Origin: Desulfobacterales bacterium
GTDB lineage: Bacteria > Desulfobacterota > Desulfobacteria > Desulfobacterales > JARGFK01
DNA length: 43,736 bases
Assembly (NCBI GenBank): GCA_029211065.1
Contig: JARGFK010000030.1
Coordinates: 1 to 43,736, forward strand
Direction of reading: 5' to 3'
Shown: one piece after another, positions 1 through 43,736 of the stretch
How positions within the stretch are numbered: position 1 is the stretch's first letter
Layout of the letters: each line of letters opens with the position of its first letter
Made by a program: the position numbers and the translations under genes
Notes under the pieces: model-generated
Told to the model about the DNA's origin: nothing
Databases searched by the model: none
The model's input: the letters and a program-made list of their open reading frames with translations, nothing else

Positions 1-66
1 TGGCAATTCACTGCCGAGGATGCCAGGATAAAACTACGCCGCCTCTATCCGACAATTGATGGTTGA
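1..66 (+). mobile_element. C-terminal end of a transposase, probably IS630 family (partial at window edge)
   Basis: Reading frame 1 is open from the first base to a TGA at 64-66 and gives 21 residues beginning WQFTAEDARIKL and ending LYPTIDG. This resembles the extreme C-terminus of IS630-type DDE transposases, which often end in a W-x-F-T-x-x-D-A-R-I-K-L-x-x-L-Y-P pattern; the family assignment is from memory of that tail only. It abuts an S8 peptidase tail that lacks its beginning, as expected if an insertion sequence interrupted that gene. The rest lies left of the window. Confidence 0.4.
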
Positions 67-73
67 CGAGACA

Positions 74-370
74 CTAGGGCAAAACTGGGTAATCGGCGAA
101 GCAAGAAATGTCGGCTCAATCCATTCTGATATCTGGCAAGGACGGGCGGTCGATCTCGCAGGATCAAATTTGATTGCGGTTTACCCGACTGTAGGATGGT
201 GGCGGGAAAGGAACCATCTGAATCGGTGGAATCGGCGATGCCGCTATGCATTGGTCGTATCTATTTATGCGCCGGAACAAGTGGTCGATATTTATACACC
301 TGTTACAGTGCAAGTTGGTATTCCGGTCGCTATTCCAATACCCATAGTTCTTGGGCAAACTTCCCGATGA
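74..370 (+). pseudogene. 3' remnant of an S8 (subtilisin-like) peptidase gene
   Basis: Frame 2 encodes about 98 residues with no catalytic motif. It matches my recollection of the C-terminal domain of large S8 peptidases that are encoded next to an AAA ATPase: a W-V-I-G-E-x-A-R-N segment, an I-A-V-Y-P-x-x-G-W-W-R-E-R segment, then R-Y-A-L-V-V-S-I and V-D-I-Y-T-P-V. The catalytic Asp, His and Ser region is absent. The reading frame runs back into the putative transposase tail and hits a stop at 29-31, so the 5' part is missing rather than merely outside the window. It ends at TGA 368-370, overlapping the next fragment. Probably non-functional. Family assignment is by pattern memory and needs a profile search. 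Confidence 0.5.
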
Positions 371-792
371 ATCTGGTTGAGCAGATCGGCAGCGGCATCC
401 AGCGCATTTTCGATATATGCCGGGAATATGGCGTGGCCAAACCGAAGTTTGAAATTTCAGAAGATTGGGTAACGGTGGTGTTTCCTCGTTTGCCCGGAAG
501 AGTTATCCGGAAAGTCACCGACCAAGTCACCGACCAAGTTGCCGACCAAGTCACCGACCAAGTCCTGAAGCTGTTGAAAATACTTGAAGGGACTGAGGCT
601 GGCAGCCTCTGGGTCATGGAGCAACTGAAGCTCTCCCATCGACCGACATTCAGAAAGAACTATCTTCATCCAGCGGTTGAATCTGGGCTGATAGAGATGA
701 CCATACCCGACAAACCGCGCAGCAGCAAGCAGCGCTATCGGCTGACGGCGAAGGGAAGGGATTTTCTTGAAAAACAGGGAGGAAACCAGTGA
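367..792 (+). pseudogene. C-terminal part of an AlbA/HATPase-type ATP-binding transcriptional regulator
   Basis: The segment starting MNLVEQIGSGIQRI is the end of the HATPase_c_4-like domain found in regulators that begin with an AlbA_2 (formerly AAA_4) domain. After the VVFPR strand comes a short tandem V-T-D-Q repeat, then a winged-helix region with an S-x-K-Q-R-Y-R-L-T-x-K-G pattern near the C-terminus. These proteins normally have about 400 or more residues; only about 142 remain, and the upstream sequence belongs to an unrelated S8 peptidase, so the gene is 5' truncated by rearrangement. Its TGA overlaps the GTG of hsdR by 4 bases (GTGA). Such regulators are often found inside type I restriction loci, which fits the neighbour. 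An ATG at 367 could still give a short HTH-only protein. Confidence 0.6.
512..564 (+). repeat. 12-bp tandem repeat inside the regulator fragment
   Basis: About 4.4 copies of a 12-base unit (AAGTCACCGACC, third copy with two changes) encode a run of V-T-D-Q units. The period is a multiple of three, so copy-number changes keep the frame. It is probably a linker between the ATP-binding and winged-helix parts. Confidence 0.85.
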
Positions 793-3700
793 GTCCGGCG
801 CTGTACACTGAAGACACCCTTGTGCAACAAACCACCGCTGAGTACCTGGAGCATCAATTAGGCTGGGAGTCTGTTTATGCCTACAACACCGAGACCTTCG
901 GACCGGAGGGAACCCTCGGCCGAGGCGATGACCGGGAGGTAGTGCTCACCCGATATCTCTATTTAAAACTCATGGAATTTAACCCCGGCCTTCCAGACGA
1001 TGCGTACCAGGAAGCCGTCCGTCAAATTACCTCTATCACTGCCGCCCAGACGCTGCTGACGACGAATCGGGAAAAGCACGAGCTGATAAAAGATGGCATC
1101 CAGGTTACCTTTCGCAACGACAAAGGCGAGCGCGTGCGGCAGCGCCTAAAGGTATTCGATTACGCCGATCCGACGAACAACCACTTTCTTTGCGTGCGGG
1201 AATTTTGGGTGCGGGGCGATCTTTACCGGCGGCGTGCGGATATTGTGGGGTTTGTCAATGGTTTGCCGCTGCTGTTCATGGAACTGAAGAATGTTAGCAA
1301 GGACATTCGCGCGGCTTACGAAAAGAATTTTAAAGATTACAAGGACACGGTTCCCCACCTGTTCCATCACAACGCCTTTGTGGTGCTGGCAAACGGCATG
1401 GATGCAAAGCTGGGTTCAGTGACCAGCCGGTTCGAACACTTTCACGAATGGAAGCGTCTGGCCGAAGATCAGCCCGGCGCAGTTGAAATGGAGACGCTGC
1501 TTAAGGGCGTTTGCGACAAGCGAAATTTTATGGACCTGGTGGAAAACCTTATCGTTTTTGATGATTCTTCGAGCGGACCCAAAAAAATTCTGGCGCGCAA
1601 CCACCAGTTCCTGGGTGTAAACCGCGCCATCGAAGCAGTCGTGGATCGTAAGAACCGCCAGGGCAAGTTGGGCGTTTTCTGGCATACCCAAGGGGCAGGC
1701 AAGAGCTACTCCATGGTGTTCTTTACACGGAAAATCCACCGCAAGCTCGGCGGCAACTTCACCTTCCTGATCCTGACCGACCGTGAGGATCTGGATACCC
1801 AGATTTACAAAACTTTTGCCGGATGCGGCGTAGTGGACAATGACCGAGATCCCTGCCGGGCATCCAGCGGGAAACACCTAAACCGCCTGCTGGTCCAGCA
1901 CAAGTCACATATTTTTTCGCTGATTCAAAAGTTCAATCAGGATGCAAACTCGGCTGCGGGCCACACTCTGCGTGATGACGTCATCGTCATCACCGACGAG
2001 GCGCACAGGACCCAGTATGGGACCCTGGCGCTGAACATGCGAAATATACTGCCAAATGCCAGCTACATCGGTTTTACGGGCACGCCGCTCTTCAAGGATG
2101 ACGAGATAACACGGCGGGTGTTCGGAGAGTACATATCGACGTATGACTTTCAACGGGCGGTCGAGGACAAGGCCACCGTGCCGCTTTATTATGACTCGAG
2201 GGGTGAAAAGCTCGGTATAGTCATTGGTGATCTGAATGAGCGGGTCGCTGAGAAGATTGAGGAATTGGAGATTGAAGACATTAATGTGGCGCAGCGGCTG
2301 GAGCAGGAACTCAAGCGTGATTACCACGTCATCACCGCCGGTAAGCGGCTGGACCAGATTGCACGGGATTTTGTGCGGCACTATTCCAATGCTTGGGAGT
2401 TGGGGAAAACGATGCTGTTGTGCATTGACAAGATCACCTGTGTACGCATGTATCGGCTGATTGAGTTTTATTGGCAGGAACGCATCCGGGAGCTGGAGAA
2501 GGAATCAACCTCAGCCGCCGACGAGCAGGAAGAGTCATTCCTCCGTCGGCAGGTCGAATGGATGCGGGAGACACGCATGGCAGTGGTGATCAGCGAGGAA
2601 CAGGGCGAGGTGGAAAAATTCCGCAAATGGGACCTGGAGATCGCCCCGCACCGTCGGTTGGTCAAAGATGGGATCGATCTGCCGGAATCCATGCGGCAGC
2701 AACCTCAGTTTCGAAACATGCAGCGCATGGCGCTGGATGATGCCTTCAAAGAAGAGCAACATCCCTTCCGGATCGCTATCGTATGTGCGATGTGGCTGAC
2801 CGGCTTCGACGTCCCATGCCTGTCGACACTGTATTTAGATAAGCCTCTTAAAGCCCATACACTCATGCAGGCGATTGCCAGGGCAAATAGGGTCAACGAA
2901 GGAAAGAATAACGGACTTATCGTCGACTACTGCGGGATTCTCAAAAATTTGCGAAAAGCCCTTGGGACATTTGCCGGGCAGGGGGCGGGCGGACAAGGGG
3001 GCGAAATAGAACCGGCAAAGCCCGAAGAGGAACTGCTTGCCGACTTGGTTGAGGCCATTTCATTTATCAGAGCGTTCTTAAGGGATCGCGGGGCATCACT
3101 GGATGAAATCATTACAAAGACTGGTTTCGAACGCAATGGGGCAATTCTTTCCGCCAAGGAGGCAGCAAACGAAAATGATGAAACGCGCAAACGTTTTGAA
3201 GTGATGTGCAGGGAGGTATTTAAGAAATTCAAGGCATGTATCAACGTCAAAGAAATCAACGTTCATCGGGCGGAATACGATGCCATCAATGTCGTTTATA
3301 AGAGCTTGCAACAGGATCGTGAGAAGGCCGATATTACCGATATCATTCGCCAATTACACATGGTGGTTGATAAGGCTATTGTGGTGAATCCGGATACTGC
3401 GGCCGAGGGCCAGAAGCCTTTCGATATCAGCAGGATTGATTTTGACAGACTGCGGAGGGAGTTTGAACGCAGCAAGGCTAAGCAGACAACGATCCAGAAC
3501 CTTAAGCAAGCCATCGAACAGAGGCTCAGGCGGTTGCTCGAACAGAACCCGTTGCGTACGGACTTCCAGCGGCATTATGAGGAGATCGTGGCTGAGTACA
3601 ACCGCGAGAAAGATCGGGTCACCATCGAAAAGACTTTTGAGGAACTTTTTCGTTTTTCCAATGGGCTTGATGAAGAAGAGAGACGGGCAATGCGTGAAGG

Positions 3701-4027
3701 GCTTGATGAAGAGTCCCTGGCGATTTTTGATCTTCTGAAGAAGCCGGATCTGACTTCATCAGATATTAGACGCATCAAGGCTGTGGCTGTCGGGCTGCTT
3801 GAGAGGCTAAAAGCCGAGAAACTCAGAGTGGATCACTGGCGAGACAAAGAGTCGACCCGCGATGCTGTCCGGATTGCAATTAGGGATTTTTTGTGAGCGA
3901 TGATACCGGTCTGCCCATTGATTCCTATAAGGAAAAAGAGGTCGATATCAAAGCTGAAGAGGTCTTTGTTCATGTATTTAGAGCTTATCCTACGGTGCCC
4001 TCACCTTTCTATGCAGCGGCAACATGA
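789..4027 (+). CDS. hsdR: Type I restriction enzyme, R subunit (HsdR), with a single-base frame break near the C-terminus
   Basis: HsdR is the ATP-dependent translocase and nuclease subunit of type I restriction-modification enzymes. The main open frame (789-3896, GTG start overlapping the previous stop) gives 1035 residues. Visible motifs are the PD-(D/E)xK-type nuclease (D151, E165-x-K167), Walker A GAGKS at 302-306, DEAH at 403-406, a T-G-T-P motif III, and a Q-A-I-A-R-x-N-R motif VI. After the TGA at 3894-3896 the -1 frame immediately continues with 44 codons to 4027 that read as the usual HsdR tail (S-D-D-T-G-L-P-I-D ... V-F-R-A-Y-P-T-V-P-S-P-F-Y). One base appears lost, or a T TTT TTG slip site at 3887-3893 is used. 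No hsdM or hsdS lies in the window; they may be to the left or lost. Confidence 0.93.
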
Positions 4028-4314
4028 CGATTTTACGAGATAGGAGGGACATTCCTTAATATGTTAATTGCCTGTTTTCAGCTGCCTCCATTTTGTGATA
4101 TTTTTTACGTCTCACAACCGTGCCCAATCCTGTGATAAGAGAGTATTATTAGAAAATTTCCGGCAAGGGACCTCGGGGCAATGTTGAAAACTTGAACAAA
4201 TTAAATTTCTGTTCAGTAAAAAAATAATCATTTAAACCCGGTTAAATAAAGAAAAAAAGATTTAACAGGGTGAACAGGATGAATTCGCTCCTGGCACCCG
4301 CTTCTTTATTCTAT
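4028..4314. other. Intergenic region, no gene seen
   Basis: Mostly AT-rich sequence between convergent hsdR and the cyclophilin gene. A good ribosome-binding-like GGAGG near 4042 precedes only a 24-codon frame, which I do not regard as a gene. No convincing terminator hairpin was found. Confidence 0.5.
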
Positions 4315-5172
4315 TCACTTCCGGTCCCCCAGGCCGTCTTCCCGCCGGTCCTTGCGAATGGAAAGTATGCGGACGGCCTTTTGCGGTTTGCTGTTTTCGT
4401 CAACCGGCATTTCAGCGATTTTATCGGCCACCTCCATCCCCTGAATCACCTTTCCGAACACCGTGTGTTTTCCGGCCAGCCAGGGCGTGTCGACCAGATT
4501 GATAAAGAACTGGGAGCCGTTCGAATTCGCACCTGTGTTGGCCATGGCGATCACCCCCCTCAGGGGCGGAGTCGATTTCAGTTTATCATTGTAACGATAT
4601 CCCAGATTTTCGTAACAGTCTTTTAAGCTCAATTCAGATACTTTCTGCTGTATTTCCTGAATGCGATCCTGGAATTGCTGTTGGGATGTGATCCCCATTT
4701 TACGCGCCAGCGGCATCACTACAATTTGGGAGAAATCCTCCCGGCTCCGGACCAGTAGGGAAGGATGCACCGTCCCGTCGGGTTGAACCGCTTTAATTTT
4801 ATCAAGTCCCAGGGCTGTTGCGTTTATTTCATCGTCAAACGTGTAGCCGGGCCCGCCGGTTCCGTCACCTTGGGGGCATCCCCCCTGAATCATGAAATCC
4901 TTGATGACGCGATGGAAAATCAGGTTGTCGTAGAAATGTTTTTTTACTTTTACCTTGGTTTTTGGATCGGTATACTCCTTGCGGCCTTCCGTCAGCGCGA
5001 TGAAGTTTTTTACCGTCTCCGGCGCTTCCTTGGCAAACAGCTCAAGCAGAATATCGCCGCTGGATGTTTTGATTACGTAAACAGGATTTTTCTGATTCTC
5101 AGCGGCCGTCAATGGTGCAGCTACCGTTACATACAGGCATAGCAACAGGGCGAATAAAATAGTTTTTTTCAT
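4315..5172 (-). CDS. Periplasmic cyclophilin-type peptidyl-prolyl cis-trans isomerase with a long insertion
   Basis: Catalyses proline cis/trans isomerisation, assisting folding of exported proteins. The 285 residues start with a clear Sec signal peptide (about 1-24, hydrophobic core then LTAAE). Cyclophilin motifs are present: F-H-R-V-I at 86-90 with catalytic R88, IQGGCPQGDGTGGPG at 95-109, AMANTGANSNGSQFFI at 209-224, and W-L-A-G-K-H-T-V-F-G. Between the two halves of the active site (about 117-204) there are some 70 more residues than in the minimal bacterial fold, including a charged, Gln-rich helical stretch. The start is supported by AAAGGA a few bases upstream on the minus strand. The small lipoprotein gene lies upstream on the same strand with a gap of about 70 bases. 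Confidence 0.93.
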   Translation of the reverse strand: MKKTILFALLLCLYVTVAAPLTAAENQKNPVYVIKTSSGDILLELFAKEAPETVKNFIALTEGRKEYTDPKTKVKVKKHFYDNLIFHRVIKDFMIQGGCPQGDGTGGPGYTFDDEINATALGLDKIKAVQPDGTVHPSLLVRSREDFSQIVVMPLARKMGITSQQQFQDRIQEIQQKVSELSLKDCYENLGYRYNDKLKSTPPLRGVIAMANTGANSNGSQFFINLVDTPWLAGKHTVFGKVIQGMEVADKIAEMPVDENSKPQKAVRILSIRKDRREDGLGDRK

Positions 5173-5239
5173 CTTTTGTCCTTTTTAAATGAGATCATAA
5201 AAAAATATTTTCGACATTACAGCTCACATCTTGTCAATG

Positions 5240-5461
5240 TCATTGCGGCTCTTTCAATCGATCGCCCTGCTGTTTATTGATGTCGCCGATATTTTTTTTC
5301 ATCTGGTCCATCTGCTCTAAGCTTTTCTGTCCACTGAGTTCCTTGACCGTATCGTCCACCTTTTCACGGGTTTCGGTCCCTTCGCAGCCTGAAAAGGCCA
5401 GGAATGCAAGAAGGACAACGGTCAGACGCCGGTTTTTGAAGGTCTTTTTGATCCATGCCAT
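5240..5461 (-). CDS. Small putative lipoprotein
   Basis: Encodes 73 residues. A basic N-terminus (MAWIKKTFKNRR) is followed by a hydrophobic segment and a lipobox-like F-S-G-C with Cys26 as the likely lipidation site; the mature part is short, hydrophilic and probably helical (K-V-D-D-T-V-K-E-L ... Q-M-K-K-N-I). I chose the second in-frame ATG (5461) because AAGGAAA lies at the right distance before it and covers the region of the upstream ATG at 5482. No family is recognised. It may be co-transcribed with the cyclophilin gene downstream and with the binding-protein gene upstream. Confidence 0.7.
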   Translation of the reverse strand: MAWIKKTFKNRRLTVVLLAFLAFSGCEGTETREKVDDTVKELSGQKSLEQMDQMKKNIGDINKQQGDRLKEPQ

Positions 5462-5505
5462 GGTGTTTTCCTTTTTAATCAAGCAGGTTTCAGGTTTTAC
5501 GCAGG

Positions 5506-6492
5506 CTATATTCTGGACCTTGCCAGGGTGGACGGTACGAAAATTTCATCGATGCCGAGTCTTCGTTCGGCCAAACCCTGACTATAATGATACCTCAGAA
5601 AAGTTTCCAGTGTTTTTCTGTTTGCTTCGATCCCGTAAGGCCAGAAATCCTTTCCCATCAGTTTCTGGGCCTCCCGGACAACACCGTCGATCCAGGGATA
5701 GGTGGCCATCGGCTCGTTTTCCTCCAAAAGCCGCTCAATAGCCAAATCCTTGGCTGCCTCAAAAGCTTTGAACAGGCTTGTCGGCAGCCAGGGGAGCGTA
5801 TCGATTTTTTTCTTGTGCACGGCCAGAAGGTGCATGATGGGGAAGATCCCCGTGCGCTGGAAGTACGCCTGCTCCTTTTCGATAAAGTTTGGAAAAAGGC
5901 GCACGATGTCGGGATGCCCTTCGTTAAAACAGGTCGGTGCCCTGGGGCCGATCAGCGCGTCGATCTCACCGTCCGCCAGCATCCGGGAAAGGGTCTTATC
6001 CGGTCCGATGCGTTTAAGCTCGACCCCTTCAGGGGCTGCGAAAGATACTTTTTCCGTCCGGCTGGTTTCATAGATGCCGCCCGCCCGCCAGCGAATGTCG
6101 GAGGGCTTGATTCCGTATTCGTCCTCCAGAATGCCCCGGATCCACACCGATGCGGTGACCTGATATTCCGGCGATCCCACGAGCTTGCCTTTTAGATCTT
6201 CGGGTTTGCGGATACCGCTGCGTTTGTTGATATAAATGCCGTTGTGCCGGAACCGCCGCCCCGGGAAAACAGGAATCGCCATGTAAGGGCAGCTGTTGCG
6301 GGCGGACAGGGTGAGATAGTTGGAAAAGGAAAGCTCGGAGACGTCAAATTCTTCAAAATGCAGGGCGCGGTGAAACATTTCTTCCGGTTCCAGGTCGATA
6401 AAGGTGGCATTGCACCCTTCGATCTTCACCTTCCCGGTTACAAGCGGCTGAATGCGGTCATAGTTCCAACAGGCGATGGTAATCGATTGCAT
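5506..6492 (-). CDS. 4,5-dihydroxyphthalate decarboxylase-like / NMT1-type substrate-binding protein
   Basis: Encodes 328 residues similar in style to proteins annotated as 4,5-dihydroxyphthalate decarboxylase (Pht5-like), which share the periplasmic-binding-protein fold of NMT1/THI5 proteins. Recognisable parts are the opening strand (S-I-T-I-A-C-W-N-Y-D-R), F-D-V-S-E-L-S-F-S-N-Y, the R-K-P-E-D-L-K-G-K-L-V-G-S-P-E-Y segment typical of this fold, and a late helical region with P-Y-G-I-E-x-N-R-K-T-L-E. There is no signal peptide, so it should be cytoplasmic, and no transporter genes lie beside it. AAGGAT precedes the ATG. Whether it decarboxylates phthalate-type substrates or only binds a ligand cannot be told from the sequence. 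Confidence 0.8.
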   Translation of the reverse strand: MQSITIACWNYDRIQPLVTGKVKIEGCNATFIDLEPEEMFHRALHFEEFDVSELSFSNYLTLSARNSCPYMAIPVFPGRRFRHNGIYINKRSGIRKPEDLKGKLVGSPEYQVTASVWIRGILEDEYGIKPSDIRWRAGGIYETSRTEKVSFAAPEGVELKRIGPDKTLSRMLADGEIDALIGPRAPTCFNEGHPDIVRLFPNFIEKEQAYFQRTGIFPIMHLLAVHKKKIDTLPWLPTSLFKAFEAAKDLAIERLLEENEPMATYPWIDGVVREAQKLMGKDFWPYGIEANRKTLETFLRYHYSQGLAERRLGIDEIFVPSTLARSRI

Positions 6493-6878
6493 GACACGAA
6501 TATCCTTGGCCGTTAAAAAGAGTTCGTGGGGTTAATGTTTGTGAGGATTATAGAAAATCACATGTGTCCATATACTTATACCGGGATGCGGAGTCAATGA
6601 AATTCTCATGAAAGCCGGCTCTATACGACGAGCAATTGACGGTACGCCGTCGCGTTGCAAGGCTTAAATTTCCATGCCTGGGACCGGTTGAGGATAACTT
6701 GGCGCAGACAGGCTAAAAAAAGGTAACTAATTGTAATAAAATAAATTATGATGAGCCAAGCGGTTGTCTTGGCGTAAAAAATAATGAATTTCCCCACATC
6801 CGGGTGGGCAGTACCGGGTTATAGGCGGCGTAATCGGCGACGTAAAAGCTATAAATCTATTTTAGTCCAAAAGCGTTT
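6493..6878. other. Intergenic region with one weak hairpin
   Basis: About 390 bases without a credible gene. A 6-bp stem (GCCAAG/CTTGGC, 6755-6773) lies downstream of the ferredoxin gene in its transcription direction, but without a clean T-run, so it is only a weak terminator candidate. Confidence 0.4.
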
Positions 6879-7070
6879 TCACTCGATAATTTCGATGGCA
6901 TCTGCCCCGCACTCTTTGGCCGCCCGCCTCACGACTTCATGGTATTTTTCAGGAATGGGGTCCAGCTTGACGATGGAAAGAAGCTGGTCTTCGTCATACT
7001 CAAAAACCTCCGGACAGAGTAGATTGCAATTCCGATCTCCCATGCACTGTTCGGTGATGATGGCTTTCAT
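6879..7070 (-). CDS. Small single-cluster ferredoxin
   Basis: A 63-residue electron carrier. The cluster motif is C9-x2-D12-x2-C15-x3-C19-P with a distant Cys54. The Asp at the second ligand position matches the arrangement known from Pyrococcus furiosus ferredoxin, where Asp replaces a Cys ligand and the cluster converts easily between [3Fe-4S] and [4Fe-4S]. After Cys54 the usual Pro is Gly (C-G-A-D-A-I). AAGGAGG is placed well before the ATG. It lies just downstream of the PAS-domain gene on the same strand with about 30 bases between them, so the two may be co-transcribed. No partner oxidoreductase is encoded next to it. Confidence 0.88.
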   Translation of the reverse strand: MKAIITEQCMGDRNCNLLCPEVFEYDEDQLLSIVKLDPIPEKYHEVVRRAAKECGADAIEIIE

Positions 7071-7101
7071 TGAATCCTCCTTAATCTTTTAAAGTTTAGT
7101 A

Positions 7102-7464
7102 TTATTCTTCCGGGTCAACCGTTTTTTTGAGCCGAACGGTCTGAACACACCCGAGGAACTCGCCCGCTTTTATCAAGGGCGTAACGGTCACAGAAATGAC
7201 CTTGCCATAGGGCCGTGCTTCGTAATGGACCGGATCCGTCCGTCCGTTTTTGAAATCCCGCAACATCCGGTCCAGTTTTTCATTTGCGGGCGGCTGATGG
7301 TGTGTGTGGATATCCGTCCCGATATAGTCAGGCTTGCGGTTAAGGATTTTGGTTGAATGCCGGTTATAAAAGAGGAGCGTTCCGTCGGCATCGATAATGC
7401 TCACGGCAAGGTCCACATTGTCCAACGCAAGATAGGCCATCTCAATTAATGGGTTTGGTTTCAT
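7102..7464 (-). CDS. Stand-alone PAS-domain protein
   Basis: The 120 residues form essentially a single PAS domain: V-S-I-I-D-A-D-G-T-L-L-F-Y-N-R at about 21-35, G-T-D-I-H-T-H-H-Q-P-P in the middle, and a last strand V-T-V-T-P-L-I ... L-G-C-V-Q-T-V. It resembles the PAS domain attached to DUF438 proteins. The His-rich segment (H-T-H-H) might hold a ligand, but no cofactor can be assigned from sequence. There is no output domain, so it would act through a partner protein. It precedes the ferredoxin gene in the same direction, which would fit redox or metabolic sensing; that link is inference. Confidence 0.8.
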   Translation of the reverse strand: MKPNPLIEMAYLALDNVDLAVSIIDADGTLLFYNRHSTKILNRKPDYIGTDIHTHHQPPANEKLDRMLRDFKNGRTDPVHYEARPYGKVISVTVTPLIKAGEFLGCVQTVRLKKTVDPEE

Positions 7465-7652
7465 TTTGTCTCCCGTGTCCGGTTTATATTGTGGATAAGA
7501 TAAACTTTTCCGCTGCCCGCCCGGACCGTGCAGGAAGTACGGTTGTATATTATGTCGGCCTCACCTGCCTCCACCCTGGGCGGTGTTGGAAAGATGTCCA
7601 GCAGTCTGCACCGGGACAGGCGCCGGTAGACGCGAAAACCCAATTACTGTTT

Positions 7653-10172
7653 CTACTGGATGGCCATGGTGACAGAATACCCCAGACCCTGGGGGGCGGT
7701 GCCACCATCTTCGATGGTTTCTTCCATCTGAACGGTTCTGTCCAGGGGTTCTGCGGTCTTGTCCGGGAATGCAACTTCCCCGGGAACTTTTTCTAAAACC
7801 TCAACTGTAACCCCTTCCAGCATTTGGGTGTGAACCACATCGAACATCATCTGAAGCAGCGTCATTACTGTAACTTGGGGAAATGGTGTCTGGAGCGTTT
7901 TAGAAAGCCCGGCCAGTTTTTCGGCCAGCCGTTTGCATGCCATCAACTCGTCCATCCGGCACACCAGGTCTCGAGAGTTTGCGCGGCCGTCATATCGGGC
8001 GCGGATGCGTTCAAGGTCCTGGGCAGGGCTTTTTTCAAGCAACCTGCGGTTATTGCCCTTGTTAAAGGCCGGGTTGGCATCGAGACACTGAATGATGCGG
8101 TCGTCGGCTTTTGAGCGTTCAAGGGCGATGTGCTCCGCGAGTCTTAGCTGAATAGGTTCAGGTATACCGACGACAACCGCTTCGAGCGGCCGTGCGCTCA
8201 ACACCAGGCGCTGCTGAAATTCCGTGCCGGAACTTTCCCAGAAGCTGCGGCTGAACTGAATATAGGCCGGTTCCAGGTCGCCGTTTTGAGCGAGGGTCTG
8301 CATCACTGTGTTTATCAGCTTAGGGAATTCACGGGCGGTGCGCCCAAAGAGTCTTTCATCTGTGATGATTTCGTAAATGATGCCGATGATGGCGTACCAA
8401 TCCTGCAGATGGAACACCAGCGGCAGGTCTTCATGAATCTGTTGCAGGAGATGGTTGGGAAAAAAGTGAGAAGGCGTTCCATAAAACGGCGTTCCGCCCA
8501 GCCGGGGCTGGGGAAGCGATGCGCGTGATTTGCGTTCATAGTCAACAGCGGTTTCCAGATCGATCAGGCCGATGCTGTAATTTTGGGCTGATGACAAAAA
8601 TTGCGGATAATCGGCCGGGTTGCCGGCAACGAGGAGATTGTCGGGCTTCAGGTCCCGCATGGCCACCCGGTTTTCTCCCATCCAGGCCAGCAGCGCCAGC
8701 AGGTTGGCGGCCATGGCGCACATGATCGGCTGATTGCGGTCAAACAGCCGATCACTTGTATAGGAAAGGAGCAGTTGCCGATAGCGTCGACCGGTTGCAA
8801 TGTGGGCTGAACGGAATTTGGCAAGATGGGTTTCAAGAGCTGGGCGCTTCCGATCGAGCCCGTCCGGCGGGGCAAGCGCGATTTCCCGCCCGGCCATGCG
8901 GCACAAATACAGGTTTTTTGTCTGCCATTCGGAAAGATCGACGGCGCCATCCGATCGCGGCCCGGCAGCGCCGATTTCCTCCTGGAAGGTCGTAAAGGCT
9001 TGGTGCAGGTCCGGCCATAGATCAGCGCCCGGTTTGCCATATTTTGCTTCAAACTGAATCTGATCGGTCAGAATGTCCGTGTCCGCCTGGACTTCATCCG
9101 CGATGAGGGTTTCAGTCCGATGAAAGTCCTTTGCCACGCGGCTTAAAAAGTAGGATTTGGCCAGATCCATGAAAAAGGCAAAGCTGTCGCCTACCTTGAG
9201 AAAGCGCTGGTTTGCCGGAGACTGGAGCAGCCAGCGGGTGTATCCGGCCTCGATATGATCGTCCGACAATTTGGCCGCTTCCGGTAAAGGGTGAATTTTC
9301 TTGAGGATAACGGATATGTTGGGGATGACGCATTCTTTCGGCACCAGCTTGCGCCTGATTTTGGCCTCGGCCTGGATGCGTTCGATATAATCTTGAAAGT
9401 CGGTAATGGGGACCGGCGGGATCTTGACCACCATATGCGTATCAAATATCACATAAAAGCACTGGCTTTTACTGCCGGTGTTTTCACCGATGGCGGCAAT
9501 GGCCATGCGTCGCGACCGCCAGCTGCCGTCAATTTCGATTTTCAACTCATAAACGCCCCTGTTGTCGGAATCGCTTTCTTCAACAGATTCTATTTTTACC
9601 GGCGCGTCAGGGGGCGCGCCGATCGTTTCGCGATAAAGATCGAGAAAGAGCGTTGCCACATCCATAAAGCCGGCCAACTGAGGGAGGTGCCCGTCGGGCC
9701 TGGATTCAGCCTTAACGCCGGGTTTAACTTTTTTGACAAAAAACAGTCGTCCCCGTTTGATGCCGACGAACGCCAGGAGGCCGAAAATCAGAACACCGGC
9801 AATTTCCGGCAGCAGGGAGCCGATTCTGCCGGCAATGCCCCGCAGGACCGACGCCGGCCCGGACACCGAACCGGCGGACGTGGTTAACCATTTCAGTGTG
9901 TCATGAAAATGAGCCGTCAGCAAAGGTCTGTAGCAGCTCGGCGCCGCCCATGAACCCTGAACGATTTCATTTATATCCGTCAGCGCGACCCACCACTCCC
10001 GGCCGCCGCGCTGGTAAAGGATCTTGTCGTCGACATACCGGATGTTGTCGGCGATAATGGGGTTTCCTGCAAAGGGGATCATGATCTGTTTTTGGAGCCC
10101 GGCAAGCGTCCACCAGGCCACCAGGCCGATGACAACCGCTATTAATAGTCGCACTGTCCAGCGTTTCAACAT
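7653..10172 (-). CDS. Membrane-anchored protein with an unusual Ser/Thr kinase-like domain
   Basis: Encodes 839 residues. Two membrane segments (about 7-24 and 121-139) frame a periplasmic part of roughly 95 residues; the rest should be cytoplasmic. Kinase hallmarks: K250 in V-V-K-I, E269 in a helix-C-like segment (Q-A-E-A-K-I-R-R-K-L), catalytic loop MRDLKPDN with D507, K509 and N512, a metal-binding D538 in D-L-E instead of D-F-G, a G-T-P-F-Y-G-T-P activation segment at 560-567, and D591-W in the helix F position. The glycine loop is degenerate, and about 230 residues separate helix C from the catalytic loop, far more than in standard kinases. Key catalytic residues remain, so activity is plausible. 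The ATG overlaps the stop of the upstream barrel gene by one base, implying translational coupling. No known family recognised beyond the kinase fold. Confidence 0.75.
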   Translation of the reverse strand: MLKRWTVRLLIAVVIGLVAWWTLAGLQKQIMIPFAGNPIIADNIRYVDDKILYQRGGREWWVALTDINEIVQGSWAAPSCYRPLLTAHFHDTLKWLTTSAGSVSGPASVLRGIAGRIGSLLPEIAGVLIFGLLAFVGIKRGRLFFVKKVKPGVKAESRPDGHLPQLAGFMDVATLFLDLYRETIGAPPDAPVKIESVEESDSDNRGVYELKIEIDGSWRSRRMAIAAIGENTGSKSQCFYVIFDTHMVVKIPPVPITDFQDYIERIQAEAKIRRKLVPKECVIPNISVILKKIHPLPEAAKLSDDHIEAGYTRWLLQSPANQRFLKVGDSFAFFMDLAKSYFLSRVAKDFHRTETLIADEVQADTDILTDQIQFEAKYGKPGADLWPDLHQAFTTFQEEIGAAGPRSDGAVDLSEWQTKNLYLCRMAGREIALAPPDGLDRKRPALETHLAKFRSAHIATGRRYRQLLLSYTSDRLFDRNQPIMCAMAANLLALLAWMGENRVAMRDLKPDNLLVAGNPADYPQFLSSAQNYSIGLIDLETAVDYERKSRASLPQPRLGGTPFYGTPSHFFPNHLLQQIHEDLPLVFHLQDWYAIIGIIYEIITDERLFGRTAREFPKLINTVMQTLAQNGDLEPAYIQFSRSFWESSGTEFQQRLVLSARPLEAVVVGIPEPIQLRLAEHIALERSKADDRIIQCLDANPAFNKGNNRRLLEKSPAQDLERIRARYDGRANSRDLVCRMDELMACKRLAEKLAGLSKTLQTPFPQVTVMTLLQMMFDVVHTQMLEGVTVEVLEKVPGEVAFPDKTAEPLDRTVQMEETIEDGGTAPQGLGYSVTMAIQ

Positions 10173-11365
10173 TAAAATCCAAACCCGAAGGTTACACCAT
10201 AAGTGAGGGTATTGTTTTCCGGTTCATAGACAAATAACCCGGTGGGCGCACCATAATAGGTCAAGATTGCATAATCGGACGGGCCCACATCCCAGTAGCG
10301 GAAAAAGGGTTCGATGTACCAGGATAATCTTGTAGAGATATGATTTCTGAACTGAAATGAAATCCTTACCCCAAAACCATCCCCGAAGCTTTGGGTGTTC
10401 TCGGGATCGTTGTATCCCGGATCTGCATCGCTGAGATGGCTGGTAACCCATCCTTTCCAGAAAAGATCATATTCCCCGCTAAAGCCCCACGACCATTTAC
10501 TTGAAACAGGTCCGGTCAATTTGAATCCTATTGGCGTATAAAGGTATAGAATCTCGCGCGCGTAACCGCCGGAACCCTGAATCGTATCGTTCCAGTAACG
10601 CAGCCCAAATCCGAGAAAGGGCGTCACTTTATTTTTACCCTGGTAAATATTACCCCCGAGCAGGGTGCGAATTTCAAATAGGTAGTCGTCGGTATCCGCT
10701 TTGACCGGGGTGCCGCCCCAGGTGCTGCCATCATAATCGAGACTGCCGGCTGCGTATTCAAGGCTGCTGTCGATCATGACGGCTTTGTGGTTGTATGCAT
10801 ATCGTCCCATGATACCATACAGAAAGCCTTTTTCAGACATGAGCGATGGTTCTTCATACTCAAAACGGAAGACGACCGGAGCAATCTCAAAGCTGTGAGG
10901 TGATGATGATCCGCTTGATGGAGTCGCAGTGAAAGAAAGCTTTTCATTACCCGAGAGATGCTGCGGCAGAGACGCAATGTTTATTTTTACGAAATAGGTT
11001 TCAATTATTTTTCCATTTACATTTATAAATCGACTGATTTTATTGTCGCTCAGCCGCCAGATTGCATGTGCCCAAAAGGTTACGCCGGCGTTTATGAGCC
11101 ACTCGTCGGCAGTCCAATGAGCATCCAATGGCCGGATGTTTTTAATGGTCGTTTGGTTGATAAACTTTTTCCAGGGTTCAAAAGCGGTATCTTTCAGTAC
11201 ACCCTTGTCGCCGTATACTTGGACAATGGATCCGTTTTCACTTTGCCAGAATCCGGCAAACGCGTTTTCATTGCCCCAGGCTTGATTGCGGTCAAACATA
11301 GACGTGCTTATCATGGTTGCAGATATAATGATGAAAAGGTAATGGATCAGTCTGTTTTTTCTCAC
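10172..11365 (-). CDS. Outer-membrane beta-barrel protein with an N-terminal extra domain
   Basis: Encodes 397 residues from a GTG start with a strong GGGAGGAG just upstream. A signal peptide (about 1-30, ending near N-Q-A-W-G) is followed by a roughly 110-residue domain starting G-F-W-Q-S-E-N-G-S-I-V-Q-V-Y, reminiscent of small lipocalin-like domains. From about residue 160 the sequence has alternating strands rich in Tyr, Trp and Gly and ends Y-G-V-T-F-G-F-G-F with a terminal Phe, the typical outer-membrane barrel signature. It shares an operon with the kinase-like gene, whose ATG overlaps this stop (TAATG). Function unknown; its partner suggests an envelope sensing or assembly role, which is inference. 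Confidence 0.8.
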   Translation of the reverse strand: MRKNRLIHYLFIIISATMISTSMFDRNQAWGNENAFAGFWQSENGSIVQVYGDKGVLKDTAFEPWKKFINQTTIKNIRPLDAHWTADEWLINAGVTFWAHAIWRLSDNKISRFINVNGKIIETYFVKINIASLPQHLSGNEKLSFTATPSSGSSSPHSFEIAPVVFRFEYEEPSLMSEKGFLYGIMGRYAYNHKAVMIDSSLEYAAGSLDYDGSTWGGTPVKADTDDYLFEIRTLLGGNIYQGKNKVTPFLGFGLRYWNDTIQGSGGYAREILYLYTPIGFKLTGPVSSKWSWGFSGEYDLFWKGWVTSHLSDADPGYNDPENTQSFGDGFGVRISFQFRNHISTRLSWYIEPFFRYWDVGPSDYAILTYYGAPTGLFVYEPENNTLTYGVTFGFGF

Positions 11366-11401
11366 AACTCCTCCCTTAAAGATGGAAAAGAAAAAAATGT
11401 T

Positions 11402-11439
11402 AATATATCACACCGCGCTCTTTAGCGGAAAGTTTCCGC
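11402..11439 (-). promoter_or_regulatory. Candidate promoter with a palindromic operator before the barrel/kinase operon
   Basis: On the minus strand a TATATT hexamer (11402-11407) lies about 37 bases before the GTG. A 15-base palindrome, GCGGAAA-G-TTTCCGC read on the plus strand (11425-11439), covers the expected -35 position, so a regulator bound there could control transcription. Prediction from sequence only. Confidence 0.3.
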
Positions 11440-11486
11440 CGGTTTGCAGAGACGAGTTACCTTTTTTATAATGATGGCTTCATATT

Positions 11487-11511
11487 AAAAAAAGCTCCGG
11501 TTGCCAGAAGC
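11487..11511 (-). terminator. Rho-independent terminator of the acs operon
   Basis: On the minus strand, beginning 13 bases after the nuclease stop, a GC-rich hairpin (GCTTCTGG, loop CAA, CCGGAGC) is followed directly by seven T. It fits the end of the three-gene operon read toward lower coordinates. Confidence 0.7.
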
Positions 11512-11524
11512 AGCTAAACAGCTT

Positions 11525-13018
11525 CTATCCGGTGCCCGGCACAACTTTCAGCTTCTTTATCTTATCCAGCAGCACCCGCATGGCCATGCAGTCGTCCTCG
11601 TTGTAAGCCAGTATCCGGTCGCGAACGCGCCCGTCACCGGTCTCGACCCAGCGGTGATACCATTCGATGGAAGCCGCGCCGGAAGGGTCGTTGTCACGCC
11701 AGGAAAACCCGCAGAACCTGGCCAGTGTTTTGATGGAATAATCAGATACAGGCCATTCCGTAAAGGGTTTAATGACATCCAGATACAGGTCCACCGTGCG
11801 GTCTTCGGGAAAAAGCAACTCGAGTTCTTTCCCTGATATGACCGTGGGATATTTCTGCTGGAGCCTGCGCCAGACAGTCCTTTCGTAGGGCGAATAATAG
11901 AAAATCGCGCAGGGTTGTTTTTGCCTGATATAGCCACAGGCTTCCTGAAAGGCCCGCACCTCTTCGGCCGGGGTGGGGGCCTGCATCAGGAAAGCGACAT
12001 ATTTTTCCGTTAGGGGGTTGCCGTTTTGCTGCTCCACAAAGCCGTGCAGGTAGCATATGTCCCGGAACGGATCGGTTTCAATGTCGAAAAAGAGGGCCAT
12101 TTCCGTATTCGGCAACGCTATCGGCGCCTTTAGATACGGCGCTGCCGATTGGTCGCACAGCAGCCTGGCCCGTTCATGGAACGTTCGGAGCATATCCGGC
12201 CCAATGCGGGGGAATACGGTTTTAGCTCCCTGGATAAAGGGGGCCGGATCTTTTTCAGCCAGGTCGGCGACGCTTTTGAATCGGGTCGATAGGACATTCC
12301 GGCGCGAGCGGCCCAGTTCCGGGATCAGCGTGAGGTCGTCGGCTGTCTTGAGCGCTTTAACACACACGCCTTTCCAGGGGCATAATTTGCATACAGCGGC
12401 TAGGGCCGGGCGGGTGTCGCCGTTTTGCTGCAGGACGACCCGGACCGACGCCAGGGTGTATTCATAGATGTCCCACAGGCTGCGACGGGATGCGCGTCCG
12501 TTCTGGTCATCCAGTCTGTAAACGGTTTCCGCGCCGCTGATGTCCCAGATAAACGGCGTTCGGCCGTCACTTGCCCCCATTTTTTCAAGGATATCGGTAT
12601 AGAGCGCCAGTTGCACGGCATAATGCTTCTTGGGGCGGCCGCCGTTTTCATCCTTTCCTTCAAGACCGGCGCCGCTTTTGATATCACCGGCCACGTAGCC
12701 GCCGTCGGCAAGCCGCAATAGATCGGGGTCGCCCAGCAGGTCAGCGGCGCTGATTCTTGCGCCGTAGATCAGCGGCGCTTTTTTTGCCATCAATTCCACT
12801 GTTTTTGCGGCCCTTTCGCGACCGGAAAGGGCCCGCAGGTTTTCAAACGGTGCCTGAAGGGATTCGATGACTTCGGCTTCAAACAAGTTGCCTTTTTCCC
12901 ATAAAAGCTGGACAAACGGGCTGACCGGGTTTTTCAGGGCCGGGTCGCCGAACAGGTCCATGGTGACCCGGTGCGGGCACTGGATGTAATTGTAGAGCAT
13001 GGAGGCGGTTATTTTCAT
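11525..13018 (-). CDS. TM0106-family RecB-like nuclease with Fe-S cysteines and RNase H-like domain
   Basis: Encodes 497 residues. The N-terminal half is a RecB/Cas4-type nuclease: C14-P-H-R, GDPDLL with D98, GDIKSG with D112 and K114, and the Q136-x3-Y140 motif. C14 together with C210-x2-C213-x5-C219 matches the split cysteine pattern that holds a [4Fe-4S] cluster in Cas4 and AddB nucleases. The C-terminal half looks like a DEDD/RNase H-like exonuclease with F-F-D-I-E-T-D and Y-N-E-D-D-C. This layout is that of the TM0106 family, whose role is not settled. There are no cas genes nearby, so it is not part of a CRISPR locus. Its ATG overlaps the hydrolase stop (ATGA), so it is translationally coupled to it. 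Confidence 0.88.
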   Translation of the reverse strand: MKITASMLYNYIQCPHRVTMDLFGDPALKNPVSPFVQLLWEKGNLFEAEVIESLQAPFENLRALSGRERAAKTVELMAKKAPLIYGARISAADLLGDPDLLRLADGGYVAGDIKSGAGLEGKDENGGRPKKHYAVQLALYTDILEKMGASDGRTPFIWDISGAETVYRLDDQNGRASRRSLWDIYEYTLASVRVVLQQNGDTRPALAAVCKLCPWKGVCVKALKTADDLTLIPELGRSRRNVLSTRFKSVADLAEKDPAPFIQGAKTVFPRIGPDMLRTFHERARLLCDQSAAPYLKAPIALPNTEMALFFDIETDPFRDICYLHGFVEQQNGNPLTEKYVAFLMQAPTPAEEVRAFQEACGYIRQKQPCAIFYYSPYERTVWRRLQQKYPTVISGKELELLFPEDRTVDLYLDVIKPFTEWPVSDYSIKTLARFCGFSWRDNDPSGAASIEWYHRWVETGDGRVRDRILAYNEDDCMAMRVLLDKIKKLKVVPGTG

Positions 13019-13755
13019 TCCAGATACTTTTTAAACCAGCCAAATACTTTGTTCCAGCCGTCCACGGCCGCGTGGACCCGGTAACGGTCGCGGTCCACCG
13101 AGAAAAAGGCATGACCGGCGTTTTCGTAAGTGTGAAACTCGTAAGTCTTGTTAAAGCGTTTAAGCTCCTGCTCTATGCGGGCGACGTCCTGTGGTGAAGG
13201 CGACGTGTCTTCAGCCCCGAACAGACCCAGCAGGGGGCAGGCGAGGTTTTGGGTCATATCAATGGGGGCAACCGGTTGCCTTTCGGTCAGATCTTCGGGT
13301 TTGGCGACGATGCGTCCCCCATAACAACAGACCGCGGCATTGAAGCGCGGGATGTTGCAGGCCGTGAGATAGACCTGCCGGCCGCCGGAGCAAAATCCGA
13401 TCACGCCGATGCGGCCGCTGTAATAGGGCTGGGCTTCAAGGTAGCGGGCGGCGGCATCCACGTCAGCGAGGCAGCGTTCGTCCGGGACCAGCCCGGCGGC
13501 CCGGACCCTGGCGCTGATTTCTTCGTCACTACCCGGGCCTTCGCGGTGGTGCAGGTGGGGGGCAATGCAGGCATAGCCGTGATAAGCGAATTTCCTGACG
13601 ATTTCCTTGGTGGCTTCATCCCAGCCCGGCATGTGGTGAATGAGCACAACCCCCGGATAAGGCCCCCCTCCCAGCGGACGGGCCAGGTAAGCATCGATGA
13701 GGTCCCGGTTGTGGCCGTAAATGCCGATTGTTTCGGCGATCATCCCTTGGTACAT
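13015..13755 (-). CDS. Dienelactone hydrolase family protein
   Basis: Encodes a 246-residue alpha/beta hydrolase. The nucleophile elbow is G-F-C-S-G-G with Cys122, the acid is D183 in G-A-E-D-T and the base is H215 in A-G-H-A-F-F, giving the Cys-Asp-His triad of dienelactone hydrolases. An N-terminal G-V-V-L-I-H-H-M-P-G-W segment matches the family oxyanion region. No signal peptide, so cytoplasmic. The gene sits 28 bases after acs and overlaps the following nuclease gene by 4 bases. True substrate unknown; dienelactone itself is unlikely without other aromatic-degradation genes nearby. Confidence 0.88.
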   Translation of the reverse strand: MYQGMIAETIGIYGHNRDLIDAYLARPLGGGPYPGVVLIHHMPGWDEATKEIVRKFAYHGYACIAPHLHHREGPGSDEEISARVRAAGLVPDERCLADVDAAARYLEAQPYYSGRIGVIGFCSGGRQVYLTACNIPRFNAAVCCYGGRIVAKPEDLTERQPVAPIDMTQNLACPLLGLFGAEDTSPSPQDVARIEQELKRFNKTYEFHTYENAGHAFFSVDRDRYRVHAAVDGWNKVFGWFKKYLE

Positions 13756-13783
13756 CTTCGTTCCCTCCTTATTGTTGCAAGGT

Positions 13784-15769
13784 TTAATCGATGCGATCGG
13801 CGATTAACTGCTGGATAACGGCAGCATCTTCAAGGGTGCTGACATCGCCGAGGTCGTCCTGCTTCTTTTCGGCAATTTTCCTGAGGATGCGGCGCATGAT
13901 TTTGCCGCTGCGCGTTTTCGGCAGCGCATTGGCAAACTGTAATTTGTCCGGAACGGCGATGGCGCCGATCTCGGTTCGGACTTTCTGCAGCAGTTCGGTT
14001 TTGAGTTCCTTGGTCGGCTCGACACCGAGATTAAGGGTTACAAAGGCGTAAATTCCCTGACCCTTGATTTCATGGGGCATTCCGGCAACGGCCGCTTCCG
14101 CGACTGCCGGATGAAGCACCAGGGCGCTTTCAACTTCAGCCGTGCTGATGCGGTGCCCGGATACGTTGATAACGTCATCGACCCGGCCCTGGAGAAAATA
14201 ATAGCCTTCTTCATCCTGCAGACAGCCGTCGCCGGTAAAATACATGCCCGGATACGCGGCAAAGTAAGTATCCTGGTAGCGCTCATGATCCATGTAGATG
14301 GTCCGGGACAAGCCCGGCCAGGGCCGTTCGATGCAAAGATGCCCGACCGCTTTGGGCGCTACCGGCGCGGCCTCCTGATCGGCATTATCATCACCGGGGG
14401 GTACGATTTTGGGAATGATGCCCGGAAAGGGGAAGGTCGCAGAACCCGGCTTGGTGGGCCAGGCGCCCGGCAGCGGAGAAATCAGAATGCCGCCGGTTTC
14501 CGTCTGCCACCAGGTGTCCACGATGGGGCAGTTCTCTCTGCCGACATTGCGGTGGTACCACATCCAGGCTTCGGGGTTGATGGGCTCGCCGACCGTGCCC
14601 AGCAGCCTCAGGCTGGAGAGATCCCGCCCCCCTGGCCACTGTTCTCCCTGGCGTGACAGTGCCCGGATGGCGGTGGGGGCCGTGTAGCAGACGTTGATCT
14701 TATACCGTTCGATGAGTTCCCAGGCCCGATCCGGTTTCGGGTAGAGCGGGGTTCCCTCGTACATGAACGACGTGGTTCCGTTCAGCAGGGGGCCATAGAC
14801 GATATAGCTGTGGCCGGTGACCCAGCCGATATCTGCCATGCACCAGTAAAGGGTTTCGGGCTGAAGGTCGAATATCCATTTCTGGGTGACATATACGTAG
14901 GTCATGTACCCGCCGGTGGTGTGAACTTGACCTTTGGGCCTTCCGGTGCTTCCGCTGGTGTAGAGAATAAAGAGGGTTTCCTCGGCCTCCATCTGTTCGC
15001 ATTCGCAGAAATCTCCGATATCCGGGGCGTTCATCTCCTCATGCCACCAGGAGTCCCTGGGATTTTTCCAGTTGATCTGACCGCCGGTCCGTTTGACCAC
15101 GATGGCGTGTTCGATGCTGGGGCAGTTTTCAAGCGCCCGGTCGACATTTTCTTTTAAATCGAATGTTTTCCCGGCCCGTATGGACTGGTCGATGGTGATC
15201 AGCAGGCGGGATTCACTCTCCTGGATCCGGTGCATCAGCGCTTCGGCCGAAAAACCGCCGAACACAATGCTGTGGGGAAGTCCCAGACGGGCGCAGGCCA
15301 GCATGGCAACCGGCAGCTGCCAGACCATCGGCAGGTATATCGTTACGCGGTCGCCTTTTTTCAGTCCCTTTTTCTTCAGTACATTGCTGAACCGGCAGAC
15401 CTCCCGGTGCAGCGTCTGGTAAGTCAGAATCTTTGTGTCCTCCTCCGGCTCCCCCTGCCAGATGATGGCCGCCCGGTTGCGGGTGGGGGTGTCCAGGTGC
15501 CGGTCCAGACAGTTGTAGCAAACGTTGGTATAGCCGCCCTTGAACCATTCATGAAAGACCTTGCCCTTGCGGATGTCGAAGTTGTATTGAAGGATGTTTT
15601 CGGGTTGCCGGTACCAGAAAAGCTCTGCCGCGATTTCAGACCAGAAGTTTTCCGGTTCGGCAATGGAGCGTTTATAAACTTCCTGGTAGTGATCCAGGCT
15701 TTTGATCCATGCGGTTTTCGAAAAGGATTCGTCCGGGTAGAATTTTCCGTCTTTTTGATATACGCCCAT
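13784..15769 (-). CDS. acsA: Acetyl-CoA synthetase (AMP-forming)
   Basis: Activates acetate to acetyl-CoA through an acetyl-adenylate. With the start chosen here it has 661 residues, the normal family length. Motifs include YTSGSTGRPKG near 268-278, W-W-Q-T-E-T-G-G, Y-F-T-G-D-G, G-R-V-D-D-V-I-N-V-S-G-H-R-I, and the C-terminal T-R-S-G-K-I-M-R-R with K623, the lysine that is acetylated for control in known enzymes. I prefer the ATG at 15769 because AGGAGG lies 10 bases before it; the ATG at 15790 would place this ribosome site inside the gene. It is the first gene of an apparent operon with the hydrolase and nuclease. A propionate or other short acid substrate is possible. Confidence 0.93.
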   Translation of the reverse strand: MGVYQKDGKFYPDESFSKTAWIKSLDHYQEVYKRSIAEPENFWSEIAAELFWYRQPENILQYNFDIRKGKVFHEWFKGGYTNVCYNCLDRHLDTPTRNRAAIIWQGEPEEDTKILTYQTLHREVCRFSNVLKKKGLKKGDRVTIYLPMVWQLPVAMLACARLGLPHSIVFGGFSAEALMHRIQESESRLLITIDQSIRAGKTFDLKENVDRALENCPSIEHAIVVKRTGGQINWKNPRDSWWHEEMNAPDIGDFCECEQMEAEETLFILYTSGSTGRPKGQVHTTGGYMTYVYVTQKWIFDLQPETLYWCMADIGWVTGHSYIVYGPLLNGTTSFMYEGTPLYPKPDRAWELIERYKINVCYTAPTAIRALSRQGEQWPGGRDLSSLRLLGTVGEPINPEAWMWYHRNVGRENCPIVDTWWQTETGGILISPLPGAWPTKPGSATFPFPGIIPKIVPPGDDNADQEAAPVAPKAVGHLCIERPWPGLSRTIYMDHERYQDTYFAAYPGMYFTGDGCLQDEEGYYFLQGRVDDVINVSGHRISTAEVESALVLHPAVAEAAVAGMPHEIKGQGIYAFVTLNLGVEPTKELKTELLQKVRTEIGAIAVPDKLQFANALPKTRSGKIMRRILRKIAEKKQDDLGDVSTLEDAAVIQQLIADRID

Positions 15770-16125
15770 TTTTTTCGATCCTCCTGTCATGTTTTTTATG
15801 CTGCAGGGTAAACTTGATTTTATAACAGAACGATACGGAGGACAGCGGCGGTTTGTCTGTGGCTATAAAAAAATATAAATTTTTCAAAAGCCGCCGGCTG
15901 TCAACGGTAGCATCCTGAAAAGACAAGAAATTTTTGAGGGCATTGACAGTACTGACTGAATATGGTGATGGATTTTCTTTACGGCGCAAGGTTTATTTTT
16001 ATATGCGACAATGTGTTGTGTCAAGATTATTTTAAACAGGACAGGCAATTTCAATAGACTAATTGCGGTTGAAACTGTAAGAAACGATATGACATCAATC
16101 CGGGCCGGCAGGTATCAATATCCAT
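15770..16125. other. Divergent intergenic region between acs and the DUF192 gene
   Basis: About 350 bases that must hold the promoters of both directions. On the minus strand a TTGACA (15899-15904) and a TATATT (15872-15877) occur but are separated by 21 bases, too far for a standard sigma-70 promoter. No small gene is convincing. Confidence 0.4.
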
Positions 16126-16680
16126 ATGAACCCCAGGGTAAAATACAATTTTATGGCGACGCAAAAAAACAATCAATCGGACACAGCGACTTCTTTTAAG
16201 TTAATGGCCGTGCTGTTTATTATTTTCTCTGTGGTGGCGCCGACGGATTCGGCCCATGGCTTTTCCGAAGCGCAAACTTCAGCCCGGTCCGGATCGGTTC
16301 GGCCGGATGGAAAGCTCGATTTCGTGGGTTTGGACGGGTCCAAAGAGGTTACCATTGTTATTGAAATTGCGGAAACTGCGGAAGAGCGTCGCAAAGGGTT
16401 GATGGGCAGAGCGTCATTACCCATGACAAACGGGATGCTGTTCATCTTTGAACAGGCGGAACTGCGCTATTTCTGGATGTACACCACACCGGTGTCTCTG
16501 GATATGATATTTGTTGATCCTGAAAAGCGAATCGTTCATATTGCCGAATCAACGCTGCCGATGTCCACAGGAACATACGGCTCTCAATTTCCGGCCCAAT
16601 ATGCCGTTGAAGTTCCGGCGGGGTTTGTAAAATTTTTCAAAATTAAAACAGGCATGCGCATCCAGTGGCAGCGCCGCTAG
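16126..16680 (+). CDS. Exported DUF192 protein
   Basis: Encodes 184 residues. After a hydrophobic export segment (about 27-44) comes one DUF192 domain: A-E-T-A-E-E-R-R-K-G-L-M-G-R, M-T-N-G-M-L-F-I-F, R-Y-F-W-M-Y-T-T-P-V-S-L-D-M-I-F-V-D, and a final I-K-T-G-M-R-I. DUF192 is a small beta-structured domain of unknown biochemical function found in many exported bacterial proteins. Neither of two possible starts (16126 or ATG at 16153) has a strong ribosome site; the downstream one gives a shorter, more typical N-terminus. The MFS transporter gene follows 8 bases after the stop, so both are likely one transcript. Confidence 0.85.
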   Translation: MNPRVKYNFMATQKNNQSDTATSFKLMAVLFIIFSVVAPTDSAHGFSEAQTSARSGSVRPDGKLDFVGLDGSKEVTIVIEIAETAEERRKGLMGRASLPMTNGMLFIFEQAELRYFWMYTTPVSLDMIFVDPEKRIVHIAESTLPMSTGTYGSQFPAQYAVEVPAGFVKFFKIKTGMRIQWQRR

Positions 16681-16688
16681 GTTTCGAT

Positions 16689-17867
16689 ATGAAGTATAAA
16701 CATGTTGCATTGTTATCTATCGGGCACCTTGTGACGGACATCAATCAGGGGGCGCTGCCGGCGCTGCTCCCTTTTTTTATCGCCAAACACGATCTTTCAT
16801 ACGCGGCCGCGGCAGGGATCGTATTTGCCCTCAATATGGCGTCCACCATCATCCAGCCCCTGTTCGGACATGCCGCCGATCGTTTTTCGAAACCCTGGCT
16901 ATTGCTGGTGGGGATGCTGCTGGCCGGTTCGGGGCTATCATTGACAGGTATTGCGCCGAACTATACCTGGATATTTGCACTGTCCATCGTCAGCGGCATC
17001 GGCATCGCCGCTTACCACCCCGAGGCCGCCCGCCTGGTTCATTTTACGGCAGGTGAACGGAAGGGAACGGCCATGAGCCTTTTCGGCATCGGCGGCACGC
17101 TGGGTTTTGCCATCGGTCCGATTTTAGCGACTGCAGCCATGCTTTACTGGGGGCTGAGGGGCACACTGGTCCTGTTTGTGCCGGTCAGCGTCATGGCGCT
17201 GGTTATGGCGACGCAGCTTTCCAAGTTGGCCCCCTCTGAACATTCCATCCGCTTTAAAAAAACAGCAGGAGGGACGGAAGATCTCCAGGATGCCTGGGCG
17301 CCTTTTATCCGATTGACACTTACCATCATCGGCCGGTCCGTTCTCTTTTACGGTTTAAATACATTTATTCCCCTTTATTGGATCCATGTGCTGCATGAAT
17401 CGAAAGCGGCAGGGGGCATGGCGCTGGCCGCATATGCGGGTTGCGGGGTTCTGGGAAACCTGCTGGGGGGAAGCCTGGCCGATCGCATCGGTCAGAAAAA
17501 AGTCATTCTCTTCGGTTTCTTCGGCCTGGCCGTACTTTTTCCGATTTTCGTCTGGGTCGATAATGCCCGGATTGCGATGCTCCTTCTCATACCGATCAGT
17601 TTGACGCTGTTCGGCACCTACAGCCCCACCATTGTATTGGGCCAGAAGTATCTGCCCAATCGCATCGGGTTGTCGTCGGGGGTCACCATCGGCATTGCCA
17701 TTGCCATCGGGGGCGGTGCTTCGCCGATCATCGGTAAAATCGCGGACCTTCACGGCATCCGCTTCGCCCTGGCATCCCTTGCGTTTCTGCCGGTCGTAAC
17801 TGCGGCGATGTCCCTGACATTGCCGGAGCCGCAAAAGATGGATCAAGCAGGGAAAAAACGGCTATAG
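16689..17867 (+). CDS. MFS transporter, fosmidomycin-resistance (Fsr) type
   Basis: Encodes 392 residues with about 12 membrane segments. The opening V-A-L-L-S-I-G-H-L-V-T-D-I-N-Q-G-A-L-P-A-L-L-P-F-F and the A-D-R-F loop after segment 2 are typical of Fsr-like major facilitator proteins; a second G-G-S-L-A-D-R-I-G-Q-K-K loop starts the C-terminal half. Such proteins export small compounds such as fosmidomycin, but real substrates are mostly unknown. I place the start at 16689 rather than the ATG at 16665, which lies inside the preceding gene and would add residues of no transporter character. Confidence 0.88.
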   Translation: MKYKHVALLSIGHLVTDINQGALPALLPFFIAKHDLSYAAAAGIVFALNMASTIIQPLFGHAADRFSKPWLLLVGMLLAGSGLSLTGIAPNYTWIFALSIVSGIGIAAYHPEAARLVHFTAGERKGTAMSLFGIGGTLGFAIGPILATAAMLYWGLRGTLVLFVPVSVMALVMATQLSKLAPSEHSIRFKKTAGGTEDLQDAWAPFIRLTLTIIGRSVLFYGLNTFIPLYWIHVLHESKAAGGMALAAYAGCGVLGNLLGGSLADRIGQKKVILFGFFGLAVLFPIFVWVDNARIAMLLLIPISLTLFGTYSPTIVLGQKYLPNRIGLSSGVTIGIAIAIGGGASPIIGKIADLHGIRFALASLAFLPVVTAAMSLTLPEPQKMDQAGKKRL

Positions 17868-17959
17868 CGTTGAGTTAAAATGTCATATTTGAAATAAATG
17901 ATTACCTGGCAGGACTTCTTTTCTGGTCTGAACCCAGCGAAATCGCTTCAGCACCTCAA

Positions 17960-18000
17960 AAAAGACAGGGCAGCTTAAATCGCAAGCCGCCCTGTCTTTT
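17960..18000 (+). terminator. Rho-independent terminator after the MFS transporter gene
   Basis: A long stem pairs AAAGACAGGGC (17961-17971) with GCCCTGTCTTT (17989-17999) and extends by GCTT/AAGC around a 7-base loop, one mismatch inside. The T-run at its end and A-run at its start make it potentially active on both strands. Confidence 0.85.
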
Positions 18001-18114
18001 AACATATTCGCATTTATAATTAACCGGGGACATCGACACCCGGGTCGCATCCCAGGTGCGGGTCTTTATCTTCACATTCAAAATTCTTTTCGCGGGTGTT
18101 GAAAGGAGAGCAAC

Positions 18115-18858
18115 ATGAAACAATTGTGCGTGACGACGGCAATGGGAAAACGATTGATCGGCAAGGCGCTGGCAGTCCACCCCGAGGTTAAAACGGTTCT
18201 TCAAAAAGGGACCCTGGTCATCATTGCCGGAACGACCAACGGATATGTGGCCGAAGAGATTCTTGCCTCACTGGGTCAGGCCGAAGGGTTTACCCGTAAA
18301 GGGTTTCGCCGGGGGATTGCCATTGCGCCCGGAGCCAAACTGATCAAGGCGGAGTTTCCCGGAGACGTGGTTATCACGGACGGCCTTTGGCAGAAGGGGA
18401 AAACGATTTTTGACGTCGCCGATACGCTCAAGGCCGGGGATATGATCCTGAAAGGGGCCAATGCCTTTGACCAGCGCGGCCAGGCCGCCGTCCAGATCGG
18501 CCATCCCCAGGCCGGCACGATGCTCCCCACCATTTCGGCTGTGGTCGGTTGGCGGGTGCAGTTTATCATACCGGTGGGTCTGGAAAAGCGGGTGCTGGAT
18601 GATGTGACCGCACTGTCCCGGCGGGTGAACGCACCGGACGTAACCGGACCGCGATTGCTGCCGATGCCGGGCAGGATTTTTACCGAACTGGATGCGATCC
18701 ATTTGCTGACCCGGGCAACCGCAACCCTGATAGCTTCCGGCGGCGTCTATGGCGCGGAAGGCGCTTCCTGGCTCGGGATTGACGGGACGGGAGCGCAGAT
18801 TGAAGATGCGGTTGGGCTGATCAAATCGATTTCCGACGAACCGCTGTGTGTCGTGTAG
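18115..18858 (+). CDS. Protein of unknown function (247 aa)
   Basis: I do not recognise the family. The sequence is soluble, without signal peptide or membrane segment, and glycine rich, with phosphate-loop-like patches (I-I-A-G-T-T-N-G-Y-V, G-A-N-A-F-D-Q-R-G-Q-A-A-V-Q-I-G, L-I-A-S-G-G-V-Y-G-A-E-G-A). The pattern of short strands ending in Gly-rich turns suggests a nucleotide- or sugar-phosphate-binding alpha/beta fold, but this is only an impression. A strong GGAGAG lies before the ATG. It stands alone between the terminator at 17960-18000 and the VWA gene, which begins 85 bases later and may share its transcript. Confidence 0.75.
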   Translation: MKQLCVTTAMGKRLIGKALAVHPEVKTVLQKGTLVIIAGTTNGYVAEEILASLGQAEGFTRKGFRRGIAIAPGAKLIKAEFPGDVVITDGLWQKGKTIFDVADTLKAGDMILKGANAFDQRGQAAVQIGHPQAGTMLPTISAVVGWRVQFIIPVGLEKRVLDDVTALSRRVNAPDVTGPRLLPMPGRIFTELDAIHLLTRATATLIASGGVYGAEGASWLGIDGTGAQIEDAVGLIKSISDEPLCVV

Positions 18859-18943
18859 CACGCAGCTCTAAATATGGACGCTGTTTGGGATCGGATGCAT
18901 TTGGGGGCGTCTAAAAGACAAAACCCTTAAAGGAGGTCCCATC

Positions 18944-20755
18944 ATGACAAAAAAAATAACCTATTCAGTTGGTCTGGCTTTCAGTCTGGTTCTGGCTGTG
19001 ATGATTTTGATGCCGAACTTTGTATCTTATCGAAAAGGACCGACAGAACAAAAGACAGTTGAAACAGTTCCGGCTGGAAAAATCACAGGTCCGACATTGG
19101 AAGCCGGTCGGGTATTCAAAGAAAAGGCTTTGGCCGACCATACAGCTGATGCCTTGTCTGAACGAAGCTACGCTCGGCCACGGCTGGAACTCGCCGAGGA
19201 CTTTAACCGGCCGGCACCGGCGCAGCAGAGACCGACGGGCATGCCCAAACTTGCGCGGGAAGCTTTATCCGTTGAAAATGAAGAAAGCCTCCGACAGCCG
19301 GACCAGACCTACATAGGCCGTGATCGGTTTGAGACCCTCACGCCGAATCCTGTCAAGGTGGTCCGGGAAGAACCGGTTTCAACGTTTTCAATTGATGTGG
19401 ATACGGCATCTTACGCTTTCGTCAGAAGGGCATTGAACAATGGGGAACTTCCCCAGAAAAACGCCGTGCGCATCGAAGAGCTGATCAATTATTTCAGTTA
19501 TGATTACCCCTTGCCCAAGGACCGTTCAATTCCATTCAAAGCAACCGTCAGTGTTTTTCCTTCGCCATGGAATCCGGCGACCCGGCTGCTTCATATCGGC
19601 ATCAAGGGGTTTGATGTGGCCCCGGAAAAAAAGCCGAGGGCCAATCTGGTTTTTCTGATTGACGTGTCGGGTTCCATGAACAGTCCGGACAAGCTGCCGC
19701 TTTTAAACAACGCTTTCCGGATGCTGGTCGAAACGCTGGATCCCAATGACAGCGTCGCCGTCGTCGTCTATGCCGGGGCCGCCGGAACGGTGCTGGAACC
19801 GACGTCCGTAAAAGAAAAGGGAAAGATCCTGGCGGTGTTCGATCGTATGACAGCCGGTGGATCCACGGCCGGGGGCGAAGGCATCCGCCAGGCATACGCC
19901 CTGGCCGAGGCGAATTTTGATCCGAAAGGGGTCAACCGGGTTATCCTTGCCACCGACGGGGATTTTAACGTGGGGATCCGCGATCCCGAGGAGTTAAAGG
20001 GCTTTGTGGAACGCAAGCGGCAAACCGGTGTTTTTCTGACGGTGCTGGGGTTCGGCAGGGGAAATTATAATGACGCCCTGATGCAAAAGCTGGCCCAGAA
20101 CGGCAACGGCGTCGCCGCCTACATCGACACCCTCAACGAAGCCCGCAAGGTTCTGGTGGATGAGGCCCAGGCCAGCCTTTTTCCGATTGCCAAAGACGTC
20201 AAGATTCAGGTTGAATTCAACCCTGCCGCTGTGGCCGAGTATCGCCTGATCGGATATGAGACCCGGATGCTGCGGCGCGAAGATTTCAACGATGACCGCG
20301 TGGACGCCGGCGACATCGGGGCCGGTCACAGTGTCACCGCCATTTACGAGATTACGCCGCCCGGCAGCAGCGGTCGGTTGATCGATGACCTGCGCTATGG
20401 CAGCCGGCCTTCTGCCGGCGGGGATCGGACGGCAGGAAAGAATGTGGAGGTTGCTTTTCTGAAGATACGCTACAAGCTTCCCGATGCTGAAGAAAGCCGC
20501 CTGATCACGACACCCGTCAACCAGGACCGTGAGCATCAATCCCTGGACAGGGTCTCTGAAGACGTTCGCTTCTCAACTGCCGTTGCCGCATTCGGCCAGA
20601 TCTTGCGCGGCGATTCGTATGTAAAAAGCTTTGGCTACAATGATGTGATCGCACTGGCTGAAGGGGCGCGTGGTAATGATCGCTTCGGCTATCGTGCCGA
20701 ATTTCTGAACCTGGTGCGACTGGCCAAGACGGCCCGGGCCATGGGGGAGAAATAG
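18944..20755 (+). CDS. VWA-domain protein of the YfbK type
   Basis: Encodes 603 residues starting with a membrane or signal segment (about 6-27), preceded by a textbook AAAGGAGG. A conserved entry region (E-E-P-V-S-T-F-S-I-D-V-D-T-A-S-Y-A-F-V-R) leads to the VWA domain with a complete MIDAS motif D240-V-S-G-S-M, the T of A-G-G-S-T and a later A-T-D-G-D-F. The C-terminal part (about 420-600) is the extension typical of YfbK proteins (F-S-T-A-V-A-A-F-G-Q-I-L-R-G-D). The protein probably sits in the periplasm anchored to the inner membrane and binds another protein through a metal ion. It is not directly linked to the MoxR operon some 1.2 kb downstream, though VWA proteins often work with MoxR ATPases. 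Confidence 0.9.
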   Translation: MTKKITYSVGLAFSLVLAVMILMPNFVSYRKGPTEQKTVETVPAGKITGPTLEAGRVFKEKALADHTADALSERSYARPRLELAEDFNRPAPAQQRPTGMPKLAREALSVENEESLRQPDQTYIGRDRFETLTPNPVKVVREEPVSTFSIDVDTASYAFVRRALNNGELPQKNAVRIEELINYFSYDYPLPKDRSIPFKATVSVFPSPWNPATRLLHIGIKGFDVAPEKKPRANLVFLIDVSGSMNSPDKLPLLNNAFRMLVETLDPNDSVAVVVYAGAAGTVLEPTSVKEKGKILAVFDRMTAGGSTAGGEGIRQAYALAEANFDPKGVNRVILATDGDFNVGIRDPEELKGFVERKRQTGVFLTVLGFGRGNYNDALMQKLAQNGNGVAAYIDTLNEARKVLVDEAQASLFPIAKDVKIQVEFNPAAVAEYRLIGYETRMLRREDFNDDRVDAGDIGAGHSVTAIYEITPPGSSGRLIDDLRYGSRPSAGGDRTAGKNVEVAFLKIRYKLPDAEESRLITTPVNQDREHQSLDRVSEDVRFSTAVAAFGQILRGDSYVKSFGYNDVIALAEGARGNDRFGYRAEFLNLVRLAKTARAMGEK

Positions 20756-20903
20756 GTGCCGGGGGTCAGGGCATGGTAAAGGAAGTGTTGACGAGAGACG
20801 AGGGAAGAGAGACGAGGGGCGAGAAACGAGAGAAAAGGGAATGGTAAAAGGCACAAGGCGCACGGTGCAAGGCCTGAAAGCAGTGAATAGTGACGAGTGA
20901 CAA
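20756..20903. repeat. Degenerate GACGAG-type repeats
   Basis: Purine-rich stretch with many imperfect copies of GAGACGAGGG/GTGACGAGTGAC. The same family recurs at 25540-25620 and, in the opposite orientation, at 41608-41651. No coding potential seen. Confidence 0.7.
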
Positions 20904-21007
20904 GTATAGCGGTTGTCAAAAAAACGTTCCGTTATCCAAACGTTCTTTTCTACAACCGCTTATACCGCAATTCATTGTTTCGGAACTTTATTATAGAAAG
21001 CGGTATA
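20904..21007. repeat. Nested inverted repeats, MITE-like
   Basis: An imperfect hairpin joins 20904-20928 (starting GTATAGCGGTTGT) with 20939-20965 (ending ACAACCGCTTATAC). A second inverted pair, TATACCGC (20961-20968) and GCGGTATA (21000-21007), overlaps it, so the unit appears three times. Could be a small mobile repeat. Confidence 0.65.
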
Positions 21008-21036
21008 AACTGCTAAACAGCAGGGATACCGGAAAG

Positions 21037-21083
21037 AAAAAAAGGGGGCAACGTGCCGGGTAAAAGCACGTTGCTCCCTTTTT
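21037..21083. terminator. Bidirectional rho-independent terminator
   Basis: Stem of about 18 pairs with one G-T wobble: AAAAAGGGGGCAACGTGC against GCACGTTGCTCCCTTTTT around the loop CGGGTAAAA. Flanking A- and T-runs allow termination from the VWA gene (plus) and from the response regulator gene (minus). Confidence 0.85.
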
Positions 21084-21144
21084 GATTTTAAGGAAAAGGA
21101 TTGGCTGATTCTTACTACTCCGGCAATAAAACATCCCAATGGTT

Positions 21145-21206
21145 GTCATTCCGGCGAAAGCCGGAATCCAGGCAAATACTGGATGCCGGATCCAGTCCGG
21201 CATGAC
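21145..21206. repeat. REP/dRS3-like palindromic repeat
   Basis: Contains ATTCCGGC-GAAA-GCCGGAAT (21148-21167) followed by ATGCCGGA-TCCAG-TCCGGCAT, framed by GTCAT and ATGAC. This arrangement is a widespread dispersed intergenic repeat in many proteobacteria. Confidence 0.8.
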
Positions 21207-21262
21207 GAATTTGGTATTAATAATCGCCGATTTAAAAGATCAGGTTTCAACAAAAAGGGACA

Positions 21263-21760
21263 TCATTCATCCGTGAAATATTCGCCGTACTGCTTTTTGA
21301 ATTCCTTATATTTCTCCATCCAGTCCGGGCCGAATTGGTTGTCGAAAAATTTTTTGAGCTTGCCGTACCAGCCGCGATATTTGACGTTATTTTCGTGTGC
21401 TGTCAACAGATCGGCAACAAAAGTGGCGATTTCTGGCATTTTATCCTTGGGGATATAAGCCTTGGCGCCGCCTTTGATGGATTTTACAAAGTTGTCCGGG
21501 CTCAGGGCGTGGGCCGTGAACATGATCGCCGGAATCCCGTTTTTGTTGGCAATTTCAAGCAGGTCATATCCCTGTACGCCCATTATGTCCAGGACGGCGA
21601 CATCGAACTTTTCCCGATTCAGGAGTTTCTCGGCACTTTCAAAATCAGACGCAGTATCAATCCGGCACATGTCCAGCAATTCAGACAGCGATTCCAAAAC
21701 GTCCGGCTCATCATCAACAATCAAGATCCTTTTTCCGTTCAGTATATTCGTTGCGTTCAT
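21263..21760 (-). CDS. Response regulator, receiver domain with a short C-terminal extension
   Basis: Encodes 165 residues. The receiver domain has acidic D16-D17, phospho-acceptor D58 in V-A-V-L-D-I-M-G, the switch Thr in M-F-T-A-H-A and the conserved Lys in Y-I-P-K-D. A 40-residue charged, aromatic tail follows (K-Y-R-G-W-Y-G-K-L-K-K-F-F ... W-M-E-K-Y-K-E-F), too short for a DNA-binding domain; it may dock to a partner. No histidine kinase gene is adjacent, so it is an orphan. A good AGGGGAA precedes the ATG. The terminator at 21037-21083 lies downstream. Confidence 0.9.
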   Translation of the reverse strand: MNATNILNGKRILIVDDEPDVLESLSELLDMCRIDTASDFESAEKLLNREKFDVAVLDIMGVQGYDLLEIANKNGIPAIMFTAHALSPDNFVKSIKGGAKAYIPKDKMPEIATFVADLLTAHENNVKYRGWYGKLKKFFDNQFGPDWMEKYKEFKKQYGEYFTDE

Positions 21761-21962
21761 AATGCTTCCCCTTTGGTTATGGCCGGTTTAAGTGTTAGAA
21801 TTGAGCTAAGTATAACTTCTGAAGGGAAGATGTCAAGATAGGGGCCATTAATTTCCAGAAGCTGGAATAAATATTGTTTTCAAACCGGATTCGTTTTATC
21901 TTCCCTTCGGAAATTTCGAGTTCAATTGTATCCTGAAACATAACCGAACAGGGGGTATCTTT

Positions 21963-22901
21963 TTGGATTTCAAGTTGTGTGAAAAAATTATCACCAATAT
22001 GTCCAGGGTGATCGTGGGAAAATATGAATCTCTCGAACTGCTGATGGTGGGGATGCTGGCGGACGGGCATGTGCTGCTGGAAGATGTCCCCGGCATCGGC
22101 AAAACGCTCATCGCCAAATCGCTTGCCAAATGCATCGACGGCAGCTTTAAGCGGGTTCAGTTCACCCCCGATCTGCTGCCGTCGGATATTACGGGCTTTA
22201 ACGTATACAATCAGCAGAGCTGCCAGTTTCAATTTCAGCCGGGACCGGTGATGACGAATATTTTGCTGGCCGATGAAATCAATCGCACCATCCCCCGAAC
22301 CCAGGCCAGCCTGCTGGAGAGCATGGAGGAGCGGCAGGTGACCATTGACGGGCAGACTTTGCTCCTTCCGACGCCGTTTTTCGTGATCGCCACCCAAAAC
22401 CCCATCGAGTTGGAAGGGACGTTTCCGCTGCCGGAAGCCCAGCTGGACCGATTCCTGTTGAAGCTGCGGGTGGGATATCCAAACCGGAACGAAGAAATCG
22501 CGATCCTTGAACGCTTCCAGGAAAAAGATCCGCTGCCGGAGCTGGATGCCGTGACAACGCCGGAGAGGTTCGCCGAGCTGCAGCAGGCACGCAAGAAAAT
22601 AGGCGTTTCCGATGCGCTGCGGCAATATATCGCCGATCTTGTGGGAGCCACCCGCCGGCACGATGCGCTGCGGTTTGGCGCCAGCCCCCGCGGCAGCCTG
22701 GGGCTGATGCGCGCCGGCCAGGCGCTGGCCGGCATCAGGGGCCGGGCCTATGTCCTGCCGGACGATATCAAGCATCTGGCGATCCCGGTTTTGTCCCACC
22801 GCCTGATACTCAAAGACGCCGAACGGCTGCGGGGCGAAACACCGGAACGGTTTGTGGAGCAAATTCTGGAAGAGACACCGCTGCCCGCCCCAATGGAGTG
22901 A
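21963..22901 (+). CDS. MoxR-family AAA+ ATPase
   Basis: Encodes 312 residues from a TTG start supported by CAGGGGGT seven bases upstream; the N-terminal helix (I-I-T-N-M-S-R-V-I-V-G-K) is already typical of the family, so a later ATG would cut it. Walker A is G44-I-G-K-T48, Walker B is L-L-A-D104-E105-I-N-R, followed by the A-T-Q-N-P sensor region and P-E-A-Q-L-D-R-F. MoxR ATPases act as chaperones for maturation of complexes, often together with VWA proteins. It is the first gene of an operon with DUF58 (6 bases later) and DUF4129 genes. Rare TTG initiation may keep expression low. Confidence 0.92.
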   Translation: MDFKLCEKIITNMSRVIVGKYESLELLMVGMLADGHVLLEDVPGIGKTLIAKSLAKCIDGSFKRVQFTPDLLPSDITGFNVYNQQSCQFQFQPGPVMTNILLADEINRTIPRTQASLLESMEERQVTIDGQTLLLPTPFFVIATQNPIELEGTFPLPEAQLDRFLLKLRVGYPNRNEEIAILERFQEKDPLPELDAVTTPERFAELQQARKKIGVSDALRQYIADLVGATRRHDALRFGASPRGSLGLMRAGQALAGIRGRAYVLPDDIKHLAIPVLSHRLILKDAERLRGETPERFVEQILEETPLPAPME

Positions 22902-22907
22902 TCCGAA

Positions 22908-24110
22908 ATGACAGCAGGAACCGAAGACAAGCTCTCTTGCGCCTATACGTTGCCGTTGATTTTGGCGCTGGTGGGTTTGGTGCTGTTTATGGCTTTGCTG
23001 ACCCGGCAGTTATCCCTGACATTTCTCTGCATTCTGGTTTTTACCATGGCAGCGGGGGCAAAAGCCTGGAGCCGTTTGAGCATCATTGGGATTCAAAGCG
23101 AGCTGAGAATCGACAAGAAAAAAATGTTTCCGGGCGAGACCCTGGCCCTCAGCATCGGGGTTGCGAACAACAAGATTTTGCCGGTATGGTTGCAGGTCCG
23201 GGTGGCCCTCAAGGGGGCGCTGCAAACCGCTTCCGGCCAAACGGCGCTGAGAAAAGACAGCGGGCTGTTGTGGTACCAGCGGGTAAGCTTTAACTGGCAG
23301 CTGACAGCGGTAAAAAGAGGGGTCCATCGCATCGGTCCGGTGGTCTTTGAGGTGGGGGATCTGCTGGGATTTTACCCGCAAATAGAACAGGCACCCGATT
23401 TTCATGATGTTATTGTCTACCCCCGCCTGGTGCAGCTGAACCCGATACGGTTGCCGCGGCGTGATTTTTTCGGAATTCCCGGGGTCAGGAGCCCCATCGA
23501 AGATCCCATTTACATCCATGGCACCCGTGATTACCAGTCTCGTCGTCCGGCCCGTTACATTCATTGGAAAGCCAGCGCCAGGCATAACCGCCTGATGGAA
23601 AAGGTTTGTGAACCCGCAGAACAGGAGAAGATACTGATGCTGGTTTGCACCGACCGGTTCAGCAGCGATCACACCGGAGAAGCCTTCGAACGGGCACTGG
23701 AAGTGGCCGCTTCTCTTGCGGTCCAGCTCGACCGCATGCGCTTTGTGGTGGGCCTGGCTTCAAACGGCCGTTTAAAGGGCGGCGGCAATGCTGCAGTGAA
23801 GATATCCCGAAACCCCGGCCATCTTTCAGATATTCTGGAAACAATGGCCAGGCTGGAACCGGTCCCGGCAGGGGAGATGGTAGACATATTACAGCGCGGG
23901 TTGACCCTGCCCTGGGGTGTTACAGCGGTATGTTTTACCTGCCGGCTCGATGGCGCAAGCCTGGCGTTGAATCAGTATTTTAACCGCCGCAACATACCCA
24001 TGGTGATGATCGTCTGTGATCACACGGCCGACCTTACGGCCGCTGAAACAAAGACCAACGAAAAGATCTATCGGCTGGATGACATCCGGGTGAAAGGCCC
24101 TGCAATCTGA
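22908..24110 (+). CDS. DUF58 protein
   Basis: Encodes 400 residues. Two closely spaced N-terminal membrane segments (about 10-45) are followed by a beta-rich part and the DUF58 core D-P-I-Y-I-H-G-T-R-D-Y-Q-S-R-R-P-A-R-Y-I-H-W-K-A-S-A-R, then L-M-L-V-C-T-D, a VWA-like start of unknown metal status. DUF58 genes normally follow moxR genes; here they are 6 bases apart. The TGA shares one base with the next gene's ATG (TGATG), so the downstream protein should be made by coupling. Probable role is in envelope processes with the MoxR ATPase, which is inference from such operons. Confidence 0.9.
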   Translation: MTAGTEDKLSCAYTLPLILALVGLVLFMALLTRQLSLTFLCILVFTMAAGAKAWSRLSIIGIQSELRIDKKKMFPGETLALSIGVANNKILPVWLQVRVALKGALQTASGQTALRKDSGLLWYQRVSFNWQLTAVKRGVHRIGPVVFEVGDLLGFYPQIEQAPDFHDVIVYPRLVQLNPIRLPRRDFFGIPGVRSPIEDPIYIHGTRDYQSRRPARYIHWKASARHNRLMEKVCEPAEQEKILMLVCTDRFSSDHTGEAFERALEVAASLAVQLDRMRFVVGLASNGRLKGGGNAAVKISRNPGHLSDILETMARLEPVPAGEMVDILQRGLTLPWGVTAVCFTCRLDGASLALNQYFNRRNIPMVMIVCDHTADLTAAETKTNEKIYRLDDIRVKGPAI

Positions 24111-25509
24111 TGAAACGAGTACCCGATGCTGTTTTTTGGACGGCTGCTGCCGGAATGGAGCTGAGTTGGGTATATGCCTGGGCCGCATTCATTATGGATG
24201 CCGTCACTAAACGGCCGTATCCGCTGACGGAGGCCGTCGCCATATTTGTCCTGGCGGCACTGGTGACCGTTTTTACCCGGGGTCGGGGCTGGCGGAACAT
24301 TCAGATCCTGTCCATCCATGGCGCCGGACTGACGGCGTTCGCTTTCCGGGGCGTGCATCAATTATGGTATCGGCCCGAAAGCTTCTGGAGCCTGACCTGG
24401 CTGGGGGATTTTTTAGGCCGGACGCGGGACCCCATCGCCTGGTTCACCCTGGCGGCCCTTTGGGCCTGGATGATTGTTTTCTGGATCTGCGGAATGCGAT
24501 ACGTCCGGCGGTCAGCAGCTTATCCGGAAATATCTGTCCGATTTGATAAAGGGCTGACCTGGCTTTTTGCGCTCCTGATAATGAAGTTGTTTATGCGGAC
24601 GCAGATAGGGATACCATCGGCCGAACCTGTTTCAGAAGCGCAGATTTTTCCGTTTTTCATTTTTGGCCTGCTGGCTGTGGCCCTGGCCCGCAACCGAAGC
24701 GGCAGTCAAAAGGGTTTTATGACCGGCTACCGCGGCATCGGCCTGATAATAAGCTTCAGCGCCGCCGTCTTCTTTTGCGGAACCGGGCTGGTGCTGCTTT
24801 TTATGCCGTACCTGCGGGCCGCCTCCGAAATCGGCTATGAAGTGCTCAAAGAGTCTGGAAAAGTTCTCGGTCCCATTCTGGTTAAAATTCTGATGTTCAT
24901 CTTCGGGTATAAGTCCAACCAGCCCGCGATGCCGGAGATTATACCCCGGAAAAGTCCGGCAGAGCCGCTGCCTGAAATCGAACCAGCCTGGTGGACGGAA
25001 CTTTTTTTAAACTCTATGTATGGATTTTTTGGGTGCTGCTGGTGCTGTTGGTCGTTTTCTTGGTCGGACTCGGGGCATGGTATTTGTGGCGCTGGCTTTT
25101 TGCAAGAACGCAGAAAGCAGCGCACGACAGCAGGGACACCAACCGTTTCCTGCAATGGCTGGAACACTGGATCGTCTATCTGCAATTGGTTTATGATAAG
25201 CTGTGCGGGCGGAAAAAGGGACACGAGGCGATCCGTCTTTACAGGGCACTTTTAAGATGGGGAAAGCGAAGCGGTTTTGCGAACCGGAACAGTGAGACGC
25301 CGCTGGAGTACGGGCGGCGCCTGAAACAGCAATTTAACGCAATGTCCGCGGAAATCGATCTGATCATATCCGGTTTCAATCTGTATGTCTATGGCGAGGT
25401 GGTTTGCGATGGACAGGAAGCGGCATTTGCGCGGCAAGCCTTGAAAAAATTGCAGAGCCCGATGTTGTGGCCAAAGCGGTTTAAGATGTGGTTTTTGAGT
25501 AGCGATTGA
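24110..25509 (+). CDS. Multi-pass membrane protein with DUF4129 domain, split by a single-base frame break
   Basis: The first frame (from ATG at 24110) gives about six membrane segments in its first 250 residues, then a Pro-rich linker ending P-A-W-W-T-E-L. There the frame shifts: the sense continues in the -1 frame with a further membrane helix (L-Y-V-W-I-F-W-V-L-L-V-L-L) and a DUF4129 domain (Y-R-A-L-L-R-W-G-K-R-S-G, T-P-L-E-Y-G-R-R-L, F-N-L-Y-V-Y-G-E) to 25509. The joint lies on a run of seven T after 25001. An eighth T would restore one protein of 466 residues. The site also reads T TTT TTA in frame, a classic -1 slippery heptamer. Third gene of the MoxR-DUF58 operon; the usual transglutaminase domain of TgpA relatives is missing. 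Without repair, the first frame ends at 25255. Confidence 0.82.
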
Positions 25510-25721
25510 GAGAAGTCGAAAAGGGTCGGGGGATAAATAGTAACGAGTGACGAGGGACGATGGACGAGGGAAGGGCAAATGGCACCAGGCGCAGGGCTCA
25601 AGGCGAAAGCGAAAGCAGATGGTGAGCTTGCGGCTGGGTCGCAAGAGCAGGTGAGGGCAATGGACTTTTAGCTGAAACCTCTAAAAGGTTCCTTTTTCAT
25701 AAGCCGTGTAGGGAGAATTTT
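25510..25721. repeat. Intergenic stretch with degenerate GACGAG-type repeats
   Basis: From about 25540 to 25620 the sequence repeats GTGACGAGGGACGATGGACGAGGG-like units followed by GGCACCAGGCGCAGGG, the same order as after the VWA gene (20756-20880), where a GCACAAGGCGCACGG block follows. No gene seen. Confidence 0.65.
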
Positions 25722-26594
25722 ATGAAGAAAATCGCAGTGCCGGACATCCGGCTGGACGGCCGGGTGGTGATTGTGACCGGGGCGGACCGGGGTCTTGGCC
25801 GGGGGATGTCACTGGGTCTCGCACGGGCCGGCGCAACGGTCATGCTCGCTTCTCCGGAAATGGAAGGGCTAAAGGCCGTTGCCGCTGAAATCGGATCGCT
25901 GGGCGCCGGCCGCGCCCTGGTCCAGGTTGTCGATATCACGGATTTTAGCTCCTGCCGGGCGCTGGTTCGCAAGACCCTGGCGCAGACCGGCCGTCTGGAC
26001 GTTTTGGTCAACAACGCCCGCCGTCTTCACCGGGGGCCGGGGATTCCGTCGCACGGCAATTCACTGCCGGTTTTCGAGACAGACCCTGAAATATACCGGC
26101 AAACGGTGCAGGTCAATGTGATCGGCACCTTTTTCATGAGCCGTGCGGCTTTAGACCATTTCCGAGAACAGGGCAAGGGGAAAATCATCAACCTGACGAC
26201 TTCGGCGCGCCACTTTTACCATCGGCACGATTCGCCCTACGGCGTCACCAAGGCGGCCCTGGAGGCTTCCACTCAGATCTGGGCCCGCGACCTTGAAGAG
26301 AGCGGTATTACGGTCAATTCGCTGTTGCCGGGGGGATCAACCGACTCCGATCCGGACCGCCCCCAAAAACCCGGGCAGGTGCTTTTGCCGGTAAGCATCA
26401 TGTGTCCCCCGATCATCTGGCTGGCGTCTGAACTGTCGGACGGCGTGAACGGTTGCCGTTTTGTTGCCAAAAAATGGGACGCGTCTCTGCCGCCGGCCCG
26501 GGCCGCCGAAGCGGCCCGGGAAGAACCGGTATTTACCGGACAGCCCTTGGGCACCTTCCATTCAAAAATCAAAATGGAGCGATTTTCAAGATGA
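25722..26594 (+). CDS. Short-chain dehydrogenase/reductase
   Basis: Encodes a 290-residue classical SDR. The dinucleotide-binding motif is T19-G-A-D-R-G-L-G26; N-N-A-R at 97-100 replaces the usual N-N-A-G. The catalytic Ser161, Tyr173 and Lys177 are in place (Y-G-V-T-K). Residue choice after strand 2 gives no clear NAD/NADP verdict. A GGGAGA sits before the ATG. The stop overlaps the ATG of the EamA transporter gene by 4 bases (ATGA), so the two genes are coupled; the transporter might move the substrate or product, which is inference. Substrate unknown. Confidence 0.9.
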   Translation: MKKIAVPDIRLDGRVVIVTGADRGLGRGMSLGLARAGATVMLASPEMEGLKAVAAEIGSLGAGRALVQVVDITDFSSCRALVRKTLAQTGRLDVLVNNARRLHRGPGIPSHGNSLPVFETDPEIYRQTVQVNVIGTFFMSRAALDHFREQGKGKIINLTTSARHFYHRHDSPYGVTKAALEASTQIWARDLEESGITVNSLLPGGSTDSDPDRPQKPGQVLLPVSIMCPPIIWLASELSDGVNGCRFVAKKWDASLPPARAAEAAREEPVFTGQPLGTFHSKIKMERFSR

Positions 26595-27481
26595 TCGGTT
26601 CACTCTTTGCCCTGGCGGCGGCGGTTTTTTTTGCAAGCAACACGATTTTAATCCGGCGGGCGGTCCTGAAGGTCTCCGATGCAAGCCTGGGTACGCTGAT
26701 CAGTGTACCCATGGGGGTGCCCCTGTTTTTTGTTGCGCTGGTCGTGACCGGTCAGACCGGGGACCTGTTCCGGTTCAGCTGGCAGGCCTATTTCTGGTTG
26801 TCTTTGGCCGGCATCCTTCATTTTGTAGTGGGCCGTTCACTGTATTACGGCTGCGTGCAGCTGGTGGGCGCCAACATCGCCGGCATTTTGCGCCGCATCA
26901 ATATCCTGGTGTCGGTGGTTCTCGGCGTCACGCTGTTGAATGAACCCCTGTCATGGAACCTGGCCGCCGGGGTGGCATTGATCATTACCGGCATTACCCT
27001 GACCGGTTTGAGCTCCCAGACCTTTAAGAATGCCGATGGAAAAATTGCCCGCATCCCAATCAAGGCTGTTTTATTGGGATTCGGGTGCGGCCTGTCGTGG
27101 GGGATTTCTCCCATCTTTATCAAACTAGGGCTCAACGGGACGGGCGCGGCCATTTCGGGCGGTTTCATTTCTTTTTTGGCTGCAACCGTTTTGTTGGGAA
27201 TGACGCTCATGGGGCGGCAAAGAAGGACCGCCGTCGACCAGTTGACGCCGAGGGCAGCCGGTTTGTTTTTCAGCGCCGGGCTCTTAAGCTTCAGCGCCAA
27301 TCTGGTTCGCTACATTGCGTTGGGTCTGGCGCCGGCCAGTGTGGTTACGCCGCTGGTTGCGACCGAACCGATTTTTATGATGATTTTTTCATTCATATAT
27401 AACCGGCAGCTGGAGATTTTCAGTCGACCGGTCATTTTCGGATCTATCCTCGTGGTGGCGGGTACGATCCTGCTGGTTTAG
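26591..27481 (+). CDS. EamA/DMT-family transporter
   Basis: Encodes 296 residues with about ten membrane segments in two EamA-type halves: A-A-A-V-F-F-A-S-N-T-I-L-I-R-R at the N-terminus and G-C-G-L-S-W-G-I-S-P-I-F-I-K at the start of the second half. The ATG at 26591 overlaps the SDR stop and begins directly with the first helix; a longer frame upstream lies inside the SDR gene and adds no membrane character. The stop overlaps the stop of the convergent phosphatase gene by 4 bases. Substrate of this exporter/importer family cannot be predicted. Confidence 0.88.
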   Translation: MIGSLFALAAAVFFASNTILIRRAVLKVSDASLGTLISVPMGVPLFFVALVVTGQTGDLFRFSWQAYFWLSLAGILHFVVGRSLYYGCVQLVGANIAGILRRINILVSVVLGVTLLNEPLSWNLAAGVALIITGITLTGLSSQTFKNADGKIARIPIKAVLLGFGCGLSWGISPIFIKLGLNGTGAAISGGFISFLAATVLLGMTLMGRQRRTAVDQLTPRAAGLFFSAGLLSFSANLVRYIALGLAPASVVTPLVATEPIFMMIFSFIYNRQLEIFSRPVIFGSILVVAGTILLV

Positions 27482-28686
27482 CCGGTATATTCGATGGCCA
27501 GAATGCTGATGTCGTCATCCGGTTTTTTCCCCTGGCCGAATTTTTTGACGGAATTGTAAACGGCATTTGCCAGGGCCGGGGCCGTTTCACCCTTATGGAC
27601 CTTAAGGATTTTATAAAAGCGGTTTTTACCGTAAAGTTCCTCCGACGGATTGCAGATTTCCAATATGCCGTCGGTATACAGAACCACCCGGTCTCCCTGC
27701 TGCAACCACTTACGGGCCTGCCCGAAGGGTGCGCCCCGGCTGAGCCCGATAATGGGTCCGTGCTGGTTCAGGATTTCCATGGTTCTGTTTTTTCTCAATA
27801 GGACCGGCGGCGGATGCCCGGCGCAGCTGTAGGTCAGGCGGCCGTCGAACAGGTCGATGGTCATATAAATGATGGTGAAATAGCTGTCAAAGCGCTCGAA
27901 CGGAAAAGCCCGGTTGATGCTGTTCAGCACATTCTCAGGCGGGACGAGGCCGGCATCGTCCGCGAGGACTCGGACGTTCTGGAGAAACTGGGATACGGCA
28001 ACCGATATCAAGGCTGCGGAAACCCCATGGCCGCAAACATCCAGCATGTAAAAACCGATATGTTTTTCATCCGGGAAATGGATATTGAAGATGTCCCCGC
28101 CGATTCGCTCGCAGGGTTCAAATTTCCAGGCGACATGAATGTTGGGTATGCTGGGTGAGCTTTCCGGCAATAGGCTTTTCTGGATCCCGGCGGCTGCCTT
28201 CAGATTCAGATCAAGCAGGTTCTGTTTTTGCTGAAGTTCGATTTTCTGCTTTTCGATGTCGGTAATGTCGTAAATAATCACCAGGATCATCTTGCTGTTT
28301 TGAAAATCAATATGGCGGGTGCTGAACTCAAGGTATTTTTCCGTGGGTACGCCGTTGATATAAAAAATGCGTTCCAGCCGGACGTGATCCACAGGAATTT
28401 TTTCAGTCATTGTTTTAACAATCGATCGGCGCAGGATGCAGGTCGCACACATGGAGGTTTTTCCACAGGGGCGGTTTTCAGCTACCGAGTTGATGCAGCC
28501 CGTGACGTTGCCGAAAGACTGTTCCGCCACCTGTTTGTCGGATTGGTCGAACAACTCCAGAAAGAAATTGTTGAATTGATGAATCTGAAGATTTTCATCG
28601 GCAATCAAAACGGCAGAGTTGATGTTGTCCAGCAGCAGGTTTAAAAACGCGTTGGATTCTCTAAGGTCGCCCAGAGATGTCTTCAT
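27478..28686 (-). CDS. PAS-SpoIIE (PP2C-type) serine phosphatase
   Basis: Encodes 402 residues. An N-terminal PAS domain (about 12-145) carries four cysteines, C64, C74, C80 and C83, in a pattern C-x9-C-x5-C-x2-C that could bind a metal or Fe-S centre or act as a redox switch. A short coiled coil (E-K-Q-K-I-E-L-Q-Q-K-Q) links to the SpoIIE domain: G-G-D198, L-D216-V-C-G-H-G, Y-T-D-G-I-L-E and D-D-D-I-S, which are the metal ligands of PP2C-type phosphatases. Such proteins often control anti-sigma-factor antagonists, but no STAS or anti-sigma gene lies nearby. Its end overlaps the convergent EamA gene. Confidence 0.92.
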   Translation of the reverse strand: MKTSLGDLRESNAFLNLLLDNINSAVLIADENLQIHQFNNFFLELFDQSDKQVAEQSFGNVTGCINSVAENRPCGKTSMCATCILRRSIVKTMTEKIPVDHVRLERIFYINGVPTEKYLEFSTRHIDFQNSKMILVIIYDITDIEKQKIELQQKQNLLDLNLKAAAGIQKSLLPESSPSIPNIHVAWKFEPCERIGGDIFNIHFPDEKHIGFYMLDVCGHGVSAALISVAVSQFLQNVRVLADDAGLVPPENVLNSINRAFPFERFDSYFTIIYMTIDLFDGRLTYSCAGHPPPVLLRKNRTMEILNQHGPIIGLSRGAPFGQARKWLQQGDRVVLYTDGILEICNPSEELYGKNRFYKILKVHKGETAPALANAVYNSVKKFGQGKKPDDDISILAIEYTG

Positions 28687-28811
28687 CTGTAAGAAACTCC
28701 ATTTTCTTGATAATTAGGGGGATGGCTGCCTGATCTATTTACTTTTTTTCCGTATAATACGCACTAATTTAATTCAATACTTTGACTTAAGTCAACCATA
28801 GGGAAAAGGCC

Positions 28812-29689
28812 TCAGGCGGATGTCTGCAGGCGCCGCACCCGGGGGGCCGGATGGTTGTCCGCCAATTCAAACACCACATAGCGAAAGACCGGTTCCGGTC
28901 CGCTTTCCTGCCCCGGATTCAGACACAGGGATTGTCCGATACGGGTTTGAATCGAACCGGAGCGAAACGGAGATTCATGGATATGGCCGTGCAGCGAAAC
29001 CGGAAGAAGCCCTTTTTCAGACCAGCTTTCGATAAAATGCCGGATGGCACGGCTGCCGACATGCAGGCGCTGCTTAAAATGTCCAGCGGGGTGTTGTGGG
29101 GAGGGCTGTGGGATACGAAGACAAAAGGTTTTTCGATCATCTCTGAAAGTCGGTCCAGGTCGCTTTCAATGGTATCCGTATCGTTTAAGTCAAGCTGTTT
29201 TGTTTCGATGCGGCCATTGCGGGAGATATAGCCATTTACAAGGATGCGGTTGCCCGGCTCATAGGGGGTTTCGTGGGTGTCCGGCTTTTCCCAGTCTTTT
29301 CTGACAAAAGGCGTCGGCGGTACATTCATATACCCGACAATATCCACCCGGGGGGTCAAGCAGTGTTTGCGCCCGTGCAGCAGATGGAACAGTTCGCCGT
29401 CATGGGCTTCTAAAATTTTCCGGGCGCCCCGCAGGTCGTCGTTTCCGAGGTCCAGGTAGATAGCGCATTTCGTTGTTTGCCTGAAAACCTTTAGCCTGGG
29501 GACGAGATCGGTTTTAAGATAATCGATCTGGATTTCCAGCAGTCTTTCCGGGGAAGGCATCGGCGGAAAGTGGGGTATCAGATCGCCTCCGATGATGAGA
29601 CAATCAACGGCCTGTTTTAGGGCAATGTTGCAGGCAGCGCCTAAATACCTGGGGTCGACATGGATGTCCGAGGTAAACAGTATTTTCAT
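28812..29689 (-). CDS. Metallophosphoesterase, split by a single-base frame break
   Basis: The open frame from 29689 runs to 28919 (256 residues) and shows the calcineurin-like motifs S-D-I-H, I-G-G-D-L, L-G-N-D-D and S-H-S-P-P-H-N. After L-D-I-L-S-S the sense continues in another frame with L-H-V-G-S-R-A-I-R-H-F-I-E and the last metal motif L-H-G-H-I-H-E-S, ending at TGA 28814-28812. The open frame after the break encodes no motif. One base, probably a G near 29067, is missing; with it the protein would have 292 residues and a full metal site. As read, the product lacks the G-H-x-H motif and should be inactive. Likely a cytoplasmic phosphodiesterase or phosphatase of unknown substrate. Confidence 0.85.
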
Positions 29690-29873
29690 TCCGTGATTAT
29701 TCCCCTGAGGTTACCCTGGGATAACAAAGGTTACTTTAAATTCAATAAGATTCAGGCGCAAGTGATAAATTAAAATAAGGGCAAAAGCCAAAAAAAAGTG
29801 AGGGGTCGGCTGTCTGGAGATATTTTTGTTGATTAATCAAATAGATATGATAGGTTAACCAAAAACAGAACAA

Positions 29874-31400
29874 ATGAACCTAAACAAAAGGAAAACAACA
29901 CTGGAAAAAAACCACCCGGAAGAAAAAACCGCCGAGCCGGAAGCCAAGGAAAAGTCTTCCCGGCCTGATCGCAAAAGCCGTTACCGCCCACGCCGATCTG
30001 TTCGCAAGAAGGGAAAAAAAAGCAACGCAGCGTCAGATGCTCCGGCAGCACCCATAGGCCCGGTATTGGAAGATAACTGGGATATTACGCAGTTCGAGGT
30101 GCCGCCGGTTGAAGGCAAGTCCCGCTTTCACGATTTTAATCTTCCCGCAGCGCTGATGCATGCCATTTGCGATCTCGGTTTTCACTATTGCACCCCCATC
30201 CAGGCGGAGATCCTTCCCGGATGTCTGGCCGGTCGAGATGCAACCGGGCGGGCCCAGACCGGTACGGGTAAAACAGCCGTTTTCCTGATTACCGTGATTA
30301 CCCGGATGCTGCTGAATCCCGACACGGAAAAGCGCGCGCCGGGGACTCCCCGGGTCTTGATCCTGGCGCCTACCCGTGAACTGGCGCTTCAGATTTCCGC
30401 CGAAGCCCGTGATCTCTCCAAGTATTGTAATTTTAAGATCATTTCCGTGTTCGGCGGCATGGATTATGAAAAGCAGCGAAAACAGCTCCACGCCGATCCG
30501 GTCGATATCATCGTAGCCACTCCCGGAAGACTGCTCGATTTCCAGGGGCGACGGGAAATTAACCTGAAAAAGATCGAAGTGCTGATCATCGATGAGGCCG
30601 ACCGGATGCTCGATATGGGGTTTATTCCGGATGTCCGCAGGATCATTAACAGTACACCGGCGAAAGCCAAGCGTCAGACGCTTTTTTTCAGCGCGACGCT
30701 GACCGGGGAGATTGCCCGCTATGCTTCCCAATGGACCCACAACGCGGTGACCGTCGAGATCGAGCCGGAACAGGTCGCAGTGGATACCGTGGATCAGATT
30801 GTCTATAACGTGACCACCGCCGAAAAGTTTGCACTGCTCTACAACATCATCGATCGGGAGAAGCTGGAACGGGTGCTGGTTTTCTGCAACCGACGCGATG
30901 AAGTGCGGCGGCTGGCGGAAAAGCTGACGCGCTTTGGGATCAACTGTGCGGAGCTTTCAGGGGAAGTTACCCAGAAAAAGAGGATCCAACGCCTGGATGC
31001 ATTCAAGTCCGGAAAAATCCGGGTGCTGGTGGCAACCGATGTGGCCGGGCGCGGCATTCATATCGAGGGCATGGATCATGTCATCAATTTTACATTGCCG
31101 CGTGATCCGGAAGATTACGTGCACCGGATCGGGCGGACCGGACGGGCCGGTGCGGCCGGCACCTCGGTGAGTTTCGCTGATGAACAGGACGGTTTTTACC
31201 TTCCCCCCATCGAGGCGTTTATCGGCCGGGGACTGAGCTGCATTGAACCGAAGGAAGATTGGCTCAAACTGCCGGAGTCGGTCCTTGCCAAAGAACGCGC
31301 CAGACCCCACCCCAAAAGAAGCGCAGCGTCGGACGCCCGGGGACAGGCGCAGCGGCGGTCCCGGCCCAAAAGAAAACGCCCTCGTCGGCGGCCGTCATAA
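29874..31400 (+). CDS. DEAD-box ATP-dependent RNA helicase (RhlB/RhlE type)
   Basis: Encodes 508 residues. A lysine/arginine-rich, disordered N-terminus (1-60) leads to the helicase core: Q-motif near 107-110 (T-P-I-Q), A-Q-T-G-T-G-K-T at 127-134, P-T-R-E-L, T-P-G-R-L, D-E-A-D at 240-243, S-A-T at 273-275, then [10 protein letters not shown] and H-R-I-G-R-T-G-R. A basic tail follows from about 460. It unwinds RNA, probably in ribosome assembly or RNA decay. RNA-binding tails at both ends are common. No strong ribosome site before the ATG. Monocistronic; the convergent ZIP-type gene follows. Confidence 0.93.
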
Positions 31401-31438
31401 CAAATTAAAATCCCTTTATCTTGTAAGCTGCCGGTCTA

Positions 31439-32807
31439 TCAATGGACCAATTTGACGGCAAGGGCTGCCAGAAAACCGACCAATGTGGAAAGTCCGACAA
31501 TCGTTCCACCGCCCTGCTCAAAGGCTTCGGGCAGCATGGTTTCTGCGATCATGGTCAGCATGGCGCCGGCGGCGATTCCTTTGATGCTGAAAATAAAGTA
31601 AAGATGCCAGCCGCCGGGATCAGGTGGAAAGATCCAGGCTCCTGCAAAGGCGCCCATACCGGTCATGATGCACAGAGACATCCACATCCAGAAGATCTTG
31701 TTAATGGTTTGATTGTTGTTGCGCATGGTGACGGCGCTCGACATCGCTTCCGGCAAATTCGCCATGAACACACTGGCGATAAAAGCGAGGCTCATGGCTG
31801 TCTGCTCCTCTGCCGCAGTCACCACCAGCATACCGATAACCAGCGATTCCGGAATACCATCAAGGGCGATGCCGAGCCAGATTGAAAGGGCCGCGCCCTC
31901 CGCTTTATGATGTTCTTGGGCGGCGGCCCGGACGTCTTCTTCGGTTAAGGCGACGGAGACCTGTTCCATCTTTTTGACGGCTTCCTGCTCCCATTGTCGC
32001 GCCTCTTCCGGCTCTACCGCATCCTTTTTGCTGAGATCCAGAATTCTTTCATGGACAATGCCGCCGACTGCTTTCTGAAGCGCCGGAGAATTTTGCAGCA
32101 GGTAGTCGAAGTCGCTTTTAGACCTGCCAGACAGTGAGGGGCGTTTGCGCGGTAACGGTTGCGTTTCGGGCATGGCTGAAAAAAAGCGCCATTTTACCAA
32201 AGATATCGCCGGGTCCAAGGGTGGCGATGGGCAAGCTTTCCCCGACGGTTGAACGCGTGACATTTACCTTGCCTGAAACGATAAAATAGAGGCCGTCGCC
32301 ACTGTCGTCTTCCTTGAAGATGATTTGGCCCTGCTTGAATGCCGCCTTTTTCAGATAAGGGATGAGTTTGATGATCTCTTCCGCTGGAAGTTGTCGCAAC
32401 ACTTTTACACGACTGAGGCCCCCAAAGAGCGCCCTGGCCTGTTGGCGCTTTTCCCTGGCGACGTGTTTCTTGATCAGGGCGCCTTTCCTGAGAAAAGCCC
32501 CCTTTTTGTTGAGGATCTGGTTGAGCAGTTCGAATAATAGACCGCCGCCGGCGGCGCCTGTCATTGTCATGATGACGATCCAGATATTTACGATGTTACC
32601 GTGCTCATCGCTGGCCACATGCAGGGCATGGCCGAAAAGTTCAGTGGTCAGTGCGAACAGCAGTGCGCCGGCGCCGAAAGCCATCAGCGCCGAAGTGATT
32701 TTTCGGTTGGGCCGGGTCCACAGACCCATTATCGCGCCCAGGGGAAGCGATACTGCGCTCAAGGTGCCCCAGAAAAAACCTGTCATGTATAAGTGCCAGT
32801 CCATCAA
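31439..32807 (-). CDS. ZIP-type metal transporter with an inserted cyclic-nucleotide-binding domain, split by a single-base frame break
   Basis: From 32807 the first frame encodes ZIP-like membrane helices (M-A-F-G-A-G-A-L-L-F-A-L-T-T-E-L-F), a cytoplasmic linker and a cNMP-binding (Crp-type) domain (F-K-Q-G-Q-I-I-F-K-E-D-D-S-G-D-G-L-Y-F-I-V-S-G-K-V), ending at a TAA at 32118. A second frame, offset by one base, resumes at once with K-S-D-F-D-Y-L-L-Q-N-S-P, the end of that domain, followed by more ZIP helices with D-G-I-P-E-S-L and M-A-N-L-P-E-A-M-S-S-A, the probable metal-binding helices 4 and 5. One extra base near 32120 explains the break; without it the protein has 455 residues. The layout suggests a metal transporter gated or regulated by a nucleotide. 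The R-T or R-S residue deciding cAMP binding is not clear. Confidence 0.82.
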
Positions 32808-33189
32808 GTCCCCCTCAAAACATATCTAAGAAATTCAACATCGTCTTTAGGGCAGGCGAAAAGATCATAAATGATTCGGCGTTACCTTTTCAAGGGAAAA
32901 AGGTCGACCGTAGGATAGTCAACCGGAAGCTGCGTCCATACCGGTTGTCGGTGCAAAAAAATAGTGTCAGCGCCTGCATTTTTTTGTTGATTTCACGCTT
33001 AAACTGGAATATATCCTTGCTCCTTCTCCGATGCTACCAACTGCTATTACAGGATGCCTGGCTGTATGGCAACCTTCCTTCTCGGTTTGCTGGAGAGCCC
33101 TTCAATAGCGATCGCTATCCTGAAGGCAGGCCTTCTGCCCGGGCAATGGGCAAGTTAAAGACACCCCTAAACAGAGGAGCAAAACGACT
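32808..33189. other. Intergenic region, divergent promoters expected
   Basis: About 380 bases between the ZIP-type gene (minus) and the 120-aa gene (plus). It must hold both promoters. I see short stems only (e.g. AGGCAGGCCTTCTGCC region near 33125) and no riboswitch consensus or small gene. Confidence 0.4.
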
Positions 33190-33552
33190 ATGAACTGGAA
33201 ATTCTGGGAGAAAAAACAGGAAGCCACCACCCCCGGCGGGCCTGGTGTGGTGAAGATTCCCGGCCCCAAACGGATCCATGAATCCGTGGGAAGGTTTTTA
33301 GTGGTCCGGCTGCAGGCCGATCCGGACTGGGTGTGGAGTCTGAAGGAAGTCGAGCGCCAGCGGCCTGAGACCAAAACCGTTTTTGATGTGCGGGTGTTTG
33401 ATGAAAGGATGTCGGGATCGAAAAATGTGGTCATTAAAAATTATGGATCACTGGACGCTCATCCCGATCTGATCCTTTACGAAGGCTGGTTTGACAAAAA
33501 AACCATGAAAGTCCAGATCGAAGATAAAAAGGCCACCCCGCGCGCAGCCTGA
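33190..33552 (+). CDS. Protein of unknown function (120 aa)
   Basis: Not recognised. The sequence is small and soluble: a basic start (M-N-W-K-F-W-E-K-K), a Gly/Pro stretch, then an alpha/beta region (I-H-E-S-V-G-R-F-L-V-V-R-L, T-V-F-D-V-R-V-F-D, I-L-Y-E-G-W-F-D) that looks like a compact beta-rich domain. No cysteines, metal motif or signal peptide. GGAGC lies ten bases before the ATG and a strong terminator follows 90 bases after the stop, so it appears to be a well-defined single-gene unit that is expressed. Function unknown. Confidence 0.75.
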   Translation: MNWKFWEKKQEATTPGGPGVVKIPGPKRIHESVGRFLVVRLQADPDWVWSLKEVERQRPETKTVFDVRVFDERMSGSKNVVIKNYGSLDAHPDLILYEGWFDKKTMKVQIEDKKATPRAA

Positions 33553-33641
33553 TAACTTCGTTCGAATAGATTTCCAAAAGGGTCTTTTCGCATCGATTTC
33601 CTGCTTTTAGCAGGTCAGTCGGGTTGGCCGCTCTAATTTTG

Positions 33642-33688
33642 AAAAGCCGATGATATCAGAAAATCATTCTGATATCATTGGCTTTTTT
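33642..33688 (+). terminator. Strong rho-independent terminator
   Basis: A 20-base-pair stem with one G-T pair (33642-33661 against 33667-33686, loop AATCA) is followed by T6. It ends the 120-aa gene's transcript and contains the first ATG of the long downstream frame, showing that this ATG is not the AsmA start. Confidence 0.9.
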
Positions 33689-33790
33689 ATTATATTCCGT
33701 CACATGCGGCGGGATTTTAACTATTTCCCGCTCGTTTTACATATCCCGTTCCCTTGCCGGTGTGTCGTTATTTGTCAAGTCGATCGAAAA

Positions 33791-36700
33791 ATGCTAATCG
33801 ATAAAGTGATGAAACGATTTGCTAAAATAATGCGCTGGATGCTCGCCGCCGCGTTGGTCATAGCCGTCCTGCTGATCTTTATCCTTATCGCGCCCCGCCT
33901 GATAAATATCGACTCGGTTCGGGAAACCCTGATTTCCACCCTGTCTCAAAAGATCGGGGGGGAAGTTAAATTTCAAAAGATCCGCCTGTCGATCCTGCCC
34001 CGACCGCATGTTGCGGTCATCGAGGGCCGGCTGACCGTGCCGGAAACTTTCCAGGCCGATTGGACATCCCTGTCAATGTCTGCCCGGCTATTACCACTTT
34101 TTATCGGTAAAATCGACATCGGCGCCATTACAGTGGACCACCCCAAAATCACCATAATCGTTACCCGGAAAGCTGCAGAAACAGCCGATGGTAGGCAACA
34201 ACCTATTGCTGCGGGCATCGCGGAAAAGATGAAAACCCTTATAGGGGTTGCGGCCGTTGTCGGTAAGGATCCGGCTGTTATCATCAAGGCGGGACGCCTG
34301 GACATACGCGTCAAGGACCATTTTGGCCTGGTTTTCAGCGACATGGATGGCCGGATAGACGCGCCGCCGGACCGCATCCATATCAGCCTTAAAACCCGGA
34401 CGGATTTTTGCGAAAAAATTGAACTTCAGGCGGATAGCGACCTCAAAACATTTAACAGCCGGGGCCGGATCGCGTTGACGCATATCAGGCCGCAGCGCCT
34501 GCCGCCGAATCTTTTTGCGGCTGATGCCCCATGGATCGGGGAGTCCCTTATCAATCTGGGCCTTGATTTCAAAACAGATGGTTTTAAAACGGTTGAAGCG
34601 GTAATGCAGGGTTCACTGCCGCAACTGACGGTTCTGCAAGGCGGCAACCCGGTGGCGCTGCGCGCAAAGTCCTTCAAGGCGAGGCTTTATCAGGATGAGC
34701 GACAAGTGGCAATGTTTTTAACCGAAGGCATCTTTGAGCAACCCCAACTGACGTTGGCCGTAAAGTTTGTGCGCGATCATGAGAGCGGGCAGCTGGAGAT
34801 GGCGCTTAAGGCGATTGATGTGGATGTTCCGTCAACCCGCCGGACGGTTCTGGCGCTGGCCGGGGATACAGCGGCAGTTAAAACGATCTTCGATATCGTC
34901 AGGGGCGGCAGGGTCTCCGCGCTCAGATTTAGTTCCCGCGGCCATTCATTAGGAGACCTTGGAAAGTTGGAAAATATGACCTTGTCCGGCAGTCTGCTGG
35001 GGGGGGATATTGTGGTTCCCGGGATCGGTTTAAATATTGAAGACGTCAGCGCGGAAGTTAAGATTCTAAACAGCATGCTGTCGGCCGAAGGGATCAAAGC
35101 CCGTTATGACAATACCGCAGTCCTTGACGGCAGCCTGGGCCTGGGGCTTTGGGGAGAAAAGGCGCCGTTTCAACTGGACATCGGATTAAACGCCGATCTC
35201 AGTCAGGTCCCGCCGATTCTGAAACAGGTGGTGAAAGACAAGCGGGTATTGATGGAAATCGACCGTATTGCCGTTATCAGCGGCCGGGCGAGCGGTCGAC
35301 TGATTTTGGGTGAAACGCTGGCTGACATCTCCACAAAGGTGGAGGTTTCGGATTTCACACTGGCAGCCCGCGTTGCGCCGATGCCCACTGCACTGGTACT
35401 TCAGGGGGGCGATCTTTCATACGGCGGTACCGCGGTGACCGTTGGGCGTTTAGAGGTCAAGCTGAAAGGTTCCCGCTTGTTACTTGGAACAGTCGGGCTG
35501 GACTGGCAGCAGCAACCGTGGATCGACATTCAATCCGGTAGCGCCGATCTGCAGCTCGATGAGATCTACACCACCCTATCATATTTTGCTTCCCTGAGGG
35601 ATACACTGAAAAGCATCAAATCCATAAACGGCATGGTAACGTTTTCCCGTCTTCAGTTGAGCGGACCGCTTTCCGACCCGTCTCTCTGGAATTTTCAGGC
35701 GGATGGAAGCGCCCGGAATGTTCAGGTGAAATCGGATTTGCTGCCGGCGCCTTTGTCCGTTCGTCGCGCTGGGTTCAAAGCGACTCCGCAAAGACTGACA
35801 ATTTCAGAGGCAGAAACCGGCATGATGGATGCCGCCCTGACGGTGTCTGCCCGGCTGACGGATTATCGTAAGGGTATCCGCACGGCAGACCTGATGTTTG
35901 GCGGAACCGTCGGCGCAAAATCAAATGACTGGCTTCAGCAAAGGGTCAAAATGCCTTCACACTTGACCATTCGACCGCCGCTGCATTTCTCAAACGGTCG
36001 TCTGACCTGGCAGCGCAACGGACAGGCATCGTTCTCAGGCGACCTGACCATCCATAATGATTTGAAGGTGTCAACCGACATTGTCATGGAAACCGACATG
36101 ATAAACATCAAAAAGTTTATTGTGCGGGATAAGGATTCAACTGCTGCTTTCACGGTCCGCCTGCGCGAAGGTAAAGAAATCGATTTCGGTTTTAAAGGAA
36201 ACCTGCAGAAAACAACGGTTGATAAATTGCTGGCGGACAATCGGACCCTGGACGGCTGGATCAAGGGGGATCTTCGGCTGACCTACGCCACCGGGCGGCC
36301 CATGGATACCCTATTTGAAGGGACATTGTCTGCCAAAGATCTGATCCTTACGGAGCGGCTGGGCATCCCGTTAAAGGCAGAAAGTCTATCCGTCGCAGGT
36401 AGCAAGGGAAAATTTAATATTACCGCGGACATGCTCCTTGGGCAGGATAAACAGGTAAAGCTGGCGGGACAGGTGGACCATTCTCCCCGGGGGATACTGT
36501 TTGATTCGGCACTGACCGCCAGTGGAATTGTGCTGGACGATTTGGTAAAAGCGCTGGGCAAAGACGATAAACAAAAAGAGGCATCACAGGATAAATTCTG
36601 GGAGTTTCCGGTGGAAGGGGTGATAAAACTCGATTCGGCTTATATCACTTACGGAAAATATACCTGGCGCCCCTTGCGCGGGACTGTTTCATTGAAACCC

Positions 36701-37453
36701 GAGAAAATCGCCATTACCGTCAGCGAGGCAGTGTTGTGCGGCATTTCAACGCCGGGAACCCTCACTTTTCTGCCGCGCGAAATCCAGGTAGAATTGAAGC
36801 CCGCCGCCCGGGAGCAGGAAATAAAGACCAGTACTACCTGCCTGCTGGATAAGGACGCAATAGTTGAGGGCCGTTTTAGTCTGGGAGGCGAGATTACCGG
36901 ACGCGGTCCCGGCCGTGAACTGCCGAAGGCGCTTGCGGGCAATCTGGAATACAGGACAGGGAAAGGGCGTATCTATTCCGGCAATACCTTTCGGACTATC
37001 AGGGAGATATTGGCGGTGCTGAATGTTACTGAAATCTTCCGGGGAAAACTCCCCGAGGTCAGCAAAGAAGGCTTTGGTTTTAATTCCATGAATGCCAGGC
37101 TGAAGATTCGGGATAATACGATAGTTATTGAGGAAGGCGCGATTGACGGGCTGACAATGAATATGGCCGCCAAAGGGGTTTTAAATCTTACTGACCAACG
37201 GGTGAATTTGACCGTTCTGGTGGCGCCGTTTAAAACCGTTGATGCAATCGTAAGCAGGATTCCGCTTTTGGGCGATATATTAGGCGGCTCGCTAATTTCG
37301 GTTCCGGTGAGCGTCAAAGGAGATCTGCAGAATCCTGAAATTACCATTCTGTCGCCCGCGGCCGTGGGGGAAGGCCTGTTAGGGATACTGAAACGGACGC
37401 TGGAACTGCCGGTGAAGGTGATCCAGCCGTTGATTCCGGAGGAGAAAAAATAA
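33791..37453 (+). CDS. Very large AsmA-like envelope protein
   Basis: With the start at 33791 it has 1220 residues (ATG at 33809 is the alternative). One N-terminal membrane helix (L-A-A-A-L-V-I-A-V-L-L-I-F-I-L-I) is followed by the AsmA N-terminal pattern (I-N-I-D-S-V-R-E-T-L, G-G-E-V-K-F-Q-K-I, R-P-H-V-A-V) and a long, beta-rich periplasmic stretch of repeating short strands. The end (about 1060-1215) is the AsmA C-terminal domain, with V-L-N-V-T-E-I-F, G-F-x-F-N-S-M-N-A-R-L-K-I and V-P-V-S-V-K-G-D-L-Q-N-P. Proteins of this class (YhdP, TamB, AsmA) form bridge-like channels for phospholipids between the two membranes. The frame open further upstream (from 33650) overlaps a terminator and is not coding. 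Confidence 0.88.
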   Translation: MLIDKVMKRFAKIMRWMLAAALVIAVLLIFILIAPRLINIDSVRETLISTLSQKIGGEVKFQKIRLSILPRPHVAVIEGRLTVPETFQADWTSLSMSARLLPLFIGKIDIGAITVDHPKITIIVTRKAAETADGRQQPIAAGIAEKMKTLIGVAAVVGKDPAVIIKAGRLDIRVKDHFGLVFSDMDGRIDAPPDRIHISLKTRTDFCEKIELQADSDLKTFNSRGRIALTHIRPQRLPPNLFAADAPWIGESLINLGLDFKTDGFKTVEAVMQGSLPQLTVLQGGNPVALRAKSFKARLYQDERQVAMFLTEGIFEQPQLTLAVKFVRDHESGQLEMALKAIDVDVPSTRRTVLALAGDTAAVKTIFDIVRGGRVSALRFSSRGHSLGDLGKLENMTLSGSLLGGDIVVPGIGLNIEDVSAEVKILNSMLSAEGIKARYDNTAVLDGSLGLGLWGEKAPFQLDIGLNADLSQVPPILKQVVKDKRVLMEIDRIAVISGRASGRLILGETLADISTKVEVSDFTLAARVAPMPTALVLQGGDLSYGGTAVTVGRLEVKLKGSRLLLGTVGLDWQQQPWIDIQSGSADLQLDEIYTTLSYFASLRDTLKSIKSINGMVTFSRLQLSGPLSDPSLWNFQADGSARNVQVKSDLLPAPLSVRRAGFKATPQRLTISEAETGMMDAALTVSARLTDYRKGIRTADLMFGGTVGAKSNDWLQQRVKMPSHLTIRPPLHFSNGRLTWQRNGQASFSGDLTIHNDLKVSTDIVMETDMINIKKFIVRDKDSTAAFTVRLREGKEIDFGFKGNLQKTTVDKLLADNRTLDGWIKGDLRLTYATGRPMDTLFEGTLSAKDLILTERLGIPLKAESLSVAGSKGKFNITADMLLGQDKQVKLAGQVDHSPRGILFDSALTASGIVLDDLVKALGKDDKQKEASQDKFWEFPVEGVIKLDSAYITYGKYTWRPLRGTVSLKPEKIAITVSEAVLCGISTPGTLTFLPREIQVELKPAAREQEIKTSTTCLLDKDAIVEGRFSLGGEITGRGPGRELPKALAGNLEYRTGKGRIYSGNTFRTIREILAVLNVTEIFRGKLPEVSKEGFGFNSMNARLKIRDNTIVIEEGAIDGLTMNMAAKGVLNLTDQRVNLTVLVAPFKTVDAIVSRIPLLGDILGGSLISVPVSVKGDLQNPEITILSPAAVGEGLLGILKRTLELPVKVIQPLIPEEKK

Positions 37454-37508
37454 ATTACAGTTTTGTTTACGCTCATTTAGGGTAGTACTTTTACCCGCAC
37501 GAGGCGCC

Positions 37509-38177
37509 ATGTGTGGTAGATTTGCCCAGTACAGTGGGTTGGACTCACTAAAAAAATCCTTTCAGATCGAAGAGATTACCTGCGTCGTTGCCCCCAGCTA
37601 CAACATCGCCCCGCTGCAGCCGGTCCTAACGGTTATACGACATGACGGCAACCGTCTGGGTCAGCTCCATTGGGGTCTGGTTCCCTCCTGGGCCAAAGAC
37701 AAATCAATGGCCGCAAAGCTCATCAATGCCCGGGCCGAGACGGTGGCGGACAAACCCAGCTTTCGCAACGCCTTTAAGCGTCACCGCTGCCTGATTTTAG
37801 CGGACGGGTTTTACGAATGGAAGGTTGACGGCCCGCAGAAGCAGCCCTGGTATTTTACCCTGCCTTCGGGAGACCCATTTGCCTTTGCCGGGTTGTGGGA
37901 CACCTGGAAGGGGGAAGAAGAGGCTGCTTATCATTCCTGTACGATCATCACCACTGCCGCGGACGAATCGGTGCAGCCGGTCCACCACCGCATGCCGGTG
38001 ATCCTGATGCCCGAAGCTCACGCCCAATGGCTGGACCCGCAAAACCGGGACAGCGCCCGGTTAAATGCGATCCTGAGCGAGGGGCGTGTGAAAGAACTGA
38101 AAAGCTATCCGGTTTCCAAACGGATGAATTCTGCTCGCAATAATGATCCTGCCTGTATCGAACCTCTAAAATATTAA
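37509..38177 (+). CDS. yedK: SOS-response-associated peptidase / abasic-site DNA-protein crosslinker (YedK/HMCES family)
   Basis: Encodes 222 residues. The mature catalytic Cys2 follows the initiator Met (M-C-G-R-F), and N73-A-R-A-E-T, E103 in F-Y-E-W and H160 in V-H-H-R-M-P complete the active site known from E. coli YedK and human HMCES. These proteins bind single-stranded DNA with abasic sites and form a thiazolidine crosslink with Cys2, protecting the lesion. Length and motifs are normal for the family. It follows the AsmA gene after 55 bases and may share its transcript. No SOS box recognised upstream. Confidence 0.93.
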   Translation: MCGRFAQYSGLDSLKKSFQIEEITCVVAPSYNIAPLQPVLTVIRHDGNRLGQLHWGLVPSWAKDKSMAAKLINARAETVADKPSFRNAFKRHRCLILADGFYEWKVDGPQKQPWYFTLPSGDPFAFAGLWDTWKGEEEAAYHSCTIITTAADESVQPVHHRMPVILMPEAHAQWLDPQNRDSARLNAILSEGRVKELKSYPVSKRMNSARNNDPACIEPLKY

Positions 38178-38394
38178 AATTAAGACACTGTTTCTTATTT
38201 CTTCTAAGCTGATTTTACTCAACACTGCGTGCCCAATAGGACACTATGACTGAAGCGGATTTTCGGCCTACCCATTACAGTGAACCCAATTTCGTTCGCG
38301 GTTTGTATTGTCCGCAGAAAACTTTTCCCGGGCACGTGAAAGATCTTTTGTTCTGTCATTTTGTCAATTATCCTGAAAGCATCTGCCGTTTTGG

Positions 38395-39717
38395 TTAATC
38401 AACCCTGAAAAAAGACTCGTCAAATTCCGGTTTGTTTTCATAGCGACGCATATACATCCCCGGCATCTGATCGAGTTTCTCAAAGATGCCGGCGTCCACC
38501 GGGATGCCGGCCTGGTGCAGGGCTTTGACAATGGCTTTGGGTTGGGGCGGGCAGCCCTTGACGGCAATCATTTCGTTGATGTCGGTGTTGTCTTTATTGG
38601 CTGCGTAGATGCATTTGCCAATGAGGACGGTTTTTTTGCGGCCGGGGGTCGGCTGCATGACTTTCCCGGTGAGAATTTCCACATCGTCCCAGGGGGCCCC
38701 CTTCCAGGCAAAGGCAATGGACCCAAGGATGGCGCCGTTTACAATGGAACAGTAAGTGCACATGGTGAGGTCATATTTTTTGTAGGAAAGGCCCTGGATA
38801 CCCATTTTATGCATGGGGACCGGCAGGCGGCCGTCATCGGTGTAGGGGAAATGGTGTTGATGGGGTTTGGCGACTTCGGCAAGGGGTTCGCCGGTTATTT
38901 CGATATCGGAAAGATCCAGGGGGCGCTGCCGGACGCCGGCGGCATGGACCAGGTAGGGAACCTGATCGGGCTCGTATCCCAGCACCTTGGCCCCCACGCA
39001 GTCGGCGGCGAATATGTCATTGGATGCAATCAGGATATTGCTGCGGTGCATGCGGCCGTCAAAGCCGGGGCCGCGTTCGGCGGTGTAGATGCCGTCCGCC
39101 AGGGTAAACAGCGGGGGCATGCGGTCGGCCAGTTTGGAAACCATAAAATGCAGATCCCGGCCCGGGTCTTCATTGTGGCATTTTTTGCGGGAGGGGATGT
39201 CGATGGCGCCTTTCAGATTTTTGATGCCCAGGCTGACCACGGTCTGGGCGTGGGTTTTCATGACCGGGAGGGTCACGACAAAGTCGCTGTCCAGAATATC
39301 GGTATTGAATTTGAGAACAACACCGTCTCCCAGGTCCACTTTTCTGAACGGCCGTTCAAAGACATTGACGATGCGAACCCCGTAGCGTTTTTTCAAGGCG
39401 TCATATCCCAGGGTTTTAAAGGCATGCGCCGCCGTCCGGGTATCCCTGGGGTCCATGACCACCGTTCCTTCACCGATGGTGATCTGCCCGGCGCCGTACT
39501 CCTTGAGGATTTCAACCATGTCCGCTACGACGCGCGAGGTGGTGATCACTCCCCACTTGGGAAAGGCGGTTGCCCGGGTCCAGAAGACGATATTGGGTTT
39601 GACAAATACCGAGGCGCCCGGGGGCATATTTTTAAGACCACCTGAAAGTATTACCGCCTGGCGGACCGACTCCCGCGGCTTTTCATACCGGACGATGGAA
39701 ACAATGCTCTTTTGCAT
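38395..39717 (-). CDS. DUF362 protein
   Basis: Encodes 440 residues. Recognisable parts are F-V-K-P-N-I-V-F, a central K-T-H-A-Q-T-V-V-S-L-G-I-K-N-L-K-G-A segment, and A-D-C-V-G-A-K-V-L-G-Y, all typical of DUF362. Many relatives carry an extra ferredoxin domain; here only scattered cysteines remain in the C-terminal part (M-C-T-Y-C, K-C-I-Y-A), so an Fe-S cluster is uncertain. Family function is unknown, though such proteins are common in anaerobes. GGAGA precedes the ATG. It stands alone between repeat-rich spacers. Confidence 0.85.
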   Translation of the reverse strand: MQKSIVSIVRYEKPRESVRQAVILSGGLKNMPPGASVFVKPNIVFWTRATAFPKWGVITTSRVVADMVEILKEYGAGQITIGEGTVVMDPRDTRTAAHAFKTLGYDALKKRYGVRIVNVFERPFRKVDLGDGVVLKFNTDILDSDFVVTLPVMKTHAQTVVSLGIKNLKGAIDIPSRKKCHNEDPGRDLHFMVSKLADRMPPLFTLADGIYTAERGPGFDGRMHRSNILIASNDIFAADCVGAKVLGYEPDQVPYLVHAAGVRQRPLDLSDIEITGEPLAEVAKPHQHHFPYTDDGRLPVPMHKMGIQGLSYKKYDLTMCTYCSIVNGAILGSIAFAWKGAPWDDVEILTGKVMQPTPGRKKTVLIGKCIYAANKDNTDINEMIAVKGCPPQPKAIVKALHQAGIPVDAGIFEKLDQMPGMYMRRYENKPEFDESFFRVD

Positions 39718-39790
39718 TAGGCCGTTTCTCCAGAGAGTAGTTTGAAGATGTGTTCTTCACTCAATTTGTTTAGAGAAAATCGAAGGAGTC

Positions 39791-39926
39791 CAGGATACAA
39801 GGGTTCAAGGGTTCAAGTGGCGGAATCATGATCTTCATAGCCTCCCGGCATCATAGTCTATTCCCATTTCACTCGAACCCTGGACCCCTGTCCCGCCTTG
39901 GCGGGATTGAACCCTTTTAAGTGAAA
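39791..39926. repeat. Degenerate GGTTCAAG-type repeats with a short palindrome
   Basis: Copies of CAAGGGTTCAAGGGTTCAAG (39799-39818) face inverted copies at 39873-39920 (CTCGAACCC, GAACCC). Between them TCCCGCC-TT-GGCGGGA (39891-39906) forms a perfect 7-bp hairpin. Related direct copies occur near 41538-41570 and 42626-42664. Confidence 0.7.
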
Positions 39927-41237
39927 CTACAGCCGCCAATAGATAACATTCTCCTTCCGCGCTTCCGCCGGGCTGAACATGCTTTTCAAGTCGATCAGCA
40001 CCGGCATATCGCCGGCACACAGACCGGCGATTCTGGAGAGACCCATCTTTTTGTATGCGGTGTGCATGACCGCAACTACGACGGCATCGACTCCGTTGAG
40101 GCGGTCCATTTCACTGAGTTCCAGCCCGTAGTAGTGCCTGGCTTCGGCAGCATCGGCCAGGGGATCGTGGATCCTCACCTCGATGCCGTATTCTTCCAGC
40201 TCACGGATGAGATCCACCACCTTGGTGTTGCGCAGGTCGGGAACGTCTTCCTTAAAGGTGATTCCCAGAACGGCGATCTTGGCACCGTGCACACGCTTAT
40301 TGGATTTGAAAAGGAGCTTGACCGCCCGCTGGGCCACATATTTGCCCATGCTGTCGTTGATCCGCCTGCCCGCCAGAATCATCTCCGGGTGGTACCCCAG
40401 GGATTCAGCTTTAAATGTCAGGTAGTAGGGGTCTACGCCGATGCAATGGCCCCCCACCAGGCCGGGCTTAAAAGGCAGAAAGTTCCACTTGGTTGCGGCC
40501 GCTTCCAACACTTCGGTGGTGTCGATACCCATTTTGTCGAAAATCATGGCCAGCTCGTTCATCAGGGCGATATTCAGGTCCCGTTGGGTGTTTTCAATGA
40601 CCTTGGCGGCCTCCGCCACCCGGATCGACGATACCGGATGAATCCCGGCGGTAACTACCCGGCCGTATACCTGCTCCAGCAGCTGGAGGGTATCAGGGTC
40701 GGAGCCTGAGACGATCTTTTTAATTTTATCGAGGCTGTGGGCCTTGTCGCCCGGGTTGATGCGTTCGGGTGAATATCCCACCGTAAAATCGGTTCCGAAA
40801 GTCATGCCGGATTCAGCTGTCAGGATCGGGAGGCAGACCTCTTCGGTAACGCCGGGATAGACGGTGGACTCGTAAACAATGCAGGTCCCTTCGGCCATGT
40901 GTCGGCCGGTGATTTCCGATGCCAGGCGCAGCGGGCTCAGGTCCGGTATGCGGTATTCATCGATGGGGGTCGGGACTGCGATGACAATCAGCCGGCAGGA
41001 TGAAAGCACCTTGGGATCGCTGCTGAAATTGATTTGAACTGATTTCAGCTCGTCTTCGGCAACTTCAAGGGTGCGGTCCCGGCCGGATTTGAGTTCCGCA
41101 ATCCGGTCCGCCTTCAGATCAAAACCGGTGACACTGAAATGATGTGACAGATGGACGGCCAGGGGGAGTCCAACGTAGCCCAGCCCGACCACCGCCACTT
41201 TGTCCTTATGAGCGATCAGCGATTCGAATGTCAGCAT
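39927..41237 (-). CDS. Nucleotide-sugar dehydrogenase (UDP-GlcNAc/GalNAc 6-dehydrogenase type, TviB-like)
   Basis: Oxidises the C6 of a UDP-sugar to a uronate for surface polysaccharide. From the ATG at 41237, preferred because GGGAGA lies seven bases upstream (10 residues less than the longest frame), the protein has 436 residues. It shows V-G-L-G-Y-V-G-L-P-L-A for NAD, V-Y-E-S-T-V-Y-P-G-V-T-E-E-V, Y-S-P-E-R-I-N-P-G-D, E-N-T-Q-R-D-L-N-I-A-L, and catalytic Cys265 in G-G-H-C-I-G-V-D-P-Y-Y-L. This motif set is that of TviB/WbpO rather than UDP-glucose dehydrogenase. No glycosyltransferase or export genes are nearby, so the polysaccharide locus must be elsewhere. Confidence 0.92.
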   Translation of the reverse strand: MLTFESLIAHKDKVAVVGLGYVGLPLAVHLSHHFSVTGFDLKADRIAELKSGRDRTLEVAEDELKSVQINFSSDPKVLSSCRLIVIAVPTPIDEYRIPDLSPLRLASEITGRHMAEGTCIVYESTVYPGVTEEVCLPILTAESGMTFGTDFTVGYSPERINPGDKAHSLDKIKKIVSGSDPDTLQLLEQVYGRVVTAGIHPVSSIRVAEAAKVIENTQRDLNIALMNELAMIFDKMGIDTTEVLEAAATKWNFLPFKPGLVGGHCIGVDPYYLTFKAESLGYHPEMILAGRRINDSMGKYVAQRAVKLLFKSNKRVHGAKIAVLGITFKEDVPDLRNTKVVDLIRELEEYGIEVRIHDPLADAAEARHYYGLELSEMDRLNGVDAVVVAVMHTAYKKMGLSRIAGLCAGDMPVLIDLKSMFSPAEARKENVIYWRL

Positions 41238-41256
41238 AGCGTATTCTCCCGGGCGA

Positions 41257-41394
41257 GGCCTTTGCAAAACGCCCCCTTTTGCTCAATTTCGGCGTCAGGC
41301 TCAAATTTTAATCCTCGAAATACTTCATGTATTCCTGTGGCTAAAATATTCGCCTTCCTTGAACTTGAACAAAATTGAGCATTTTCCAAAGGTC
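41257..41394. repeat. MITE-like element with terminal inverted repeats
   Basis: The ends are inverted: GGCCTTTGCAAAA (41257-41269) with TTTTCCAAAGGTC (41382-41394), and GCTCAATTT (41281-41289) with AAATTGAGC (41372-41380). The 138-base interior has a small hairpin AATAC-TTCAT-GTATT and no gene. Looks like a small non-autonomous mobile element or a dispersed repeat. Confidence 0.6.
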
Positions 41395-41690
41395 TCGGTT
41401 TAATTTAAATTTTGCTTGTAAAAAAAATCAGATAATACTGAAACAGCTCTTGTAACTAGTTACGCTTTTTTACGATTTTAGCCGGGTTAAAGTCAATATA
41501 CTTATTTCCGGTTCTTCTCCCGAATAGTTGGGAGAAAGGTGTCCAGGATTCGAGGGGTCAAGGAATCAAGTGTTTGATCTTTTATTGCTTCCAGCCCTGT
41601 TCATTCTTATGTCTTACTTGTCACTTGTCACTTGTCACTCATCACTCGTTACTGTTATTCCTCTCCAACCCCCCAGCTTTCAAGCTTATC
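41395..41690. repeat. Intergenic region with degenerate repeats
   Basis: Contains a GGTTCAAG-type patch (41538-41570) and a CACTTGTCACTTGTCACTCA-type patch (41608-41651), the reverse complement family of the GACGAG repeats at 20756-20900. A pair of GTTACTAG-like bases near 41453-41461 has no obvious meaning. No gene seen. Confidence 0.55.
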
Positions 41691-42566
41691 TCACTGTATC
41701 CCCACAAAAAACGGCCTGAAACTGCTTTCATCCCGTTGCAGGGCGGCCTGAATCCGGGCGAGCAGTTCCGGTTTGTCATCCGGCAGTTTTCCCTCCAGGT
41801 TGATATAATTGGTGTAATGATCGCTGGTGAGGCAGGATCTTGCCGTAATGGCGCTGATGAGCCGGGCGGTTTCCGCCAGGACTTCATGGGGGCCGAGCAT
41901 CTGAAATGAGCCGTCCTGAACCTGCGCCAGCAGCGGGGTGTCGATCTTGGGCACAAAGGTGCGCAGCCGGATAAAGTCGGGTTCGACGGCATTCAAGACC
42001 GCTGCCGTTTGATCGGCGTGGATGGCCGAGCGCTCTCTGCCGGCGATTCCCAGGATGACATAGAAACTCAGCTCCAGGCCTGCTGCCTTTACCCAGCGGC
42101 CGGCCTCAATCTGCTGGATGCTGTCGGTACCTTTTTTAATGCGCTTTAGGGTGACGTCGTCGCCGGATTCCAGACCGACATGGATGCGCGACAGACCGGC
42201 ATCTTTTAAAGCCTTCAGGTCCGAAAGTCCTTTGCGCTGAATATACTGGGAAGAACCGTAGACGGTGATGCGTTTAAGCCCGGGAAAGGTCATACGGGCA
42301 AAGCGGCATATCTCCGCCAGCGTTTCCGTTTTCATGGCGATGGTATTCCCGGCCGGGAAAAACAGGGTGCGAACGCTTTCCCCGTGCGCTTTATGCGCTG
42401 CCAGAATATCTTCCTTGATTTCGGCGGCCGGGCGGATTTTAAAAGGCGGGCCTTTTTTATAGATCATGCAGAAGGTGCAGCGGTTGTGCGGGCAGCCAAC
42501 CGTAGCCTGGATCAGCAGGGAATCGGCTTCGCTGGGGGGTCGGTATATGGGGCCTTCGTAGCGCAT
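41691..42566 (-). CDS. Radical SAM protein
   Basis: Encodes 291 residues. The cluster motif is C25-x4-C30-x2-C33 (G-C-P-H-N-R-C-T-F-C), a known variant of the C-x3-C-x2-C signature, followed by K-K-G-P-P-F and later by R-I-H-V-G-L-E-S-G-D-D, a SAM-binding strand pattern typical of Elp3/oxygen-independent coproporphyrinogen-type proteins. No second cluster domain is present. A single cytoplasmic enzyme of unknown substrate that cleaves SAM to a 5'-deoxyadenosyl radical. Stand-alone gene. Confidence 0.9.
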   Translation of the reverse strand: MRYEGPIYRPPSEADSLLIQATVGCPHNRCTFCMIYKKGPPFKIRPAAEIKEDILAAHKAHGESVRTLFFPAGNTIAMKTETLAEICRFARMTFPGLKRITVYGSSQYIQRKGLSDLKALKDAGLSRIHVGLESGDDVTLKRIKKGTDSIQQIEAGRWVKAAGLELSFYVILGIAGRERSAIHADQTAAVLNAVEPDFIRLRTFVPKIDTPLLAQVQDGSFQMLGPHEVLAETARLISAITARSCLTSDHYTNYINLEGKLPDDKPELLARIQAALQRDESSFRPFFVGIQ

Positions 42567-42777
42567 ATAACCATGATTTGAATATTATTTCTTGTTAACC
42601 CGTATGGGATTGGTTATCAATATAAGAAAGGGTTCAAGGATTCAGGGGTTCAAGGGGTCAAGTGAAAAAAATGACGCTTTGGGGCCTGACCTTTGAGCCC
42701 TTATAGTATAAAAAACAGTATAGTTAAACCCATAATATTCTGTTTCGTAAATATTTTAACATATATCCATTATTGAG
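42567..42777. repeat. Intergenic region with GGTTCAAG-type repeats
   Basis: Between 42626 and 42664 there are four to five imperfect copies of AGGGGTTCAAGG. Divergent promoters for the radical SAM and ATPase genes must also lie here. No gene seen. Confidence 0.6.
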
Positions 42778-43302
42778 ATGAAAAAAACTAATTGGCATGT
42801 CATAACCGGGGCGCCCTGTTCGGGTAAAACAGCCGTCATCCTTGAACTGGAGCGGCGCGGGTACGCGGTGGTTCAAGAAGTCGCCCGGGCTTATATCGAC
42901 GCGGAAATCAATAAAGGCAAGGACCTGCGGCAGATCAAAGCCGACCTGCCGGCATTTGAGGGGCACATCTTAAAGACCAAGGCCCGGATTGAGTCCGGCC
43001 TGGACCCGGACGCCGTCGTTTTTCTGGACAGGGCCGTGCCGGACAGCGTCGCCTATTTTCAACTGGCAGGACTCGATCCGGCCGAACCCTTCGAGCACAG
43101 CCGCGCCATTTGTTACAAACAGATATTTTTATTTGAAAGGATCCAGTTTAAAACCGACGCGGTCCGTTCCGAGGACGACCGTATCGCAGCCGATCTCGAC
43201 CGCCTGCTGGAAGCCGCCTACCGCAAACTGGGATACCACCCGATAAGAGTGCCCTTAATGCCGGTAGATGAGCGAGCCGATTATATCCTGAGTAAAATTT
43301 AG
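42778..43302 (+). CDS. Small AAA-type P-loop ATPase/kinase
   Basis: Encodes 174 residues. Walker A is G11-A-P-C-S-G-K-T18; V-V-F-L-D-R-A-V-P-D-S is the likely Walker B region with a nearby Asp-Arg typical of NadR- or AAA_28-like P-loop kinases. The whole protein is one domain without partner domain. Probable phosphotransfer or ATPase activity on a small substrate; not further assignable. No strong ribosome site before the ATG, but the family-like start supports it. Confidence 0.85.
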   Translation: MKKTNWHVITGAPCSGKTAVILELERRGYAVVQEVARAYIDAEINKGKDLRQIKADLPAFEGHILKTKARIESGLDPDAVVFLDRAVPDSVAYFQLAGLDPAEPFEHSRAICYKQIFLFERIQFKTDAVRSEDDRIAADLDRLLEAAYRKLGYHPIRVPLMPVDERADYILSKI

Positions 43303-43430
43303 TTTTAATCTAAACCCTCCTCCCCTGGTGAAGGACCCTCGTCCCTACATGCACGCACTGGCATCCCCCTTTGCAAAGCTGATCATTGGACACACTTGAC
43401 ACAGGGGGTCTGAGGTGTTATATATGGTGT
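43303..43430. other. Spacer upstream of the transposase-like gene
   Basis: Short stretch with no gene. The sequence GGACACACTTGACACAGGGGGTC (43388-43410 region) may belong to the left end of the insertion sequence, but its inverted partner lies outside the window. Confidence 0.35.
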
Positions 43431-43736
43431 ATGTATGTTTCTGGTCAACATTTTTCGCAATCCGTCCTGGATCGAATTCAAGAAACTGTGCAAACTGAAC
43501 CATCCATTTCCCGGCTCAAGCTGTCGCGACGGGTTTGCCAATGGTTGGATTGGCGTTCCCCCAATGGTCGACTGCAAGAGATGAGTTGCCGGAAAGTGTT
43601 GACCAAACTCAACAACCTTGGTCTTTTGGACCTGCCGCGGATAGAGCGATCCTACGACTTTGAGCGTCCCGTGGACCATCCGATTGAGCTCAATGTTGCT
43701 GAAGTCTGCTGCACGTTGCAGGAGTTGGGTGATGTC
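43431..43736 (+). mobile_element. N-terminal part of a DUF4338 (DruA-like) transposase, partial at window edge
   Basis: From the ATG at 43431 exactly 102 codons stay open to the window end. The sequence matches the N-terminal DUF4338-type DNA-binding region: R-I-Q-E-T-V, L-S-R-R-V-C-Q-W-L-D-W-R, G-R-L-Q-E-M-S-C-R-K and L-G-L-L-D-L-P. In many anaerobic bacteria this region is fused to an IS4-type transposase; in the Druantia defence system a DUF4338 protein (DruA) occurs on its own. The catalytic part is outside the window, so which form this is cannot be decided here; the insertion-sequence form is more common. Confidence 0.65.

Follow-up and report, generated by a model that had tools for sequence, protein, structure and literature searches.

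A divergent Hanks-type kinase family of Desulfobacterales with proposed FHA and PP2C partners

Hanks-type (eukaryotic-like) Ser/Thr kinases of bacteria are often membrane-anchored, and PP2C phosphatases and FHA proteins are found among their partners. FHA domains read phosphothreonines. In actinobacteria, the kinases PknB and PknG are combined with an FHA adaptor, GarA or OdhI, and a PP2C phosphatase; in OdhI, Thr14/Thr15 lie in a flexible stretch (PMC2784874). The kinase domains of class III lanthipeptide synthetases carry a DFE motif and phosphorylate Ser/Thr; since DFE is thus found in active LanKC kinases, DFG is no strict requirement for a kinase (PMC10604976). A limited literature search returned no study of a kinase–FHA–PP2C system of this sort in sulfate reducers. 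From its sequence and predicted structure, the kinase described here is a member of an unnamed, widespread and divergent family of Hanks-type Ser/Thr kinases of Desulfobacterales, most of them membrane-anchored.

The window, a stretch of 43,736 nucleotides from a Desulfobacterales genome, encodes this kinase immediately downstream of an outer-membrane barrel protein (Table 1). The sequence-only reading of this DNA had joined the two open reading frames through a TAATG, and both frames and their overlap (...GGATTTTAATGTTG...) were confirmed. The genes are probably co-transcribed. A terminator-like hairpin divides the pair from the genes upstream, against a background of eight such sites in the region where 5.1 are expected. 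A palindrome-controlled promoter had also been proposed for the pair. This regulatory role is unsupported, since GCGGAAAGTTTCCGC occurs once in the whole 4.9 Mb genome, in which chance alone should produce a few hundred perfect palindromes of this design (7-base arms, one central base). The palindrome was likewise rejected as the operator of a regulon, given its single copy.

Table 1. Features of the barrel and kinase genes and their surroundings; residue numbers are those of the encoded protein.
Feature	Position	Strand	Remarks
Kinase gene	7653..10172	-	839 aa; pair of membrane helices flanking a small, probably periplasmic domain; divergent Hanks-type kinase domain interrupted by a helical insertion; C-terminal helical extension and disordered tail with Thr motif
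Outer-membrane barrel gene	10172..11365	-	397 aa; GTG start, GGGAGGAG ahead of start
TAATG stop/start overlap of barrel and kinase genes	10170..10174	-	
Palindrome, 15 bp, GCGGAAAGTTTCCGC	11425..11439	.	single copy in genome
Hairpin and T run resembling a terminator, ahead of barrel gene	11494..11511	-	
N-terminal domain of barrel protein	10961..11275	-	also on L181 (same-family barrel) and L182 (OmpW-type barrel)
First membrane helix of kinase, residues 1-26	10095..10172	-	
Small all-beta domain of kinase, residues 29-72	9957..10088	-	six strands; predicted model
Second membrane helix of kinase, residues 120-138	9759..9815	-	
Kinase N-lobe strands, residues 192-251	9420..9599	-	glycine-rich loop G229-C238 and K250
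Mostly helical stretch, helix C to catalytic loop, residues 277-500	8673..9344	-	
Catalytic loop	8637..8663	-	A-M-R-D507-L-K-P-D-N512
Metal-binding motif	8550..8570	-	G-L-I-D538-L-E-T, replaces DFG
Activation segment / P+1 loop, residues 555-569	8466..8510	-	QPRLGGTPFYGTPSH
Disordered acidic tail of kinase, residues 793-839	7656..7796	-	T813 (RTVQM), T835 (VTMAI); pLDDT mostly <50; motif conserved in family

The suggestion that the downstream gene encodes an inner-membrane protein with a divergent kinase domain and a large insertion is borne out by the predicted model, the alignment and structure comparison. Structure prediction with AF2 gave a kinase-like bilobal fold (pLDDT 86), which aligned with CDK, DYRK and CLK chains at a Z of about 15 (14.8-15.7 over 237-261 residues, rmsd 4.0-5.1 A; VIA-align). 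Among the Foldseek matches listed there are kinases only, the best with an E of 3.9e-3. K250, D507, N512 and D538 are all present, as had been noted from the letters, with D-L-E at 538-540. The roughly 230 residues estimated between helix C and the catalytic loop come to 227 when counted from the end of the helix (residues 277-503); this stretch contains the usual beta4-beta5-alphaD-alphaE part, and some 160 residues go beyond an ordinary kinase. Given the hydrophobic helices on either side of it, the small domain of residues 29-72 is probably periplasmic.

In the species collection the family has 174 loci, and their titles assign nearly all of them to Desulfobacterales or 'Deltaproteobacteria'; a single genome can hold as many as three copies. 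Cultured species with a member include Desulfatibacillum alkenivorans and Desulfosarcina widdelii. Of 92 members, 22 have no membrane segment, so that about a quarter appear soluble. The catalytic lysine, RD-KPxN and D-x-E are shared by 93 of the 94 members aligned, the canonical DFG being replaced by D-[VFLIM]-E, and with GTP..TP and QDW included the counts are 90-93 of 94. The kinase features of the window protein are not due to chance, since they are conserved across the family, and its long insertion and D-L-E are common traits rather than peculiarities of this gene. By analogy with the lanthipeptide synthetases, D-x-E is compatible with activity. Despite its wide spread in Desulfobacterales, the family has no specific model in Pfam or NCBIfam, and Pfam detects it weakly. 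The Pkinase model gives the window kinase (P0001) 20.6 bits, below a gathering cut-off of 31.7 which is a measure of sensitivity and not a feature of the kinase fold; it matches all 38 family members scanned, with a best E of 2e-8. An anti-phage role was considered and rejected, the best PADLOC match having an E of 0.02, and the weak matches of the family to BREX PglW and MADS look like shared kinase motifs.

A protein with two FHA domains is a recurrent neighbour of these kinases. Its gene flanks the kinase gene in 18 of 80 loci, directly upstream and on the same strand in 14 of the 18, and a PP2C phosphatase gene is nearby in four of the 80 and also in L051. Adjacency of the FHA gene is a feature of a minority of kinase loci and is absent from the window itself. 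An FHA orthologue is encoded in 19 of 22 kinase-bearing genomes versus 11 of 36 others (Fisher p 4e-5, shared ancestry uncorrected); in three of the 22 a clear orthologue was not found. In the source genome the FHA and PP2C orthologues adjoin each other on contig C87, away from the window kinase and next to the gene of a CHASE2-Pkinase, an ordinary kinase.

The tails of the kinases carry a threonine motif which resembles one in the linker of the FHA protein. [AST]T[ILMV] lies within the last 12 residues in 22 of 46 kinase clusters, against 1.7 in shuffled sequences (maximum 5), and the serine counterpart showed no such excess over shuffles in these clusters. For the strict form T-phi-x-phi the excess is only moderate (15 of 46 clusters; shuffled mean 5.1, maximum 15). 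Many tails stop one residue past the threonine and so offer no +3 residue for a canonical FHA reading, and about a third are without the motif. Among the FHA linkers, T-[MI]-x-[MILV] was counted by eye in 17 of 18.

Taken with moderate confidence from these comparisons and models, the most probable reading is a switch composed of the divergent Hanks-type kinase, the FHA protein and the PP2C phosphatase, with the barrel probably a passenger. Most family kinases are anchored in the inner membrane, and many would probably sense an envelope signal through a short periplasmic domain. The activated kinase would phosphorylate the threonines of its own disordered C-terminal tail and the linker threonines of a cytosolic adaptor, the two-FHA-domain protein. 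Since FHA domains read phosphothreonines, docking and switching could follow the logic of PknB/PknG and GarA/OdhI, and the phosphatase would reset the phosphorylation state. In the source genome, adaptor and phosphatase would be supplied from C87, a contig other than that of the kinase gene. It is a more tentative proposal that the tail motif mimics that of the adaptor linker, both competing for the same FHA pockets, and that the helical insertion, as a regulatory module, connects the active site with the membrane sensor. As proposed, the family offers a defined and testable kinase–FHA–PP2C system in sulfate reducers.

The arrangement on C87 suggests a different assignment of roles, in which the window kinase is an accessory of a CHASE2-kinase/PP2C/FHA system and its tail threonine a substrate of the CHASE2-kinase. 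The FHA protein also travels with that kinase and may serve it, and in the source genome it is the CHASE2-Pkinase gene, not that of the window kinase, which the FHA and PP2C orthologues adjoin. We nevertheless consider this unlikely, as the FHA gene flanks members of the window kinase's own family in the 18 loci described above and the threonine motif sits on this kinase's own flexible tail.

The barrel protein (P0002) has a signal peptide, an N-terminal domain at about residues 31-135, a barrel at about 155-397 and a C-terminal GFGF. It has no Pfam match itself, and comparison with solved structures yielded chance-level crystallin matches only; prediction from the single sequence, without an alignment, reached a pLDDT of only 32. 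Its homologues at 40-51% identity match PF13505/PF03797, some below the gathering cut-off, and through them the description of an outer-membrane barrel with an extra N-terminal domain holds. The sequence-only reading had gone further and seen in barrel and kinase a possible two-membrane signalling unit, which it would have given up if the pair proved not to be kept in other genomes. The order is represented by 291 genomes, of which 29 carry the barrel or a relative, counting the source genome; in none of the 28 others was it seen beside a family kinase, and the pair is not conserved. No barrel gene adjoins the nearest kinases (L062, L063), and the barrel gene differs in GC (46% versus 55%). 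A one-base overlap is by itself weak evidence for a functional pair: another family kinase (L110) overlaps an unrelated aldolase-like gene in the same manner. Sensing at the outer membrane by the barrel or by the periplasmic domain at its N terminus, with contact to the periplasmic domain of the kinase, is therefore improbable, the soluble quarter of the family also speaking against it. Such a unit would accord with the overlap and likely shared transcript, with a likeness, seen by eye only, between the N-terminal stretch of the barrel homologue L053 and the small beta domain of family kinases, and with two family kinases downstream of TonB-dependent receptor genes (L050, L051; in one case with few bases between), but these two kinases have one membrane segment or none. 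Most likely the barrel gene was picked up locally as a passenger rather than kept as a conserved sensor, though from within the same operon it could be functionally coupled to the kinase in the source lineage.

Also improbable is a pseudokinase scaffold acting by binding, its phosphotransfer abolished by D-x-E and the insertion: bacterial pseudokinase families exist, and the near-universal loss of DFG and the low Pkinase score would fit one, but the window kinase and 93 of 94 members retain all three residues (beta3 Lys, HRD-Asp, DFG-Asp) of which a pseudokinase has by definition lost at least one (PMC12599244), DFE kinases are active (PMC10604976), and the conserved activation segment and tail threonine suggest phosphorylation.

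A number of parallels and differences can be drawn with the described systems. The kinase domains of class III/IV lanthipeptide synthetases (LanKC, LanL) share the D-F-E / D-x-E metal motif, and 37 of 38 family members have a weak match to the NCBIfam LanL model; lyase or cyclase domains were, however, not found in the family scans, and LanL membership of the window kinase was rejected, its match of 17.8 bits against an equivalog cut-off of 650 being limited to residues 474-571. The barrel protein is tied to OMP_b-brl and autotransporter-type barrels (PF13505, PF03797) through its relatives, and is set apart by its own lack of a Pfam match and by an N-terminal domain common to few barrels only. 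With the Hanks-type kinases of bacteria (PF00069) the family shares the fold, the lysine, RDLKPxN, the metal Asp, the activation segment and the alphaF Asp, together with frequent membrane anchoring and, as proposed, partners of the PP2C and FHA types. It departs from them in its D-x-E for DFG, in an R-D that no His precedes, in the roughly 160 residues added after helix C and ahead of the catalytic loop, in N-terminal membrane helices and a long helical C-terminal extension, and in a window protein scoring below the Pfam cut-off. In organization there is a parallel with PknB/PknG and GarA/OdhI, where kinase, FHA adaptor and PP2C are combined as they would be here and a threonine in a flexible stretch is the proposed phospho-switch. 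In the Desulfobacterales, by contrast, the adaptor is a two-FHA-domain protein whose linker bears the motif, an extra motif is carried on the tail of the kinase, and the kinase belongs to another subfamily.

The 839-residue kinase (P0001) belongs to a real, so far unnamed family of divergent Hanks-type kinases. The Pfam Pkinase profile matches it at residues 486–622 with 20.6 bits, under the cut-off, and NCBIfam returns only a weak match to LanL. Structure prediction, proposed as a check by the sequence-only reading, gave a kinase-like fold. The AlphaFold2 model, built from 70 aligned sequences, has a pLDDT of 86; the Foldseek matches listed for the 839-residue model are all protein kinases, albeit with modest E-values, and VIA-align gives Z-scores of 14.8–15.7 to CDK, CLK and DYRK structures over about 240–260 aligned residues. 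On this modelling a kinase fold is well supported.

In an alignment of 94 family members, K250, R506-D507-L-K-P-x-N512, G535-x-I-D538-x-E-T, Q555-P...G560-T-P...T566-P and Q590-D-W are conserved in about 90–93. K250, D507, N512 and D538, picked out earlier in the single protein, thus lie within family motifs, and E269 (79 Glu, 11 Asp in the alignment) is probably the alphaC glutamate. The 'giant insertion' and the D-L-E in place of D-F-G are both present, as traits of the whole family: 244–261 residues (median 256) separate K250 from D507, compared with the 94 that an ordinary kinase from the same genome has there, and D-x-E is among the conserved motifs. This motif need not mean inactivity, since a pseudokinase is defined by the loss of three residues (PMC12599244), all of them kept in the window kinase, and the kinases of lanthipeptide synthetases, which have DFE where the family has D-x-E, phosphorylate their substrates (PMC10604976).

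Within the order, full-length relatives turned up in 22 of the 58 genomes searched. A species collection yielded 174 kinase loci, and nearly all of the 80 listed carry record titles of Desulfobacterales or 'Deltaproteobacteria'; in a phylum-wide sample the family was found in seven of 395 genomes, including one from outside the order. Hydropathy assigns two membrane segments with a loop of at least 60 residues to 43 of 92 members; 22 are soluble and the remainder are arranged otherwise.

Features of the window, the kinase and comparison loci
Feature	Location	Strand	Basis or remark
Type I restriction enzyme R subunit	789-3896	+	Pfam
NMT1/phosphonate-binding-like gene	5506-6492		
Ferredoxin-like protein, short ORF	6880-7071 (approximate)	-	By eye; between PAS and NMT1/phosphonate-binding-like genes
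Small PAS-domain protein gene	7102-7464	-	Pfam; just downstream of kinase gene, same strand
Kinase gene (P0001)	7653-10172	-	
Barrel gene (P0002)	10172-11365	-	397 residues
Palindrome	11425-11439		
Terminator-like hairpin	11494-11511		Between the pair and upstream nuclease-like gene
Protein with PD-(D/E)XK and RNase H-like domains	11525-13018	-	Pfam
Small six-strand domain	Kinase residues 29-72		AlphaFold2 model; flanked by two N-terminal helices
N-lobe, five strands	Kinase residues 192-251		AlphaFold2 model
Helix C	Kinase residues 259-276		AlphaFold2 model
Mostly helical stretch	Kinase residues 277-500		AlphaFold2 model; catalytic loop next
alphaF	Kinase residues 583-604		AlphaFold2 model
Helical extension	Up to kinase residue 789		AlphaFold2 model
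Disordered tail	Kinase residue 793 onward		AlphaFold2 model
TonB-dependent receptor gene	L050:6670-8727		
TonB-dependent receptor gene	L051:5102-7174		
Barrel homologue, N-terminal stretch resembling the kinases' small beta domain	L053:7480-8601		By eye
Consecutive genes for CHASE2-Pkinase, PP2C and double-FHA proteins	L153:7674-11967		Own genome, contig C87
P0002 N-terminal domain fused to OmpW-type barrel	L182:4683-5735		

Both genes were read as minus-strand ORFs where they had been reported, and their overlap is borne out: the barrel gene ends GGA TTT TAA and the kinase ATG begins within that stop (TAATG). A terminator-like hairpin sets the pair apart from the upstream gene, which makes it plausible that the two share a transcript. 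The palindrome thought to control the promoter exists, albeit as a single copy in the whole genome, and is given no weight. P0002 has no match in Pfam; its relatives (40–51% identity) match OMP_b-brl and autotransporter barrels, and its N-terminal domain recurs at another locus, L181, in the same two-domain build. Across the order, 29 of 291 genomes carry the barrel, the window's own genome counted.

The suggestion that barrel and kinase form a two-membrane signalling unit is unsupported, as in the flanks read the pair is seen only in the window. Flanks of the barrel relatives, read over 1.5 kb for some and several kb for others, hold no adjoining kinase elsewhere. In a tree of kinase cores the window kinase groups with that of L063 and with that of L062, which comes from the Olavius algarvensis Delta 4 symbiont (44% across the core); SH-aLRT support is strong for both, and neither has an adjoining barrel gene in the flanks examined. 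Furthermore, GC content is 46% in the barrel gene and 55–60% in the kinase and upstream genes. One-base overlaps also arise between unrelated genes, as with the kinase of L110 and an aldolase-like gene (named from its sequence start). We take the barrel gene to be a passenger acquired locally. In favour of a coupled unit, two other kinases (L050, L051) lie immediately after the gene of a TonB-dependent receptor. A response-regulator gene stands in front of this receptor gene at both loci; Pfam makes it NtrC-type in L051, and the one in L050 is its homologue. PP2C and FHA genes follow the L051 kinase.

The family most probably works with an FHA adaptor and a PP2C phosphatase. When genes neighbouring 80 kinases were clustered, the commonest was an FHA protein of about 250 residues (18 loci), directly upstream on the same strand in 14 of the 18; PP2C phosphatases lie at -2 in four. 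On another contig of the window's genome (C87), an FHA orthologue with two FHA matches, 51% identical to that of L119, adjoins PP2C beside a CHASE2-kinase gene. Across the 58 genomes, the FHA orthologue is present in 19 of 22 with the kinase versus 11 of 36 without (Fisher p 4e-5, shared ancestry ignored). At about 13 loci, including L079, L081, L088, L095, L103, L105 and L117, a divergent ClpB-like chaperone gene (named from its sequence start) stands beside the FHA–kinase pair or the kinase.

Past the last conserved residue, the kinases carry tails that are acidic, of low complexity and about 30 residues long, and that frequently end ...EATI, ...LATTI or ...YQATM. After clustering at 60% identity, [AST]T[ILMV] falls in the last 12 residues of 22 of the 46 clusters (mean 1.7 and at most 5 in 500 shuffles), and the serine version shows no excess. 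The window kinase has RTVQM (T813) and VTMAI (T835). Counted by eye, the linker between the FHA domains holds T-[MI]-x-[MILV] in 17 of 18 FHA proteins, the threonine being T111 in the window's genome. It has been suggested that flexible regions of bacterial kinases, once phosphorylated, dock FHA proteins (PMC12077195), and the tail and linker motifs fit this suggestion. The kinase would phosphorylate a threonine near the FHA domain, which would then bind it. Such logic would resemble that of OdhI/GarA, in which a kinase phosphorylates a threonine adjacent to the FHA domain and the domain then binds that threonine (PMC2784874).
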